From: Pirellulales bacterium
GTDB taxonomy: Bacteria > Planctomycetota > Planctomycetia > Pirellulales > Thermoguttaceae
Direction of reading: 5' to 3'
NCBI GenBank assembly: GCA_016935315.1
Contig: JAFGRD010000036.1
Coordinates: 1 to 64,000 of the forward strand
DNA length: 64,000 nt
The notes under the pieces were generated by a model that was given only the letters and a program-made list of their open reading frames with translations, made no database searches and was not told where the DNA came from. Made by a program: the position numbers and the translations under genes. Below, one piece after another: positions 1 through 64,000 of the stretch. Position 1 is the stretch's first letter, and the number at the start of each line of letters is the position of its first letter.

Positions 1-126
1 GCAGAGCCCAAGGCAAAGCCCAAGGCAGAGCCCAAGGCAAAGCCCAAGGCAGAGCCCAAGGCAAAGCCCAAGGCAGAGCCCAAGGCAGAGCCCAAGGCAG
101 AGCCCAAGGCAAAGCCCAAGGCAAAG
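1..126 (+). repeat. 12-bp coding tandem repeat
   Basis: About ten copies of GCA[G/A]AGCCCAAG encode alternating AEPK and AKPK tetrapeptides, and the last copy degrades into AKPG. The array continues past the left edge. The near-identity of the units at DNA level suggests recent expansion by slippage or unequal crossing over. Confidence 0.9.
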
Positions 127-339
127 CCTGGCAAGCTCGGAGCCCTGGACCGCAACCAGAATCGCGCGCTCATTCTCCAGGCGTACTCCACCGCCAAGCC
201 GGCCGAGAACAAGAAGCTGCGCCGGGCGATCAGCCGCTTCCGTACCCTCGACCGCGACGGCGACGGCCTGCTGAGCCTCGAAGAGTACGTTGCCGCCAAC
301 CCGGCCAAGCTCGACCTGGTGAAGCAGACGTCCCGTTAG
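1..339 (+). CDS. EF-hand calcium-binding protein, 3' end only
   Basis: The reading frame enters from the left edge and stops at TAG 337-339, leaving 112 residues. Residues 1-41 are an Ala/Glu/Pro/Lys repeat (AEPK/AKPK units). A short linker leads to one EF-hand loop near residues 83-96, with the DRDGDGLLSLEE pattern, in which Asp at loop positions 1, 3 and 5, Gly at 6 and Glu at 12 suit calcium binding. Secreted or periplasmic EF-hand proteins with low-complexity linkers are common in planctomycetes, but the N-terminus and any signal peptide lie outside the window, so location and role are not known. The next 140 bases before the IS630 remnant show no gene. Confidence 0.75.
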   Translation, partial: AEPKAKPKAEPKAKPKAEPKAKPKAEPKAEPKAEPKAKPKAKPGKLGALDRNQNRALILQAYSTAKPAENKKLRRAISRFRTLDRDGDGLLSLEEYVAANPAKLDLVKQTSR

Positions 340-480
340 TGTCGACGGCACTCAGCGGCATCCATCAGCGGCGAACGCCAGCGCGCATGGGGTGTGCCGT
401 TGGTGTTTACTGCCCATATCATGCCCGGTAGTCGGTCAATGCTCTCACTTGGCCTGCCGATCGGTTTGCTGCTGCTTGCC

Positions 481-516
481 AAGGACTCGCCAAAGACCAA
501 GTTGGACATTCTCATG
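481..516. repeat. Terminal inverted repeat of the IS630-type element
   Basis: The end begins AAGGACTCGCCAAAG and continues CCAAGTTGGACATTCTCATG. It matches both ends of the two short elements at 7996-8220 and 8611-8836, apart from a few substitutions. This links those elements to the transposase remnant. Confidence 0.8.
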
Positions 517-757
517 TTGGGTAAGTCGGCGTACTTGGTGTGGTTCCAGCATTCCTCGACCGGGTTCAGCTCGGGGGCGTACGGCGGCAACCACTCGAAC
601 GCAAACCCATCACCACGGTAAGTCGATCGTGTCGATCCCCGGTGTCTTGGAACGGCGCTTGGCCGGAGGGAGCCCAAGTGCGCCGCTGCACCAGGGGCAG
701 CATGAAGCCGCTTTCGTCCCAGAAAACGATGGGCGTCAGCGTGCGCTGCGCCCCTTT
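481..757 (-). pseudogene. IS630-family transposase remnant (decayed)
   Basis: On the minus strand, one frame gives LTPIVFWDESGFMLPLVQRR followed by TWAPSGQAPF, which is the start of the IS630/Tc1-type DDE core, with the first catalytic Asp in the DESG motif. A second frame gives LPPYAPELNPVEECWNHTKY, the C-terminal DDE motif with its last acidic residue. The two parts are joined near 600-623 by an internal deletion and frameshift, so the middle of the catalytic domain, including its central Asp, is missing. The 5' part is also missing, because the PPC gene stop codon lies at 758. The C-terminus runs straight into the terminal inverted repeat at 481-516. It cannot be active. The family call is firm; the exact left boundary is not. 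Confidence 0.85.
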
Positions 758-3052
758 CTATTGGATCAGACGGGCTTCGATGTTCGCGATCTCGCGGTTG
801 GCGAATTCGTCCGTGAAGAACCACTGTTGATAGAGGCCTTCGATCTGCCTCAGGTATCCGTCGACCGAGCTCTTAGGCAAGTTGCGGGTAGCATCCTTCG
901 GTCGATCTTCGTCGCGGATCGGCGGGCGTATGCGATCGGCGGGTGGCTGGTAGGATGGATCGTAGACCAGGGCCGGCAGGTTTTCCGCGGGCAACAGATG
1001 GCGCCATAGGAAGGCCTGCATTCTGTCTTCGGCCGGCACGGCCTCATGGACGACTTCCCGGTCCCCCATGGTCGCACTGCCGACGACGGTGAGGTCGACC
1101 GGCTTTTCCATCTCCGTTAGGCTGGTTTTCACCGCCAGCCCCACCATCTCCGTATTGGCCGCCAGCGTGGCGCCGGACGATTCGAGCCCCTCGGGCAGGT
1201 CTTTGAAGCTCAGCTTGATCGGCCCGTCGAATCCGTCCTTGCGTATGGCGAAGACGGTCATCGCAGCGGACGCCTTGCTGCGGATAACGATCCTGGAAGG
1301 GATGAGACGCAGCACGAAATCGGGTTGCGGCTGGCTGATCCGGAGCCGGTAGGCATACTCCTTGCCTGCATGTCGCCTCGTGTCGCCGAGGTGAATGAAG
1401 TACTTTCCGTCGGCGGGCAGCTTCACCATGAGGTAGGAATCGGCGTGGTCGGTGTTCAGCCCCGATCCCGCGTCGTAATGGTCGTCGTTCAGCGCGATTA
1501 CCTTGCCATCCGCGCCGGTAACCTTGACGAAGGAATCCAGCGGGGAACCGAGCCGGCGCGCGTGCACCTCCGCGACGATTGTCTCACCGGCTTTTCCTTC
1601 CACCTCGAAGACGTCCCAGTCACCCGGGCGATCCGCTCGCCCGTTGATGATGATCGGAAGGACCACCTTCTGCGCCTGGGACGGCTCGTCGTTGGATTCC
1701 GTGTCCAGGCACTCGGGCAGTGTGTCCAGGGCGAAGGGCACGTAGTTGGAAACGAGTTTCCCGTTGGTGGCGGCAATCAGATGGTGCCCCGGTTTGGCGT
1801 CTTTGGGAGGCGGCTCCAGCGTGGTCTCCTCCAGATTCCAGCCGTTCGTCTCGATCTTGACCGGCTCGCCCACACGGGCGCCCAACGGGAAGATGCTGGT
1901 CACAAACGGCGCCTCAGCGACGGTGATCCGATAGACAAAACTCTCGCGGCCGCGAAACAGCGCCTCGTTGATGGTGAGCACGTAGTCGCCGTCCTCGGGG
2001 ACCTCAAAATAGAGGACCGGGTCCGGGTGGAAACGGAAATCGTCGTTGTACGCCAGCTCCTTGCCGTTGGCGTCGTGGAGCCTCAACACGGCTTGAAACC
2101 AACCCGGAACACCGTCGGCGACGTAGGGAACCAACTGCCGAGCTTTGGCGGTGATGACCAGACGCTGCCCCTTGCTCGCCGAAAAACGATACCGGTTCAC
2201 TTCGCCCGCGGCGATCTGGCCGTTCATCGTGCACGGCACCGTGATGCGCAACTCCTCTTCTTCCGGCGGCCTTTTGCGCTGGGCCAGATGCTCCTTGCCG
2301 AGCACCTGTTTCTGAGCGGTTTTCATCGGCTTGCGGGCGACTTCGGGCACTTGCCCCACGTGAAAGGGCAGCGCGTTGGAGATACCCCGTTTGGTGATCA
2401 CCCTGATCTCTCGCCGGCCCGGTTTTGCGTCGGGGGCCACCGTGACCTCGGCAAAGACGAGTTCGGTGTGGGCAGGAACGGCTGCGTTGCGCTCGTCTTC
2501 GGCGAACCTCAGTTGGATCCGTTCGATCAGGTTCTGCTTGGCCACTTCTTTCTCGGACATCGGAGGTTCGTCCTTCGCGTCCGTTTGACCCGGCTTCGGG
2601 TCTGCTGGTTTCTCCAGCTTCGCATTGCAGCTGCTGCAGACGGTGGCTTCCAGCGGGTTGAGACGACCGCATGCTGGGCAAATCAGACCACGGACCTCGG
2701 GTGGTTCAACACGCGCGGGGAACTCAAAGTAGGCCATCTTGGCGGCCATCACGTCGCTTACCGTCGTTTCCTTCTTCTGCAACTCGTTCAGTTGCTTTCG
2801 GAGCAACCCAAGCTCCTGATTGTTCATGACCCTGTAGTAATCGACCAGCCGAGCGGATATCCCTTCACCGGTCACAACCACATCACAGGCACCGATGAGC
2901 CCCTGTCCACCTAGCCTGATCGGGAAGGTGGTGCCCTTCTGGCCGCCGGCGGGATAGGCGTAACCGATGTACTGGTTCTGCGCCCGGACCGAGGATGCTG
3001 CGGCCAGAAGTACGGCCAGCACCAAGCTCGGGAGCTTTCTGAGACTACTCAT
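758..3052 (-). CDS. Exported protein with PPC domains and a zinc ribbon
   Basis: 764 residues. ATG at 3052 follows GGAG seven bases upstream. Residues 1-24 form a Sec signal peptide (LPSLVLAVLLAAASSVRA). A CxxC...CxxC zinc ribbon (CPACG, CSSCN) lies near residues 125-145 and is followed by a charged Pro/Lys linker. Two beta-sandwich pre-peptidase C-terminal (PPC) domains follow, near residues 270-380 and 465-580 (NRYRFSASKGQRLVITA; WDVFEVEGKAGETIVAEV). This protein, the DUF1501 protein and the DUF1549/DUF1553 protein form a typical planctomycetal operon; in these families the PPC protein is thought to act in the periplasm, but its substrate is unknown. The stop abuts the decayed IS630 element, so the last few residues may derive from the insertion. 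Confidence 0.85.
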   Translation of the reverse strand: MSSLRKLPSLVLAVLLAAASSVRAQNQYIGYAYPAGGQKGTTFPIRLGGQGLIGACDVVVTGEGISARLVDYYRVMNNQELGLLRKQLNELQKKETTVSDVMAAKMAYFEFPARVEPPEVRGLICPACGRLNPLEATVCSSCNAKLEKPADPKPGQTDAKDEPPMSEKEVAKQNLIERIQLRFAEDERNAAVPAHTELVFAEVTVAPDAKPGRREIRVITKRGISNALPFHVGQVPEVARKPMKTAQKQVLGKEHLAQRKRPPEEEELRITVPCTMNGQIAAGEVNRYRFSASKGQRLVITAKARQLVPYVADGVPGWFQAVLRLHDANGKELAYNDDFRFHPDPVLYFEVPEDGDYVLTINEALFRGRESFVYRITVAEAPFVTSIFPLGARVGEPVKIETNGWNLEETTLEPPPKDAKPGHHLIAATNGKLVSNYVPFALDTLPECLDTESNDEPSQAQKVVLPIIINGRADRPGDWDVFEVEGKAGETIVAEVHARRLGSPLDSFVKVTGADGKVIALNDDHYDAGSGLNTDHADSYLMVKLPADGKYFIHLGDTRRHAGKEYAYRLRISQPQPDFVLRLIPSRIVIRSKASAAMTVFAIRKDGFDGPIKLSFKDLPEGLESSGATLAANTEMVGLAVKTSLTEMEKPVDLTVVGSATMGDREVVHEAVPAEDRMQAFLWRHLLPAENLPALVYDPSYQPPADRIRPPIRDEDRPKDATRNLPKSSVDGYLRQIEGLYQQWFFTDEFANREIANIEARLIQ

Positions 3053-3087
3053 TGAGCTACTCCACGTTTTCTTGCCATTAGGGAGGG

Positions 3088-4497
3088 CTACATGATCTCT
3101 TCCAGAAGCCCGGCCGACTTCATGCCTTCGTTTTCGGTGTCTAACACATGGGCCTCAAACCCCAAGGGATGGGGCAACTTGGCGGTGGCATCGATGCCGC
3201 CCAACAGGTAGATGCTGCCCAGCAGGTCCGCCGGATAGACGGGCCTCTCCTTGACATATGCGCCCAACTCATCCGAGGAACCGACCACTCGGCCACCCTT
3301 AAATCCGCCACCGGCGACCAGCACGGTGAAGACGTGGCCGTAGTGATGTCGCCCCCCGTTCCAAGGCGGCTCCCAGGAGACCTTCGGCGTTCTGCCGAAC
3401 TCGCCGGTGCACCAAACCAGGGTGCTATCCAGCAAGCCCTTATCGCTGAGATCCGCAAGCAGCGTTGCCAGCCCTTGGTCCAACATGGGACACTGTCGCT
3501 TCATCGTCGGGAAGTGGTTTCCGTGCGTGTCCCAGCCACCGGGGAAGCTGATGGTGATATACGGCACACCCGCCTCGACCATCCGCCGCGCCGCCAGGCA
3601 TTCCTGCCCGAAGGTGTGCCGGCCGTAGCGATCCCTGAGTTCCGTAGGTTCGTTTTCGAGATTGAAGACTTCCTTCCCCCTACCCAAGATCAACCCGTAG
3701 GCTTTCTGCTTGGCCTCCTCGGCGGCAGCCATCTCCGGGACGTCCGCAAGGCCGTAGCCCATGAGATTGATCTTATCGACCAATTCACGGCGGGCCTTCT
3801 GCCGCGCGTCGTTGATTCCCCTGTTGACGATTCCCTGCACCTCGAAGCGGGCCGCGTTCGGATCGCCGCCGGTGGCGAAAGGTTTGTAGCCGGGACCCAG
3901 GAATCCCTCCTCGGAAAACCGCCCGGCCGCCTGGAGCATCACGATGTAAGGCGGAAGCAACCCTTTGTACTGCTCCTTCTTGAAGAAGGTGAATATGGCG
4001 CCCACACTGGGGTAGGCCAGCCGTCCGCCGGGCTTGTGACCGGTCTGCATCAGATAGGCCGCCGTCTCATGGCCGAAGACGCCGTGGGTCATGCTGCGGA
4101 TCAAGGAGTACTTGTCGGCTTGCGTGGCCAGTTTGGGGAACAGATAACTGAGTTGAATTCCGTCCACGTTGGTGGGGATGAACTTATCAAACTCACCCAG
4201 GTAGTTGTAGCCCGTTCCCGGCTTGGGGTCCCAGCAATCGTTTTGCGATATGCCGCCCCACAGGAAGATCTGGATGACCGACTTCGTCTGGCCTTTCTTG
4301 GCCTTGGCTTTGGCCGCCTCGTCTCGGGCAGCCTTCCGTTTGGCGAGTTCCTCCGGCGAGATCTTCAACGGGTCCGCAAAGACACGGGAGTTCAAACCGC
4401 CGGCCGCGATGATACCCGCCGCGCCCAGGGCACCGCGTCGCATGGCCTCGCGCCGGGACACATGCTCTTGGTTGTCTGGATGGTGGTCTGTACTCAT
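3088..4497 (-). CDS. DUF1501 family Tat-exported protein
   Basis: 469 residues. The start chosen is ATG 4497, which has an excellent AGGAGG ribosome binding site; an in-frame upstream start at 4587 would overlap the previous gene. A twin-arginine leader (SRREAMRRGALGAAGIIAAGG) occupies residues 14-36. DUF1501 hallmarks follow: IQIFLWGGISQNDCWDPKPG near residue 77, GGWDTHGNHFP in the second half, and the GEFGRTP motif, all typical of this sulfatase/alkaline-phosphatase-like superfamily. It sits 86 bases downstream of the DUF1549/DUF1553 gene and 35 bases upstream of the PPC gene. DUF1501 and DUF1553 proteins are almost always paired in Planctomycetota. No biochemical role is established; surface carbohydrate or phosphoester handling is an inference. 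Confidence 0.93.
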   Translation of the reverse strand: MSTDHHPDNQEHVSRREAMRRGALGAAGIIAAGGLNSRVFADPLKISPEELAKRKAARDEAAKAKAKKGQTKSVIQIFLWGGISQNDCWDPKPGTGYNYLGEFDKFIPTNVDGIQLSYLFPKLATQADKYSLIRSMTHGVFGHETAAYLMQTGHKPGGRLAYPSVGAIFTFFKKEQYKGLLPPYIVMLQAAGRFSEEGFLGPGYKPFATGGDPNAARFEVQGIVNRGINDARQKARRELVDKINLMGYGLADVPEMAAAEEAKQKAYGLILGRGKEVFNLENEPTELRDRYGRHTFGQECLAARRMVEAGVPYITISFPGGWDTHGNHFPTMKRQCPMLDQGLATLLADLSDKGLLDSTLVWCTGEFGRTPKVSWEPPWNGGRHHYGHVFTVLVAGGGFKGGRVVGSSDELGAYVKERPVYPADLLGSIYLLGGIDATAKLPHPLGFEAHVLDTENEGMKSAGLLEEIM

Positions 4498-4583
4498 GAT
4501 TTCAGCCCTCCTAGGACTCTTCCTTGGATTGTCGTGCCAGGAAACCGACTGTTTCGCGTTATGTCCCACCGCTTCGGTAACAA

Positions 4584-7500
4584 TCAATGTCGCAGGAGAA
4601 ACTCGGGGCTATTGATCAACGCCCAGGCAAGATCGACCCAGACGTCGCGCCCTTTCGCCACTCCGGTTTTGGCGTGTTCCTCTGCGGCCTTTACGTCAGC
4701 ATCCGTCGGAAACCGCGAGAGGATTGTCAGATAGAGCTTCTCGGCGATTTCATCCGCACTGCCGCCTGATGAGAGCATCGCCGCGAGCTTCGGGCCGCTC
4801 TGAAGCTTTTGCTGTATTGTGGCCGAATTCAGCATGTGCAGCCACTGGGACGAGGCAAGCTCGCTGATGCGCTCGTTTTCCATCCCCGTGGCCCGCGCGG
4901 AACGTCCGAACAACGTCAGGAAGGAACTGGTGACGCTGCCGTCGGCCAGCGCCACCGCAGACATGTCTTTGGGAATATACGTGAAAGGCTCCGGAACAGC
5001 GCTGGTGTACAGGTCCGAACTACCGGTAATGTCGTTCAGAGCATCGATCAACACCTCGGCCTCCACTCGTCGCAACAGGTAGCTGGCGAAGTTGGCTCTC
5101 GCTTCCGGCCCTTTGAACCTCGGTATCGAAGAGAACTGGTACGCGGTCGAGGTGAAGATCAGCCGCTTCAGATGCTTCAGATCGTAGCCGCTTGAGACCA
5201 GTTCCGTCTCCAAGTAGGCCAAGAGTTCAGGGTTGCCGGGCGGGTTGTCCTCCCGAAGGTCGTCCGGCTCGTGGATGATGCCGCGTCCCATCGCCCACGC
5301 CCAGGTTCGGTTGACGATGGCTCTGGCAAACCAGGGGTTTTCCGGCCGAATCAGCCAATCGGCAAACACCTCCCTGGGATCACGGTTCGGCGGAATCGTC
5401 GTCTGGGTGCCGTCCGGAAAGACGGCCGCCAGCGGCCCGTTTTCGCTCAGAGGTTCGGCCAACGCCTGCGGAATCTCGTTGGTGGCGGTCACCGACTTGG
5501 CGACGGCGTCTATTCCCGGCGCGGTGCTGCCGGGCACGGCGGTCGAGTGGAGGGGGTCCCAGAAGACGATCTCCTCTTTCCACTCGCTGGTGGGCTTGTA
5601 GCCGACCTGCGAGAAGAAGGCCGCCATGCCGGTGCGACGGTCTTCCGGCCAGACGTGGATCCGCGTGCCCATCAACGCCAATCCCACGGACGAGGCGATG
5701 CCCTCTGTCGTCTTGTCCTGGATGGCGCGGTAGAAGTTGACCGGGCCAACGCGATAGTTGCTCCCACTGGAGGTGAGCAGTTCCCGGGTGAACTGGTCGT
5801 ACGGCTTATTCCGGGCGATCGATTCCCACACCCAGCGGTGATAGGCCTGCGCCGCGTTCGGCCAAACCTTGACGGGGAACTCCGCCTTGACTCTCAGGAT
5901 ATCGCTCCATTTCATGGCCCAGTAATCGACATGCGCGGACCGGTCGAGAAGACGGTCGATCAGGGCGACGCGTTTGTTCTGGTCCGAATCTTGGATGAAC
6001 GCTTTGGCCTCTTCTGCGGTGGGCAGCTTGCCCGTCAGGTCCAGGCAGGCGCGGCGGACAAACACCGCGTCGGAGCAGAGGGCCGGTTCGATACCCAATG
6101 CCTTCAACTTCGCAAACACGATTTCATCAATCCGGTTCGCCGGCTTCGGCGGATCGGGACTCTCCATAAGGTCCGCCACCTGCCTGGCGGCGACCAGCCG
6201 GTACAGCGCGGCCTTGGCCTGCTCGGCCAGGTCGCGCTGGTCGTCGGCGATCTTCCTGGCAGCCTCATACGCCGCCCGGGTCTTGTCTGCTTCCACCTTC
6301 AATGGAGCGGCCGCGTCTTCCGCCGCCTTGGCTGCTTCTTCGTCCGCCACGTGTGTCTCTTTGGCAGCGGTGATCCGCTTCTTGAGGTTTGCCAGGCCCT
6401 GTTCGGCCGCCTTCTTCCGCGCTTCGGCCCTGACCAAAGCTTGTGCGGCGGCGTTGGCCTGAATCACCGCTTGCTCCAGCGTCTTTGCCTTTGGGGCGAG
6501 AGCTGCCTTGGCCTCATTGGCCACTTTGCGCTTGGCGGTGGCTTCGGCGGCGGCCTGCTTGCTTGTCGCATCGAGTTGGATGAGTTCCTGGGCCGCTGCC
6601 CGGGCCGCCTGGTTCGCCGCCGTGGCGGTGGCCACCTGCGCTTGGGCGGCCACCAGCGTCTCGTCGGCCGTCTTCTTCTGTGCCTCCGCTTCGGTCAGCT
6701 TCGGCGCGGCGGCTGTGGCCTGAGCCTGCGCTTCGGTCAGCCTCTGCGCGGCGGCTGCGGCCTGAGCCTGGGCTCGCTGCTCGCCCTGCTGCGCTTCAGC
6801 TAGGGCAGCCCCAGCATCCGCCGCCGCTTTGCGCTTGGCGGCGGCTTGCGCCGCCAGCTGGTTCTTCTCCTCCGCGGCCTTCTCCGCGGCCTGGGCGGCC
6901 TGCTCCGCGGCCGCCGAAGCCGTGACGGCGGCGGCTACCTGGTTCTTGACGTTCGCCAACGCGGCGTCGGCCAGTTTCCTCTGCCCCATCGCCCGGGCCA
7001 GCTTCTGCGCCGCGGCGTCGGCCAGTTTCTGCGAGTCTTGCTGGGCTGCCTCTGCTTGGGACAGGGCCGCCTTGGCCTCGTCGGCCGCTTTGCGCTTGGC
7101 GTCGGCCTCGGCTGCGGCCTGCTGCTTCTGGGCTTCGGAAACCACCTTGGCGTCGGCCTCCGCAGCCAACGCGGCCTGCTCGGCTGCCTGATAAGCAGTT
7201 GTGGCAGCGGCGACCTGGTTCTCGACGCTGGCCAAAGCCTCGTCGGCTGCCTTCTTCTGCATCTCGGCTTCGGCTAGCTTCTCAGGCGCGGCGTTGGCCT
7301 GGTTCTGCAAATTCTGCTCGCCTTGCCGTGCTCGGGCCAGGGCGGCCTTGGCCGTGTCGGCCGCTCTGCGCTTGGCGACCGCTTGGGCCGTGGTCCTCTT
7401 GGCTTCGTCGTCGAGCCTGTTGGCCGCGTCGGAGGCGGCCTTCGCCACGGCCTCAGCCTCCTTAGCCGCCTTCTCGGCCACATCGAAAGCCTGCTGCAGC

Positions 7501-7919
7501 GGGAGCGCGGCGGCCTTGGCCTCGGCCAGCGCCTTGTCCAGAGGGGGCTTGGCGTTGGTCGCTTCGGTCAGGGCCTCGATGGCAGCGGGCAAGTTGGCCT
7601 CGGCCTGCTTCAAGTCTCTTACGCCCGGCTCGCCCGCCAAATTCTTCGCAGTCGTGGCCTGCTGTCGCTTCGTGTCGGCCGCTTTGCTCGCGTTGGCGTA
7701 TGTCGTGTCGGCCTGTTGCATGGCGTCCCTTAAGGGGGCGACCGCCGCTTCCGCCTCCTTGGCTGCCTTCTCGGCCGCATCGTAGTCGGCCTTCGCCTTG
7801 GCCTCCGCGCTTGTCTCGGCCTCAGCGTTGGCCGGCTTCGGTTCCTCCCCGGCATGAGCCGAGGGCCAAATGGAAATCGCCAGCGTGACCACAAAGGGCA
7901 AGATAGTCTTGATTCTCAT
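4584..7919 (-). CDS. DUF1549/DUF1553 protein with a giant Ala-rich coiled coil
   Basis: 1111 residues. ATG 7919 begins a Sec signal peptide (IKTILPFVVTLAISIWPSAHA). Residues ~30-590 are an almost uninterrupted Ala/Glu/Lys/Gln coiled coil. It holds about four recognisable 85-100-residue repeats, each starting near AKRKAADEAKAAL and including a (V/L)xNQVAAA-like stretch. The planctomycete-specific DUF1549 domain begins at NRIDEIVFAKLKALGIEPAL, and DUF1553 follows (NRTWAWAMGRGIIHEPDDLR, LLRRVEAEVLIDALNDITG). Family members usually carry a cytochrome-c-like or short N-terminal region; here no CxxCH is present and the coiled coil replaces it. It is the first gene of the DUF1549/DUF1553-DUF1501-PPC operon. 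The ribosome binding site is weak. Confidence 0.9.
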   Translation of the reverse strand: MRIKTILPFVVTLAISIWPSAHAGEEPKPANAEAETSAEAKAKADYDAAEKAAKEAEAAVAPLRDAMQQADTTYANASKAADTKRQQATTAKNLAGEPGVRDLKQAEANLPAAIEALTEATNAKPPLDKALAEAKAAALPLQQAFDVAEKAAKEAEAVAKAASDAANRLDDEAKRTTAQAVAKRRAADTAKAALARARQGEQNLQNQANAAPEKLAEAEMQKKAADEALASVENQVAAATTAYQAAEQAALAAEADAKVVSEAQKQQAAAEADAKRKAADEAKAALSQAEAAQQDSQKLADAAAQKLARAMGQRKLADAALANVKNQVAAAVTASAAAEQAAQAAEKAAEEKNQLAAQAAAKRKAAADAGAALAEAQQGEQRAQAQAAAAAQRLTEAQAQATAAAPKLTEAEAQKKTADETLVAAQAQVATATAANQAARAAAQELIQLDATSKQAAAEATAKRKVANEAKAALAPKAKTLEQAVIQANAAAQALVRAEARKKAAEQGLANLKKRITAAKETHVADEEAAKAAEDAAAPLKVEADKTRAAYEAARKIADDQRDLAEQAKAALYRLVAARQVADLMESPDPPKPANRIDEIVFAKLKALGIEPALCSDAVFVRRACLDLTGKLPTAEEAKAFIQDSDQNKRVALIDRLLDRSAHVDYWAMKWSDILRVKAEFPVKVWPNAAQAYHRWVWESIARNKPYDQFTRELLTSSGSNYRVGPVNFYRAIQDKTTEGIASSVGLALMGTRIHVWPEDRRTGMAAFFSQVGYKPTSEWKEEIVFWDPLHSTAVPGSTAPGIDAVAKSVTATNEIPQALAEPLSENGPLAAVFPDGTQTTIPPNRDPREVFADWLIRPENPWFARAIVNRTWAWAMGRGIIHEPDDLREDNPPGNPELLAYLETELVSSGYDLKHLKRLIFTSTAYQFSSIPRFKGPEARANFASYLLRRVEAEVLIDALNDITGSSDLYTSAVPEPFTYIPKDMSAVALADGSVTSSFLTLFGRSARATGMENERISELASSQWLHMLNSATIQQKLQSGPKLAAMLSSGGSADEIAEKLYLTILSRFPTDADVKAAEEHAKTGVAKGRDVWVDLAWALINSPEFLLRH

Positions 7920-7995
7920 CGCAGTATCTCAATATCCAGGATCGAATCATGGAGGCAGGGCCATTCGTCAAGACCTTGCCCGGTGGGTCAGTCTA

Positions 7996-8220
7996 AGGAC
8001 TCGCAAGAGAATAAGTTGGACATACGTGAAAATGCAAGGACGCGCAGCGGCATTGCTCCTTCATCACACGCTGAATGAAGATGCCTTTGAGCCTCGTGAT
8101 ACTCTCCCGATCAGAGGTCACCCAAATCAATGTCCCACGCAGGGCGAGCGTTATGGGTGGAAAGGCGTCTGCGCCGCCTTTCCACCCATAAGAATGCCCA
8201 ACTTGTTCTTTTGAGTCCTA
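7996..8220. mobile_element. MITE-like element A (IS630-derived ends)
   Basis: The ~225-bp element starts AGGACTCGCAAGAG and ends with the inverse complement (CAAAAGAACAAGTTGG read inward from the right). It has no coding capacity. Inside, a perfect 17-bp stem (8151-8167 with 8175-8191, arm TTATGGGTGGAAAGGCG, 7-base loop) and a weaker stem near 8028-8066 are visible. Its ends match the IS630 remnant at 481-516, so it is probably a non-autonomous derivative. The usual TA target duplication of IS630 cannot be assigned cleanly: TA lies before the left end and overlaps the right end. Confidence 0.8.
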
Positions 8221-8610
8221 AGCGAGCGTACGGGGGTTGATGTATGCCTATTGAGGTTCCTGTAGTCGCGCTGGCGGTCTTCCAGCTACCAGGCGCATCA
8301 GAGCATTTGATTCCGACGGCGGACTTTCAACCGAGGCCTGTGTTGTGGGTTGGATTCAAGGCAGGCTATCAAGGTTAAGCGTAGTCGGCAGGTGGCTGTC
8401 CTGCAACACCCTGGATCACGCTTCGCCCTGGCCGATGCCAGGCCTGCCCAGCTCGCCCCCCCCGCAATGTGATTGGGTGACGGCAGCGAAAGCGCAGTCC
8501 CGGCTTCCCCTTATCGCTTTCCGAGGACTCCCGAAAACCGGCCGCAAGTATACTCGACCCCCCCATGTGGGCCAAATTGCTCTCGCGGGGCGGTGCCCTT
8601 TTGCGCGCTT
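8221..8610. other. Gene-free spacer between two MITE copies
   Basis: No convincing gene, RNA or protein-family remnant was found on either strand. Short open frames here lack ribosome binding sites and recognisable motifs. Confidence 0.5.
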
Positions 8611-8836
8611 GGGACTCGCAGAAGAACAAATTGGACATACATGAAAGAGCAAGGACGTGCAGCGGCCTTGCTCTTTCATCACGCCCTGACGGGAGATGCC
8701 TTGGACGTTTGTGGTTCTTTCCCGATCAGAACTCACCGGAATCGACGTTTCACATAGGGCGAGCGTTATGGCTGAAAAGGCGTCTGCGCCACCTTTCCAG
8801 CCATAAGAATGTCCAACTTGTTCTTCTACGAGTCCT
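8611..8836. mobile_element. MITE-like element B (IS630-derived ends)
   Basis: This ~226-bp homologue of element A lies in the same orientation, 390 bases further on. It begins GGACTCGCAGAAGAACAAAT and ends TTGTTCTTCTACGAGTCCT. It has a perfect 14-bp stem at 8641-8654/8666-8679 (arm ATGAAAGAGCAAGG) and a second stem at 8766-8782/8790-8806 corresponding to the main hairpin of element A. The two copies differ at many positions yet keep both hairpins. It has no coding capacity. Confidence 0.8.
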
Positions 8837-8964
8837 TAAGTGGTGCGCCCCGCTGTACCTGGCGAGCGGCAATTATATGCGGCGGTGAAATCGCCCGCCC
8901 GTCGCCTCTTGGGGCCAAAGGCTGGGTCGCGGGGGAACCTTGGCGGCATATCGGTCCCGTCTTC

Positions 8965-11900
8965 TTACGGAAGCTTCACCGATTGCGGCTTCTGCTGCGT
9001 CCGCAACGCGGCCAACAACTGCTCGACAGCCGCCTGCGCCGGCTGCGACTGTAGCACGATCAGGCAGCCGGAGGGGCGGTCGAGGCGGATCGCGCCCGGG
9101 CCGCCGGCGTCTTTCCACGTCGCCGCGGCCACCTCGCTCTTGATCTGCTCGATCAGCGCAGCCCCGGTCGGATCGGCGGTCAGCAGATCGGCGGCCGGGT
9201 AGAACTCCAGTTCGAGCCGGGCCTCCACTGCCTTCTGCGTCGACACCTGAAGCGTCCTGGAATCGATCGCCCGATACTGCAACCCCAGCGGCCCAAGCAG
9301 CGCGTCCAAGGTAGCCGCCAGCGGCTGCTGCTCGACCTTCAGCGTCGCCTCGACGCGATCCGAGAGCCCGGCGGCTGCCAGGGCCAGGCGGTCCACCAAG
9401 ATGTCCGATTCCGTGAGCATGCCGAGATAGCCCAGAATATCCAACAGCGGCGTCGATTCGCGGAAGTTGGCCGACACGGGCCGGGAGAGGATCTCCCGGG
9501 CACGGTCCCGGCGCGTGCTCAGGGCGAAGCGCTCGGGAGCCAGCCGGCTTCGCAGCGGCTTGCCGCGGGCGTTGCGGAGCTTCTCGCAGAACGTGACAAG
9601 CTCGTAATGGACCACGGCCGTCTGGTCTACGGCCAAGACGCCGCCGTCCGCTTCAACCGTGCCCCGGCCGCCGTTGCTGCGCCATGTCTCGGGGGCCATC
9701 AGCTCCTCGACCAGCGCGACCAACCTGGCGGCGGACGCCGGTGTGCCGTCGGTGAGGTCGGAGACCGTGTAGCGGATTGGCCGCAGAGTCTCCTGATGGG
9801 CTGGCGGACTGGTCAGCAGCACTTGGCCCTCCGCCACGACCATGGCCAGCCGGCGACCGGAGACCACCTGTTCGAGAACCTGGCCGATCGTGGCTTCAGA
9901 GGCCTCGACCGTTACCGGATCGCGCAGCGTGACGCCCCCGCGGGTCATCGCGTCGGGATCGAAGGTTACTGGGATCGTGCTCATCGCGGAAAGCAGGCTG
10001 ACCGCTTCGCCCAACGGCGTCTCGCGAAACTGGATCTCGGGAATCACGTCGGCCAGCCGGGCCTGGAGGTCGATCACCGGTTGCGCCGGCACCGTCGGCG
10101 GCTCGACGGCATCGGGCGGCGGCTCGACGGCTTCGGGCGGCGATTCGCCGGGCGCCGGCTCGGCTTCCGGCCGATCGGGCGCCGGCTGCGGCAGCGCGGG
10201 CTTGGGGATCAGCGCGGCCACGGTGGCCTTTTCGCCGCCGCGGATCGTCGCCAACTGTTCCAGCACCGCCGGATCGATGTCCTTGGAGATGAAACGCACG
10301 GACCCGTCGGCCATGCCGGCCAACATGCCGTCGGGCTGGCCGCTACCGAAGCCGTCGGGGCCGTTGACGTAAGGGCGTTGTGTCAAGGGTCGGGCCGTCG
10401 CATCGCCGCCGGCCGCCCAAGGACCGAGACGCCCGGTTACTCCGAGCACGGCGATCGTGTTGGCTGCTCCGTCGACGAGGTTTTCCATCCGCGTGGTGCG
10501 TCCGAAGCCGAACGCGCCTGCGCGGGGATCGTCGGCGCTCAAATGACCCGCATCGGGGCCGATGCCGGCGACTCCCACGTAATGGGTCACCGGAAAGCCG
10601 GCCTCCGTGGTGCTTGGCCCCAGCGCCGGGTTGACGACCTCCAGCAAGGGTCGCCGTGTGACGTGTCGGTTTTGCGGGCCGTTCCACGAGTAGCCGAAAT
10701 CCAACCCTTGCTGCCAATCGGGATGTCCGTAGTAGGGCAGCATCGTGGCGATCCAACTCAGCCGCGTTTCCGGCGGCAGGAGGCTACCCCCGGCGGCCGC
10801 CGGCGGAAAATGGCGTTCCGACTTGGCGTAGCCGGCCAGCCCGGTCAACAGGCGGCGATGGTTGGCCTCGTCGACGTTGCGAGCGGCCGCGCGCCAATCG
10901 GCCTGCATTGCCGAGGAGCTGTCGGCCGTGGCCGTGGCCAGCCCTAACAGGCCGGTGCTCCAATCGGCGCGGACCCAGACCGTATCGCCGACGGCCTCCC
11001 AGCGGGCGGCTTCTGCGGCGGCACAACCCTCCTTCAACAGCAGGCCATATTGCTGGGCCATCGCCGCGGTGATTTGCCCCGCCTGGAGTTCTTCGGGCAA
11101 CGACTCCAGTCGGGCCGAAAGTGATCGGCCGGCGGCCGGCAGCAGCGAGCCCAGGGCGGCGTGGACCTGCTCGGCGGCCGTCTCGCCCTCGCACACCAGG
11201 GCCAGCTCGCTACGGCACGGCTCGGCGATCTGCCAAGCGCAACCGAGGCCCTGGGGTATCTTGCAGACCGTGTGCCACGGCTGCTTGCCTGCCGGCCAGA
11301 CGTCGAACAGGTAGACCGGCAGGTCCCAGCCGGCGGTCCGCGCGGCTTCCAGATCGACCAGCAGCGTCAGGCTGGCCTCCGAGGGCATTTTCTTCAGCAG
11401 CCGCTCGAAGACCGCGCTCTCCAAATGCAGCTCGCTCCGCTGGGCCAGCTCGCGCAACAACGCGAGATGGCCGGTGACCACGGTTTGCTCGTCGAGCACC
11501 GCGAACGGATGCGGCCAGTCGGCCAGGGGCAGCCGGCGGCATGCGACGCCGTCGAGGCTCAAATCGACCGGCTCGCCGATCAGCGAGAGCAGCTTGGCGT
11601 CGTGGCCGGGCTGCAACCGGATCACCACCACGCTCTGCGCCGGCCAGTCCGCCAAATCGGTCGCTGACCAACTCAAACGGGAGATCCCATGGAGCTTAAG
11701 CCCCAGGCTCTTCAGCACCGCGCCGACCGACGGCCGCCAGGCCGGCACCAGACGATCGATCCAACTGCTGATGGCCGGCTGCCCGGCCAGTTGCGAACAG
11801 GGCAGACAGAACATCAGCCTCGTCCGGTCGGGCAGCCATCGGCGGTCGTCCCAGCGCGGCGACGGCTCCGGTACATCGTCGACCGCAGGAGGTTGCTCGG

Positions 11901-12570
11901 GCGGGGAAGGTTCCGCGGGCTGCTCGACCAGCGGCGTTAGCGTCGGCTGCGGGCCGGCGGACGAGAAGAACGCCGACCACAGGCCGATCACCACGATTAG
12001 GCCCGCCACCGACGCCGTCGCCAGCAGCAGCCACTTCCGCCACAACAACTCGACCGGCGAGGTGCCCACGCCGCCGGGAGTCAACACGTCCGCCGCATCG
12101 CCCGGCGCGGCGGCTTGCGGGGACGGCGACAGAGGCGGCGTCGCCGATTCCGGTGACGGGTGGCCGATGGCCGCGGCAACCCCCGCAGCATGTACTTTGG
12201 CCGGGGAAACGGAATCCGCATCGGCCGAGAATTCTACCGGCGCGGTCGAACCGCCGGTCTCGGACGGCGGACGTGGTTTGGAGGGTGGGCCCGGTTTTGC
12301 CGGTGGAATCGGTTCACCAGGCCGCTGCGCAACCGAGGGCGTCGGGGGCGAATCATCGGCAGGGATGCCGGCGGCGGCGATGCCGGAGTGGCCTGCTTCG
12401 GCGTCGCCCGGCTTGGACTGGGGCGGCGGCCTCCAGCCTTCGGGCGGCGTGACCTGGACCATATTGCCACATTTGGGGCATTCTAGTATAGCCCCAATGG
12501 CCTCCGCGCTGCGAACCGATAGCCTCGCCTGGCAGGTCGTACAGGTGATGGAGAACAAGGCCTTTTCCAC
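8965..12570 (-). CDS. Zinc-ribbon membrane protein with DUF1559-like and STN-like domains
   Basis: 1201 residues from GTG 12570; no good ribosome binding site is visible, but the N-terminal zinc ribbon (CTTC near residue 10, CPKC near 32) begins at once, so the start cannot be much later. A Pro-rich linker, one transmembrane helix near residues 178-200 (WLLLATASVAGLIVVIGLWS), and a large extracytoplasmic part follow. Residues ~600-780 resemble the C-terminal part of DUF1559 pseudopilin-like proteins (TRMENLVDGAANTIAVLG, MLAGMADGSVRFISKD). Two STN/secretin-N-like segments lie near 830-920 and 1035-1115. The combination suggests an envelope protein with the N-terminus in the cytoplasm. No specific function is assigned. 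Confidence 0.75.
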   Translation of the reverse strand: MEKALFSITCTTCQARLSVRSAEAIGAILECPKCGNMVQVTPPEGWRPPPQSKPGDAEAGHSGIAAAGIPADDSPPTPSVAQRPGEPIPPAKPGPPSKPRPPSETGGSTAPVEFSADADSVSPAKVHAAGVAAAIGHPSPESATPPLSPSPQAAAPGDAADVLTPGGVGTSPVELLWRKWLLLATASVAGLIVVIGLWSAFFSSAGPQPTLTPLVEQPAEPSPPEQPPAVDDVPEPSPRWDDRRWLPDRTRLMFCLPCSQLAGQPAISSWIDRLVPAWRPSVGAVLKSLGLKLHGISRLSWSATDLADWPAQSVVVIRLQPGHDAKLLSLIGEPVDLSLDGVACRRLPLADWPHPFAVLDEQTVVTGHLALLRELAQRSELHLESAVFERLLKKMPSEASLTLLVDLEAARTAGWDLPVYLFDVWPAGKQPWHTVCKIPQGLGCAWQIAEPCRSELALVCEGETAAEQVHAALGSLLPAAGRSLSARLESLPEELQAGQITAAMAQQYGLLLKEGCAAAEAARWEAVGDTVWVRADWSTGLLGLATATADSSSAMQADWRAAARNVDEANHRRLLTGLAGYAKSERHFPPAAAGGSLLPPETRLSWIATMLPYYGHPDWQQGLDFGYSWNGPQNRHVTRRPLLEVVNPALGPSTTEAGFPVTHYVGVAGIGPDAGHLSADDPRAGAFGFGRTTRMENLVDGAANTIAVLGVTGRLGPWAAGGDATARPLTQRPYVNGPDGFGSGQPDGMLAGMADGSVRFISKDIDPAVLEQLATIRGGEKATVAALIPKPALPQPAPDRPEAEPAPGESPPEAVEPPPDAVEPPTVPAQPVIDLQARLADVIPEIQFRETPLGEAVSLLSAMSTIPVTFDPDAMTRGGVTLRDPVTVEASEATIGQVLEQVVSGRRLAMVVAEGQVLLTSPPAHQETLRPIRYTVSDLTDGTPASAARLVALVEELMAPETWRSNGGRGTVEADGGVLAVDQTAVVHYELVTFCEKLRNARGKPLRSRLAPERFALSTRRDRAREILSRPVSANFRESTPLLDILGYLGMLTESDILVDRLALAAAGLSDRVEATLKVEQQPLAATLDALLGPLGLQYRAIDSRTLQVSTQKAVEARLELEFYPAADLLTADPTGAALIEQIKSEVAAATWKDAGGPGAIRLDRPSGCLIVLQSQPAQAAVEQLLAALRTQQKPQSVKLP

Positions 12571-13114
12571 GGTTCCGCACGCTGCGACAAGAGTTTCCGA
12601 GTTTCCGGCGTGCCCATTGGGCCAATAGACCCATCCTTAATTTTACGGCGCGACGGGATAAATGTCATCCGGAATACCAGCGTTTCGGCCGTGCTAATCC
12701 GAGACTTGCGCCACGAGGCGTTCGATTTCTCGCCAACACCTATCGAACGAGTCGGATCTTGAACGAGTCGGACCGTTGGCGGGCCAGGTGCATTTCGAAC
12801 TGCGCCGTCGCACCCGTAAGGCGCGGTCCCGCATTCCGGCGCTCCTGGGGGCTGCGGAGGTAAGCGTGGCCGGCCGATACCCGGTGGGCATTTTTCAAGT
12901 GCGAATCCACCCTCGCGCATTGACTCTACAAACGTCAACAAGAAGATCGACGCCACCGTCCGCTGATCCTCCCGCCGCTACGCCGGAAGAGCTTTTCCAC
13001 GCTTGCCGGAAGGACACAGATACCGGCAGTGCGGGTGCAGACACGCTGAAGGCAACAACTCTCTGGATCGTCTCAACGACCGGCAGCGAAGACGGCTCTT
13101 CACGGCGCCGGGAA
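12571..13114. other. Gene-free region upstream of the zinc-ribbon gene
   Basis: This 544-bp gap lies between two minus-strand genes. It must hold the promoter for the gene starting at 12570, but no strong -35/-10 pair stands out. The only recognisable item is the half-copy of a dispersed repeat at 12908-12942. Confidence 0.5.
12908..12942. repeat. Degenerate half of dispersed repeat family 2
   Basis: CACCCTCGCGCATTGA followed by a TGCAAACGTCAATA-like end (CTACAAACGTCAACAAG) matches the right end of the repeats at 38501-38588 and 48934-49036. The left half is not recognisable. Confidence 0.6.
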
Positions 13115-15190
13115 TCAGTCGTGCGGCCGTCCGAGGAACCGGCATTCGGCCACCGGCACACGCATGTCCATCGACGTGCCGCTCTCGCGATGGTCGAGAT
13201 ACTCGCTGGCCCCTCCGGCGACCCTTCCCAAGGCGAACGCCAGAAACGGCAGATCGATGGCGCGATCCACGGTGATCTTGTGTTCCACCAACAAGGGCCA
13301 GGTGATTCCCATCAAGACGCACGTGATCGCCGCGTCGACGTTCACGGCGTGTACCTTGGTGGTTGCCTGCTGCGTAAATAACTCGTTCGCCAGCCGGTGA
13401 TAGAAGTCGAAGAAGACATTGTAGAGGCCCTGCTGCTCGAGATAAGCGTAGAGCGCACGTTCGCGGGGATCGTAGTTGACGCGTTCGGTGTTGAACACGG
13501 GATGGCCCAGGCAGGGGATGCGTTCGTACTCGACGCCGGCGTCCTTCGCGGCCGCTTTCTTCTTCCTGAACTCCGAAACGTAAGCGCGGACCAACCGGTC
13601 GAGATTGGGAATGTGCTCTTGGTCATAGGGATTGGTCAGGTCGGTTCCGCCGAACACGTCGATTAGCAGTCTGGCGGCCTTCTGGCCGTTTCCGCCGTGT
13701 ACGGTGCCGATAGTCCCCAGCGTGGTCATCATCGCCGTGTTGGGGCTGTTTCCGGCCGTGGCCGCCAGCTTGGCTCCCTGGGCCGAGATCGTGCCCGGCC
13801 CGTTGGTCAACGAAGCCGTCAGGCACATCTCCACCAGCTTCGATTCGAACCGATGCTTCACGGGGAACCCCAACCAGGAGAGCAGCACGGCATCGACGAA
13901 CGTACAGCTATTCATCAGGTTCAGCAGCGAATAGCCGTATACTCGCGGCGTGACGCCGTCGTTGGACGAGGCGTGGGAAGCGTTCCGCATGGATTGCCGG
14001 GCGGGAATCCTCCCCAAGCTCGACTTGACGTACTTCTTGATCAGAGAGCCGTACGGCTCGACAATGGCTCCCACGTGGGGAACGAGGTTCGGCGGCAGCT
14101 TCTGTGAGAAAGCTCCCAACCCCACGATCCAAGGTTTCAGGGCCAGCGGGCTTTTGGGGATGAAGTCGCGTTGGATGTCCAGGGCCGACATCAGCGCGGT
14201 GGCGGCGGGTACCAGATCGTGCAGCGTGTTGACGCGAACGCCCCGACGCTGCTCGGCAAGCATGCCGGTGAACTTCTCTTGCTCCTTGACGTCGAATACG
14301 GGCAGGCCGAAATACTCGTCGAACAGTTGCATCTTGGCGGCGGCGGAGGTATACGGGCCCTCGACGACGGCGCCGGCGTGGCCCAGTGAGACGTCGGTGC
14401 CATCGGCAAACGAGCCCGCCACATACACCAGGATGGGCTTGGTGAGCTGGTGGTCGCGCGCCCACTGAATCGCGTCGAGCTCGTACGTGCCGCCAGGTTC
14501 AACGTAGAGCACGATGATCTTGCTGCGATCGTCCTTTTCGGACAGGGCCAGCAGCTCCCGCAGAGGCGAAAGAATGAGCGTGTCCTTTCCGGTGGCCACG
14601 CCGTAGGAGACCCCCAGCCCGGCCGACTGCAAGTAGCCGGCGATCGTGTTGACCATGTTACCCGAGTTGGAGAGGATGCAGGCGCTGCCCGGCAAGAAGG
14701 TCTCGTCCGGCGTTTCGCCGCCGACGGCGCCGACCCGCGTTCTTTCGTGGACGTTGATCATCCCCAGCGTGTTACAGCCGATGACGTCGATGTTCTCCAG
14801 GTCGCAGAGGAGCTTCAGTTTGGCGGTCACCTCCACGGAAACGTGTTCGGTGATGACGAAGATCGTCTCCACGTGTTTGGCGCCGTGTTCGGTGACTTCC
14901 TTGACGTCGCCGTAGACGGCGTCTGGAGGCGAGTAGACGACGATCTTGTTGGGTCTCTGATCGTCGGGCAGCTTGGCCATCAGGTCTTCGAACTGTCCGA
15001 ACACGCTGATGTCTCTGCCTTTGGGGATCGAGATATTCTGCCCTCCCCTTCCCAGGGCCCAACCGGCAACGATGTTGCCGCAATAGAGTTGGGAGGCAAA
15101 GGAAACCTTCACCGCTTCGCGGCCGGTGACGTTCGATACGGCCACGCGGTCGCCTTCTTTCAAGAGATCTCTTGGACACTGTGCCCTCAC
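13115..15190 (-). CDS. aclA: ATP-citrate lyase large subunit (CoA ligase plus citrate-synthase-like domains)
   Basis: 691 residues from GTG 15190, which overlaps the aclB stop by four bases (GTGA) and so is translationally coupled. The first ~330 residues are a CoA-binding/succinyl-CoA-synthetase-alpha-like module with the phosphohistidine motif SLGHAG (His271). The C-terminal ~300 residues are citrate-synthase-like: VEMCLTASLTNGPGTISAQG, a VHGGNGQ loop, the CLGHPVF catalytic-His region, and LGRVAGGASEYLDHRES near the end. This order matches AclA and the C-terminal half of animal ATP-citrate lyase. The enzyme converts citrate, CoA and ATP to acetyl-CoA, oxaloacetate and ADP. It is longer than typical AclA (about 610 residues) and rather divergent; a citryl-CoA-type or methylcitrate enzyme remains possible. 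Confidence 0.8.
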   Translation of the reverse strand: MRAQCPRDLLKEGDRVAVSNVTGREAVKVSFASQLYCGNIVAGWALGRGGQNISIPKGRDISVFGQFEDLMAKLPDDQRPNKIVVYSPPDAVYGDVKEVTEHGAKHVETIFVITEHVSVEVTAKLKLLCDLENIDVIGCNTLGMINVHERTRVGAVGGETPDETFLPGSACILSNSGNMVNTIAGYLQSAGLGVSYGVATGKDTLILSPLRELLALSEKDDRSKIIVLYVEPGGTYELDAIQWARDHQLTKPILVYVAGSFADGTDVSLGHAGAVVEGPYTSAAAKMQLFDEYFGLPVFDVKEQEKFTGMLAEQRRGVRVNTLHDLVPAATALMSALDIQRDFIPKSPLALKPWIVGLGAFSQKLPPNLVPHVGAIVEPYGSLIKKYVKSSLGRIPARQSMRNASHASSNDGVTPRVYGYSLLNLMNSCTFVDAVLLSWLGFPVKHRFESKLVEMCLTASLTNGPGTISAQGAKLAATAGNSPNTAMMTTLGTIGTVHGGNGQKAARLLIDVFGGTDLTNPYDQEHIPNLDRLVRAYVSEFRKKKAAAKDAGVEYERIPCLGHPVFNTERVNYDPRERALYAYLEQQGLYNVFFDFYHRLANELFTQQATTKVHAVNVDAAITCVLMGITWPLLVEHKITVDRAIDLPFLAFALGRVAGGASEYLDHRESGTSMDMRVPVAECRFLGRPHD

Positions 15191-16428
15191 TGGTCGTCCC
15201 CTCCATTGACTTCAGCGGCGAATTTGGCGAGTTCCGAAGCGTATGCGGCCACCAGGGTGATCGGCGTATCGGGCCCAAAGAAGACGTAAGGCATCCCCAG
15301 ATTATCGAGCGTTTTCTTCAGCACGGCGAACCCCTGCACCAAGCCGGGACCGCCGCGTCCGACGACGACGGGAATCGGCCGGGGGCCGTGCTCGTCGGAC
15401 CATTCCTGCAATGCGTCGGCGATGGCCGCAAGAGTGATGTCGATCTGTGTGTTGTTTGCCTTTCCCCCAAGGATCAACAGCAACGCGGCGTTGGCGAGAT
15501 TGTGCTTGAAACAGATGGCGGCGGTTCTCTTCATCCGTTCGTAGGGAGGATTGCCGCCGAAATCAGAGAGAAACATCGGGTCACCGCCCAGTTGCGAGAG
15601 CGTCTCGATGATGATCGTGCTGGCCCCGCCGCCGAACAGCAACGGCAGGATCTTCATGCCACGCAGGTCCGAAACGTGAGCCTGGCCGCGATAGCTCGAC
15701 GCGGCCCACGATCTCATTTCCTCCTCGAAGGGTGTCTCATTGGAGGGATACTCGGGCCACTGGATGCCGAGGTCTCGCGTCTTGCGGTTGTTCTCGTCGA
15801 AAGTGGCCTTGAAATCGCAGGCGTAGACTTCGCCGCTGTGAGTCACCCGCCAGGGGTTGATCTCGCAACTGAGCATTCCCGAGGAAATGAACAGGTCCCA
15901 TTGATTCACCAGACAGAGCGCCAATTTGGCGTTTAGCTGGCCTTCCAGCCCGAGGTCGGTAAGGGCCTCGGACGCCTGGTACGCGTTCAGACCCCGAAAA
16001 ATCTGCACTCCGAGAGTGACTTTCTCCGTGTCGGAAACCGATTCGATCTCGATGCCACCGCCGAGGGAAACCGTGAGGGACGGTTCCAGTAGCCGGGAAT
16101 TATAGGTGATGGCCGAGAAGACCTCGAAGTCGGCGGGAACGGCCTGGACCATATAGGCTGTGCGGGGTTGCTGCCCGGAGACCTCCGTCGCGGCGACCTG
16201 CTTGAGCAGCCTAACGGCCGTGTGGTAGTCGCTTACCGTCCGCACGACCCCCGCCTTGCCTCGTTTGCCCGTCAAGACGTCCGGCTTGACAATCCCGGTG
16301 CCCCACGTATCCAATTTCTCCTTGACGACCGACTGAGCGACCGGCTCCACGACAAAGTCGGGGACTGGAATCTTGAAGCGTTGGGCAAGTTGCTCCAGAA
16401 AACTGAGCTCCCCTATTTTGATGCTCAT
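15187..16428 (-). CDS. aclB: ATP-citrate lyase small subunit (ATP-grasp and citrate-binding domains)
   Basis: 413 residues. ATG 16428 was chosen for its GGAGG site; longer in-frame starts lack one. The N-terminal half is an ATP-grasp domain (GTGIVKPDVLTGKRGKAGVV; the metal-binding CEINPW segment). The C-terminal half is the citrate-binding domain of ATP-citrate lyase, recognisable by LFGGGASTIIIETLSQLGG and by VVVGRGGPGLVQGF, the counterpart of the RRGGPNYQEG motif of the animal enzyme. It acts with AclA as a hetero-oligomer in the cytoplasm. This citrate-binding domain argues against ordinary succinyl-CoA synthetase beta. Confidence 0.82.
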   Translation of the reverse strand: MSIKIGELSFLEQLAQRFKIPVPDFVVEPVAQSVVKEKLDTWGTGIVKPDVLTGKRGKAGVVRTVSDYHTAVRLLKQVAATEVSGQQPRTAYMVQAVPADFEVFSAITYNSRLLEPSLTVSLGGGIEIESVSDTEKVTLGVQIFRGLNAYQASEALTDLGLEGQLNAKLALCLVNQWDLFISSGMLSCEINPWRVTHSGEVYACDFKATFDENNRKTRDLGIQWPEYPSNETPFEEEMRSWAASSYRGQAHVSDLRGMKILPLLFGGGASTIIIETLSQLGGDPMFLSDFGGNPPYERMKRTAAICFKHNLANAALLLILGGKANNTQIDITLAAIADALQEWSDEHGPRPIPVVVGRGGPGLVQGFAVLKKTLDNLGMPYVFFGPDTPITLVAAYASELAKFAAEVNGGDDQ

Positions 16429-17185
16429 GGCCCATTTCCTCCAAGCCGGTTCACCATCGATCGCAAGTCTTCGGACGGATCGGGATCGCCTGCGACAGAC
16501 CGCCCTCCGCGTGCCTCGATCGCCACAGCGTGCCTCGATCGCCACAGCCTAAAACCACCGTCCGATCTGGTCCCGTCCCCCTCCACACGCGCCCATTGTG
16601 AAACATAGCGTCCTGGCTTCAGTGCGTCGAGAGACGATTCTTGCCTGCGACGGCAAGCCGGAAGCCGGCAGTTTCGTTGGACGGGTCCTCCGAGCGTGAG
16701 CGCGAGCGGGCTGGAGAGAGGAAACAAGTTGCCCGGTCAAGAAGGGTAAATACACAGGTCGTGCGAGAATGACAGCATGCCGGCAGATCGGGAAGTCCGA
16801 GATAGCTGGGTGACTTGCGCAGGGTGTCTGCCAGCATGTGTGTCTTTGCGACGATCCAGTCGACTGAACTGGTTGGACGGCTGCAACGAGAACCGGCGCA
16901 AGTTCCACCGATGATCTGGCAAATCGAACCCGCAGATTATCTCTGATCGTCACACAAAAGAACCAAATGCTTTCACCTCTGGTAGGCAAGCCGATAAGGA
17001 TGTGGTAGAAAGCCGGCGATAGGAATGGTCGCTGTCTCCACTGCAACGAAGCCGAACACTCCCTAGAGCCTGATCTGCCCCGCCCAGGCAATGCGTGAGA
17101 CGCTCCGACTCGCATCCTGCGGTCGGCCATGCCGTCGCGAGGACAGGCGGCTGCTTCGTAGTATTTCGGTGTGGAGGTGAAAGGC
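16429..17185. other. Divergent intergenic region, aclBA / alphaCTD-sigma4 gene
   Basis: The 757 bp between divergently transcribed genes should hold promoters for both. Open frames on the minus strand here have no family resemblance or good start context. No RNA gene, transposon or clear operator was recognised. Confidence 0.5.
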
Positions 17186-19780
17186 ATGACACGAAGTCGA
17201 TATCCCCGCCGAGGTCAACGGCTGGCACCTGCGAGATTGCGTGAACTGTTGCAGCATCCCGTGCCGGAAAAGTGCTTGAGGGGGGAGGATAGTGCCGGCT
17301 TAATGTTGTGTGATCTGGATGAGACCGTCTGGGAGCGATTCGACGAAGACGTTTGTCAGGGACTTGCCTTTGCCGTGGTGCGTGCGGTGGCCCGTGCTGC
17401 CCGAACGCCAATGGCAATCGGTGATCATCATCTGCCTGCCATTCCCGAGGGAATGACTCTGGCCGACCTGGACCTGGAAGTCCGCACACTCAATTGTCTG
17501 GTCTCCGCGGGCATCCACGAGCGGCCGCAAGACCTGCACGGAATGACGATCGAGGGGATTCTGGGGCTTCGGGGGTTCTGGGTGAAATCCCTCGTCGATT
17601 TGCTCAGTTCCCTGGAGCATGTGATTGACCACCCCGAAGCCCGAAGGGCCGTGCGAACGGATGCGATCGCAACCGTGAGGCACTTGCGAGAGGCCCATCG
17701 GTATCCACGTCCGCATCATCGCCTGGCGCCGCAAACCCTAAAGGAGGTCTTGCTGGACCGGGTTCCGGCCAGCCTGGTGCGCGGGAGTCCTTTCCGCGGG
17801 AAGAGACTATGCGATTTGGATGAAACCGCCTGGGAGTACTTGTCCCAGACGGCGATCAGCAAGCTGGCAAATCTGGTTATCGCGCGAGCCGCTGCCGCCC
17901 CGCACCACCGGACCATCATGCAGCGGCGACTCCCCAAACCACCAAGGGGCATGCGGCTGGAAAGCCTTCGCCTGGAGAACCGCACGCACAACTGCCTTCA
18001 ACGAGAAGGATATGCCGAACGACCTGAAGATCTGGGCGGGCTCACGGTGACCGAGTTGCTCTCCATTCGAGCGTTCGGCGCCAAGTGTCTGGTCGATTTG
18101 CTCACATCGCTGGAAACGCGGGTAGCCCGGGAAGGCGATCTCGACGAGAAGTTGACTGCGGAAGGGAAAGCGTTGCGGCAAATGCCGAATGTCCAAGAGA
18201 TCGCGTTTAGCGACCCTCGACTGGGGCCCTTGCTGAGGTCGATGGATACCGAGTCGAATACGATTGGGCAAATGGCCGATCGCTTAATCGGCCGGCGATT
18301 GGATCCCCCCGACCCGGCGCGGTTGCGTGAGCAGATCCGTGAGTTGCGTCAGAAGATCTCCGAGTTGAGCGAGCTGCCCTTGGAAGAGGAGTTGACCCAG
18401 ATCTTCGCCCCCTCGTTCAGCGCCCGCGACCGGCGGATTGTGGCTGAATACTACGGCTGGGACGGTCGAGGCAACCACACGCTGGAGGAGCTCGGCCGGC
18501 AGTACGATCTCAGCCGGGAGCGGATCCGGCAGATTTGCGTGCGAGCGGTCAAGCGGGGCCGGGATGCGCACGTGTTCGCGCCCGTGCTGGATCGGACGCT
18601 GCGCTTCCTGGTCAAACGGTTCCCGATAGGGTTCGACAAGCTCCAGGCTGAACTGAATGCCAGCGGACTGACTCGGTGTGGCTTGCCGATCGAATCGATT
18701 CGCCAGGCCGCCGAGTTCCTTTCCCGACGGCCGGAGTTTGCCGTCGTCGACGTCGGTCGCAACCGCGTTGTCGTCCTCCCGAAGCACGTTCGGATGCCTC
18801 AGGCCATCGTGCGGGCCGCCAAACGCGTGGTCACCAACTACGGGGCGGGCACCCTGGCCGAGGTGGCCGATGAGCTCAGCGATCGCTTCCGGGGCAAGGT
18901 CGAGCCGCTGTTGATTCGCGAGACGCTCCAGTCACAAGACGGCATGCACTGGTTGGACGAGAAGCGAAACTGGTTCCGGCTCGACGCGCTTCCACAGTAC
19001 GGACTGCCGAGCCTGATCGAGAAGGTGCTTTCGGTGACCGAACGGATTGACGTCTCCAAGCTACGTTGCGCGATGGCCCGCTATCGACGCAACGGGCGGA
19101 GGCTGCCCCCACCGCAGATCCTGCTCGAATTCTGTCGCCAGATGAAGGGGATTCGCGTCGAAGACAACGTCATAATCTCCGATCCGCCGCGCGACTGGAC
19201 CAAAGTGTTGACAGGGGTCGAGCGGTCGATGGTGGAGCTGTTGAAGCGCTACGGGCCGGTACTGGAGCGGACGGTCTTCGAAGAGCTGTGCATTCATGGC
19301 GGAATGAACCGCTTCAGTTTCAACGCGATCGTGATGTCCTCTCCGGTCGTCGCCCAATACGGCCGCAGCGTCTACGGCCTGGTGGGGCTGAAGGTCGATC
19401 GGAAAATGGTCGCCGATCTGGTCAGCCAGAAGTCGGCAATGCCGTCCAACCGGGTGTTGAAGGCCTTCGGCGAAACCAAGGACGGCAAGGTCTATCTGGC
19501 GTACAAGCTCTCGAAGGCCGCCATTTCCGGCGGCGTGGTCACCGTCCCGGCTGCCGTGAAGCGGCAAGTGCGAGGCAAGTTCATTCTCCGTACCGACCAG
19601 GGCCACAAAGTGGGCACACTGGTTGCCAAGAAGGGGTGCGGCTGGGGATTGGGGCCGGCGCTGCGCGGCGGCCATGCCCAACAGGGCGACCACATGTTGC
19701 TGCTGTTGGATACGCCGAAACGTCAGGCCCATATCCACATCGGCGACGAGAACATCCTCAATCGGCTGACCGACGCCTGA
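17186..19780 (+). CDS. Tandem alpha-CTD-like and sigma-region-4-like transcription-factor-type protein
   Basis: 864 residues from ATG 17186, which is preceded by GGAGGTG. Two helix-hairpin-helix domains resembling the RNA polymerase alpha C-terminal domain lie near residues 90-148 (LEVRTLNCLVSAGI, then LGLRGFWVKSLVDLL) and 257-313 (LENRTHNCLQREGY, then LSIRAFGAKCLVDLL). Residues ~411-460 carry a sigma-70 region-4-type helix-turn-helix (TLEELGRQYDLSRERIRQIC). Several winged-helix-like segments follow. The last ~90 residues (GGVVTVPAAVKRQVRGKFIL) form an unrecognised domain. There are no sigma-2 or alpha-N-terminal parts, so it is neither a sigma factor nor RpoA. Direct DNA or polymerase contact is likely, but this is an inference. 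It stands alone between the divergent acl operon and a convergent giant gene. Confidence 0.75.
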   Translation: MTRSRYPRRGQRLAPARLRELLQHPVPEKCLRGEDSAGLMLCDLDETVWERFDEDVCQGLAFAVVRAVARAARTPMAIGDHHLPAIPEGMTLADLDLEVRTLNCLVSAGIHERPQDLHGMTIEGILGLRGFWVKSLVDLLSSLEHVIDHPEARRAVRTDAIATVRHLREAHRYPRPHHRLAPQTLKEVLLDRVPASLVRGSPFRGKRLCDLDETAWEYLSQTAISKLANLVIARAAAAPHHRTIMQRRLPKPPRGMRLESLRLENRTHNCLQREGYAERPEDLGGLTVTELLSIRAFGAKCLVDLLTSLETRVAREGDLDEKLTAEGKALRQMPNVQEIAFSDPRLGPLLRSMDTESNTIGQMADRLIGRRLDPPDPARLREQIRELRQKISELSELPLEEELTQIFAPSFSARDRRIVAEYYGWDGRGNHTLEELGRQYDLSRERIRQICVRAVKRGRDAHVFAPVLDRTLRFLVKRFPIGFDKLQAELNASGLTRCGLPIESIRQAAEFLSRRPEFAVVDVGRNRVVVLPKHVRMPQAIVRAAKRVVTNYGAGTLAEVADELSDRFRGKVEPLLIRETLQSQDGMHWLDEKRNWFRLDALPQYGLPSLIEKVLSVTERIDVSKLRCAMARYRRNGRRLPPPQILLEFCRQMKGIRVEDNVIISDPPRDWTKVLTGVERSMVELLKRYGPVLERTVFEELCIHGGMNRFSFNAIVMSSPVVAQYGRSVYGLVGLKVDRKMVADLVSQKSAMPSNRVLKAFGETKDGKVYLAYKLSKAAISGGVVTVPAAVKRQVRGKFILRTDQGHKVGTLVAKKGCGWGLGPALRGGHAQQGDHMLLLLDTPKRQAHIHIGDENILNRLTDA

Positions 19781-19853
19781 GAACGTGTTCCGAGTGCCGG
19801 CGTGGTCGGGCCTGTCGGCAGATTCCCCGTCGGTGCGCCGCGTTGCGGGCCGC

Positions 19854-22800
19854 CTATTCCCAGTCGGTCGACCACAACGCATCCATGACGTCCTTGCCCG
19901 AGTTGTCCTTGGCGGAAGACCGGTCCTTCGCGATCGTCTGTTCGAATTCATACAGCCAGGTCAACTTGGCGTGAGCGCCCGGATCGTCCTGCAGCACCTC
20001 GATCTCGGCCTGCGGAGGCAATCCGGCGTGCCGTGATTTGTCGGCCCCGGCGGCCTTACTCTCGGCGACCTTGCCGCCGGGCACGGTGATCAGCCGCAAT
20101 GCGTTGAGGAAGTGCGTCTGGTTGTTCCGCGCAATGAGCATGTCCGTGGCGTTGACGCGGGCGTCATGATTGTAGTCGTAGTTGAAATCGACTGGGGCCG
20201 GGTTGAGGAAGTTGCGGGGGTTGTTCCGGGCCAGAAGCATGTCCGAAGCATTGACCTTGGCGTCGGCCGTCGAGTTGCCCGCCTCGCCCGGGGAGTTGCC
20301 GAAATAGAAAACGTCCGGTTCGCTCAGGCCCGTGTCCGCATTGGCCAGCACGGTGACCTGCAACCACTGTTTCGAGACGGCGAAGTTGGGCCAGACGATC
20401 GTGACGCGGTCCGCCCCGTTGTTGCCGGCGCCCGAGCGCACCGAGACCGTGCTCGGCGCAGAAGCGGCGCCCCACGTGCCCGGATTGTCGCTGTTGCCCA
20501 CGCGAAACTGGAAATCGGCGGCGTCCAGCGCCATGGGGTCCGTCACGCCGACGATGTCGACCATGATGCCGTTGATGCCGCGGCTGTAGCTCGTGTAGTT
20601 GGCAAAGGTGGCCGTCTGGCCGGGCAGCAAAGCCTGCTTATCCGTGGCGATCGCATTGTCGTCCGAAGCGTCGGCACCGGCGTTGTTGCCGTCGAAGACC
20701 GACTGGTTGTAGAAAACGTACCGGCCGACCACGCCGCTGGCAGTCTGCAACAGCGGTGCGGTGCCCGGCGTCGGCAGATCCGGGACCCAACTGGCCGCGT
20801 CATTGCCCCAGGCATCAAGGGCCGAGCGATTCAGCGATGCGCCGCCGCCGTCGGCCTCGGCCGGCCAAGACCCGCCGTCGGAATAGACCACTTCGTCCTC
20901 CAACAGCCTCGGGATGAACAGCGGCTCCTCGGCCGGCGGAAGGTCCGGGTCCTGCAATTGGACCTGCTCGCCGCCGTTGCTCAATTGGCCCGAGTAGGGT
21001 CCGAACAACGGCACCGTCGCATCGATTCCGTAGTAGGTACGGAAGGCCTCCAGCCTGTCGGCGTCGGCCGGGTCGAACGACACGACGACCAGCGTGCTGC
21101 CGGCAGCCAAGGCGGCGCCGTCGGCAAAATCATATTCGATCCCCTTGCGAATCAGCCAATCGGTTAGGTCAACGCTCGCCGCCGTGGGGTTGAAAATCTC
21201 CAGAAACTCGAAATCCTGGTCCCCCGGCTGATTCCCGGGATTGTAGTGGACCTCGCTGATGACCACGGGTCCGACCCGCGGGCCGCTGTTGTCTCCCTCG
21301 GCCGGATTGAGCGTCGGCGCCGCCATGGGATACAGTTCGCCGGTGCCGTTGGGCCAGCGGCCGAACGACTCGCCGTTGCCCGCCGCCCCGAACTCCAAGT
21401 GATCCGCGAAACGCGTGAAGTCTCCGAAGATGTCCGTCGCCAGCAGCCACACGTCGTCGCCGTGGGCGCCGTCGAGCGAGAAATCGTTCGGTCCCGGATC
21501 CAACGGGGTGGGATTGAAATCGTCCTCGTCAAACACCAGGTATCCGCCGGCCGGCACGCTGGTGCCGTCGGGAATGCGGAACTTGCGGTACTGCTCGCTC
21601 GAATCGCTCAGATACCAGCCGCCGACGTCGATCGAGCCACCGGTCGTGTTTCGCAGTTCGATCGCGTCGCTCAACGGCGCGTCGGTATGGGAGAGCACTT
21701 CGTTGATGACCACGTCGCGCACGGGTCCCATTCCCGCCGCTCCGGGCGATCCGCCGTACTCGGTGCTGGCCCGCCAGTTTTCGCTGTTGTCGTAATCGCC
21801 CGCCGGGTCGACGATCTCCAGCGAACTTCCCTTGCCGTTGGCCCGGCCCGGCCACGCGCCGTCGGGGGCGTAGGCGAAGTCGTGCACGACCCGCTCGAAG
21901 GGATCGAGCACCTCGATGTCTTCTCCCTCGTTGCGCAGCCTGCCGCTGTAGCTGCCGGCCAGGTTGGCGCCCGCGCCATACCGGGTGAAAAACGCGGCCG
22001 GGTTGCTGACGACCACCACGTGCGCGCCGGGATCCAGCTCCGTGCCGTCGGCGAACGTGAAATCGATGCCGTTGGTGAATCTCACTCCGCCAAGATCGAG
22101 CGTTCGGCCGGTCGTGTTCTGCAACTCGACGAACTCGAAGTCCTCGCTCTCGTAGCCGGCGGCCGCCTCAGCGGCGGTGGGCTCGTAGGGGGCGTAGTTG
22201 ATCTCGGTGATCCGCAGGCCGTCGGCCAACGGCCCCACCGCACCCCCGGCGACGAATTGCACCGGCTCGGACCAGTGGCTAAAGCGGCCGTTGCTGTCTT
22301 TCATCCGCACGCGGACGCGGTAGGTCTTGCCCACCTCGATGTCGCCGCCGGGAATCGTGATCGTATCGTCGAAGCTGGTCAACTCGTCGCTTTGCCAGGT
22401 GGCCGTGATCTCGTAGTGACGCGGCTGGGACGGATCGAAGTCGGGGCTGGTCGGATCGGTCACCCGGGCGATCCGCCATTGCATGGCCGAGAAGGAGGCG
22501 CCGAGCGGACTGCTGAACGTCCCGCTGCGGAACCGCAGCCCGTCGACCGGATAACCGTCTTGGCCGGTGTAGTCAAGCGTCGGTGCGTTGGGGGCCTGGC
22601 TGCTGTCCGAGGCGATGGTCGGATCGGTCGTGTCGCCCGAGATGCGCGCGGCGACGTAGTTTTTCTCGAATTGCAGCATGCCGGCGAAGTCGCGACTGGC
22701 CGCGGCCTGGTAATAACGCCCGTGACCGGCCTTGTCCGGGTTGATGTAACTCGAGACAAGAATCGGGTTGTAGTCCCACATGGCCCGGTCCGCATCGACG

Positions 22801-25800
22801 AACGATGCCTCTCCGGGCGTGTAGATGAACTGGGCGCATTCGTCCAGCAGCATGCCCGTCTGCTCCGGGTTGAACAGCAGATCGATGATCTCGCGCATGC
22901 GGTTGTTGTATTCGATGCGGAACTCGGGGAAGGCCTGCAGGACCCGATCGCGGAAGGGCTCGCCTCCGCCGCCGCCGCCGTAGGTCGTCGTCCAACAGAG
23001 ATCCAGGTCCCAGTTGTGGATCGACCACTTGCCGGTTTCCGGATTGTGGTAGTAGAAGTAGTTTTTGCCGGCATGGATATCGTAGTCGTGGATCGCCATG
23101 GCGATCGCCCGGAAGTCGTAGTAGCTGTCCAGGTCGAAGTTGTCGCGCCACCACTGGGCGGTCATCGCCCCGCTTTCATACGCGCTCATAAACGCGTCCA
23201 GGTCCGACCGGTTGGAAGGCTGTGTGGGGCCCTGATTGTTGAGCGTTCCGGTGCCGCCTTCCATCTTGTAGAAGTTGCCGTCGGGCAAGCCGTGCTCTTC
23301 CAAGAGATGGCCGTCGGGCTGCTCGATGGTCATGTACAGCCCTCGAAAATCGGTGCTGAACTGGTCCGGGCCGCCTTCGTTGCCGTCGTCCACGACGCGG
23401 AAGTGGAGGAAGTTGCAGTTCGAAGCCTCGTTGCCGGCCAGGTTGTGCAGCTTGAAGCCCGCCCACTCGAACAGGCCCTGCTCGCCGCGCTGGCCGAAGT
23501 TCCCCTGTTGGATCAAGGCCGAGAAGTTGAGCTTGTCCCATTGCGTTTCATACTTGTTGCCGTAGTCGTCGCGGGCCTGGAAGTAATGCCCCCGGTTGAA
23601 GTCGAACTTATACATGTTTTTGCCCATCGAGTAGCGCCAGACGCCGCCCCGGGCACGATAGCGGATATGGTCGTAGACCACGCCGTCGTAGACCAATGCC
23701 CCCTGCCAGAGATAGTCGCTGCCGCCGTAGCTGCCGGTGTTGGGCGTCTGCTGATCGGCCTCGCCCCAACGGTACGGCACGGACATCGCGTTCAGCCGGT
23801 CCTGGCGCTGGGTGATCAAGGTGTACACCGGAAGGCTCGTCAGCAGCTCCGAGTCGTAGGCTACCTCGGGTTCCTCGCCCGGCTGGGCCGAGCCGGTCCA
23901 GGAAGGCACGCCGTCGTAGACGTAGTAGGCGAAGTTCGGCTGCGGATCGTCGGCGTAGGGGGCCGTGACCGACGCGCCCAGCGTATCTTCGACCGTCACC
24001 CGATAACGCACCAGCCGGCGATTCGTCTGCAAGGAGCCGGGCAGCGAGACCGTATAGACGTCGTCGCCCGCAAACGCGTCGCCGTGCGTGCCGTCGTCGT
24101 ACATCGCCACGCGGGTCCAATACACGGGATTCTCGTAGCGAGCGTCGTTGATGCTGATGTAATCACCCGGCTCGACGAGCTGATAGGCCAAGGCCACGTC
24201 AGCGACGCCGTCCGGATCGGTCACCTTGACGGTAACGGTCACCTCTTGTCCTGAAGCCGGCTGTTCGGGCGAATGCTCGAGCTGGCGCATCTGCGGCGGG
24301 GCATTGGCGGCAAACACCGAATTGACCCGTCCCGGCGTGAGCCCTGCCTCGCCGCCGGTGGTGGAGCGCAGTTGCCCGTCGAAAAACGCGTCGCTGCTGC
24401 TGCTGATACTCGCGTTGAACAATTGCACGGCGATCACGTTCGTGCCGGCCCTGAGGAAACTGGCCGGATTGCTCAGCGTAAAGGGCACGAATTCGACGTT
24501 GTCGATCGCGCCGCTGGAGGTGGCACTGTAGGGCAACTCCTGGCCGGAGACGTTGGCGCCGTCGATGTAGTGGCCGTTGATCCAGAAGTTGATGCCGTCG
24601 TCGTAGCGTGCCTCAAACAGCAACCCGGCGTACGCGGCCGGGTCGTCGACCGTGAACTCCTTGCGGAAGTAGACGGTCGTGTATTCCCCCCGCATGTCGC
24701 TGAGCGTCGTGCGAATCACCGCCAACTCGTCACCCTCGGTGCTGTAGCCGACGGCGCCCGTGCCGATCGACCACCCCGAATCATCGAACCCCGGCTCCCG
24801 CCAGTCGCCCTGGGCCGACGGCTCTTGGGTGCCCTTGAAATACCGCCAGGTGGAATGCTCGACAAAGAGCATGTCTTCGTTGGATGCCGAGCCGGCCGAC
24901 GCCCGCCAACTGCCGGCCAGGTTGTTGTCCAGCCCCGGGTTGATCAGCTCCATCGAATATCCCGGCGCGTCACCCACGGTCGGCCAGGGGAATCCCAACT
25001 GATAATCGACCTCGTCCTGCTTCACACCGGCCGCGTCGCGCAACACGAGCCGATCGCTCTCGTTAGACAGTTTCCCTTCGAAGGGCCCCAGCGGCAGCGT
25101 CCCGCCGAACTTCGCCTGCGCCGCCGTCGGATTCTGGGCCACCACGACATAGCCGCCGGGCGCAACCGCCGTTCCCGCAGGAAACGTGTACCCGATTCCG
25201 TCGGAGAAATACCAGCCGGACAGATCGATCTCGACGCCGCTGGTGTTGACCAACTCGAGGTACTCGACCGGTTCGGTTTTGACGTCGGGGCGGACGTGCA
25301 GCTCGTTGATCACGATCGCGCCCACACGCGGACTGCTGTTGGGGCCGCCGATCGTCTCTTGGCTCATCATCCCGAACGGCCCGGTGCCGTCGGGCGCGCG
25401 ACCGAACGAGACGCCGTCCAGGGCCTCGCCGAACTCCACGTGATCGGCAAAACGAATCAGGTTGCCGAATATGTCGGCCTCCAGCAGCCACACGTCGTCG
25501 CCGAGACTGCCGTCCAACTGGAACGCACCGGGGCCGCCGGCGTTGAAGTCCGACTCGTCAAACACCAGGAACTCGCCCGGCGCGAGGATGGCCTCGGGCC
25601 CGTCGGGAATCCGAAACTTGCGGTAGTCGTCGCTCGAATCGCTGAGGTACCAGCCGGCGATGTTGACCGTGGCTGCCGAGGCATTGTACAGCTCAATGGC
25701 GTCCACGTCGCCTGCCGGCGGCCGCGAGAGCACCTCGTTGACGACGACGTCGACCACCGGTCCGGTGCCCGGGTGGCCCGGACTGCCGCCGTATTCGCTG

Positions 25801-28800
25801 CTGCTTCGCCAGTTGTCGTCGTCGCTGTAGTTGCCGGCCGTGTTGAGCACTTCCAGCGCGCTTCCTTTCCCGTCGGCGCGGCCAGGCCATTTACCCGAAT
25901 CGCCGTACGAGAAATCGTGAATCGCCACCCCGTTGCGATCCTGCAGCACGATCCGCTCGCCGTCATTGTCCAGGTTGCCCGTATACTGGCCGGCGACGTG
26001 TATCCCCGTACCATAGCGGGCCGCGAAAGCCGCCGGGTTGCTGATCAGCACGAGCGACTGGCCCGCGGCGAGATTGTCCACGCCGAAGTCGAACTGGACT
26101 CCCGTTGTGAATCGCAGGCCGGTCAGGTCGATCGCATGGTTTGTCGTGTTCTGCAACTCGATGAACTCGAAATCGTCGTTGTTGAACGTCGGGTCGGCGG
26201 CCAGTTCGTCGGCCGTGGGATCGTACGGGTTGTAGTTCAGCTCCGTAATCGCCACATCGCCGCCGACCGCCGGTTGCCCCACGAAGAACGTTGCCTGGTT
26301 CAGCGCCGACCACTCGCCGGCGACCATCGCCCGGGCTTTGACCACCGTCGATCCGGTAATGGAGATCGGGAAGACGCTGAACACGTCGGCATTGGGCGAA
26401 ACGCCGCCGCCGGGAAGACGCGGGTCGGAGCCGTCGAGCGTGTAGTAGATCACGCCCGCCGGCGCATTGATGAACAGACTGAAGCCCGACGCCACCTGGC
26501 CGCCGTGCTGGTTGTACGAAGGCGCGACCACGCTCGGATACAGCGGAGCAGGCGTGCCGCCGGGGAGCGTCGTCATCTCAAACTGGTTCAGCACGGTCTG
26601 CGAGCGCGTGGGAAAGAACCCGCCAAGCTCGCCGTCGATCGCCGCCTGCCAGTCGGCCTTGTCCAACGGCGCGGCTGTCTGTGCGTCGCCCCAACGCGCC
26701 GACTCGGCAATGATCGCCACGGCGATTTCGTCGGCCCGGGCCTGCAAACGCTCGGTCGAAGCAGTCGAGGTCAGCAAACCGTCGTTCAGCAGGCACTCGT
26801 GGGCGCGGTCGGCGAAGCGAAGACGGTACTCGGCGTTGGCCATCAACTGCTGGTGGAGCCACTGGGGGTTGCTCTTCTCGAACTGGTCGCCGGTGGTAAA
26901 CGGCCCGGTGCGGTCTTCGCTGCCCTGCGACAGTGTATGCTCCGCGTCCTGAATGAAGAACTGGAAACCCTCCTCGCCGGTCCGATTCCGTACGCCGTAC
27001 CAGTTGTTGGGATGGCTGTTTCCGAGCAACTCCGAGATGGGTGAATCCGCATCGCCGGTGTAGAAGATGACCAGCATGTAGTCGATCAAGTTATCGACAT
27101 CCAGCAGGACGTCGTACGCCGGATTTCGCGTGCCGTCGGCGTTTAAGCCTTGGGCGCGATAATACGCGGCGTCAGTCGCCAACCCGGCGTCGGCCTGGTT
27201 CCAGAGGCTCTGCCAGGCGGCAAGGTCCCCGTCGGTGGCGACAATCGTATAGCCGGCGTCCGGTTCGACCTTGATCACATCGTATTCACCACGGTTGCCG
27301 CCCAGATACGACTCGCCGAACGAGGCGTCGCTGCGCTCCTGGGTCTGGTACAGGCCCCAGTACTGGCCGTTGAGATAGAGATGACAGTAGCGGCTGCGAG
27401 TGTAGGGTTGGTCCATGTCGCGTTGCGTGTCGCGGGCGAACACGTCGCGGACCATGGTGCTGCTGCTGCTGCCGGTATGGCTCCACGAAGGATCCTGGGC
27501 CGTGCGCAGGTCGATCTTGTCGAATACGTCGACCCCCTCGTCGCCGAAGAGCGGGTACTCCAGCTTGGCCTGGCCGTATGCGTCGCGGAAAAACAGCCGG
27601 AGAGCATGCTTGGGATTGCTGCCAATGGTGCTCTCGCTGCCGCGGATCCGCAGCCCAGCGTCGATCTGGAAGCCCTGGCCACCGTCCGGGCTGATCAGCT
27701 CGACCGACGTCGGCCGCTCCCACTCGATCCCGTCCTGCGACGCGTTAACGTAGATGCCGCTGGTCGAGTCGAAGAGATTGTCCAGATCGGTCACCAGAGA
27801 GATGGTGGGAATCGCCGTCAGCGCCGCGTCGAGTTGCGGTCCCCACGTGGGATTGTTGACGATATCGGGGTCCATGCCGTAGTCGAAGACCTGGCCGTTG
27901 ATCGCGCCCGACGGCCACCCGACCGGGGCGCCCCCCGTCGGCGACTGCGCCATCACGTCGCCCAGGAAGACATAAGTCTGCGTGTCGACGTTGGTCGGAT
28001 GGTAGCCCTCCTTAAAGGCCGCCGCCCGCAAGGTCGTCGTGCTGCTGATGGTCAACGGGCCGGTGTATTCAACGCCCGTGGCTTCGGTCGGCTCGCTGCC
28101 GTCGGTGGTGTAGCGAATGGTTGCGCCGGGAGTGTCGCTGTGGATGGCCACCTGGAAGGGCGAGCTAAAAAAGCCGCGGTCGACGCTGAATCCCGTATCG
28201 CCCACGAAGTCGATGAAACCGGCCCCGTTGGGGCCTTGCGGCGTCGGCTCGTCGAAGAATCGCTGGACCTTGTCGATCTTCGTGGTCGTCAGCTCGGGCA
28301 AGATCAGGAAGTCGTCGTCGCCCGCGCTCACGTTGAGCCCGTGAATCGCCAGCAGGTTCGTTCCGGCCACCAAATTGCCGATCAATGCACTGAGATTGAT
28401 CTGCTCGAATGCCGAGGAGTCCTCGTAGGGCCGTTCGGAACTGGCCGCCGAATTCCAAGCGGGCAGCACGGGGGCGTTGCGTTGGGCCACCAATTGGCCG
28501 TTGAGGTAGGCCACGAACCCGTCGTTGTATTTGATCCGCAGCGTCAACGTGTCCAGCGTGGTGGGATCGTCGACCTCGAAGGGGATCCGCGTCCAGAGCG
28601 ACGCGTTGACGCCGCTCATCTCGGCGGCCACGTCGGTCTGAATCGCCCCGCCGAAGCCGGTAACCGCCAGCCCGCCCGACGCCGTGTCGCCCACCAGATC
28701 GAACACGTCGGCGTTGAACGAACTGTAGCTGCCCCTCGCGGCAAACAGCTCGAGCTCGGCGCCCAGGCTGCGCTCGAACGAGATGAGCCGCAGGTTGTAC

Positions 28801-30983
28801 GCGCCCGGCTGGTCGATATGGAACGTGGCCAGCGTGTCGCCGGCCGAGCGAAGACCCGGATACGACGCGCCGTAGTCGTCGACGCCGTTGTCCAATTCCA
28901 GGCTGAATCCTTCGTCGCTGCTGACACCGAATGTCCAGTAGCCGGGCGCGGGAATGATGACGGTACCCGTGGCTTCGATCACGAAGTCGTCAACGTTGCC
29001 GTAGAGTGTCAATCCGGGAAAGGCGCTGTTGCCGGCATAGTGCCCGTCGCTGCCGATGTTGTAATAGTTGATGACCTCGGCCCTTGCGGCCGAGACGGAC
29101 GACTGCAGCGCGGGCGTGTCGATAACCTCCTCGGCCTTGGCCAGGCTGTCGACGGCCACGTTCGCCTGGTAACAGGTCACCTCGAAGTTGGCCGGATCGG
29201 TTCGGAAACCGACGCCCGTGGTCGCCGGGCGAACGTCGCCGTCGAAAAACGGCACGTTCAGCGCCGGGTTCTGCGAGCCCTTGTTGGGCGTCTCCGTCGC
29301 CCGGAAGTTGGTCGCCGCGTTGTCGTCGGCGCCGCCGACGCGCTGCAGGGCCGTGCCGTTGACGAGATTGCCGACCGAGACGTTCTCGAATTCGGCCGTG
29401 CAAAGCACCCCGCCGCTGTGCGAGGTGACCATGATGCCGATTTCGACGTCGCCGCTGAACGAGATCGTATCGGAGCCGATCTGGCTCCAGGAACTGCCGT
29501 CGGGCGAGGAGTACGCCGTAACCGTGTTACCCTGGCGCACCAGCCTCACCCAGTAGGGAGCCTGGACGGAAGGGCCGGGCGTATGGCTGCTTCCGCCGCT
29601 GGTGACCGTGCGGCGCTGGAACGACACGCCGTTGCCGGGAGTCACGACTGCCATTGCGTGGGCGCTGTCGGGCGCCATCGAATCGCGGATCATCACTCCG
29701 GCCTTCGCCCAACTGTCCGTGTTCTGTACGCTGATGACCTTGGCAATCACCTCGGTGTCGCCGGAGTGGGTCTGGTGAACGAAACGAAAACTGTCCGAGT
29801 TGCCCCAGATGTCGCTACCGTTGCCTTGAATCGTCGTCACGCCGGTGGCCGGGTTGTAGGAGTCTGAGCCGGGCGTGGGGCCACCGATGTCGTCGCCCGG
29901 GTTGCCGGTGTTCCAGCCGCTGATGGCCAAGGAGGGGGCCGGGCCGGTCCACCGATCGCCCACCGTGATGTTGTTCAGTCCGTTGACGCTGACGTTCAGT
30001 GCCGCGATTTCCGCCTCGTCGTATCCCCACGGGAGGAAATCGACCACGCTGCCGCCGTTGTCGACCACCATGGCCCAACCGTGGTCCTGATCCCAGGAGA
30101 TGGGGCCGCCCCAGTAGTGGTCGCTGGCGCTGTCCGTCTTGTAGAGGATCTCTCCCGCAGCCACTTGCGAAGGCAGGTTCCAGACCACCGGATTCACGGC
30201 GTTGATGTTGCCGGACGATGCGTTGTTGACCGCGACGAACCAGCCGGAGGTGTTGATGCTGCGATCCGAGACGTTCTGGATCTCGAGCCATTCGGGGCTC
30301 CCGCAGTCGATCTCGGTAATCACCACCCCGGAAGCGCCCACCGTCACCGTGTCGGGCCACGCCGAATCGTTGTAGCCGGGCGCCGTCCAGTTCGCGGTCG
30401 CATCGCCGGCTGAAGGCACCAGATAGCTGAACTCGGCGCCTTCGGCGACCAAGGTCGTCACTTCCTGCGTGATACCGTATGAGATGTTCTTGTACTGTTG
30501 GGGGAACTCCGGCGTGAAATGGTGGGCGACCGTGGTCCCGTCCGACGCGACCAGTGCCAGATACTCTCCGTCGCCGTTGAGCTCAAAATTGGTGTGCAAT
30601 TCGGCCGGGTCGGGGCGATTCTTGTTCGACGCAAAAACGACCAGATAGTCGCCGGCGTCGATCGAGACCGCCGGAAACCGCCATTTCGCCAGATCGTTGG
30701 CGTCGTCGGTCAAGTACCAGCCTTCGAGGTCGAGTGCCGACGCATCGGGATTATGGATCTCGATCCAATCGGAGAAGTCGCCGTCCTCGTCGACCAGGCC
30801 GCCCTCGTTGATCGCCATGAACTCGCTGATCAGCGGGGTCGTGCCGTCCAGCACGAGCCGCGATTCAAGCGTTTCGAGAGTCGGTCGCCTTTTAAGCCGT
30901 GCGTCTGTTCGCCTGGGGCTCAGCAGCGTCTGACGTGCCCTGTTGGCCTTGCTCTTGAGAGTGCGCAGCACATCTACCTCCAT
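19854..30983 (-). CDS. Giant secreted CotH-kinase / lamin-tail / dockerin protein
   Basis: 3709 residues. The start is ATG 30983, or possibly GTG 30971 just after GGAGGT. The N-terminus carries the planctomycetal motif LETLESRLVLDG. Eight lamin-tail domains begin near residues 48, 220, 1575, 1750, 1885, 2925, 3090 and 3240 (pattern V(I/V)(N/T)E..., W/FIEIxN). A PA14-like domain lies near 650-770, chitobiase-C-like beta-sandwiches near 940 and 1500, a CotH kinase module near 1075-1435, and a second near 2385-2760. Dockerin-like repeats lie near 3570-3635 (DAKVNASDMLLARNN, DARVNATDMLIARNN). CotH proteins are atypical protein kinases, and lamin-tail domains are adhesive Ig-like folds. An external structural or scaffold role is inferred. 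Each CotH module is followed by three lamin-tail domains, suggesting an internal duplication. Confidence 0.9.
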   Translation of the reverse strand: MEVDVLRTLKSKANRARQTLLSPRRTDARLKRRPTLETLESRLVLDGTTPLISEFMAINEGGLVDEDGDFSDWIEIHNPDASALDLEGWYLTDDANDLAKWRFPAVSIDAGDYLVVFASNKNRPDPAELHTNFELNGDGEYLALVASDGTTVAHHFTPEFPQQYKNISYGITQEVTTLVAEGAEFSYLVPSAGDATANWTAPGYNDSAWPDTVTVGASGVVITEIDCGSPEWLEIQNVSDRSINTSGWFVAVNNASSGNINAVNPVVWNLPSQVAAGEILYKTDSASDHYWGGPISWDQDHGWAMVVDNGGSVVDFLPWGYDEAEIAALNVSVNGLNNITVGDRWTGPAPSLAISGWNTGNPGDDIGGPTPGSDSYNPATGVTTIQGNGSDIWGNSDSFRFVHQTHSGDTEVIAKVISVQNTDSWAKAGVMIRDSMAPDSAHAMAVVTPGNGVSFQRRTVTSGGSSHTPGPSVQAPYWVRLVRQGNTVTAYSSPDGSSWSQIGSDTISFSGDVEIGIMVTSHSGGVLCTAEFENVSVGNLVNGTALQRVGGADDNAATNFRATETPNKGSQNPALNVPFFDGDVRPATTGVGFRTDPANFEVTCYQANVAVDSLAKAEEVIDTPALQSSVSAARAEVINYYNIGSDGHYAGNSAFPGLTLYGNVDDFVIEATGTVIIPAPGYWTFGVSSDEGFSLELDNGVDDYGASYPGLRSAGDTLATFHIDQPGAYNLRLISFERSLGAELELFAARGSYSSFNADVFDLVGDTASGGLAVTGFGGAIQTDVAAEMSGVNASLWTRIPFEVDDPTTLDTLTLRIKYNDGFVAYLNGQLVAQRNAPVLPAWNSAASSERPYEDSSAFEQINLSALIGNLVAGTNLLAIHGLNVSAGDDDFLILPELTTTKIDKVQRFFDEPTPQGPNGAGFIDFVGDTGFSVDRGFFSSPFQVAIHSDTPGATIRYTTDGSEPTEATGVEYTGPLTISSTTTLRAAAFKEGYHPTNVDTQTYVFLGDVMAQSPTGGAPVGWPSGAINGQVFDYGMDPDIVNNPTWGPQLDAALTAIPTISLVTDLDNLFDSTSGIYVNASQDGIEWERPTSVELISPDGGQGFQIDAGLRIRGSESTIGSNPKHALRLFFRDAYGQAKLEYPLFGDEGVDVFDKIDLRTAQDPSWSHTGSSSSTMVRDVFARDTQRDMDQPYTRSRYCHLYLNGQYWGLYQTQERSDASFGESYLGGNRGEYDVIKVEPDAGYTIVATDGDLAAWQSLWNQADAGLATDAAYYRAQGLNADGTRNPAYDVLLDVDNLIDYMLVIFYTGDADSPISELLGNSHPNNWYGVRNRTGEEGFQFFIQDAEHTLSQGSEDRTGPFTTGDQFEKSNPQWLHQQLMANAEYRLRFADRAHECLLNDGLLTSTASTERLQARADEIAVAIIAESARWGDAQTAAPLDKADWQAAIDGELGGFFPTRSQTVLNQFEMTTLPGGTPAPLYPSVVAPSYNQHGGQVASGFSLFINAPAGVIYYTLDGSDPRLPGGGVSPNADVFSVFPISITGSTVVKARAMVAGEWSALNQATFFVGQPAVGGDVAITELNYNPYDPTADELAADPTFNNDDFEFIELQNTTNHAIDLTGLRFTTGVQFDFGVDNLAAGQSLVLISNPAAFAARYGTGIHVAGQYTGNLDNDGERIVLQDRNGVAIHDFSYGDSGKWPGRADGKGSALEVLNTAGNYSDDDNWRSSSEYGGSPGHPGTGPVVDVVVNEVLSRPPAGDVDAIELYNASAATVNIAGWYLSDSSDDYRKFRIPDGPEAILAPGEFLVFDESDFNAGGPGAFQLDGSLGDDVWLLEADIFGNLIRFADHVEFGEALDGVSFGRAPDGTGPFGMMSQETIGGPNSSPRVGAIVINELHVRPDVKTEPVEYLELVNTSGVEIDLSGWYFSDGIGYTFPAGTAVAPGGYVVVAQNPTAAQAKFGGTLPLGPFEGKLSNESDRLVLRDAAGVKQDEVDYQLGFPWPTVGDAPGYSMELINPGLDNNLAGSWRASAGSASNEDMLFVEHSTWRYFKGTQEPSAQGDWREPGFDDSGWSIGTGAVGYSTEGDELAVIRTTLSDMRGEYTTVYFRKEFTVDDPAAYAGLLFEARYDDGINFWINGHYIDGANVSGQELPYSATSSGAIDNVEFVPFTLSNPASFLRAGTNVIAVQLFNASISSSSDAFFDGQLRSTTGGEAGLTPGRVNSVFAANAPPQMRQLEHSPEQPASGQEVTVTVKVTDPDGVADVALAYQLVEPGDYISINDARYENPVYWTRVAMYDDGTHGDAFAGDDVYTVSLPGSLQTNRRLVRYRVTVEDTLGASVTAPYADDPQPNFAYYVYDGVPSWTGSAQPGEEPEVAYDSELLTSLPVYTLITQRQDRLNAMSVPYRWGEADQQTPNTGSYGGSDYLWQGALVYDGVVYDHIRYRARGGVWRYSMGKNMYKFDFNRGHYFQARDDYGNKYETQWDKLNFSALIQQGNFGQRGEQGLFEWAGFKLHNLAGNEASNCNFLHFRVVDDGNEGGPDQFSTDFRGLYMTIEQPDGHLLEEHGLPDGNFYKMEGGTGTLNNQGPTQPSNRSDLDAFMSAYESGAMTAQWWRDNFDLDSYYDFRAIAMAIHDYDIHAGKNYFYYHNPETGKWSIHNWDLDLCWTTTYGGGGGGEPFRDRVLQAFPEFRIEYNNRMREIIDLLFNPEQTGMLLDECAQFIYTPGEASFVDADRAMWDYNPILVSSYINPDKAGHGRYYQAAASRDFAGMLQFEKNYVAARISGDTTDPTIASDSSQAPNAPTLDYTGQDGYPVDGLRFRSGTFSSPLGASFSAMQWRIARVTDPTSPDFDPSQPRHYEITATWQSDELTSFDDTITIPGGDIEVGKTYRVRVRMKDSNGRFSHWSEPVQFVAGGAVGPLADGLRITEINYAPYEPTAAEAAAGYESEDFEFVELQNTTGRTLDLGGVRFTNGIDFTFADGTELDPGAHVVVVSNPAAFFTRYGAGANLAGSYSGRLRNEGEDIEVLDPFERVVHDFAYAPDGAWPGRANGKGSSLEIVDPAGDYDNSENWRASTEYGGSPGAAGMGPVRDVVINEVLSHTDAPLSDAIELRNTTGGSIDVGGWYLSDSSEQYRKFRIPDGTSVPAGGYLVFDEDDFNPTPLDPGPNDFSLDGAHGDDVWLLATDIFGDFTRFADHLEFGAAGNGESFGRWPNGTGELYPMAAPTLNPAEGDNSGPRVGPVVISEVHYNPGNQPGDQDFEFLEIFNPTAASVDLTDWLIRKGIEYDFADGAALAAGSTLVVVSFDPADADRLEAFRTYYGIDATVPLFGPYSGQLSNGGEQVQLQDPDLPPAEEPLFIPRLLEDEVVYSDGGSWPAEADGGGASLNRSALDAWGNDAASWVPDLPTPGTAPLLQTASGVVGRYVFYNQSVFDGNNAGADASDDNAIATDKQALLPGQTATFANYTSYSRGINGIMVDIVGVTDPMALDAADFQFRVGNSDNPGTWGAASAPSTVSVRSGAGNNGADRVTIVWPNFAVSKQWLQVTVLANADTGLSEPDVFYFGNSPGEAGNSTADAKVNASDMLLARNNPRNFLNPAPVDFNYDYNHDARVNATDMLIARNNQTHFLNALRLITVPGGKVAESKAAGADKSRHAGLPPQAEIEVLQDDPGAHAKLTWLYEFEQTIAKDRSSAKDNSGKDVMDALWSTDWE

Positions 30984-31083
30984 TGAGTTTCTGCTCCGAC
31001 ACCCAGGGGGAAGCCATTCCGGACTCGAACAGGGCGAAGGGCGCTGAACCGGCGGGGTTTACAGAGTCGTTCCGATTATGCAC

Positions 31084-31112
31084 ATTATGATGGATGTCCG
31101 CCAAAAACGCAA
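31084..31112 (-). promoter_or_regulatory. Possible sigma-70-type promoter of the giant gene
   Basis: On the minus strand TTGCGT (31107-31112) and CATAAT (31084-31089) are separated by exactly 17 bases, about 100 bases upstream of the start codon. The -10 matches consensus at five of six positions and the -35 at three. This is inference from sequence only. Confidence 0.35.
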
Positions 31113-31385
31113 CTTTCCGCTGCAATATCGAGGTTCCACAGTCTTTGGGTCGGTCACGCGGTCCGGGCAGACCGACTGGCCATCGCCGGCCGTGGCAGTC
31201 ACGCTTGCCGGTGGTCGCCCCGCAGGTAAACGGAATCACAGGCTATGTTTCAGAGGGCTTGTCGGCCCGGGGCATTCCGGATAAACTGACCTATTCGGTA
31301 CTTCCATTGGAGGTAGCCGGCGAGAACAGCCTCGGGGAAGGGGTGGATTTCGGGACGGGCAGCCGACTGTTGCACAGCCGAGAGT

Positions 31386-31459
31386 GCCAGCGTAGCTTCA
31401 ATTGGCAGAGCACCGCATTCGTAATGCGGGGGTTGTGGGTTCGACTCCCACCGCTGGCT
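31386..31459 (+). tRNA. tRNA-Thr (anticodon CGT)
   Basis: A cloverleaf folds over 74 bases. The acceptor stem is GCCAGCG/CGCTGGC, the anticodon stem CCGCA/TGCGG with loop TTCGTAA, and the T arm GTGGG-TTCGACT-CCCAC. Anticodon CGT reads ACG, threonine. No CCA is encoded. It stands alone, about 180 bases upstream of the TPR-alphaCTD gene. Confidence 0.95.
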
Positions 31460-31532
31460 CTTGTGATAACTCCCGACGCCGCAACACGTTGCGGATTACC
31501 TGCCAGGCGGCAGCGCGGACCTCGAAACGTCG

Positions 31533-31558
31533 AAGCTACGGTGCATGCACCGTAGCTT
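31533..31558. promoter_or_regulatory. Perfect 26-bp palindrome
   Basis: Each arm is AAGCTACGGTGCA and its exact complement, without a spacer. It lies between the tRNA and the TPR-alphaCTD gene, 78 bases before the start codon. The perfect dyad would suit a dimeric regulator; it lacks the T tract of an intrinsic terminator. Its role is not known. Confidence 0.5.
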
Positions 31559-31636
31559 GAAGAGACCAAAGGGGATCGCCGGTGCCGTTTACAAAGAAGG
31601 CGTTTATTGGCGCGGCTTTTCAGGAGATGACAGGCG

Positions 31637-32959
31637 ATGGCGCAAGGCGTAGATTTCGATGTCAAGCACGTAGTGCTGTTCAATGGATCGTTCGGGCCCA
31701 GGGAAATCGACCAGTTGCAGGCCGCAATCGCCACCGACTATTCCCATTACCGAACGCTTCGCGATGCAGTCTCCGAATTACAGAGTAAGGACGAACAGAG
31801 TCCCGCCAGCATGGTGCGCCTGGGCGTCTGCCAGTACTTGCTGGGGCGGTACTACGCGGCAATCGACTCCCTTAAGCAGGGGGACGGTGGGGCCCTGGCC
31901 CATTTCTATCTGGCAAGATCGCTGACTGCACGACACGAATTTGACGAAGCCCTGGCCGCCTACCAAGCGGCCGAAAAGGCCGGCTACGATTCGGACGCGT
32001 GCGCGTTGGGGCGCGCGTCCGCGCAGCGCCACGCGGGCGATCCGGAAGCCGCGCTCGGCACGCTCGACCACCTTTCCGGAGCCGTGGAACAGACGGCCGA
32101 GTATCTCACCGAACGCGCGACGACGGTGGCCGCCCTGGGCGGCAATCCCAATGAGGTGGTGGCCCTCTACGAGCGGGCCGTGGAAGCCGACCGCGACCAC
32201 GCGGGAGCTCTGTTCGGCCTGGCCGTGGAAAACGATCGTCGCGGAAACGATGACACCGCGCTGGAACTGTATAAACGGGCGGCCAACCGATTCCCCGCGC
32301 ATGTCGGCTCGTTGCTGAATTTGGGCTTGCTCTACGAGGACCGGGGCCAGTATGACCGGGCGGCCCAGTGTTACCGGCGGGTCCTGGACGCCTACCCCGA
32401 CCACCCCCGGGCGATGTTGTTCCTGAAGGACACGGAGGCCTCTAGCGACCAATACTACGATGAGGACGCGCAGAAAAGACGCGACCGAATCAGCCAGGTG
32501 CTCAGTGTTCCCGTGACCGATTTCGAGTTGTCGGTCCGCAGCCGAAACTGCCTGCAGAAAATGGGGATCATGACACTGGGCGACCTGTGCCGCTGCACCG
32601 AACAGGAATTGCTGGCGAGCAAGAACTTCGGCGAAACCAGCCTGGTCGAGATCAAGGAAATGGTCGCCTCGAAGGGCCTTCGGCTGGGACAATTCGCCCC
32701 CGAACGCCACGTCCCTGAAGTATTTGAGCCGGAAGCACTCAGCGAGGACGAACAGGCTGTGCTGAACCGTCCGATCTCGGAGTTGAACCTGTCAGTCCGT
32801 GCCCGGAAGTGCATGATCCGCCTGGGCATCAACACGATCGGCGAGTTGTTGCGCCGTACCGGTGACGACCTGTTGGAGTGCAAGAACTTCGGCGTTACCA
32901 GTCTGAACGAAGTCCGCGAGAAGCTCTCGCTGCAAGGACTGAAACTCCGCGGGGAATAA
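31637..32959 (+). CDS. TPR protein with two C-terminal RNA polymerase alpha-CTD-like domains
   Basis: 440 residues from ATG 31637, with AGGAG upstream. Residues ~55-275 hold tetratricopeptide repeats ([40 protein letters not shown]). Two alpha-CTD-type helix-hairpin-helix domains follow near 294-350 ([35 protein letters not shown]) and 380-440 ([36 protein letters not shown]). They closely follow the alpha-CTD consensus, which binds UP-element DNA and activators. There is no alpha N-terminal domain, so it is not RpoA. This architecture recurs in planctomycetes, where its function is unproven; a link between protein interaction and the transcription machinery is likely. It lies 67 bases upstream of tgt on the same strand. 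Confidence 0.9.
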
Positions 32960-33026
32960 GCGGCCCCTGGCGGCCCGCCTCCGAGAATCCGAGGCTGCGG
33001 TTTCCGCCGTCTGCATTACGCTACAA

Positions 33027-34145
<1,119 letters not shown>

Positions 34146-34320
34146 CGTCCAAAGGCCCCCTTGTCCGCTGTAATACAAGAGTTTATGATACTGGGCTACG
34201 ATTACGATGGTGGGGGTCTGATTATCGGGCAGCGGTCGGGCCGCCGGCGCTGCTGCTGACAGCTTCGCAGACTTTGTTTTCGGGCCGAACAAGGCCCCAG
34301 CTTATGCAGAAAGAAGTGGG

Positions 34321-34698
34321 ATGTCTGTGGGTTCCCTATTGACGACTAGTTTGGTGTTGTTTGCGGCAGATAACGGCCCCCCCGGCCAACCCGGCAGCGG
34401 TTTGTTGAGCCTCCTTTTCCCCTTCCTGGCGATCGGCTTCCTGTTCTACTTTTTGCTGATCCGCCCGCAACGCCAGGAGCAGGGCCGGCGGCAAGCGATG
34501 CTGGCCGCGGTGAAGAGGAACGACCGGGTGATCACGGCGGGGGGAATCTACGGCGTGGTGACCAATGTCCACGCCGAGGCCGACGAAGTGACCGTCAAGG
34601 TCGATGAGGCGACTAACACCAAACTTCGGTTGACGCTCAGTTCCATTACCCGCGTATTGAGCGACGAAGCATCGGATCCCAAGTCGCCGTCGAAGTGA
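34321..34698 (+). CDS. yajC: Preprotein translocase accessory subunit YajC
   Basis: 125 residues from ATG 34321. A single transmembrane helix (LLFPFLAIGFLFYFLLIRPQ) ends in the family signature RPQRQEQ, and a small beta domain with VKRNDRVITAGGIYGVV follows. YajC joins SecDF in the inner-membrane holotranslocon. It lies 175 bases after tgt and 118 before secDF. Confidence 0.96.
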   Translation: MSVGSLLTTSLVLFAADNGPPGQPGSGLLSLLFPFLAIGFLFYFLLIRPQRQEQGRRQAMLAAVKRNDRVITAGGIYGVVTNVHAEADEVTVKVDEATNTKLRLTLSSITRVLSDEASDPKSPSK

Positions 34699-34816
34699 GA
34701 GGCCCGCGGATCGCAACGATACTCGCGCTGCCGTCGCCGACCGCCCCGGCAGGGCGCTGGAGAACATCATCTCGACCCTATCGTCGTTGGAGCATTTTGC
34801 CGAGGAGCAATCGAGC

Positions 34817-37800
34817 ATGTCGAAGAACCGCTTTTCACAGGGGAATCGTGTCGGAACGTCGTTTCTGACGGCAAGCCTGTCGCTGGCGCTGCTGTGGCTT
34901 GCCCCGGCCTACGGCGCGGAGCCACCGACAGCCGACGTCAGCGAAGCGCAATCGGTCGACGACACCTCGGCGACGGTTGATTTCAGGATCCCGGCAACCG
35001 CAGAGAAGTTCCAGGAAGTCACGGTCGTCTACGGCCGCAGAGGAGGCGGCACGGAGAAGGACGCCTGGCAGAACCAGATCAAGCTGAAACCGCTGACCGG
35101 CGGCCAAGAGCGATACTCGGTCACGCTGACTGACATGAAGCCGGAATCGTCGTATCTCTGCCGCGTTTGCACGACCGGCATCGACGGGACGAGCGAGACC
35201 TGGTCGAACACCATCGAGATTCGCACGACGTCGACACCGACTCCGTGGTACATCGTGCTGGGGCTGGCGGCGCTGGTTCTGGGGCTGCTGATAGTGCCGT
35301 TCCTTGTCGGTGGCTACGTGGCCCGTTTGTATCGCATGCCCGACCACGGGTGGAAAATCGGACTGGCGCTTTGCACCTTGCTCTGCAGCATCGTGATCAC
35401 GTGGGCCGGCTGGCCGCCGAAGCTCGGTATCGACCTCAGCGGCGGCGTGATCCTGGTCTACGAGGTCGATCCAGAGAAGAAAGAAGACCCGACCCAGCCA
35501 CTTCCCGCGGACAAGATGAACGGACTGATTACCGCCGTCAGCCAACGAGTCAATCCCGGCGGTGTCAAGGAAGTGACCGTCCGTAAATACGGCGTGGAAC
35601 AGATCGAAATCACGATTCCCAAGGTCGATGCCGCCGAGGCCCGACGGATCGAGAAGATCGTCAGCCGGGCGGGAACACTGGAATTCCGCATCCTGGCCAA
35701 CACGACCGATCACGCGGCGCTGATTGACCGGGCCCGCGCCGAAAGCGGCACCAAGTTGTTCGATCCCGCCGATCCCAAGAAACTGGAGGCCTGGTGGGTC
35801 CAAGTCTACATCGGCGAAAAGCCGGGTGACCGAGACCGCGCGGAAATGCTCTTCAGCTATCCGGAAGTCGCCAAGCGAACGGTGGAACGGGGCGGCCGCG
35901 ACGTCACGGAGATCCTGGTCGTCAAGGACCCGTTCGACGTGGAAGGTGGATACCTGAAGCAGGCCAGCCCGGGGATCGACCAGCGCGGCCAGCCGTGCGT
36001 CAAGTTCCAGTTCTATGACAGAGGGGGGCGGCGCTTCGCGGGCCTGACGGGCCAGAACGGGCCCGACCCCGTAACGGGCTTCACGCGCAAGCTGGGGATC
36101 ATCCTCAACGGATATCTCCGCACCGCACCGGCGATTCAGAGCACGATTCACAACGAGGGCGAGATCACCGGCTCCTTCGACCGGGAGGAGGTCGACGACA
36201 TCGTCAACGTGCTCAATGCCGGCAGCTTGCCGGCTGCCCTGACCGAAGAGCCGATCAGCCGACTGCAAACCGGGCCGACGCTCGGACGCGACACGATTGA
36301 AAAGGGACAGTGGGCCATGGTCGCATCGATGGTCATCGTGCTGCTGTTCATGCTGTTCTACTACCGTTTCTCCGGTATCGTGGCGTGCGGAGCTCTGCTG
36401 ATGAACGTGGTCCTGATCCTGGCCGTGATGATCATGATCAAGGCTGCGTTCACCTTGCCGGGCCTGGCAGGGCTGGTGCTCACGGTCGGCATGGCGGTCG
36501 ACGCCAACGTGCTGATCTTCGAGCGCATTCGCGAAGAGCTCGCCCGCGGCGCCGCGTTGCGCATGGCCATCCGCAACGGTTTCGGGCGGGCAACCACGAC
36601 GATCGTCGACGCCAACGTGACTACGCTGATCACCGGCATCGTCCTCTATGCGATCGGAACCGACCAGGTGAAGGGATTCGCCGTTACGCTGATCCTGGGC
36701 GTGACCTTGAGCATGTACACGGCGATTTTCTGCTCGCGCATCGTATTCGACATTGCCGAAAAGCGACGATGGATCAGCCATCTGTCGATGATGCGGATGC
36801 TCGGCGGAACCCGGATCGATTTCTTGGGGATGCGGCGCGTGGCCTTCGTAGCCTCGGCCGTGGTCATCGTGATCGGCCTGGTGGCCGTCGTGGCGCGGGG
36901 CAAGGGGCTGCTGGACATCGACTTCACCGGCGGTGTTTCGGTCACGGTGCTCTTCGACGAACCACAGGCGAAGGTTGCCGACGTGCGAAAAGCCCTCGAA
37001 ACCCGCGCCAATCTGCCGGACCTGGCGGTCAGCGACGTGCAAATCAGCAACGAAGAACCGTTGAAGCGATTTGTGATCAACACCTCGCAGCCGGACATCA
37101 CCGACGATGGTGGCAAGGTCACGCAGCAGGCCGTCGACGTGGTCGAGAGCCGAATTCAAAGCGTGTTTGGCGACAAACTGGCCTCCAACGTCGTGACCAT
37201 CGACCGCATCGAGCCGATCGAGCCGAAGACCCGGCAGGCTGCGCCCGCGGTGGAAGAAGCGGCAACCGGTCCCGCGGCCAGGCTGGATACGCCCGCCAAG
37301 AATCGTAACGACCTGCCTGACGATACCGTTCTGGCGCTGGCCGATTCGGCCTCGGTGCCCACGACCTCGGCGGATGCGCCCGAGGCGAAAACGGCGCCAG
37401 CTATTGAGGCCGGCCCGAGCGAGGAACCTGCCGCCGAAACAGGACCGGCTGCCGAAGGTGACGCAGGAAAGGAACCTGCCGCCGAGGCAGGGCCGGAAGA
37501 GCCGACCGGCGGGGCGCCCGATCCTCCGGCAACTGCACCACCAGCAGCCGCGCCGCAAGCAGAGGCTCCCAAGGCGACGTCGGAACCACCTCGCGCCGAT
37601 GCCGAAGCGGGCGAGACACCCACCGGCAAGCCCGCCGTGGTGCCCCGCGATGCGTCTGTCGGTGGAACCGAAGCGACATTGACGTTCGCCCACGAGATTA
37701 CCTCCGAAACGCTGACGGAAATGCTGGCCAGCGAATTCGGGTCTGCGGAATCGGTGCCCAACGTGTTGCTTTCGAGTCCGGAGGAGGGATACGAAGAGGG

Positions 37801-38497
37801 CGACGGCCTGCCGTATGCCGTCTGGGACATCAAAATGGAGTTGCCGCTGGAACAAGCCAAGCCGCGGCTGGAGTCGCTCCAGAAGCGAGAAAGCGACACG
37901 CCCTTCTTTCCATCGTCGAACACGATCGGCGGCAAGGTGGCCGGCAGCACGCGGACCTTGGCAATCACGGCCCTGGTGGCAAGTCTGCTGTGCATCGTCG
38001 GCTATATTTGGATCCGGTTCCAACGCGTCGTGTTCGGATTGGCGGCCGTGGTGGCTCTGGTCCACGACGTGTTGGTCACGCTGGGCGTGATTGCCATCAC
38101 CTTCTACTTGGCCAAGGTCCCTGGCGTGACCGAGGTGCTTCTGATCGATCCCTTCAAGATCGGTCTGCCGGCGTTGGCGGCGTTTCTGACCATCATCGGG
38201 TATTCGCTCAACGACACGATCGTGGTCTTCGACCGAGTCCGCGAAGTCCGGGGCAAGGCGCCGCGACTGACTCCCGACATGGTCAATTCCAGCATCAACC
38301 AGACGCTGTCCCGAACGTTGCTCACGTCGTTGACCACGCTGGTCGTCGTGGTGATCTTGTACACCTTCGGCGGTCAAGGGATTCACGGGTTTGCGTTTGC
38401 ATTGGTTGTCGGCGTCGTGGTGGGAACCTACAGCTCGGTCTTCGTGGCCTCGCCGGCCCTGGTGTGGATGAGCCGGTCCTCCGAAGCAAAGCAGTAG
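34817..38497 (+). CDS. secDF: Fused protein-export membrane protein SecDF
   Basis: 1226 residues. ATG 34817 was chosen because GAGGAG precedes it; 34787 is an in-frame alternative. Residues 1-35 form a signal peptide, followed by a fibronectin-III-like periplasmic domain (VSEAQSVDDTSATVDFRIPA...SSYLCRVCTTGIDG) before the first ordinary SecD helix. SecD hallmarks are GIDLSGGVILVYEV, the periplasmic P1 region and the transmembrane bundle with VDANVLIFERIREE. SecF begins near 36820 (DIDFTGGVSVTVLF) and ends with the NDTIVVFDRVRE bundle. Residues ~800-955 form an Ala/Pro/Glu-rich low-complexity linker inside the SecF periplasmic region. SecDF uses the proton gradient to pull secreted chains from SecYEG. 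The extra N-terminal domain and the linker are unusual. Confidence 0.95.
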   Translation: MSKNRFSQGNRVGTSFLTASLSLALLWLAPAYGAEPPTADVSEAQSVDDTSATVDFRIPATAEKFQEVTVVYGRRGGGTEKDAWQNQIKLKPLTGGQERYSVTLTDMKPESSYLCRVCTTGIDGTSETWSNTIEIRTTSTPTPWYIVLGLAALVLGLLIVPFLVGGYVARLYRMPDHGWKIGLALCTLLCSIVITWAGWPPKLGIDLSGGVILVYEVDPEKKEDPTQPLPADKMNGLITAVSQRVNPGGVKEVTVRKYGVEQIEITIPKVDAAEARRIEKIVSRAGTLEFRILANTTDHAALIDRARAESGTKLFDPADPKKLEAWWVQVYIGEKPGDRDRAEMLFSYPEVAKRTVERGGRDVTEILVVKDPFDVEGGYLKQASPGIDQRGQPCVKFQFYDRGGRRFAGLTGQNGPDPVTGFTRKLGIILNGYLRTAPAIQSTIHNEGEITGSFDREEVDDIVNVLNAGSLPAALTEEPISRLQTGPTLGRDTIEKGQWAMVASMVIVLLFMLFYYRFSGIVACGALLMNVVLILAVMIMIKAAFTLPGLAGLVLTVGMAVDANVLIFERIREELARGAALRMAIRNGFGRATTTIVDANVTTLITGIVLYAIGTDQVKGFAVTLILGVTLSMYTAIFCSRIVFDIAEKRRWISHLSMMRMLGGTRIDFLGMRRVAFVASAVVIVIGLVAVVARGKGLLDIDFTGGVSVTVLFDEPQAKVADVRKALETRANLPDLAVSDVQISNEEPLKRFVINTSQPDITDDGGKVTQQAVDVVESRIQSVFGDKLASNVVTIDRIEPIEPKTRQAAPAVEEAATGPAARLDTPAKNRNDLPDDTVLALADSASVPTTSADAPEAKTAPAIEAGPSEEPAAETGPAAEGDAGKEPAAEAGPEEPTGGAPDPPATAPPAAAPQAEAPKATSEPPRADAEAGETPTGKPAVVPRDASVGGTEATLTFAHEITSETLTEMLASEFGSAESVPNVLLSSPEEGYEEGDGLPYAVWDIKMELPLEQAKPRLESLQKRESDTPFFPSSNTIGGKVAGSTRTLAITALVASLLCIVGYIWIRFQRVVFGLAAVVALVHDVLVTLGVIAITFYLAKVPGVTEVLLIDPFKIGLPALAAFLTIIGYSLNDTIVVFDRVREVRGKAPRLTPDMVNSSINQTLSRTLLTSLTTLVVVVILYTFGGQGIHGFAFALVVGVVVGTYSSVFVASPALVWMSRSSEAKQ

Positions 38498-38500
38498 GCC

Positions 38501-38588
38501 TATTGATGTTTGCATCGTGAATGATCCAGGCCGACCAACGGGAGGCCGGGCAGGTCGCCCTCGCGCGTTGAGTGTGCAAGCGTCAATA
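38501..38588. repeat. Dispersed repeat family 2, copy 1
   Basis: The 88-bp unit begins TATTGATGTTTGCATCG and ends GTGTGCAAGCGTCAATA. Its ends are inverted repeats matching at 12 of 14 positions. The body shares GAATGATCCAGGCCG and TCGCCCTCGCGC with the copy at 48934-49036. It starts four bases after the secDF stop codon. Confidence 0.75.
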
Positions 38589-38705
38589 AACCTACCGGCG
38601 GCAAGCGGCAGCGGGACGGTGCGGACTGGCCATTCGGCAGCCGGTTCGCTAGACTGTCGGGCGAGAGTCGCATGACGCCGTTGCCCCCTGCCCCGTGAGC
38701 CACCG

Positions 38706-39944
38706 ATGAACGTCATTCTCTTCGAGGATAGCCTGGTTCCCCAGCTTTACCCCGTCACAATCGGACGACCTGCCTTCTCATTGGCCTGCGGAAGCTATCG
38801 GCTTCTCGATCTCATCGATCGATTGGGCCATCCGGTGAGCGTTGTGGTGCGACCGCATCTGCAGGATCTCGTGAAAGCTGATTCTCCGGATGTGCTTTCG
38901 GCGACCCCTCCGAAGAATGGCTCGATTCTGCTGGTCAATGCCCGGATCGTTCCCAGTGTCACATCGCTTAAACGCCTAAGGGCGTGGAGTTCCCAAGGTC
39001 GGCCGGGCGTGATTCTCTCGGACGGGAGCGTAGCGGCTGCGCTGGTGGGGCCCAAACACCCACTTCCCGCGGCCGATCTTTCGGTCGAACAATTCGCGGC
39101 CTGGGTCTTGGGTCTGAAACTTCCCGAGGCCGACGTCGAATTGCCGCTTTTCCAGTATCCCCACGATTTGATCCGACACCATTTCGGGGCACTCTCGGAG
39201 AACCTCGAAGACCGTCTTTCTCGTGGAGACTACCAAGAGATTGCCGAAGGTGTGTTTGCTGCCTCAGGTGCCAGTCTGGGCCAGCACGTCGTTGCGCATT
39301 CCGGACAGGGGCCGATCGTGCTGGAGAAGGACGCCAGCATCGGGCCTTACTGTTACCTCAGCGGACCGGTTCATATCGGCGCCGGGGCGCGAGTGATCGA
39401 GCACGCAGCGATCAAGGACGGTGTCGCCCTGGGACATACCGTGAAGATCGGGGGGGAGATCGAGCGTTCGATCATTGAACCCTACACCAACAAACAGCAC
39501 CATGGTTTCCTGGGGCACAGCTATCTGGGCAGTTGGGTCAATCTGGGAGCTGGCACCAGCAATAGTGACCTCAAGAATACCTACGGCCAGGTAAGCATGG
39601 AGTATGACGGCCGCAAGGTGGCCACCGGGATGCAGTTTGTCGGCTGTATCTTCGGCGATTACGCCAAGACGGCCGTCAACACCAGCATTTTTACCGGCAA
39701 GACGATCGGCGCGTGCACCATGGTCTACGGCTTCGTGACGACCAACGTACCCAGTTTTGTCAACTACGCCCGGCTCTTCGGCCAGGTTACCGAAGCCCCG
39801 GTGAAAGTGATGATCGACACGCAGGCCCGGATGTTCCAGCGGCGAAACGTGACGCAACGCCCCTGCGACATCCAACTGCTCGAGGACATGTACCAATTGA
39901 CACGGCACGAGCGGCAACTCGCGGTCGAGCCGTTATCGCTATAG
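38706..39944 (+). CDS. GlmU-like sugar nucleotidyltransferase
   Basis: 412 residues from ATG 38706. The N-terminal ~190 residues are an NTP_transf_4-type domain (MNVILFEDSLVPQLYPVTIG, ending near the PHDLIRHH motif). The rest is a left-handed parallel beta-helix of hexapeptide repeats (GQGPIVLEKDASIGPYCYL, IGAGARVIEHAAIKDGVALG) with the conserved segments FLGHSYLGSWVNLGAGTSNS and KTAVNTSIFTG. Such proteins transfer nucleotides to sugar phosphates, often with acyl or acetyl transfer in the beta-helix. The exact substrate is not evident; it is not canonical GlmU because the N-terminal motif differs from the classic LAAGxGTRM. Confidence 0.88.
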   Translation: MNVILFEDSLVPQLYPVTIGRPAFSLACGSYRLLDLIDRLGHPVSVVVRPHLQDLVKADSPDVLSATPPKNGSILLVNARIVPSVTSLKRLRAWSSQGRPGVILSDGSVAAALVGPKHPLPAADLSVEQFAAWVLGLKLPEADVELPLFQYPHDLIRHHFGALSENLEDRLSRGDYQEIAEGVFAASGASLGQHVVAHSGQGPIVLEKDASIGPYCYLSGPVHIGAGARVIEHAAIKDGVALGHTVKIGGEIERSIIEPYTNKQHHGFLGHSYLGSWVNLGAGTSNSDLKNTYGQVSMEYDGRKVATGMQFVGCIFGDYAKTAVNTSIFTGKTIGACTMVYGFVTTNVPSFVNYARLFGQVTEAPVKVMIDTQARMFQRRNVTQRPCDIQLLEDMYQLTRHERQLAVEPLSL

Positions 39945-40077
39945 GACTGTTGCAGTCGCCGCAGCAGGCGGCGATAATCCGGACGTGCGCCGAGGGCATC
40001 AAACCATCGCCAGATCGACTGTCGGCTTGCACGCTGGGCGAGAAACAAACCACTTGAACACTGGGGGAGTACACGAA

Positions 40078-43000
40078 ATGAGCCGTCAGCACGATCGTCG
40101 GTTTCGAGTTGTCCATGTCTTCGTGTTCCTTGCCGGTCTGTTTGGCCTGGCGCTCGCCACAACCTCGGGCGCGGCGGAAGTGTCGCCAGAGGCAGAATCC
40201 GCGCTTCAGCAGATCGGGATGCGCCGAGGCATCTGCGCCGTGCTCGGACTACCCCAGCACGGTGGAGCAGGGCTGGTGTGCGAGGTGGCACGCGGCAGCG
40301 AGCTGCTCGTCTATTTCCAGTCGCCCGATTCCAGCGAGGTGGAAGCGGTGAGAAAGGCAGCCGCCGAGGCGGGACTGCTGGGGAACCGGTTGTTCGCCGA
40401 CGCCGGCGACTGCCGCCACGTCCATCTGGCCGACGATCTAGCCGGCGCGGTACTGGTTTCACCCTCCGTCGAGAAGGCCATCCACGACGCGGAGCTGCTG
40501 CGGATCTTGCACCCGCTCGGAAAGGCCGTCGTCGGGGAGCGACGACTGGTCAAACCCGTTCCCAAGGGCGTCGACTCGTGGAGCCACCCCTACCACGGCC
40601 CAGACAACAACCCGCAGTCAACCGATCAGTTGGCCAGGGCGCCTTATCTCACGCAGTTCCTGGCCGAGCCGATGTTCTGTCCCATGCCGGAGATCTCGGT
40701 GGCGGCCGGCGGGCGCGTGTTCCGTGCGTTCGGACACATCGCCCACAAGGCCAACCAGAATGCCATGCTCAACACGCTGATTTGCGCCAACGCGTACAAC
40801 GGCACAATCCTCTGGACCCGGCGGCTGCCCGAGGGGTTCATGATCCACCGCAACACAATGATTGCCACGCCCAAGACGCTCTATCTGGCCGACCATCGCT
40901 CGTGCAAGCTGATCGACGCGGCCAGCGGCGAGGTGACCGACGAGATCGTCGTGCCGGCGGGCGTTTCGGACGGCCCGGTCTGGAAGTGGATGGCTCTGGT
41001 CGACGGCGTGCTGTATGCCCTGGTGGGTGGGCAAGAGGTCGCGATCTCCACCGAGAAGTCGAACGTGCCCGGCATGGGCCACTGGCCCTGGGGCATGTGG
41101 CAAGGCCACGATTACGCCAACCCCAAGACCAACTTTGGCTTCGGCCGGACGTTCCTGGCGCTGGATCCGCACACGAAGAAGGTCCTCTGGACCCATCGCG
41201 ATGCCGACTTTTTCGACAGCCGAGGCGTCTGCATGCGGGGCAATCGGATCTATGGCTACAGTCCCGGCAAGTTTCTGGCGTGCTTCGACGCGAAGAACGG
41301 CAAGGTGGTCTACAAGAACGCCGATGCCGAATTGTTGAAGGCCATCGGCCCCGAGGGAAAGGCACAGCATTACGTCACCGGCTATTCCACGACCACCTAT
41401 ATCAAGTGCGACGACCGGTTCGTCTTCTTTGCCGGCCCCCAGCGAAGCCGACTGGTGGTGGCGCGGGCCGAAGACGGCAAGCTCCTCTGGCAGAAGGAGC
41501 ACGGCAACTATCAACTGGTGCTGCGCGACGACGGCATCTATGCCGCCGGGCCCCAGCAGGCCCCGTCGCCGGCGCGGAACGTCGGCTACAAGCTGGATTA
41601 CGAAACCGGCAAGGTCCTGGCGGAGTTGCCCATGCGCCGTGCCTGTACCCGGGCCACCGGCAGCGTGGACAGCGTTTTCTTCCGCGCCTCCGGCGGGACC
41701 GTGCGGATCGTCACGGCCACCAACGACGCCCGCCACATCACGCCGATGCGTCCGCCCTGCCACGACGGCGTGATCATTTCAGACGGCCATCTCTTCTGGG
41801 GGCCGTGGATGTGCGGCTGTCAGCTTTCCTTGTATGGCCATATCGGACTGGCCCCGGCCGGCGATTTCAACTTCCGGCCCGGCGTCGCTTCGTCGCGGCT
41901 GACGACGTTTGCCGATGCCGCGTCGGTCGAGCCACTGGACGCTGAGCACGGTGATTGGCCGGCCTACCAGGGCGACAACGCCCGCTCGTCGACCTCGGCA
42001 ACCGGTATCCCTCGGCAAGTGACGCATCAGTGGACCTTTGAAGTTCCTTCCGGCGGCTTTCCCAGCGCACCGGTTGCCGCCGCCGGCCTGGTCTTCTTCG
42101 GCGACCGCCAGGGCGCGGTTCGCGCGATCGACGCAGCCGACGGGACGCTCCGCTGGGAGGCCTACGCGGCGGGGCCGGTCTTCTTCCCGCCCGCCATCGA
42201 GAACGGTCGCCTCTTCGTCGGCTCGGCCGATGGCCGGGTGTACGCCTTCGAGGCGGCGACGGGTCGCCCGCTGTGGACCTTCCGCGCCGCGCCGGCCGAT
42301 CGCTGGATTCCCGTCTACGGCAAACTGATCTCGACCTGGCCGGTCGCCGGCGGAGTGGTTGCTGAAGACGGCGCCGTTTACGCGGCGGCCGGAATTGCCC
42401 ACTACGACGGCACGCACGTCTACGCGCTGGACGCCGCCACCGGGAAGGTCAAGTGGTGTAATGACACTTCGGGCGCCACGTCGGCCAAGACCCAGAGCGG
42501 CGTGAGCCTTCAAGGCAGCCTGGCAATCCGGCACGGCGAGTTGCGGTTTGTCGGCGGGGGCGTTCACGAAGAGGCCCGATACGATCTGGCCACCGGCGAG
42601 TGTCTCAATCCGCCCCACGACGTTCCCAACGCCGTGTTTCATACGGCGTTCTACGCCTACTATCCCGACTATGGCGAGTACACGTCGCTCGACTGTCCGC
42701 TGCCCGATGGGACGTCGCTCTGCTACGACATCACCTACGAAGGCAGTTGGCACGGCAATCTGATGCTCTTGCCGGCGCTTCCCGCGGGCACGCCAAGACC
42801 GGTCAAGCCGGTTTCCCGTTGGGGTGTGCAATGGCGGCGCGGCCAGGGGCCCAAGACCGTTTGGCAGCAGCCGGCCGACCGGCTGTTCAATAGCCTGATC
42901 GTCGGCGGGAACGTCGTGCTGGCCGCCGGGCACACGGGCCCCGATGACGCGAAAGCCTCCTTCCTCTCGGCAATCAAGGCGGAAGACGGCTCCGAGCTTT

Positions 43001-43116
43001 GGCGCAAAGACCTCCCCGGGGCCGTTGTCAAGGGTGGCACGGCGGTCAATCGCCAAGGACAGATCTTCGTCTCGCTGGAAAGCGGCCAGGTGCTCGCTTA
43101 CGGAAGCGACGACTGA
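40078..43116 (+). CDS. Exported PQQ-type beta-propeller protein
   Basis: 1012 residues. ATG 40078 follows GGGGGAG, and a longer in-frame start lacks one. A signal peptide (VVHVFVFLAGLFGLALATTSGAAE) is followed by an N-terminal region (RRGICAVLGLPQHGGAGLVC) and PQQ_2/BamB-like blades, e.g. TILWTRRLPEGF, AIDAADGTLRWEAYAAGPVF, YAFEAATGRPLWTFRA, YALDAATGKVKWCND. These proteins fold as seven- or eight-bladed propellers; many planctomycetal ones bind no quinone and may have carbohydrate-related roles. It stands 133 bases after the GlmU-like gene and ends convergently with the oxidoreductase. It could be an oxidoreductase or a structural protein. Confidence 0.85.
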   Translation: MSRQHDRRFRVVHVFVFLAGLFGLALATTSGAAEVSPEAESALQQIGMRRGICAVLGLPQHGGAGLVCEVARGSELLVYFQSPDSSEVEAVRKAAAEAGLLGNRLFADAGDCRHVHLADDLAGAVLVSPSVEKAIHDAELLRILHPLGKAVVGERRLVKPVPKGVDSWSHPYHGPDNNPQSTDQLARAPYLTQFLAEPMFCPMPEISVAAGGRVFRAFGHIAHKANQNAMLNTLICANAYNGTILWTRRLPEGFMIHRNTMIATPKTLYLADHRSCKLIDAASGEVTDEIVVPAGVSDGPVWKWMALVDGVLYALVGGQEVAISTEKSNVPGMGHWPWGMWQGHDYANPKTNFGFGRTFLALDPHTKKVLWTHRDADFFDSRGVCMRGNRIYGYSPGKFLACFDAKNGKVVYKNADAELLKAIGPEGKAQHYVTGYSTTTYIKCDDRFVFFAGPQRSRLVVARAEDGKLLWQKEHGNYQLVLRDDGIYAAGPQQAPSPARNVGYKLDYETGKVLAELPMRRACTRATGSVDSVFFRASGGTVRIVTATNDARHITPMRPPCHDGVIISDGHLFWGPWMCGCQLSLYGHIGLAPAGDFNFRPGVASSRLTTFADAASVEPLDAEHGDWPAYQGDNARSSTSATGIPRQVTHQWTFEVPSGGFPSAPVAAAGLVFFGDRQGAVRAIDAADGTLRWEAYAAGPVFFPPAIENGRLFVGSADGRVYAFEAATGRPLWTFRAAPADRWIPVYGKLISTWPVAGGVVAEDGAVYAAAGIAHYDGTHVYALDAATGKVKWCNDTSGATSAKTQSGVSLQGSLAIRHGELRFVGGGVHEEARYDLATGECLNPPHDVPNAVFHTAFYAYYPDYGEYTSLDCPLPDGTSLCYDITYEGSWHGNLMLLPALPAGTPRPVKPVSRWGVQWRRGQGPKTVWQQPADRLFNSLIVGGNVVLAAGHTGPDDAKASFLSAIKAEDGSELWRKDLPGAVVKGGTAVNRQGQIFVSLESGQVLAYGSDD

Positions 43117-43162
43117 CGGATTCTGCTACGATGCGCGTTGTGCTGCTCGCACGGCGAGTTGC

Positions 43163-44455
43163 CTACACGTCCAGCGTGTATCCCTCACCATACTGAGGCT
43201 TCACCAACGATTCCAGTCCGTCGATGTTGGTGGCCTTCATGTTCTTCGAGTCCCACTGAACCTTCGGCCCCTCGCCGTCGGCAGCCACCCAGACGGCCAG
43301 ATTGCCCAACAGGACCGTTTCGGTAAGCGGGCTGGCGTAGTCGGGGAAGTTGGACACGGCGGGCTCGCCGCCGCGGATGGCACGGACCCATTCTTCGAAG
43401 TGGCCGGGGGACTTGGGGTATTCGACCTCCATATCGGTTCCGCCGATCAACTGGCCGCCGTTGATCTTGCCCTTGTCTCCGACGATCAACGAGCTGCCGC
43501 TGGGCTTCTGGCCTTCGAACAGCGCTTCGTTCGGCATCTTGCCGCCGTCGTACCAGACCATCTTCACCCCCGGGCGCGAGTCGTCGTCGGCGAATTCGTA
43601 GGTAATCACCGACCACTTGGGGAAACTGTCCTTGTTGTGCTTGGAGGTTACCGCTTGGACGGAGATCGGATTGTGGAAATTCAGGCCCATGTGCGCCATG
43701 TTCATCTCGTGGCATGCCATGTCGCCCAAGGCCCCGGTGCCGAAATCCCACCAGCCGCGCCACGCGAACGGATGATAGCCGTTGCCGTAGGGGCGCTTCG
43801 GGGCCGGGCCGAGCCAGAGGTCCCATTTCAGGTGCTCGGGCGGGTCCTTCGGTTCCGGCCGGGGACCACCTTGCGGCCAGATCGGGCGGTTCGTCCAGAC
43901 GTGGACCTCTTTGACGGTGCCGATGGCTCCCGCCCGCATCAGCGCCGCGGCGCGGCGCAGGCCGTCCGACGCGGTGCCCTGGTTGCCCATCTGCGTGGCC
44001 AGGCCCTTCTCGCGAGCCACTTGGCCCATCAGCCGGGCTTCGTAGATCGAATGGGTCAGCGGCTTCTGGCAGAAGCAGTGCTTGCCCATCCGCATGGCCA
44101 TCAGCGCCGCCGGGGCGTGGACGTGGTCGGGCGTGCTGACGGTGACCGCGTCGATGCTCTTTTCCATCTCTTCGAGCATCTTGCGGAAGTCGGTGTACTT
44201 CTTGGCCTTGTCAAACTTGTTGCCCGCGCCGTCCAGCCGGCCGGTGTCGACATCGCAGATCGCGACCATGTCGCCGTGGCGCCCCGCGTCGCCCGAATCG
44301 CTGGAGCCTTTGCCGCCGATGCCCACGCTGGCCATGGCGATCCGCTCGTTGGGCGAGTTGCTCTGCTGGGCTTGCACGCCGCCAGCAACCCAATATCCGA
44401 TCCCGGTGGCGGCGGTGGTTTTCAAGAACTGACGACGGCTTGCACGGATAGCCAT
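43163..44455 (-). CDS. Tat-exported Gfo/Idh/MocA oxidoreductase (copy 1)
   Basis: 430 residues from ATG 44455 with an AGGAG site. The Tat leader is SRRQFLKTTAATGIGYWVAGG. The Rossmann NAD(P)-binding part begins IAMASVGIGGKGSSDSGDAG, followed by AICDVDTGRLD, VTVSTPDHVHAPAAL and GKHCFCQKPLTH with the conserved Lys of the KP motif. The GFO_IDH_MocA C-terminal region holds WWDFGTGALGDMACH with a likely catalytic His. Substrates in this family are sugars or polyols; being exported, it would need an exported or pre-loaded cofactor. It is the downstream member of a tandem pair. Confidence 0.93.
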   Translation of the reverse strand: MAIRASRRQFLKTTAATGIGYWVAGGVQAQQSNSPNERIAMASVGIGGKGSSDSGDAGRHGDMVAICDVDTGRLDGAGNKFDKAKKYTDFRKMLEEMEKSIDAVTVSTPDHVHAPAALMAMRMGKHCFCQKPLTHSIYEARLMGQVAREKGLATQMGNQGTASDGLRRAAALMRAGAIGTVKEVHVWTNRPIWPQGGPRPEPKDPPEHLKWDLWLGPAPKRPYGNGYHPFAWRGWWDFGTGALGDMACHEMNMAHMGLNFHNPISVQAVTSKHNKDSFPKWSVITYEFADDDSRPGVKMVWYDGGKMPNEALFEGQKPSGSSLIVGDKGKINGGQLIGGTDMEVEYPKSPGHFEEWVRAIRGGEPAVSNFPDYASPLTETVLLGNLAVWVAADGEGPKVQWDSKNMKATNIDGLESLVKPQYGEGYTLDV

Positions 44456-44663
44456 AACAAGAACTCCTTTGCTCGTGGCGAGCGGTTAGGTGGGACTTGG
44501 GGTGGGTGGTTGCCGCTTCCTTGCCGCATGACTCACAGCATAACCCGTGGCGTCGCGGTTGGCAAGCAGGGCGAGGAGGCCTCCGGGGAACCGGCCCGAG
44601 CCGCCCGCCCGGGGCGGAAGTCACCGGCCCCCGAGTCGCGTGAGGCGGCGATTCCGACCGGCC

Positions 44664-44708
44664 AAAAAAAGGGCCGCCGGCAACGACCCGTGATCGCCGC
44701 CGGCGGCC
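44664..44708 (-). terminator. Rho-independent terminator after oxidoreductase copy 2
   Basis: Read on the minus strand, arm GGCCGCCGGC (44699-44708) pairs perfectly with GCCGGCGGCC (44672-44681), and a run of seven T follows (44664-44670). It lies 26 bases past the stop of the gene ending at 44735, so copies 1 and 2 are probably separate transcripts. Confidence 0.85.
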
Positions 44709-44734
44709 TGAGCGGAAAGATGCCCGAGCCGCTG

Positions 44735-46060
44735 TTAGACGTCGAGCGTGTAGCCGTCGCGGTAAACGGGCTTGACGATATTCTCCAGGCCGGAGATGTT
44801 CTTGACCTTCAGATTCTGGGCATCCCATTGGACCCGCTCGCCTTCGCCGTCGGCGGCAACATAGACGGCCAGGTTGCCCAACAGGATCGTTTCGGTCAGA
44901 CCGCCGGCGTAATCGGCGAAGCTGGATCTGGCCGGCTTGCCGCCCTTGATCGCATTGACCCATTCCTCGAAGTGGCCGGGCGACTTGTCGTACTCCAACC
45001 CGTCATCGGAATCATCGATGTCGCCGTAGAGCTTGTCGATTCCGCCGTAATCGTTGCCCGAGTAGAGCTTGCCCTTGGTGCCGATCACCACGCAACCGCT
45101 GCCTTGGGGCTTGTCGCCGTCGAGCAGTTCGGGATCGGGCCGCTTGCCGCCGTCCATCCAGGTGAACTTAACGGCCGGACGCCAGTCGGTGGCCGGGAAC
45201 TCGAAATCGATGATCGACCACTTGGGATAGCTGTCCCTGTTGTGGCCCGAGGTGACTGCCTGGACCGACGTGGGGTTGAACAGATCCAATCCCATGTAGG
45301 GCATGTTCACGGTGTGGCAGGCCATGTCGCCCAAGGCGCCGGTGCCGAAGTCCCACCAGCCGCGCCAGGCAAACGGATGATAGCCGTTGCCGTAGGGGCG
45401 TTCCGCCGCGGGGCCGAGCCAGAGGTCCCATTTGAGGTGCTCCGGCGGGTCTTTCGGCTCGGGCCGAGGGCCGCCCTGAGGCCAAATGGGGCGATTCGAC
45501 CAGACAACCACCTCTTTCGGCGTACCAAGCCGGCCGGCCCGCATCATGGCGGCCGCCTTGCGCAATCCGCTGCCTGCCGTGCCCTGGTTGCCCATCTGCG
45601 TAGCCACGCCCTTCTCCTTGGCGACCTTGCCCATCAGCCGCGCCTCGTAAATCGTGTGGGTCAGCGGCTTCTGGCAGAAGCAATGCTTGCCCATCCGCAT
45701 GGCCATCAGCGCAGCCGGAGCGTGCGTATGGTCGGGCGTGCTGACGGTGACCGCGTCGATGCTCTTTTCCATCTCTTCGAGCAGCTTGCGGAAGTCGGTG
45801 TACTGCTTTGCCTTGGTGAACTTCTTGCCCGTACCCTCCAGTCGTCCGGTGTCGACGTCGCAGATGGCAACCATGTCGCCGTACCTGCCGGCATCGCCCG
45901 AGTCGCTGGAGCCCTTGCCGCCAATGCCGATGCTGGCCATGGCGATCCGTTCGTTGGGGGAATTACTCTCCTGCGCCGAAACGCCACCGGCCACCCAGTA
46001 GCCAATGCCGGTTGCGGCGGTCGTTTGCAGGAATTGACGACGAGTAGCTTTAGAAGCCAT
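44735..46060 (-). CDS. Tat-exported Gfo/Idh/MocA oxidoreductase (copy 2)
   Basis: 441 residues. ATG 46060 was chosen for its AGGAG site and because the Tat leader (TRRQFLQTTAATGIGYWVAGG) begins there. It is collinear with copy 1 and identical over long stretches, including KSIDAVTVSTPDH, QMGNQGTA, RPIWPQGGPRPEPKDPPEHL and WWDFGTGALGDMACH. It has a short insertion near residues 355-370 (YGGIDKLYGDIDDSDDGLEY). The pair arose by tandem duplication. A strong terminator follows it, and the shared promoter regions look alike around the ribosome binding site (CAAAGGAGTT). Confidence 0.93.
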   Translation of the reverse strand: MASKATRRQFLQTTAATGIGYWVAGGVSAQESNSPNERIAMASIGIGGKGSSDSGDAGRYGDMVAICDVDTGRLEGTGKKFTKAKQYTDFRKLLEEMEKSIDAVTVSTPDHTHAPAALMAMRMGKHCFCQKPLTHTIYEARLMGKVAKEKGVATQMGNQGTAGSGLRKAAAMMRAGRLGTPKEVVVWSNRPIWPQGGPRPEPKDPPEHLKWDLWLGPAAERPYGNGYHPFAWRGWWDFGTGALGDMACHTVNMPYMGLDLFNPTSVQAVTSGHNRDSYPKWSIIDFEFPATDWRPAVKFTWMDGGKRPDPELLDGDKPQGSGCVVIGTKGKLYSGNDYGGIDKLYGDIDDSDDGLEYDKSPGHFEEWVNAIKGGKPARSSFADYAGGLTETILLGNLAVYVAADGEGERVQWDAQNLKVKNISGLENIVKPVYRDGYTLDV

Positions 46061-46348
46061 AACGCAAAACTCCTTTGCTCCTTGATCAAGGGATGGACTG
46101 CCGGTTGCCCGTTGCTGCCGCCCACTAGGCAGCAGAACCCACACCATAACGTTGGAACGCGACTCTTGCAAGACTCTTCGCGATCCGCGGTTCGTAGTTG
46201 TCCGAACCCCCTCGCCGGGGGCGATCCGCGCAGGAGATTCGGGCTTCTGCCGATCGCAAGAGGGTTTGCGTCCCGGCTGCTTTCCCGGTACGCTGAAGTT
46301 TTGCATTCAGCCGCAAGTATGTCAACTTTTTCCAAGGAGTTTGAGGCA

Positions 46349-47749
46349 ATGAGACTCTGGGTCTTTCCCGTGGTCGTGCTGAGTATTGTCTGCCTGGCCG
46401 GATGCCCCGCATCGGATCAGGGGCCCGCCAAGTCGGTCGCAAAAGGCGGCCCCGATCAGTCTCCCACGGGTGCCGAAGAGCCGCAGCCCGACGTGCCCGA
46501 GCCCCCGGTGAAGGAGCCCACCCCGGGCGAAGCAGCACCGCCGACGGTGCAACCGCGGGCGGATGCCGTGGAAGTGGCGGCCGCCGTGAAGCGGGTCGAG
46601 GACCTTGGCGGAACGGTCAAGTACGACGCCGACCAGAATGTGGTTGAGGTCGATCTGAACGATCTGCAGGTCAGCGATGACGACGTGGAGGCCCTTACCA
46701 TATTGGCTCACCTTCAGAAGCTTGCTCTCTGGGGCGCCGACATCACGAACACGGGTGTGCAGCACCTCACCAAGCTGCCGTCGCTGCGGGAGTTGGTGCT
46801 CTTCAACACGTCGATCGACGACGAAGGCATGGCCTCCCTGGCCGCATTGCCCAACCTGACGAACCTCAACCTGCAACGCAGCACCTACCTGACGGACGAG
46901 GCTCTGGCGCAGTTGAAGGGCATGCCGAAACTGCGGTACCTGACGCTGATGTACAACAACTTCACCGATTCCGGCATGACCTATGTGAAGGAGCTGCCCG
47001 ATCTGGCCATGCTGGACCTTCGCGGCTGCATGATGGTGGGCGACGACGGCCTGGCGGGCGTCAGCCAGTTGCCCAGGTTGAGGAGCCTGAAACTCCGCAG
47101 CTCGTCGATCACCGACACCGGCCTGGAACATCTCAAGGGCATGACCTCGTTGACCGAATTGTCGATCGAGGACTCGGCCACGGATGCCGACGGGATGCAG
47201 TATCTAAGCGGCCTGACCAACCTCACCCAATTCAACATCAATCGCACGTACGTCACCGACGAAGGCTTCCAGCACTTCACGAACCTCAACAAGCTCGCAA
47301 AGCTCTTCGTGCGTGATCTCCGCATCGACGGCTCCGGCTTGGCACACTTGAAGGGGGCGACCGGTTTGAAGTTGCTCGATATCCGCGAGTCGGACCTCAC
47401 CGATGAGAACATGGAGCATCTCAAGCCCTTTGTCGAACTCGAATGGCTCGATCTCTGGCACACCCAAATCACGGACGCCGGGCTGGCGCCGTTGGCCGGG
47501 TTGACCAATCTGAAGTACCTTGGCCTGGAAGACACCTCGCTGAGCGACGCCGCGTTGAAGCACCTCGAAGGGCTCGACAAGCTCGAAGAGCTCATCCTGA
47601 TTCAAAACGCCGCGATCACCGACGCCGGCGTGGACTCGCTGCTGAAGCTCAGAGCCCTCAAGAAGCTGCATCTGACGCGAACCGGGATTACCGACGAAGG
47701 CATCCAGCGCCTCAAGCAGGCCCTGCCGGAGTGCGAGATCATTCGTTGA
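46349..47749 (+). CDS. Leucine-rich-repeat lipoprotein
   Basis: 466 residues. ATG 46349 has AAGGAG upstream and starts a lipoprotein signal (WVFPVVVLSIVCLAGC, lipobox LAGC, Cys19). A Pro/Glu-rich spacer of about 60 residues leads to about fourteen RNase-inhibitor-like leucine-rich repeats of 23-25 residues (for example LTNLKYLGLEDTSLSDAALK HLEGL; recurring IT(D/N)xGLxHL). Such LRR proteins are common on planctomycetal cell surfaces and probably bind protein partners. The ~290 bases upstream separate it from the divergent oxidoreductase and should hold both promoters. Confidence 0.9.
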   Translation: MRLWVFPVVVLSIVCLAGCPASDQGPAKSVAKGGPDQSPTGAEEPQPDVPEPPVKEPTPGEAAPPTVQPRADAVEVAAAVKRVEDLGGTVKYDADQNVVEVDLNDLQVSDDDVEALTILAHLQKLALWGADITNTGVQHLTKLPSLRELVLFNTSIDDEGMASLAALPNLTNLNLQRSTYLTDEALAQLKGMPKLRYLTLMYNNFTDSGMTYVKELPDLAMLDLRGCMMVGDDGLAGVSQLPRLRSLKLRSSSITDTGLEHLKGMTSLTELSIEDSATDADGMQYLSGLTNLTQFNINRTYVTDEGFQHFTNLNKLAKLFVRDLRIDGSGLAHLKGATGLKLLDIRESDLTDENMEHLKPFVELEWLDLWHTQITDAGLAPLAGLTNLKYLGLEDTSLSDAALKHLEGLDKLEELILIQNAAITDAGVDSLLKLRALKKLHLTRTGITDEGIQRLKQALPECEIIR

Positions 47750-47808
47750 TGGGTTGATTCGCTCGTGCCTGCATTGCGAATGGTTGGGACGACGTACGAG
47801 CCCTCGGC

Positions 47809-48915
47809 TCAGCGATCGCACATGTCGGCCAATTCCCGAAGATACTCCAACGCCTCGTCCACGTCGGGGGCCGCGACGCCGGCCACCCGGCCCAGATCGT
47901 CACAGGCGGCCAAGAGCCGCAGGTCCTCGAAATCCTCGGAGCTTTCCAGCCGGCGGCGGGCGCGAACGCCCAGTGTGCCCTCGCGCAAGGCATGCGCTTC
48001 CATGTGATGTTCGATCAGCCATGCCGTCCGCGGCGTGATGAATCCTCCCAGTGCCTCCAACCCGGCGGCAATGTGCTCTTGGCGATCGATCCCCTTTCCG
48101 ACGTCGTGCAACAAGGCCGCCAGCAGCAGTTCTTCGTCGTAGGGCCGCTCGTTGCGGACCAGGTCGAACACCTGAAGGCTGTGATAGAGCACGTCGCCCT
48201 CGGGATGATACTTCGGGCCCTCCTTGGTTTGCTCCAGCGGCAACAGCAGCATCTCGTAGATCTGGAACCGGTCCACCTTGCTCTCGGCCTCGAGCACGGC
48301 CTCCTCCAAGGGCAGGTCGGGGTGCTCCCGCTCGAGCAGTTGCTCCAACTCGGCGATGCTCGCCCGCTCGATCGCCTTGCCGGTGATCGAACTCTTGAAG
48401 ACGTAGTGGGCCATGTTCGAGGCGTAGATCGTCAGCTCGAACGGGAAGCAGTCGGTGGCATGGATGTGGACAAAGGTCTGCTCGCTTCCTTGCTTGCGAA
48501 CGCGCTTTCGCTCCACGTGGTGCGTAACTCCCTCCGCGTCCAGCGCCGCCGCCACCGCTTCGACGCTGTCGGAGAAGACGTGCAGGTCGATGTCGGACCC
48601 TTTGCGAACATGGCCGGTCATGGTGCTGCCGATCAGCCGCGGCCGAAACGCCCGCAGGATCCGCATCATCCGCAACGCGGCCACGCGCATCTCACGGAGC
48701 TTCTCGCTGCGGCGCCGGCCTTCGTGCATGCGCGCCAACGCTTGGATCTGGTCGCGGATCTCGCGGTTGCTGGGCAGGTCGCTCGGCTTGACGTCACCGC
48801 TGCAGATCCGCCGGGCCGCCTTCATCTTCGCCCGAAAGTACTCCGCTTCATCCCGCGCGTACATCAGCCGGGCCGCCTCCCAGGCGATCTGGCGACGCAA
48901 TCGATTAGTTGGCAT
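47809..48915 (-). CDS. Nucleotidyltransferase / HD-domain phosphohydrolase fusion
   Basis: 368 residues from ATG 48915; a longer in-frame start would run through the dispersed repeat. A helical N-terminus precedes the nucleotidyltransferase motif GSTMTGHVRKGSDIDLHVFS (residues ~95-115), with the two Asp of the catalytic triad. An HD phosphohydrolase domain follows near 240-330 (YHSLQVFDLVRNE, LLAALLHDVGKGID, LIEHHMEAHAL). The order recalls tRNA nucleotidyltransferase and GlnD-type proteins, but it lacks their other domains. Substrate unknown. It converges with the LRR gene (59-base gap), and repeat copy 2 sits directly upstream of its start. Confidence 0.88.
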   Translation of the reverse strand: MPTNRLRRQIAWEAARLMYARDEAEYFRAKMKAARRICSGDVKPSDLPSNREIRDQIQALARMHEGRRRSEKLREMRVAALRMMRILRAFRPRLIGSTMTGHVRKGSDIDLHVFSDSVEAVAAALDAEGVTHHVERKRVRKQGSEQTFVHIHATDCFPFELTIYASNMAHYVFKSSITGKAIERASIAELEQLLEREHPDLPLEEAVLEAESKVDRFQIYEMLLLPLEQTKEGPKYHPEGDVLYHSLQVFDLVRNERPYDEELLLAALLHDVGKGIDRQEHIAAGLEALGGFITPRTAWLIEHHMEAHALREGTLGVRARRRLESSEDFEDLRLLAACDDLGRVAGVAAPDVDEALEYLRELADMCDR

Positions 48916-48933
48916 GGTCCCATGCGCCGTAAC

Positions 48934-49036
48934 TATTGATGTTTGCATGGTGAATGATCCAGGCCGGCCGACGTGAGGCCGGGCGCGTCGGGCTCCCGTT
49001 GGTCGCCCTCGCGCATTGAGTGTGCAAACGTCAATA
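48934..49036. repeat. Dispersed repeat family 2, copy 2
   Basis: It begins TATTGATGTTTGCATGG and ends TGTGCAAACGTCAATA, with 13 of 14 terminal bases inverted. It shares GAATGATCCAGGCCGGCC and TCGCCCTCGCGC with copy 1 and has about 15 additional bases in the middle. It ends 18 bases before the start codon of the HD gene, so it is likely transcribed in its 5' leader. Confidence 0.75.
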
Positions 49037-49329
49037 AGCCCGTCAATGCGGCGCGGGGCTGTACGGACGGGACTCCTCGAATCGCCACACGTCAGCGAAG
49101 TGGCGGCTGGACCGATCTTGTAGCCGAACCCGCGAGAATTCAGCGAGACTTCCGCTTGCCGTGCGAATCGAAGGTGCCGAATCTGAAGTTCTGCGACCTC
49201 AGCTTCCCTCTGGCTGAAACGCCATTTCCAATCAAATATACGCTTCCTGGCCGCCGATCTCAAGGGTCGCTTCCTGGTCCCCAGGGCCCCCAGCGGGCGG
49301 CGGGCTCCGAGGTGATGTCGCCGGGGCCG

Positions 49330-50064
49330 CTATTCCAATTGCCGACCGCTGTCCGAGGGGGCGCGATGTGCCGCAGTCTGCTCTGTGTCTCGTTGGCGAC
49401 CGGGAAAGAAGAAGCCCCAGACGGAAGCCGCCGTATAGCCGGCCGGCAGCAGCAGCAGGAAGCAGAGGCCGTAGCCGCCGACGGCGAGCGCCAGCAGAAG
49501 CGGCGCCGCGTAGTGCCGGGGCATTGCCGCCAGGCGGGCGGCCAGTCCGTTCCGCTCGCGGGCGTACTGATCGAGGTGGACGGGGCTGACCGCCGCGGCC
49601 ACGCTGCGATGCACGAAGTCGGTCATCGCCGTATGGCCCGTGCTGCCGTGGCAGACGGCGCAGCCTTCCTTCAGCGTGCCCTGCAGGTTGCCCATGTGGG
49701 CCTTGTGACAGAGCATACACATGTAGTCGGCGCCGTCCTTGTCGTCGAATCGGGTCACGTGGGGCCAGTTGGAAAACCGCTTGCGATGGATGGCCTGGTG
49801 GCAGCGTTTGCAGCCGCAGAACGAGCCCGAGTGCAATCCACCATGACATTCGTAGCACTGCACGTTCTGCCGGGCGTGCTGAGAAATGCTCCACTCGTCG
49901 TACTGATCGACGTGGCAGACCCGGCACGTTTGGGCGTCGACCAGTTGGTCTGCGGCCGGCGGCTGGTCGGACGCACGGGCCGCGGCGGCCCCGAAAACGG
50001 CGGCCACGCCCCAGATCACCGCCGCCGGGCGGAACGCGGCGGACCTTGCACCAGGCGTCTTCAT
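49330..50064 (-). CDS. Membrane-anchored pentaheme c-type cytochrome
   Basis: 244 residues from ATG 50064. The Sec signal is AAVIWGVAAVFGAAAARA. Five CxxCH heme sites are present: CRVCH (47), CYECH (70), CKRCH (85, preceded by FCGC), CMLCH (116) and CAVCH (135). One C-terminal transmembrane helix lies near residues 186-217 (YAAPLLLALAVGGYGLCFLL). The heme domain is periplasmic and would carry electrons; spare His residues could be distal ligands. It begins 5 bases after the DUF362 stop and is the last gene of that operon. The redox partner is not visible. Confidence 0.9.
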   Translation of the reverse strand: MKTPGARSAAFRPAAVIWGVAAVFGAAAARASDQPPAADQLVDAQTCRVCHVDQYDEWSISQHARQNVQCYECHGGLHSGSFCGCKRCHQAIHRKRFSNWPHVTRFDDKDGADYMCMLCHKAHMGNLQGTLKEGCAVCHGSTGHTAMTDFVHRSVAAAVSPVHLDQYARERNGLAARLAAMPRHYAAPLLLALAVGGYGLCFLLLLPAGYTAASVWGFFFPGRQRDTEQTAAHRAPSDSGRQLE

Positions 50065-50069
50065 GGCGA

Positions 50070-51533
50070 TCACGATCCTGTGGCGCGATAGGGTTGAAGC
50101 TTGTTGCTGGAGCGCCAGATGACCGGGGGCGCGTAGGGATGAACCCGCGGCAACGTTCCGGCGCCGGCCGCGCAGACGATGGATTCTCCGTAGTCTTCCA
50201 GTTGTCCGAAGGCCGGCCCCGAGGCGAGCCCGCCCGAGTTGACGATCAGGGGGACGCTTTCCGGATCGTAGCCCATCACCCGGGCGCAGACGGCGTCGAC
50301 CCGCACCGGATCGACCCCGGCGACGATGGTTCGTGAGTAGACACGGCTGTCGGTGATCGGACCGTCGCCTTCGGTGCCGATGATTCCGTCGACGACGTTC
50401 AGGCGCCGCCGCTGCGGGGTGGGCTGCAGCCTTCCCTGACGGTCGCAGTAGAGGATGATTCGGTTCAAATCGGCCAGCGACCGCCACAACACGTCGTTGG
50501 CGGGGGCAGCTTCGGAACGCCGCTCGATCGTTACGTAGCGGCTGTCGAAATGGGGCACGTCGCGCATGCCGCACTCGCGTATCTTGGAGAGGTCTTTGCT
50601 CGCCAGATGCTCTTCCATGCGATCGGGCGGCATGCGAAAAAGCGTGCTCATCAGGTTCAGCCCCATCATGTTCTTCAGCGCCAGCGTCACGCCCGTCCAC
50701 GCGTGCGTCTTCATTTTGGGCAGGTTGATGAAGACGTCGCAATCGAGGTAGCTGTTGGCGATGGCGTACAGGCCGTGCCGATAGCCTCGCGGATCGAATC
50801 CTTGCGAGTCGGGCACGTCGTAGAACATATCGTCCTTCACGGGGCCGGAGTCGTGGCACAGGCCCTCGCGGGGAATGTCCTTCAGCAACGAACGGTCGTC
50901 CAGAAAGACCCACGTGAAATCGTCGGCGTTGCCGTCCTGGTGCTCGAAGACCGTTTCCGGGTGCTTCCGAGCAAGATGCTCCAGCCAAGACGCCATGTTC
51001 AGGAAGCTGCGGCCATAGAACCACGTGGCGGCGTAGGTCATCGTCATGGGGGCTTCCACGATGCGAACCTTCGCGGCCCCCGCCCGAGCCGCCAATTCGA
51101 CCACGGCGTGGACCAGGCTCGGGTGCGTGATCGGAATCGGGAAGATGTATTGCGTACACCAGTTCGGCTTGATCACCACCACGTCGCCCGGGCGAACGAC
51201 GTTGCCCAGCGGATTCGCCAAATCGGCCGGGTTCAGCAGCATCAACGCCTCTTCCACCAGCGGATAGCAGGGATTGTTGCCCCGGTCGTAGTCAGACGGA
51301 TTGCCGATCGGTGGGTACATCAGGCTCCGCTCGGTTTGGGCAACCGCCACGGGATTGTCGGGCAAACCGCCCAGGCGGCGATGCACGTTTTCCACCCGGG
51401 CGATGGTCGACTGCTCCGATTCCACCGTCTGGCCGCATCCCGAGATCGATAGCGCGGCGCCGCCGGCCACGACCGCGGCGCCGCAGCGGCAGGCCTCGCC
51501 GAGAAATCGCCGCCGACTGACGGTCTGCTTCAT
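50070..51533 (-). CDS. DUF362 family Tat-exported protein
   Basis: 487 residues from ATG 51533, overlapping the upstream stop by four bases (ATGA). The leader is SRRRFLGEACRCGAAVVAGG, and Cys in LSISGC may be lipidated. DUF362 features are GDVVVIKPNWC, INLPKMKTHAWTGVTLALKN, VDGIIGTEGDGPITDSR and AGVDPVRVDAVCARVMG. The usual C-terminal [4Fe-4S] ferredoxin motif of many DUF362 proteins is absent. Family members are of uncertain function, with iron-sulfur or redox associations. Coupling to the pentaheme cytochrome suggests an envelope redox role, by inference. Confidence 0.9.
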   Translation of the reverse strand: MKQTVSRRRFLGEACRCGAAVVAGGAALSISGCGQTVESEQSTIARVENVHRRLGGLPDNPVAVAQTERSLMYPPIGNPSDYDRGNNPCYPLVEEALMLLNPADLANPLGNVVRPGDVVVIKPNWCTQYIFPIPITHPSLVHAVVELAARAGAAKVRIVEAPMTMTYAATWFYGRSFLNMASWLEHLARKHPETVFEHQDGNADDFTWVFLDDRSLLKDIPREGLCHDSGPVKDDMFYDVPDSQGFDPRGYRHGLYAIANSYLDCDVFINLPKMKTHAWTGVTLALKNMMGLNLMSTLFRMPPDRMEEHLASKDLSKIRECGMRDVPHFDSRYVTIERRSEAAPANDVLWRSLADLNRIILYCDRQGRLQPTPQRRRLNVVDGIIGTEGDGPITDSRVYSRTIVAGVDPVRVDAVCARVMGYDPESVPLIVNSGGLASGPAFGQLEDYGESIVCAAGAGTLPRVHPYAPPVIWRSSNKLQPYRATGS

Positions 51534-53332
51534 CGTGTTCCTCCCGTCGGGGCCGAGCCGCCTCGGCCGTGTGCCAGGCGGGCGGCGCGCGGCTTGGGCT
51601 GGTCGGCCGGCTCCAGCAGATAGACGCCGTCGCGATGCCTCAGTCGCAACCGGCCGGGCGCGCTGCGGTACGCATTCATGCCGGCGAGAATCCGCTCGTC
51701 ATGCGGCGCCAAAGAGACTTGCCTCAGCGGCTCGATCACCCGGAAGGCCTCGTCGCCAAGCTGCCTTGCGGCAAACACCAAATCGACTGCTTCCGGCATC
51801 GGAACCTCCTTGCCCGGCCCGATTTCCCGGAACTCGAACTGATAGTTGCGAGCCAGGACCGCCACGGGCACGCCGTCTCGCCGACACACGTAGAGGCAAG
51901 TCTGGTCGGGTACGTAGAGCGCATAAACCAGGAATTCAAGGCGGAAGTTGGCAATGATCAGGCCCTGACGGTCCCGGCAATAGCGGGCGATGGTGCGCAC
52001 CGACGGCGCGAGCAACTCGCGGGGATGATCAGCGTGCCCGATCTGAGCACGCGTGGACGTGACCCGCCTGCCGCCGAGAATACGGCTTCCGTTGGGGTCT
52101 TTCCACATGAGTACGGTGAACAGAAAGACGTTCAACGCACAGAAGACCAACACGTGCGTGACGGCGAAGGTTTGCTCCAACCGATCGCCGCCGCCGGCCG
52201 GGCGGGGAACTCCGAACCGGGCAATCGCCAGCCGCATCCACAACGCCGCCCGGAGAATGCCCATCGCGGCGAGGATCGTCAGCCCCGGCACGGCGACCGC
52301 CGCATATTCCTCCGCGTGATAGGTCCCGGCCGCCATCAGCAACACGGTGGGAAGCAACCAGGTCAGCAGAAAACGCCAAGGCGTCGATTCGATCGAGTCG
52401 CGATGCCGCCGAGGCAGCGGAATCAGCACAATCGGAAGCAGCAGGGCAACCGCTCCCAGACTGGGCGCCACCGCGGCCGCATACTCAACCATGGACGCGA
52501 CCAGCGCCCGAACGGCCCCAACAACGTCGCCGCGGCAGAGTGTGCCCAACGCGGACGGTTGCCAACTCGTCGCAGCGAAATGGTCGGTCAGGGCCGCCAG
52601 GTAGCCGGGCTGGCTTGCGCCCCGGAGGAACAGGGGAATCGCCCACGCTGCCAGAACGACGGCAAACGCCAGGGCCGCCTTCGCCTTGCCGAGCGGCCGG
52701 ACGCGCCACAGCCCGTAAACTGCAAGTGGGCCCATCGCCACGCCGGCCCAGTTCACGTTGCACCGAATGCCCAGTGCCAGCGCAAACAGTACGGCAAGCA
52801 ATACGCCCTTGGCGTCGCCGGGCCGACGGATCAACCCGAGGACGGTCAACCCGATCGCAGCGCTGGCGCAAACGTCCAGGCCGAACGTCATCCCGAGCGT
52901 GGCCGAATGCCAGGCCAGCGGCGATACGAAGAAGACCGCCGCCGCAACGGCGCCGACTCGACGCGAGACGGCCCGCGACGCCGCGAGGAACACGAGCACG
53001 ACCGCCAGGCCATCAGCGGCACAGGCCACCAAGAGCACGGTCTGGGCCGGAGAAGCCGCCAAAGGTCGAACGAGCTTCAGCAGCAAGACGTAGACGGGCT
53101 CACCCGGAGGGTGAGGCATGTGAAGAGCCACGTCGTAGTGCGAGATCGCCGCGGCACTCTGAACCGTGTCCCAGGTGAGCAGGTACTGGCTGCGCAGCCA
53201 CCAGCGTGAAGCGAACGTGAGGCCGGCCAGCAGAGCGAGCATCGCGACGAGCCACCAACCGGCGGTGGTCCGGGCTCGGTCGCGGCGCGCGACGCCGACG
53301 GTTTCGGCGGCGCCATGGGTCTCAGACTGCAT
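51530..53332 (-). CDS. DUF2723-like multi-pass membrane glycosyltransferase
   Basis: 600 residues from ATG 53332 (AGGGA nearby; longer in-frame starts lack a site). Helix 1 is near 24-41. The first periplasmic loop has YLLTWDTVQSAAAISHYDVA and then MPHPPGEPVYVLL, matching the WDxxx...HPPGxPxY signature of DUF2723 (protein O-mannosyltransferase-like, GT-C fold). Ten or so hydrophobic segments follow, then a soluble C-terminal part of about 190 residues. A lipid-linked sugar would be transferred to an external acceptor. It is the first gene of a coupled operon with the DUF362 and cytochrome genes; the link between them is unclear. Confidence 0.8.
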   Translation of the reverse strand: MQSETHGAAETVGVARRDRARTTAGWWLVAMLALLAGLTFASRWWLRSQYLLTWDTVQSAAAISHYDVALHMPHPPGEPVYVLLLKLVRPLAASPAQTVLLVACAADGLAVVLVFLAASRAVSRRVGAVAAAVFFVSPLAWHSATLGMTFGLDVCASAAIGLTVLGLIRRPGDAKGVLLAVLFALALGIRCNVNWAGVAMGPLAVYGLWRVRPLGKAKAALAFAVVLAAWAIPLFLRGASQPGYLAALTDHFAATSWQPSALGTLCRGDVVGAVRALVASMVEYAAAVAPSLGAVALLLPIVLIPLPRRHRDSIESTPWRFLLTWLLPTVLLMAAGTYHAEEYAAVAVPGLTILAAMGILRAALWMRLAIARFGVPRPAGGGDRLEQTFAVTHVLVFCALNVFLFTVLMWKDPNGSRILGGRRVTSTRAQIGHADHPRELLAPSVRTIARYCRDRQGLIIANFRLEFLVYALYVPDQTCLYVCRRDGVPVAVLARNYQFEFREIGPGKEVPMPEAVDLVFAARQLGDEAFRVIEPLRQVSLAPHDERILAGMNAYRSAPGRLRLRHRDGVYLLEPADQPKPRAARLAHGRGGSAPTGGTR

Positions 53333-53477
53333 TCGGCATTCCCTTGCCTGGCAACATCGTGGCTGTCGAGGAGTGTTCAGCAGACAGGCCAAAGACGAAC
53401 GAGTATACGATGTGCCCTTCGGACCCGGCAACCCCAGTTTGGACCCCCCACAAGCCGGGAACCAGAAGCGAGTTCGT

Positions 53478-53552
53478 ACTCGCGATCTGTCAAAGAGTGA
53501 ACTCGGCACTCTCATGGGTCGAAAGGCGCCGCAGACGCCTTTCGATCCACGA
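53478..53552. repeat. Diverged remnant of the IS630-derived MITE family
   Basis: From about 53478 the sequence aligns with the MITE end and hairpin: an ACTCGC...AAAGAG...GGCACTCTCATG stretch, then a 13-bp stem (53517-53529 with 53537-53549, one G-T pair) with a seven-base loop, CCGCAGA. The loop is the inverse complement of the loops in elements A and B, with one change. It directly follows the stop codon of the HEAT/TPR gene (53553) and could act as its 3' hairpin. Confidence 0.65.
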
Positions 53553-54215
53553 CTACCGGTCTTCGACCATACGCGCCAAGCGGACGACCTCGGACCGAAC
53601 CCCCTCAAGGTCGGGGTTCAGTCGCAAGGCCCGGCGGAAGCTCTCCAGTGCGGAGACGGGGTTGCGCAACTCCAAGTAGGCTTGGCCCATGTTCGTGGCG
53701 GCCACGAAATGATACGGATTGATCTCCAACGCCTGGTGGCAGTCACGAATCGATTCGGCGTATTGGCCGAGATTGAATCGCGCGATCGCTCGCTGGTTCC
53801 AGGCCTCGGCAAACCAGGGCGCCTTGCCGACCAACTCGGTTGCTCTGCGAATTGCCTCTTTGTACTGCTGGGCGGCGTTGAGGCGAATCACGATCCCGAG
53901 CTCTTGGCGTTCCTCTTCACTCCCTGCCCGGGTCCAGATGGAGCGAATGCTGTTCTCGGCGAGCGTGCGGACGGTGCGATCGTCATCCAACAGGGCGAGT
54001 CCGACAGTATGGTTCGCCGTGTAGTCGCCCAGGAACCCCAATGCCAGCACCGCGGCTCGCCGGACCTGACGTTCCGGGTGACCGGCCAGCCTTTGCAGTG
54101 TGCCCGGCGTATAACGCTTCGAGACCTGGCTGATGAATCTGGCCGCGTCCTGATCGTTCAGGTACTGTTGGTAAAGGGTCGACAGGCACGGGCTTCGACG
54201 TTGATCGCTGTTCAC
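53553..54215 (-). CDS. HEAT- and TPR-repeat protein
   Basis: 220 residues. GTG 54215 was chosen because GGGAGG precedes it; a longer frame runs upstream through non-coding-looking sequence. Residues ~40-90 contain a HEAT-like repeat (AGHPERQVRRAAVLALGFLG), and residues ~100-205 hold three or so TPRs (AEAWNQRAIARFNLGQYAES; VAATNMGQAYLELRNPVSAL). There is no signal peptide. It is probably a cytoplasmic protein-interaction scaffold; partners unknown. The gene stands 220 bases upstream of the DUF2723 operon on the same strand. Confidence 0.8.
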   Translation of the reverse strand: MNSDQRRSPCLSTLYQQYLNDQDAARFISQVSKRYTPGTLQRLAGHPERQVRRAAVLALGFLGDYTANHTVGLALLDDDRTVRTLAENSIRSIWTRAGSEEERQELGIVIRLNAAQQYKEAIRRATELVGKAPWFAEAWNQRAIARFNLGQYAESIRDCHQALEINPYHFVAATNMGQAYLELRNPVSALESFRRALRLNPDLEGVRSEVVRLARMVEDR

Positions 54216-54429
54216 ACCGGACCCTCCCACATGTTTCAAAGCACAACGCTGCCCCCAAGCGGTACCGAGGAAGCCGGCTGCCCCATAACTTCGATTGTAG
54301 CCAGAACCCGGCGGGCACATCAACGAAAAACACCACTGCGAAATGAGTTTTTGGTCTTTTCGGCGCGTCCAACTTGAAACAGAATGGATGTCGTTTCCCA
54401 CACTTAGCCAGAGCCTGTAGGCCAAACGA

Positions 54430-55587
54430 GTGACAAGCTCAGCGCTTCCAACCCGCGCGATTTGGGGGCGGTACGCCCTGATAGGTGCCATGACCTTCGT
54501 CGTGTGGGGGGGGCTGTACCAGACGGGCATGCCTGCCCAGTGGCTGGCCGGCGCCGCCCTACAGAAACAGCTTGCCCAAGGCGTCGATGTCTGGTGGTCC
54601 GACAACCCGTTGCGATCGGCGTTGGACGGCTTGTCTCGGGCCCAGCGGGTCGCGGTGATGATCGATCGCCGAGTCGATCCGGGGCAAAGACTGGACTTGC
54701 AGCTCAAAGGCGTCCCACTGGCTGCGGCGTTGCAGCAGATCGGAGAAGGCTGCGGCCTCGGGGTCTCGATGTTCGGGCCGGTTGCCTATTTCGGTCCCCC
54801 GGAGATCACTTCCCGGTTGCGAACCATTGCCGCCATGCGGATCGAGGAGATTCGAGGCATGCCGCCGCCGGTTCAGGCCGTATTCCTGCGGCCGAGGGCG
54901 ATGGCCTGGGACGACTTTGCGACGCCCCGGGAGCTGTTGATGCAACTGGCCAAGGAGAACGGTCTCGAGTTGATCGGACTGGATCGCGTCCCGCACGATC
55001 TATGGGCCGCCGCCGATCTGCCGCCTTTGTCGCTTGCCGACCGACTCACGTTGATTGCCGTCCAGTTTGACCTGACGTTCCGGATCGACTCTCGGGGCTC
55101 GGCCGTCGAGTTGCTGCCGGTGCCCGAGAGTGTGGCTGTAGTCCGCCAATACCCGGGCGGTCGCCAGCCAGAGGCCACCGCGCAGAAGTACGCCTTGTTG
55201 GTTCCCGACGCCCGGATCAAGGTCGTCGGCGACGAGATCTACGTAAAGGGGCTGGTCGAGGACCACGAGCGGCTGACCTCTCCGTCGCATCCGCCCCGCG
55301 ACGCCGAGCAGGGATCGGCTTCCGAAGTGGAACGGATTCGCATCGACAAGATGTCGGTGCAGGAGATTCCCGTGGGACCTTTGCTGGAACAATTGGCCGA
55401 TCGGCTGAAACTCGACCTGAGGATCGACCACGCGGCCTTGGAGGCGGCCGGCCTCTCGCTCGAGCGACGTGTCTCGGTAAGCATTCAGAACGCTACCGTG
55501 GACGAGTTGCTGCGCGCGGTGGTTCAGCGCGCCGGCCTGAAGTACATCCGTCGGGGCAAGGTGGTCGAGATCAGCCCAGCCGACTGA
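54430..55587 (+). CDS. STN-domain (secretin/TonB N-terminus-like) envelope protein
   Basis: 385 residues from GTG 54430; ATG 54490 is an alternative. An N-terminal hydrophobic segment (YALIGAMTFVVWGGLYQ) is a signal or anchor. STN-like repeats lie near residues 55-115 (NPLRSALDGLSRAQRVAVMI; LQLKGVPLAAALQQIGEGCG) and 313-380 (IPVGPLLEQLADRLKLDLRI; VSIQNATVDELLRAVVQRAG). It contains no secretin channel domain or TonB box, so it is a stand-alone periplasmic adaptor-like protein. It converges with cheY. Confidence 0.75.
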   Translation: MTSSALPTRAIWGRYALIGAMTFVVWGGLYQTGMPAQWLAGAALQKQLAQGVDVWWSDNPLRSALDGLSRAQRVAVMIDRRVDPGQRLDLQLKGVPLAAALQQIGEGCGLGVSMFGPVAYFGPPEITSRLRTIAAMRIEEIRGMPPPVQAVFLRPRAMAWDDFATPRELLMQLAKENGLELIGLDRVPHDLWAAADLPPLSLADRLTLIAVQFDLTFRIDSRGSAVELLPVPESVAVVRQYPGGRQPEATAQKYALLVPDARIKVVGDEIYVKGLVEDHERLTSPSHPPRDAEQGSASEVERIRIDKMSVQEIPVGPLLEQLADRLKLDLRIDHAALEAAGLSLERRVSVSIQNATVDELLRAVVQRAGLKYIRRGKVVEISPAD

Positions 55588-55601
55588 AGGGGCCTTGCGG
55601 A

Positions 55602-55625
55602 CCGATCCACGGGCCTCTGGATCGG
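55602..55625. terminator. Short hairpin between convergent genes
   Basis: CCGATCCA and TGGATCGG pair perfectly around an 8-base loop between the stop codons of the STN-like gene and cheY. There is no T tract, so termination is only possible, not certain. Confidence 0.3.
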
Positions 55626-55636
55626 AAGGAAGCGGT

Positions 55637-55999
55637 TCAGCAGCCGTGCTTTTCGAGCTTCTCGCGGAGCGTATCGGCGGTGAAAGGCTTGACCAGGTAG
55701 TCGGACACTCCGGCCTGGATCGCCTGCATCACGCGGCCTTTTTCCGCCTCCGTGGTCACCATGATGATCGGGACACTCTTGTCTTGTGCCCGGATTTCCT
55801 CGACGACTTCGAGGCCAGTCTTGCCGGGCATGTTCCAGTCGGTCAGCACCATGTCAAACTCACCCGGTTTGAACTGTGACACCGCTTCGGCCCCGTCCGC
55901 TGCCTCGGCCACGTCTGTCACGCCGACGGCCTGAAGTGATCGAAGGATGATCTTCCGCATCGTACTGGAATCGTCAGCCACGAGAACTCGGGTGCTCAT
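55637..55999 (-). CDS. cheY: Single-domain response regulator CheY (divergent copy)
   Basis: 120 residues, a bare receiver domain. The acidic pair is DD (9-10), the phospho-acceptor is Asp54 in LTDWNMPG, the conserved Thr lies in VTTEA (82-83), and Lys104 is in VKPF. Its strong match to chemotaxis CheY (MRKIILRSL, WNMPGKTGLEVVEEIR) and the adjacent che genes support this name. It is transcribed away from cheW across a 478-bp gap. Phosphorylated CheY would bind a flagellar switch or another effector. Confidence 0.93.
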   Translation of the reverse strand: MSTRVLVADDSSTMRKIILRSLQAVGVTDVAEAADGAEAVSQFKPGEFDMVLTDWNMPGKTGLEVVEEIRAQDKSVPIIMVTTEAEKGRVMQAIQAGVSDYLVKPFTADTLREKLEKHGC

Positions 56000-56477
56000 C
56001 GGGTCTCCTCGCTGTTGCTGTCAAGAACGCATTTGATTTGCTACTGAAGGCCTTGGCCTCATGCACCGGTCGTCGCGTGCCGGCGAGGCGACCACGCCGT
56101 ACAGAAACATACGTTGGGCGTATCGACAGTCAAGCGCCGATGGGGCCCGTTTCGCTTCCACGGGCCGCCGGCGCCGAGCAATCGGACTCGACCGGTGCCG
56201 AAGCCTCCGGTGAATGCCGCCCTGACGAACCGGCCGACGCCACTCGCACGTGGAGGCCCGTTTTCAGGAGGGCGGCGATCTCACGGGCATCGAGTCTGCG
56301 CATATCGCCCGGGGCAAGCCAGCGGCGGAATCGTGACCTATAGTTGGCTGAGTAGGGACCGTACGGCCTCGACGCGAAAGGCCGCGCCACCGGCAACTTC
56401 CGGAGAACCGCGCGTCCGACAAGACGTGCAACGCCTTGGCGTCAAAACGTTTGGGACGAGCATATAGGAGTGAACGG
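56000..56477. other. Divergent intergenic region cheY / cheW
   Basis: 478 bp between divergent che genes, expected to hold promoters for both directions. I could not see a clear consensus promoter, RNA gene or repeat here. Confidence 0.5.
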
Positions 56478-56993
56478 GTGTCGAACGCCACACAAGAAGT
56501 CTCGGTCGAAAAGGGCGGTCGAGCAGAGCGTACGGGGACGATGCAACTGGTCAGCTTTCGGTTGGGCCAGGAGGAGTACGGGATGGAGATCACCAAGGTT
56601 CAAGAGATCATCCTGATGGGTGAAATCACCCGTGTCCCGCAGACACCCGACTACATCAAGGGGTTGATCAACTTAAGGAGCACGGTGATTCCGATTGTCG
56701 ACCTGCGTTTGCGTTTCGGTCTCTTGCAGCAGGAAGTGACCGACGAGACGCGGATCATGGTGGTGAACGTGGTGGGCAAGACGATCGGGATCATCGTGGA
56801 TGCGGTCAGCGAAGTGCTGCGGGTCTCGCAGGAACAGGTCGCTCCGCCACCCCCCACCGTTGCCGGCCTGGGGCGCGAGTATCTCACCGGCCTGGTCCGA
56901 CTGGAGCACCGGCTGCTGATCCTGCTGGATATCGACAAGATTCTGGGGGAGGAAGAGACTGTGGCACTGGAGGCCGCGTCGGCAAGACCCTGA
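56478..56993 (+). CDS. cheW: Chemotaxis coupling protein CheW
   Basis: 171 residues. The start chosen is GTG 56478, with AGGAG eight bases upstream; an in-frame ATG at 56436 lacks this. The CheW fold is recognisable from LVSFRLGQEEYGMEITKVQE, PDYIKGLINLRSTVIPIVDL and DAVSEVLRVSQEQ. It links chemoreceptors to CheA. It heads a forward che operon, with 133 bases to cheR. Confidence 0.95.
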   Translation: MSNATQEVSVEKGGRAERTGTMQLVSFRLGQEEYGMEITKVQEIILMGEITRVPQTPDYIKGLINLRSTVIPIVDLRLRFGLLQQEVTDETRIMVVNVVGKTIGIIVDAVSEVLRVSQEQVAPPPPTVAGLGREYLTGLVRLEHRLLILLDIDKILGEEETVALEAASARP

Positions 56994-57126
56994 GCGAGCG
57001 TCAGTCCGTGGGGGCAGCAAGTGTCAGACTGCGTGAGATCTGATCATGCACTTGTGGACAGAGGCCGCAACTGTTCGTCCGGCTCACGGCCGGCTTGAGG
57101 ACATCGTCAGTACGAAGTGAACAACC

Positions 57127-58002
57127 ATGGTTTTGCCCGAATTGATAAAGCCCATATTCCCGGTGTCCAACCTGGAACAAGTGACTGACGACCAGTTGGC
57201 GCGGTTTGCCGAGCTGATCTACGAGCAAACCGGAATACGCGTCTCTCCGCAGAAGAAGACGCTGCTTTCGAATCGGGTGCGTCGCCGCCTGCGAAAGACC
57301 GGAATCGATGGGTTTGAGGCTTATTACCGCCATTTGAGACAACTGCGGCCGAACGATCCGGAGTGGGACGCGTTTCTTCAAGAGATCACCACCCACGAAA
57401 CCTATCTATTTCGCGACGAGTCCCAATGGGATTGGTTCCGCAACGATTTTTTGGCTCAATGCGCGGCCGATGCGCGGTCGGGCCGCGCAGCGCGATCGTT
57501 GCGCATCTGGTCGGCCGCGTGCAGCACCGGCGACGAGGCCGTCACGGCAGCGTGCTGCATTGCCGATGCACTGTCCAACCTACCGCAATGGAAAATCGAG
57601 ATCCTGGGCACGGACATCGGCATCGGCGCTCTGGAGCAGGCGAGAAGCGCGGTTTTCGGCGAGCGGGCCATGCGGTTGGTCCCCCCGGCGTATCGTCGGC
57701 GGTTCTTCAACAAGGCCAAGGATGCCCTTGTCTGGCAGGCCAAACCGATCCTGACCGACATGATCCATTTCCGTCAACACAATCTGATGGACCCGCTGCG
57801 GGAGAAAACGTTCGATCTCGTTTTCCTCAAAAACGTGCTGATCTACTTCGACACGGATTCGAAACGGACGGTTCTGGACAACGTTCGGGCGGCGATTCAG
57901 TGCGGAGGAGTTCTGGTGGCGGGGGCGGCAGAAGGTGTGGCTGATCTGATTCGAGACTTCCAGCGCGTGCAGCCCTGGCTGTACCGCAAACCCACGAAGT
58001 GA
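57127..58002 (+). CDS. cheR: Chemoreceptor glutamate methyltransferase CheR
   Basis: 291 residues from ATG 57127. The N-terminal helical domain (FAELIYEQTGIRVSPQKKTL) precedes the methyltransferase domain with ITTHETYLFRDESQWDWFRN, the SAM loop IWSAACSTGDEA, ILGTDI and LKNVLIYFD. It methylates receptor glutamates using S-adenosylmethionine. The usual SAM-loop text SAGCSTGEEPYS is altered here to SAACSTGDEAVT, and no chemoreceptor or CheB lies in the window. Confidence 0.92.
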   Translation: MVLPELIKPIFPVSNLEQVTDDQLARFAELIYEQTGIRVSPQKKTLLSNRVRRRLRKTGIDGFEAYYRHLRQLRPNDPEWDAFLQEITTHETYLFRDESQWDWFRNDFLAQCAADARSGRAARSLRIWSAACSTGDEAVTAACCIADALSNLPQWKIEILGTDIGIGALEQARSAVFGERAMRLVPPAYRRRFFNKAKDALVWQAKPILTDMIHFRQHNLMDPLREKTFDLVFLKNVLIYFDTDSKRTVLDNVRAAIQCGGVLVAGAAEGVADLIRDFQRVQPWLYRKPTK

Positions 58003-58023
58003 GGCCGCTGGCCGGAGTAAGCA

Positions 58024-61020
58024 ATGAGTGACTCGGATGCCGTCGCACGAGATGAGTTCTTCGACAGCTTGCTGGGGGATTTCCTTGACGAGTCGGGACA
58101 GTTGCTGGACCGGCTAAACGACAACCTGCTTCAACTCGACGAGTGGGTCCGCAGCCTCGGCGAAGGGCACGAACAGCGGTGCGACGAGGCGTTGATGAAC
58201 GATATGTTCCGGTCGGCGCACAGCCTCAAAGGGCTTTCGGCGATGCTCGGACTGACCGACATCAATAGCCTCACTCACAAGGTCGAGAACGTCTTCGACG
58301 CTGCACGCAAAGACGAGTTGATCATCGACGGCGACGTGGTGGAACTGGTGTTTCAGGCGGTTGACCGCCTGGTAAGCCTGGTCGACTCGCTCAAAGAGCC
58401 CGATACCGCAGCCGTCGAGTGCGAATCGGTTGTTGCGGCAATCGGGGAACTGCTCGAGTCGGCGGGCGTGGCCCGCCGGCAGACTTCCCAAGAAGACGCC
58501 GAGCGGGCCCTGCAGGCGGATTTGGCGGAGCCGTCAGGGGAACCACTGCCGGCTCAGCCGCCGGCTGAAGCGGCCGCCGCCGAGGCGGAACCACAGCCGC
58601 CCGCGGGAGAGTCGGGAGGAGAAAAGCCCTTGGATGTTGCGGAAGCGGCAGCCGAAACCGTCCTCGACTTCTTCCAGAACCTCGAAGACGAATTGGATCC
58701 GCAGTCGAAGTACCTCTCGATCTTCATCGACGAGGCGGAACTCTCCCTGGACCAACTGACGGAAACGCTCTTGGCTTTGGAGGAGGGAGGCACCCCGGAG
58801 ACGGTGGAGCGACTGCTGATTGTGTCTCACCGGATCAAGGGTTCGGCCGCCTCGATCGGATTGAACCGCCCGGCCAAGCTGGCACACCTGATGGAAGATC
58901 TGCTGCAGAACCTGGCCGACACGCGGCGTGCCCTGTCGCCCGACGTCACCGACGCGATGCTGAACTGCTCGGACGCTCTGCGGCAGTATGTGGAGGGGCT
59001 GAAGCGAGGTGCACCGCAATCGGATCACTTCAACCGTCTGGCTCACGAATTGCTGGCGGCCCAAGTAGCCGAGGCGCCTTGGCAGCCAGAGAAGCAGTCT
59101 GAGGCTGAGGCAGGCGACGTGGTCGCTCCGGAGCCAAAGCCCTCGCCCGCGCTGGAAGGCATTCCGGCGCCGCTTCGCGAGACCGTGGAGGCGGCCGCCA
59201 CCGACGCCGAGGCAACGCTCGTCGGCAAGGTTGCATTCGCGCCGAAGCTGCCGTTGGTGGGCCTGAAGGCCCGCTTGCTCTACGAGAAGCTCTCGAACCT
59301 GGGCGATGTCTGCTACTTTGATCCACCGTCGGAGGGCCTCGAGGACATCGAAAAGCTCGACGTGCTCGCATTTGGTGTCACCACGAACAGATCGCGCGAG
59401 ATGGTGCAGGGTTGCCTGCGCGTGGCTGGAGTGCGGCAGACGGTTGTGGAGCCGCTGATCGAGCGCGAGCCGTCGCCGATCGGCACGGCCGAAACCGCAC
59501 CTCGCCGGCCGGAGCCCGCCATGCCTGCTGCCCTCGCCGCAGCCCCCCCGACGCCGGGCATGGCCCAAATCGCTTCCAAGACCAAAGCTCGGCCGGCCGA
59601 AGCGGGGTCCAAGCCCACCGAGACCTTGCGCGTGGACATTGACCGCTTGGACCAGTTGATGAATCTTGCCGGTCAACTGGTGATCAACAAGGCCCGCTTC
59701 GTCCAGATTGGCGAATCGCTCAAAGGAGTCTTGACCAGCAAACGGTCTTCGCGCGTGCTCCACAACGCATTTGCCACGTTGGAGAAGATGGCCCAAGGCG
59801 GAACAAGTTCCAACCTGGATAACGATTGGCGCGCAGAGTTGGAGCACAGCCGCGCTCAGGCACGCCGCATCCAGAACGACTTGGAGGCCGTCCGCCGCGA
59901 CGTGGAAATGCTCACGGACGTCCGCAATTCGGTCAACGACTTGTTTGAAACGATCCACCAACTCGATCGGGTCAGCGACGGGATCCAGCAGAGCGTGATG
60001 GACACTCGCATGGTACCGATCGGTCCGCTGTTTGCGCGCTTCAAGCGCGTGGTTCGCGACATCACGCGCGCCAACGGCAAGCTCATCAAGCTGGTGATCC
60101 GCGGTGAGAAGACCGAGTTGGACAAGCGGATGATCGACGAGTTGGGGGACCCGCTGATCCACATGGTCCGCAACTCGGCCGATCACGGAATCGAGATGCC
60201 CGACGTCCGCGAAGCGGCGGGGAAGCCACGCCAAGGAACGGTCACGCTCGACGCCTTTCACCGCGGCAACAGCATCATTATCCAAGTGACGGACGATGGC
60301 AAAGGTCTTGACCCGCATCAAATCCGCCGCAAGGCCTTGGAGAAGGGGCTGGTCAGCGAAGCCGACGTCGAAAAAATGACGCCGCACCAGATCTATCAGT
60401 TGATCTGGGAACCCGGGCTGAGCACGGCGGAGAAGGTCACTGAGGTCTCCGGCCGGGGAATGGGCATGGACATCGTCAAGTCGAAGATCGAAGACCTCAA
60501 CGGGGTTGTCGACCTCGACAGCGAGCCCGGGCAAGGGACGACGCTGACGATCAAGCTCCCGTTGACTCTGGCCATCCTCCCGAGCCTGATGGTCGAAATC
60601 GAGGGCGACGTCTTTGCCATGCCCCTGGAATCGGTCGTCGAGATCGTCAGCGTCGGCCGGCAGGACCTGCACTCCGTCCATCAACAGTGGACGGCTCGCG
60701 TGCGTGGCCGGGTGGTCTCGTTGGTCCATCTCGGCGACGTCTTCACATGGAGCCGAGCACACTCCGACACAGCAAGTTCTGACGCGGACGAAACCACCTT
60801 GGTAATCGTGGCGGAAGGAAGTCGCGAAGTCGGCCTCGCCGTCGACCGGGTGCTCGGAGAAGAAGACATCGTCATCAAGTCGATGGCGGAGAATTACCAA
60901 AACGTTGCGGGAATCGCCGGGGCCAGCATCCTCGGCAACGGCCGCGTCTCGCTGATCCTGGACCTGGTCGCCGTGATCGACATGGCGTCCAACCGGAATG
61001 CCACTGCAGGCGTCTCGTAG
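58024..61020 (+). CDS. cheA: Chemotaxis histidine kinase CheA with two Hpt domains
   Basis: 998 residues, longer than the usual ~650. ATG 58024 follows GGAG. Hpt 1 has His66 in AHSLKG. An Ala/Pro/Glu-rich linker leads to Hpt 2 with His269 in SHRIKGSA. A P2-like segment lies near 390-490 (FAPKLPLVGLKARLLYEKLS). The dimerisation helices follow near 540-650, the ATPase near 700-830 (NSADHGIEMPDVREAAGKP, GRGMGMDIVKSKIEDLNG), and the CheW-like regulatory domain from about 855. Both Hpt sites keep the phosphorylatable His. It autophosphorylates and passes phosphate to CheY. Confidence 0.95.
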   Translation: MSDSDAVARDEFFDSLLGDFLDESGQLLDRLNDNLLQLDEWVRSLGEGHEQRCDEALMNDMFRSAHSLKGLSAMLGLTDINSLTHKVENVFDAARKDELIIDGDVVELVFQAVDRLVSLVDSLKEPDTAAVECESVVAAIGELLESAGVARRQTSQEDAERALQADLAEPSGEPLPAQPPAEAAAAEAEPQPPAGESGGEKPLDVAEAAAETVLDFFQNLEDELDPQSKYLSIFIDEAELSLDQLTETLLALEEGGTPETVERLLIVSHRIKGSAASIGLNRPAKLAHLMEDLLQNLADTRRALSPDVTDAMLNCSDALRQYVEGLKRGAPQSDHFNRLAHELLAAQVAEAPWQPEKQSEAEAGDVVAPEPKPSPALEGIPAPLRETVEAAATDAEATLVGKVAFAPKLPLVGLKARLLYEKLSNLGDVCYFDPPSEGLEDIEKLDVLAFGVTTNRSREMVQGCLRVAGVRQTVVEPLIEREPSPIGTAETAPRRPEPAMPAALAAAPPTPGMAQIASKTKARPAEAGSKPTETLRVDIDRLDQLMNLAGQLVINKARFVQIGESLKGVLTSKRSSRVLHNAFATLEKMAQGGTSSNLDNDWRAELEHSRAQARRIQNDLEAVRRDVEMLTDVRNSVNDLFETIHQLDRVSDGIQQSVMDTRMVPIGPLFARFKRVVRDITRANGKLIKLVIRGEKTELDKRMIDELGDPLIHMVRNSADHGIEMPDVREAAGKPRQGTVTLDAFHRGNSIIIQVTDDGKGLDPHQIRRKALEKGLVSEADVEKMTPHQIYQLIWEPGLSTAEKVTEVSGRGMGMDIVKSKIEDLNGVVDLDSEPGQGTTLTIKLPLTLAILPSLMVEIEGDVFAMPLESVVEIVSVGRQDLHSVHQQWTARVRGRVVSLVHLGDVFTWSRAHSDTASSDADETTLVIVAEGSREVGLAVDRVLGEEDIVIKSMAENYQNVAGIAGASILGNGRVSLILDLVAVIDMASNRNATAGVS

Positions 61021-61031
61021 GAGTCACTGTC

Positions 61032-61649
61032 ATGACTGATGTTCGTTGTCCCGAAAACACAGAGTTGGAAGTACTGCACCAGCTCTTTGCCTCTGCGACC
61101 CACGACGCCTCTGCGGCCATGTGCCGTTGGACCGACGGGTTGATCACCCTGACGCTGGACGAAGTCCGCGAGATAGAACTGGAGCACGTCTGCACCGAGT
61201 TGAATCTGGGCGATGAGCTGCTGACCATGGTCGTGCTCAGTCTCGAAGGCGACATCGGAGGAGAGATGATCCTCACCTTCGACGACCGGAACGGCCGGCA
61301 ACTCGTGGCCTCCCTGCTGCGACGCCCCCTCGTCGAAGAGCCGGAGTGGACCGAGTTGGAGAAATCGGCCCTGACCGAAACCGGCAACATCCTCGGTTGC
61401 GCCTACATGAACGCGCTGACGCGCCTAATCGACCACGAGTTGATTCCGTCGGCCCCCTACTTCATCCAGGACTACGGCGCCAGCGTGTTGCAGCAAGCCC
61501 TGATGGCGCAGGCGATGAACTTCGACAAAGTGTTGATCTGCCGCACGGCATTCCACCGCGAGGGAGAGGAACTCAACTGGCGGGTCCTGTTTGTTCCCAC
61601 GGAAGCCATGCGGAAAGCCATGGAAGCTGCCCTCCACTCCGCCCCGTAA
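61032..61649 (+). CDS. cheC: CheC-like CheY-P phosphatase
   Basis: 205 residues from ATG 61032 with AGGAG upstream, 11 bases after cheA. The second CheC active-site helix is intact (ELEKSALTETGNILG, Glu and Asn in the E-x2-N arrangement). At the position of the first active site (LHQLFASATHDASAAM) the Glu and Asn are missing, so only one catalytic site is likely. CheC speeds CheY-P loss and often binds CheD, whose gene follows. Confidence 0.88.
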   Translation: MTDVRCPENTELEVLHQLFASATHDASAAMCRWTDGLITLTLDEVREIELEHVCTELNLGDELLTMVVLSLEGDIGGEMILTFDDRNGRQLVASLLRRPLVEEPEWTELEKSALTETGNILGCAYMNALTRLIDHELIPSAPYFIQDYGASVLQQALMAQAMNFDKVLICRTAFHREGEELNWRVLFVPTEAMRKAMEAALHSAP

Positions 61650-61695
61650 GATCGAAGTATCCACCCGAAAAGGGCCAGACACGGAAATTTGAAAA

Positions 61696-62187
61696 ATGGC
61701 GTCCTGCACGGCATGCGAAACGACCGGAAACGTCAACGTCTGCATGGGGCAGATTGCCATGGCGAAGGGGCCCGCAAGCCTCAGCGCCGTGCTCGGCTCC
61801 TGCCTCGGCGTAACCCTCCACCACTCCAGAACCAAGTGGGGTATCCTGGCTCACGTGGTCTTGCCCAAAGCGACCGGCGAAGCACTGCTGCCCGGCAAGT
61901 TCGCCGATATCGCGATTCCTCACATGCTCGAGTTGCTCAAAGAGCGGGGAGCCCCGCCGAGCAGCCTGGTTGCCAAGATCGTCGGCGGCGCCTGCATGTT
62001 CGGGGCGGGAGGGCCAATCCAAATCGGCGAAAACAACATCCGGATAGCCAAACAGATCCTGGCAGACACCGGGGTACGGATTGCCGCGGAAGACCTCAGG
62101 GGAAACAGCGGACGACGTATCTCCTTCGACTGCGGCACCGGCCTGATCACCGTGGAAACCATCGGAAAAACACCACGGACCCTGTAA
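61696..62187 (+). CDS. cheD: Chemoreceptor glutamine deamidase CheD
   Basis: 163 residues from ATG 61696. The motifs are AVLGSCLGVTL with nucleophile Cys36, HVVLP with His53, and VGGACMFG. The residue corresponding to the catalytic-triad Thr of Thermotoga CheD is Ser30 here. It deamidates receptor glutamines and is controlled by CheC. The ribosome binding site is weak. Confidence 0.93.
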   Translation: MASCTACETTGNVNVCMGQIAMAKGPASLSAVLGSCLGVTLHHSRTKWGILAHVVLPKATGEALLPGKFADIAIPHMLELLKERGAPPSSLVAKIVGGACMFGAGGPIQIGENNIRIAKQILADTGVRIAAEDLRGNSGRRISFDCGTGLITVETIGKTPRTL

Positions 62188-62242
62188 CGTCACCGGCTTG
62201 GCACGTGGGCCTACCGCCCAGGCAGAAGGGCCACCGACCACC

Positions 62243-62632
62243 ATGGCAAAGACCCTGCTCATAGTTGACGACGCCCTGATCATTCGGGAGCTTATCAAGG
62301 ATGCGGCAACCGACGCCGGTTGGACGATCGTGGGAGAAGCCGGCAACGGCCAGGAAGCCATCGATCGCTACCGCGAACTGCATCCCTTGGCAGCGACACT
62401 CGATCTTGTGATGCCCGAATACGACGGACTGCACGCCCTGCGCGGCATCCTCGCCTACGACACCCAGGCGAAGATCGTGGTCGTCAGTGCGCTCGATCAG
62501 AAAGCGGTGTTGAAGGATGCCTTCAAGCTCGGGGCCGCCGATTTCCTTGTCAAACCGTTCGACCAGCGCGTGCTGGTCGATACGCTCGAACAACTCGTCG
62601 CCGCCGAAGCAGAAATCGGCGGCCAGAGCTGA
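62243..62632 (+). CDS. cheY: Single-domain response regulator (second CheY-like)
   Basis: 129 residues from ATG 62243; an upstream in-frame ATG at 62198 would add 15 unrelated residues. The receiver domain has Asp9-Asp10, phospho-acceptor Asp54 (LDLVMPEYDG), Ser82 (VVSALDQ) and Lys104 (VKPF). It is the last gene of the forward che cluster. Its sequence is closer to Bacillus-type CheY (MPEYDG) than the divergent copy. Confidence 0.92.
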   Translation: MAKTLLIVDDALIIRELIKDAATDAGWTIVGEAGNGQEAIDRYRELHPLAATLDLVMPEYDGLHALRGILAYDTQAKIVVVSALDQKAVLKDAFKLGAADFLVKPFDQRVLVDTLEQLVAAEAEIGGQS

Positions 62633-62638
62633 CGAGTC

Positions 62639-62941
62639 CTAAGCCAGCAGGGCGTCCAATTCTTGACGGACCTGCCGTTCGATACTGCCCTTGAACATCA
62701 TCGCCGCCAGCGGCACTTCGGCCGCCAACCTGACGTGCGACGCCCCCGCCTCCAGCGTGCCGGCGATCTTCATTCCCACCACCTTGAAGCCGAAGGACAG
62801 GGCGCTGTCGCTCCACTGCTCCTGCAGATCGCTCACCTGATCGCCGTAGGCGCCCTTGGCCATGGTAAACTTGTCCTTCAGGCGACGGACGGCTTCCTCC
62901 TGACCGAGAGCGTGTGAGGTTTCCACGGTAATGCGAGGCAT
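62639..62941 (-). CDS. Polyhydroxyalkanoic-acid-system family protein
   Basis: 100 residues from ATG 62941. It matches the small PHA_gran_rgn family: MPRITVETSHALGQEEAVRR at the N-terminus, DLQEQWSDSALSFGFKVVGM in the middle, and VPLAAMMFKGSIERQVRQEL near the end. The family is found with polyhydroxyalkanoate genes in Proteobacteria and more widely in planctomycetes, where no PHA role is shown. It lies 31 bases downstream of the isomerase gene on the same strand. Confidence 0.85.
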   Translation of the reverse strand: MPRITVETSHALGQEEAVRRLKDKFTMAKGAYGDQVSDLQEQWSDSALSFGFKVVGMKIAGTLEAGASHVRLAAEVPLAAMMFKGSIERQVRQELDALLA

Positions 62942-62972
62942 GGCGGCACCTTTCTCGTCCGTCGAGTTGCGA

Positions 62973-63818
62973 TTACGATCCGATCTTGGCCTTCAACTCT
63001 TCGAGCAGCCGGATTCCCGCCCCGATCTCCTCTTTCTGCCGTTGCGGGTCCTGAGGAATCTCCCGCTCGATCGTCAGCGGTCCGTCGTATCCGATCTCAT
63101 CCAGCGTGCGCAAAAAGGCCTCCATGCCGACCTGGCCTTCGCCCAGCGGCACTTCGGCACCCCACTCTTCGCCCGGCTTGGCCGCCCACGTCGCGTCTTT
63201 GCAGTGCACGCTCCGCACGTAGCGGCCCACCTGCTTCAGGGCCTCGATCGGATCGCCCGACCCGTATAGAATCATGTTGGCCGGGTCGAAATTCACAAAC
63301 AGGTTGTCGCGCTGCACGTCCGAAAGAAACTGCAGCAGCCCTTCGGCCGTCTCCTGGCCCGTTTCCAGATGAAACCCCTGCCCGTTGCCTTTGCAATGGT
63401 CGCAGACGTCGCGGGTCACCGAGACCACCTCGCCGTACATCGGGTCCGAGGTGTCGTGGGGGAGGAAGCCCAAGTGAAGTCCCACCGCGTCGACGCCCAA
63501 GATATGGGCAAAGTCGGCGATTTCCGTCATCTCCCGGGTCCGTTCGGCCCGCGTCTCGGGCGGAACCAGCCCCACCGTCCGCTGGCAGGTCGCGATATCG
63601 GCGTAACTCTCGCCCTCGAACCCGCCGAAGACCACCGTGATCCTGATTCCCAGTTCCTTGAGTCGGGCGAGGAACTGTTCCGCCTTGTCGTGCGTGCGGG
63701 TTTCCATCTTGGGGGCATGAAGTTGAATCGTGGAAACGCCCAGCTCGTGCGCGATTTCCAACTGGACGCCCAGACCGGCATCAATGCTGGCAAACACCCC
63801 TAGCGGCCACTTTTTCAC
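62973..63818 (-). CDS. Sugar phosphate isomerase/epimerase (xylose isomerase-like TIM barrel)
   Basis: 281 residues. GTG 63818 was chosen because AAGGAGG precedes it; a longer frame from 63935 runs through an inverted repeat. TIM-barrel features of the AP_endonuc_2 family are IDAGLGVQLEIAHELGVSTI, GLHLGFLPHD, FVNFDPANMILYGSGDPIEA, VRSVHCKDATW and PLTIERE, with the metal-ligand His, Asp and Glu residues in place. The substrate is unknown; related proteins act on keto-sugars or inositol derivatives. Confidence 0.87.
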   Translation of the reverse strand: MKKWPLGVFASIDAGLGVQLEIAHELGVSTIQLHAPKMETRTHDKAEQFLARLKELGIRITVVFGGFEGESYADIATCQRTVGLVPPETRAERTREMTEIADFAHILGVDAVGLHLGFLPHDTSDPMYGEVVSVTRDVCDHCKGNGQGFHLETGQETAEGLLQFLSDVQRDNLFVNFDPANMILYGSGDPIEALKQVGRYVRSVHCKDATWAAKPGEEWGAEVPLGEGQVGMEAFLRTLDEIGYDGPLTIEREIPQDPQRQKEEIGAGIRLLEELKAKIGS

Positions 63819-63869
63819 GGCTTCCTCCTTCCCATTTGGACAGAGTCGCACAGGTATCGATCCCAGAAA

Positions 63870-63905
63870 CATACCCCCTTGGTCCACGGGGAACAAGGGG
63901 GTATG
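63870..63905 (-). terminator. 12-bp inverted repeat upstream of the isomerase gene
   Basis: CATACCCCCTTG (63870-63881) pairs perfectly with CAAGGGGGTATG (63894-63905). On the minus strand only a short TTTCT follows, between the partial gene at the edge and the isomerase start. Terminator, attenuator or protein-binding site are all possible. Confidence 0.4.
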
Positions 63906-63952
63906 CGGCGTTGTGCGCCTCGGCCCCATGCACAACCCTTCTCCGGCTCCGC

Positions 63953-64000
63953 CTAGGTCCCGAGATCCGCTTCGGGCGTGGCGTCGTCATCGGGGTCGAA
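63953..64000 (-). CDS. Possible C-terminus of a truncated protein
   Basis: On the minus strand the edge reads FDPDDDATPEADLGT then TAG at 63953. The acidic tail is plausible protein, and its stop precedes a stem-loop, but 15 residues cannot be assigned. Confidence 0.35.
   Translation of the reverse strand, partial: FDPDDDATPEADLGT

Follow-up and report, generated by a model that had tools for sequence, protein, structure and literature searches.

A planctomycete protein that joins two alpha-CTD-like domains and a sigma region 4 to predicted winged helices and a B3-type fold

Introduction

What might a single protein do with the promoter-reading domains of RNA polymerase (RNAP)? The question is raised by one gene in the window analyzed here, a stretch of 64,000 nucleotides from a Pirellulales bacterium of the Thermoguttaceae (assembly GCA_016935315.1, contig JAFGRD010000036.1). 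A preliminary description of this DNA had noted two domains like the C-terminal domain of the RNAP alpha subunit (alpha-CTD) and a sigma region 4 (sigma-4) in one 864-residue protein, and had proposed a transcription-factor mimic or an anti-/co-sigma-like regulator.

Results and discussion

Domain composition of the protein

The gene encodes 864 amino acids plus a stop codon, with no inner stop in the translated window frame, and it is solitary, with flanking genes in the opposite orientation in the frame listing of the window. Its ATG is in line with the starts chosen for its relatives, all of which lie ahead of an RYPRxG motif. Pfam recognizes RNA_pol_A_CTD (PF03118) in two stretches with an E value of 5.4e-13 and Sigma70_r4 (PF04545) at residues 412-457 with an E value of 1.5e-9. 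Both matches are over the curated cut-offs and far beyond chance, which bears out the combination of the two kinds of domain in one protein. Furthermore, each alpha-CTD copy matches singly in a whole-genome search (E 6.0e-6 for the first and 9.2e-6 for the second). The alpha-CTD makes up the second half of a unit of about 150 residues that occurs twice, and both halves of this unit repeat (hhalign probability 99.9).

The lack of other alpha or sigma parts, also claimed earlier, holds as far as Pfam and NCBIfam see. More specifically, Pfam searches up to E 10 gave no hit for sigma region 2, the part for core binding and -10 recognition, and no alpha-NTD (dimerization/assembly domain) family among the three hits obtained. 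The NCBIfam rpoA and RpoD models align by their C-terminal ends only (25 of 30 matches listed), the RpoD models over about their last 60-70 positions only among the matches listed. Pfam, NCBIfam, PADLOC and PHROGs contain no full-length family for the protein; neither such a family nor a set of unrelated folds, the outcomes named beforehand as speaking against the combination, was found. No nuclease or other effector family appears among the Pfam hits up to E 10 (three in total), and a restriction or recombination enzyme was dropped as a candidate for want of any catalytic domain in Pfam.

Table 1. Features of the gene and its surroundings in the window, with the evidence for each
Feature	Residues	Position	Strand	Evidence
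Shine-Dalgarno-like GGAGGTG ahead of ATG 17186		17173..17179	+	sequence
Whole gene (P0001)		17186..19780	+	frame listing, translation; start aligned with relatives
Unit 1 N-terminal half, YPRxG ... LCDLDE.W region	1-75	17186..17410	+	repeated in unit 2, hhalign 99.9
Unit 1 alpha-CTD		17453..17617	+	PF03118; contact residues
Unit 2 N-terminal half	168-240	17687..17905	+	hhalign repeat comparison
Unit 2 alpha-CTD		17951..18115	+	PF03118; contact residues
Predicted helical region without family	319-408	18140..18409	+	AlphaFold2 model
Sigma-70 region 4 helix-turn-helix	409-460	18410..18565	+	PF04545; 3n97_D Z 8.7, rmsd 1.6, 50 aligned
Predicted winged helix 1	466-530	18581..18775	+	model secondary structure
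Predicted winged helix 2	535-600	18788..18985	+	model; SelB 2v9v Z 8.7, rmsd 4.0, 118 aligned over 535-669
Predicted winged helix 3	603-666	18992..19183	+	model, fold matches
Predicted winged helix 4	669-734	19190..19387	+	model; cullin winged helix 3tdu_C Z 7.9, rmsd 1.8, 58 aligned
Predicted B3-type DNA-binding pseudobarrel	757-856	19454..19753	+	separate model pLDDT 85; ranks 1-24 of B3 kind

An AlphaFold2 model of the 864-residue protein, built on 13 family members, reached a mean pLDDT of 85.2 and a pTM of 0.56, values at which the domains of the model are fairly reliable and their mutual arrangement is not. In the roughly 400 residues after sigma-4, the model predicts four winged helices followed by a B3-type barrel, and both kinds of domain are known from the model only. 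The structure prediction proposed earlier as a check has in this way added these domains; together with the repeat units of about 150 residues, they had been missed by the preliminary description, which was partial while right about the two alpha-CTDs and sigma-4.

The best match for two of the winged helices is provided by those of SelB (2v9v), and the top Foldseek match of the long model is a UFL1/DDRGK1 chimera (E 7.3e-4). The best winged-helix fold matches include chains of SelB, UFL1/DDRGK1, ESCRT-II and cullins; because Z-scores near 8 are common, these matches show the kind of fold and not a relationship. No repeats were detected among the four winged helices (pairwise hhalign probability at most 1.0). 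Alpha-CTD chains are absent from the fold-match lists of the long model, lists of a kind that one domain alone can fill.

The C-terminal part was also modeled alone from 24 sequences, with a pLDDT of 85.3. The B3 domains of FUS3 and VAL1 lead its Foldseek matches with a probability of 1.00 (E 4.2e-3 and 5.3e-3; none below 0.001). In a second fold comparison, plant B3 proteins share ranks 1-24 (Z 8.1 to 6.1) with EcoRII, BfiI and LlaJI recognition domains, and Z then drops to 4.5. These include LlaJI.R1-N (6c5d_A; Z 7.6, rmsd 3.6, 95 aligned), EcoRII-N (3hqf_A; Z 7.2, rmsd 3.4, 101 aligned) and BfiI (2c1l_A; Z 6.5, rmsd 3.0, 97 aligned). We assign the modeled residues 757-856 to the B3 pseudobarrel fold, in which they resemble the B3 superfamily (EcoRII-N, BfiI-C and LlaJI.R1-N; plant VAL1, FUS3 and ARF1), whereas identity to the domains in ranks 1-24 is 5-16%. 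The Pfam B3 family has no match in the 24 family members. B3 domains are best known from plant regulators and restriction enzymes; unlike the B3 restriction enzymes, the protein has no nuclease domain in Pfam up to E 10, which would place a B3-type domain in a bacterial protein without a recognized nuclease.

We hold it moderately probable that the protein is a stand-alone, chromosomal, multi-domain DNA-binding transcription regulator. Two alpha-CTDs and a sigma region 4, the upstream promoter readers of RNAP, would be reused as plain DNA-binding domains, with further contacts given by the four winged helices and the B3-type domain. Each module would bind DNA, the targets would be promoters and the effect regulatory. 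The protein has no recognized catalytic or polymerase-core-binding part. It would occupy UP-element and -35-like sequence, where it would keep RNA polymerase out or, less likely, assist it. Sigma-4 and B3 domains are DNA-binding kinds and winged helices are often so, which supports a DNA-binding regulator. RNA or protein may also be the ligand of a winged helix, and this counts against the reading.

Contact residues of sigma-4 and the alpha-CTDs

Residue numbers and roles are taken here to be those of E. coli alpha and sigma70. The tree and residue counts draw on 26 family members, after three second copies (L063, L088 and L091, of the L009, L010 and L011 genes) were dropped; sigma-4 was caught in 25 of them, and the remaining fragment (L031) is left out of both the sigma-4 counts and the tree. 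The positions of sigma70 R554, E585, R588 and Q589 are unchanged in all 25 members, and that of R584 in 24. The position of R562, which we take to be a -35 contact, is Tyr in 23/25. At the position of L598, presumably a beta-flap contact, Leu is present in only 2/25 members, as against both of the own-genome sigma factors compared (caught at two of five loci tried). This pattern suggests that DNA reading would be largely kept and flap binding lost, with -35 reading perhaps altered.

In the alpha-CTDs, compared with the RpoA of the same genome, the R265 position is Arg in 33/33 units and the K298 position Lys or Arg in 31/33, where the genome's own RpoA has Thr. N268 is kept in 16 of the 18 units of nine two-unit proteins and in none of the nine units of the one-unit clade, and Trp replaces Gly at position 296 in unit 1 of 8/9 two-unit proteins. 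Because of the changes at N268 and position 296, DNA reading may differ from that of RNAP. The kept sigma-4 positions and the kept alpha R265 and K298 positions support the regulator reading, while Tyr at R562, the loss of N268 and Trp at position 296 count against it.

The same residues bear on a polymerase-associated co- or anti-sigma, whose sigma-4 would sit on the beta flap, or whose alpha-CTDs would sit on the sigma-4 of the holoenzyme, and which would steer or inhibit the holoenzyme. Its sigma-4 is a real homologue by PF04545, the sigma70 positions 593 and 596, which we assume to face the alpha-CTD, are K/R in 22/25 and 20/25 members, and Asp occupies alpha positions 259 and 261, presumably facing sigma-4, in the first unit of the window protein. 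All of this would suit such a protein, whereas the scarcity of Leu at the L598 position and the absence of sigma region 2 and alpha-NTD in Pfam speak against it, and we regard it as unlikely. As for the two roles proposed in the preliminary description, a mimic of the promoter-reading surface agrees with the anatomy and with the retention of most DNA-contact positions; the anti-/co-sigma role gained no positive support, given that no RNAP-binding part of alpha or sigma was found in Pfam or NCBIfam and L598 is rarely kept.

A bolder form of the regulator reading builds on the stoichiometry, two alpha-CTDs and one sigma-4 being the same as in RNA polymerase. The protein could then be a one-polypeptide copy of the upstream surface of the holoenzyme, a composite reader of UP element and -35 that competes at RNAP's own promoters, with a one-unit paralogue as a second reader of other reach and the B3 domain serving regulation, not restriction. 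We offer this as a tentative possibility.

Family distribution and descent

The phylogenetic spread, a check also proposed earlier, is patchy. At E <= 1e-15, the family profile found matches in 21 of the 396 genomes searched in the order; among these matches, those in G130 and G094 are fragments, and the proteins of G098, G611 and G624 lack an alpha-CTD. A single-sequence search of a sample of the order matched 10/196 genomes (E <= 1e-10), among them G134, whose 497-aa frame matches only around sigma-4 and gives no profile match at 1e-15. In the phylum sample, 3/392 genomes match (E <= 1e-12): that of the window and two whose proteins have alpha-CTD units without a match to sigma-4. An alpha-CTD unit is carried by 22 of the 26 family members according to the family's own profile, and one relative (L033, 7886-10267) has three such units preceding sigma-4, so that unit number ranges from none to three.

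The alpha-CTD units were encountered only among Planctomycetota and on two MAG contigs labeled Nealsonbacteria and Thorarchaeota (L011, L012), which carry this planctomycete-type gene. Since L011 and a contig of G584, which belongs to the window's family, are identical, the label of L011 is probably wrong.

The window's own genome has a second copy of the gene, with one unit and 44% identity. In the tree of 25 rows, all nine two-unit proteins belong to a set of ten with support 94/94 (not starred), and a set of twelve (99/99) is made up of the remaining proteins of the window's family, which have one unit or none. Two changes of the two-unit label are required on the tree, since L098 in the set of ten is a one-unit protein. 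Both sets are represented in five genomes: the window's own (G000), G584, G747, G704 and G645. In each set, G000 groups as sister to G584 (91/91 and 100/98), and G704 as sister to G645 (100/100 and 100/100). These matching sister pairs speak for two paralogue clades that probably arose by an old duplication, followed by vertical descent with loss. The co-occurrence of the paralogues in five genomes with matching branching is what one would predict for chromosomal genes that are retained. Outside the window's family, long branches make the placement of members in the tree unsure. In two close pairs, third codon positions carry an excess of the differences (64/55/191 and 81/66/166 by position), which counts in favor of the regulator reading.

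Gene neighborhood

For the family members, 121 neighbor frames were listed and 97 scanned. No recurrent partner gene emerged: the histidine-kinase ATPase family was the most frequent Pfam match (E <= 1e-10), with 4/97 neighbor proteins, and none exceeded that count. Metabolic and signaling families are the most frequent among these mixed neighbors, and the few relatives common to several loci, including kinases and oxidoreductases, do not stand beside the gene in several loci. The absence of a recurrent partner supports a stand-alone regulator.

PADLOC matched 50 families among the neighbors at E <= 1e-10; of the 25 listed, two match two proteins and the others one each. The models for HEC-01A (E 1.1e-161), AriA (E 6.8e-36) and a type II methyltransferase (E 3e-26) are each matched by one neighbor protein, and the 97 proteins scanned show no sign of a shared defense operon. 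The AbiLi model is also strongly matched by a single neighbor protein. Downstream of the gene in the window itself lies a 3709-aa frame (19854-30983, minus strand), read by eye as a probable large secreted protein containing domain repeats.

A phage origin was dropped after viral contig pattern scans with P0001, the one-unit paralogue and a Pseudomonas relative gave nothing. In phage records, P0001 gave short sigma-4 hits only and the Pseudomonas relative none.

The protein could alternatively be a defense or anti-mobile-element sensor or targeting protein, in which the B3 domain and winged helices would recognize foreign or modified DNA in the manner of EcoRII/BfiI-like enzymes. The likeness of the B3 domain to LlaJI.R1-N, EcoRII-N and BfiI fits this idea, as do the single neighbors matching the HEC-01A, AriA and methyltransferase models, which count against the regulator reading. 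Furthermore, MzaA of the MZA anti-phage system likewise has a sigma-4 late in a large protein (35 bits). However, only sigma-4 aligns with MzaA, at 35 bits against a curated cut-off of 800 bits, and identity with MzaA was rejected on that ground. The absence of an effector domain in Pfam, the mixed neighbors with no recurrent partner, paralogue trees that look vertical and not mobile, and viral contig pattern scans without relatives all weigh against defense, which we consider quite unlikely.

Plasmid relatives of the sigma-4/winged-helix core

Searches by tblastn from P0001 and its paralogue reach proteobacterial plasmids. The set of eight plasmid proteins comes from Piscinibacter, Variovorax, Diaphorobacter, Rhodoferax and Delftia and from Pseudomonas and Vibrio megaplasmids. 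Seven of them show similarity to the family profile (E 5.2e-43 to 2.3e-22) that spans sigma-4 and between two and four winged helices, and the match of the Delftia protein is confined to winged helices, with no sigma-4 (E 4.9e-12); these E values refer to a search of the eight proteins. No alpha-CTD is detectable in any of the eight, and a B3 domain was undetected by sequence. The plasmid proteins share with the family a sigma-4 followed by a row of winged helices, whereas their N-terminal parts differ, which supports the regulator reading. The Rhodoferax protein has hits to Cro-type helix-turn-helix domains, below the cut-offs. Two of the eight bear the public name 'sigma factor-like helix-turn-helix DNA-binding protein', and hypothetical proteins are also in the set. 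From this we judge that the sigma-4/winged-helix core is already a named kind, of which we found no study, and that the alpha-CTD units are probably an addition to it.

In two Pseudomonas megaplasmids and one Vibrio megaplasmid, the gene adjoins dnaQ, dnaB and dnaE. These three megaplasmids of about 900 kb (L024, L026, L110) have in common a dnaQ-dnaB-dnaE ... DEAD helicase block, inside which lies a sigma-4/winged-helix protein of 340-360 aa. The Variovorax relative has a replication initiator nearby, and the Diaphorobacter relative has ParB/RepL some kilobases off.

Such settings raise the idea of a DNA-binding protein for chromosome or replicon maintenance, in which alpha-CTD and sigma-4 would be merely architectural and transcription not the target. 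It draws on the replication or partition genes beside or near the Pseudomonas, Vibrio, Variovorax and Diaphorobacter relatives, but no clear setting of this kind surrounds those of Rhodoferax, Delftia and Piscinibacter, and the planctomycete neighbors examined show no such linkage. In addition, the profile search at 1e-15 gave nothing in 375 of the order's 396 genomes, so the gene is not essential. We consider maintenance quite unlikely as well.

Relation to described proteins

Bacterial proteins combining alpha and sigma features with a HARE-HTH winged helix were reportedly described by Aravind and Iyer in 2012 (Cell Cycle 11:119). They would share with the present protein alpha and sigma features and a winged helix in one bacterial polypeptide. 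The four winged helices modeled here, in contrast, are not recognizable as HARE-HTH by sequence, and the 2012 proteins are not known to include a B3 domain. HARE-HTH (PF05066) has no match in the window's genome at E <= 1, and none of the four winged helices exceeded a probability of 0.8% in an hhalign comparison with a HARE alignment from 13 loci. As HARE-HTH membership fails by sequence, the protein is not filed with the HARE proteins. The fold-match lists of the model hold other winged helices, a kind of result that excludes no HARE-HTH fold. The 2012 proteins may nevertheless work like the 864-residue protein.

Among the matches listed in a literature search that left most subscription papers outside, none describes the combination. 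The work of Aravind and Iyer is referenced or briefly mentioned in passages of PMC7660087, PMC10853773, PMC3767597 and PMC4729829. Combined alpha/sigma proteins are thus known in kind, and the layout of two alpha-CTDs, sigma-4, winged helices and B3 is best regarded as a probable variant. If the regulator reading is true, promoter-reading modules would have been taken off RNA polymerase and reused as a free repressor or competitor, and the protein would offer a direct route to asking whether joined alpha-CTD and sigma-4 suffice to find promoters.

Other carriers of alpha-CTDs

About 12 kb from the gene, the window encodes a second protein with alpha-CTDs (P0002, 31637-32959, plus strand), which consists of 440 aa with TPR repeats and two canonical alpha-CTDs. 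Its alpha-CTDs score far above the gene's own copies by the Pfam model (E 3.4e-22 and 2.0e-20). Both proteins, encoded in the same genome, have two alpha-CTDs without polymerase parts; P0002 differs in having TPR repeats in place of sigma-4, winged helices and B3. The same genome also encodes a solo alpha-CTD protein of about 100 aa (L104, G000:C51:20620-20811), which brings the kinds of alpha-CTD carrier other than RpoA to four: solo, TPR, two-unit and one-unit paralogue.

The YPRxG/alpha-CTD unit is also present in two proteins of planctomycetes from a different family: L039 (964-3240) has three copies and L038 (1495-2883) one, and neither protein matches sigma-4. The C-terminal end of the L038 protein is a B3-like domain.
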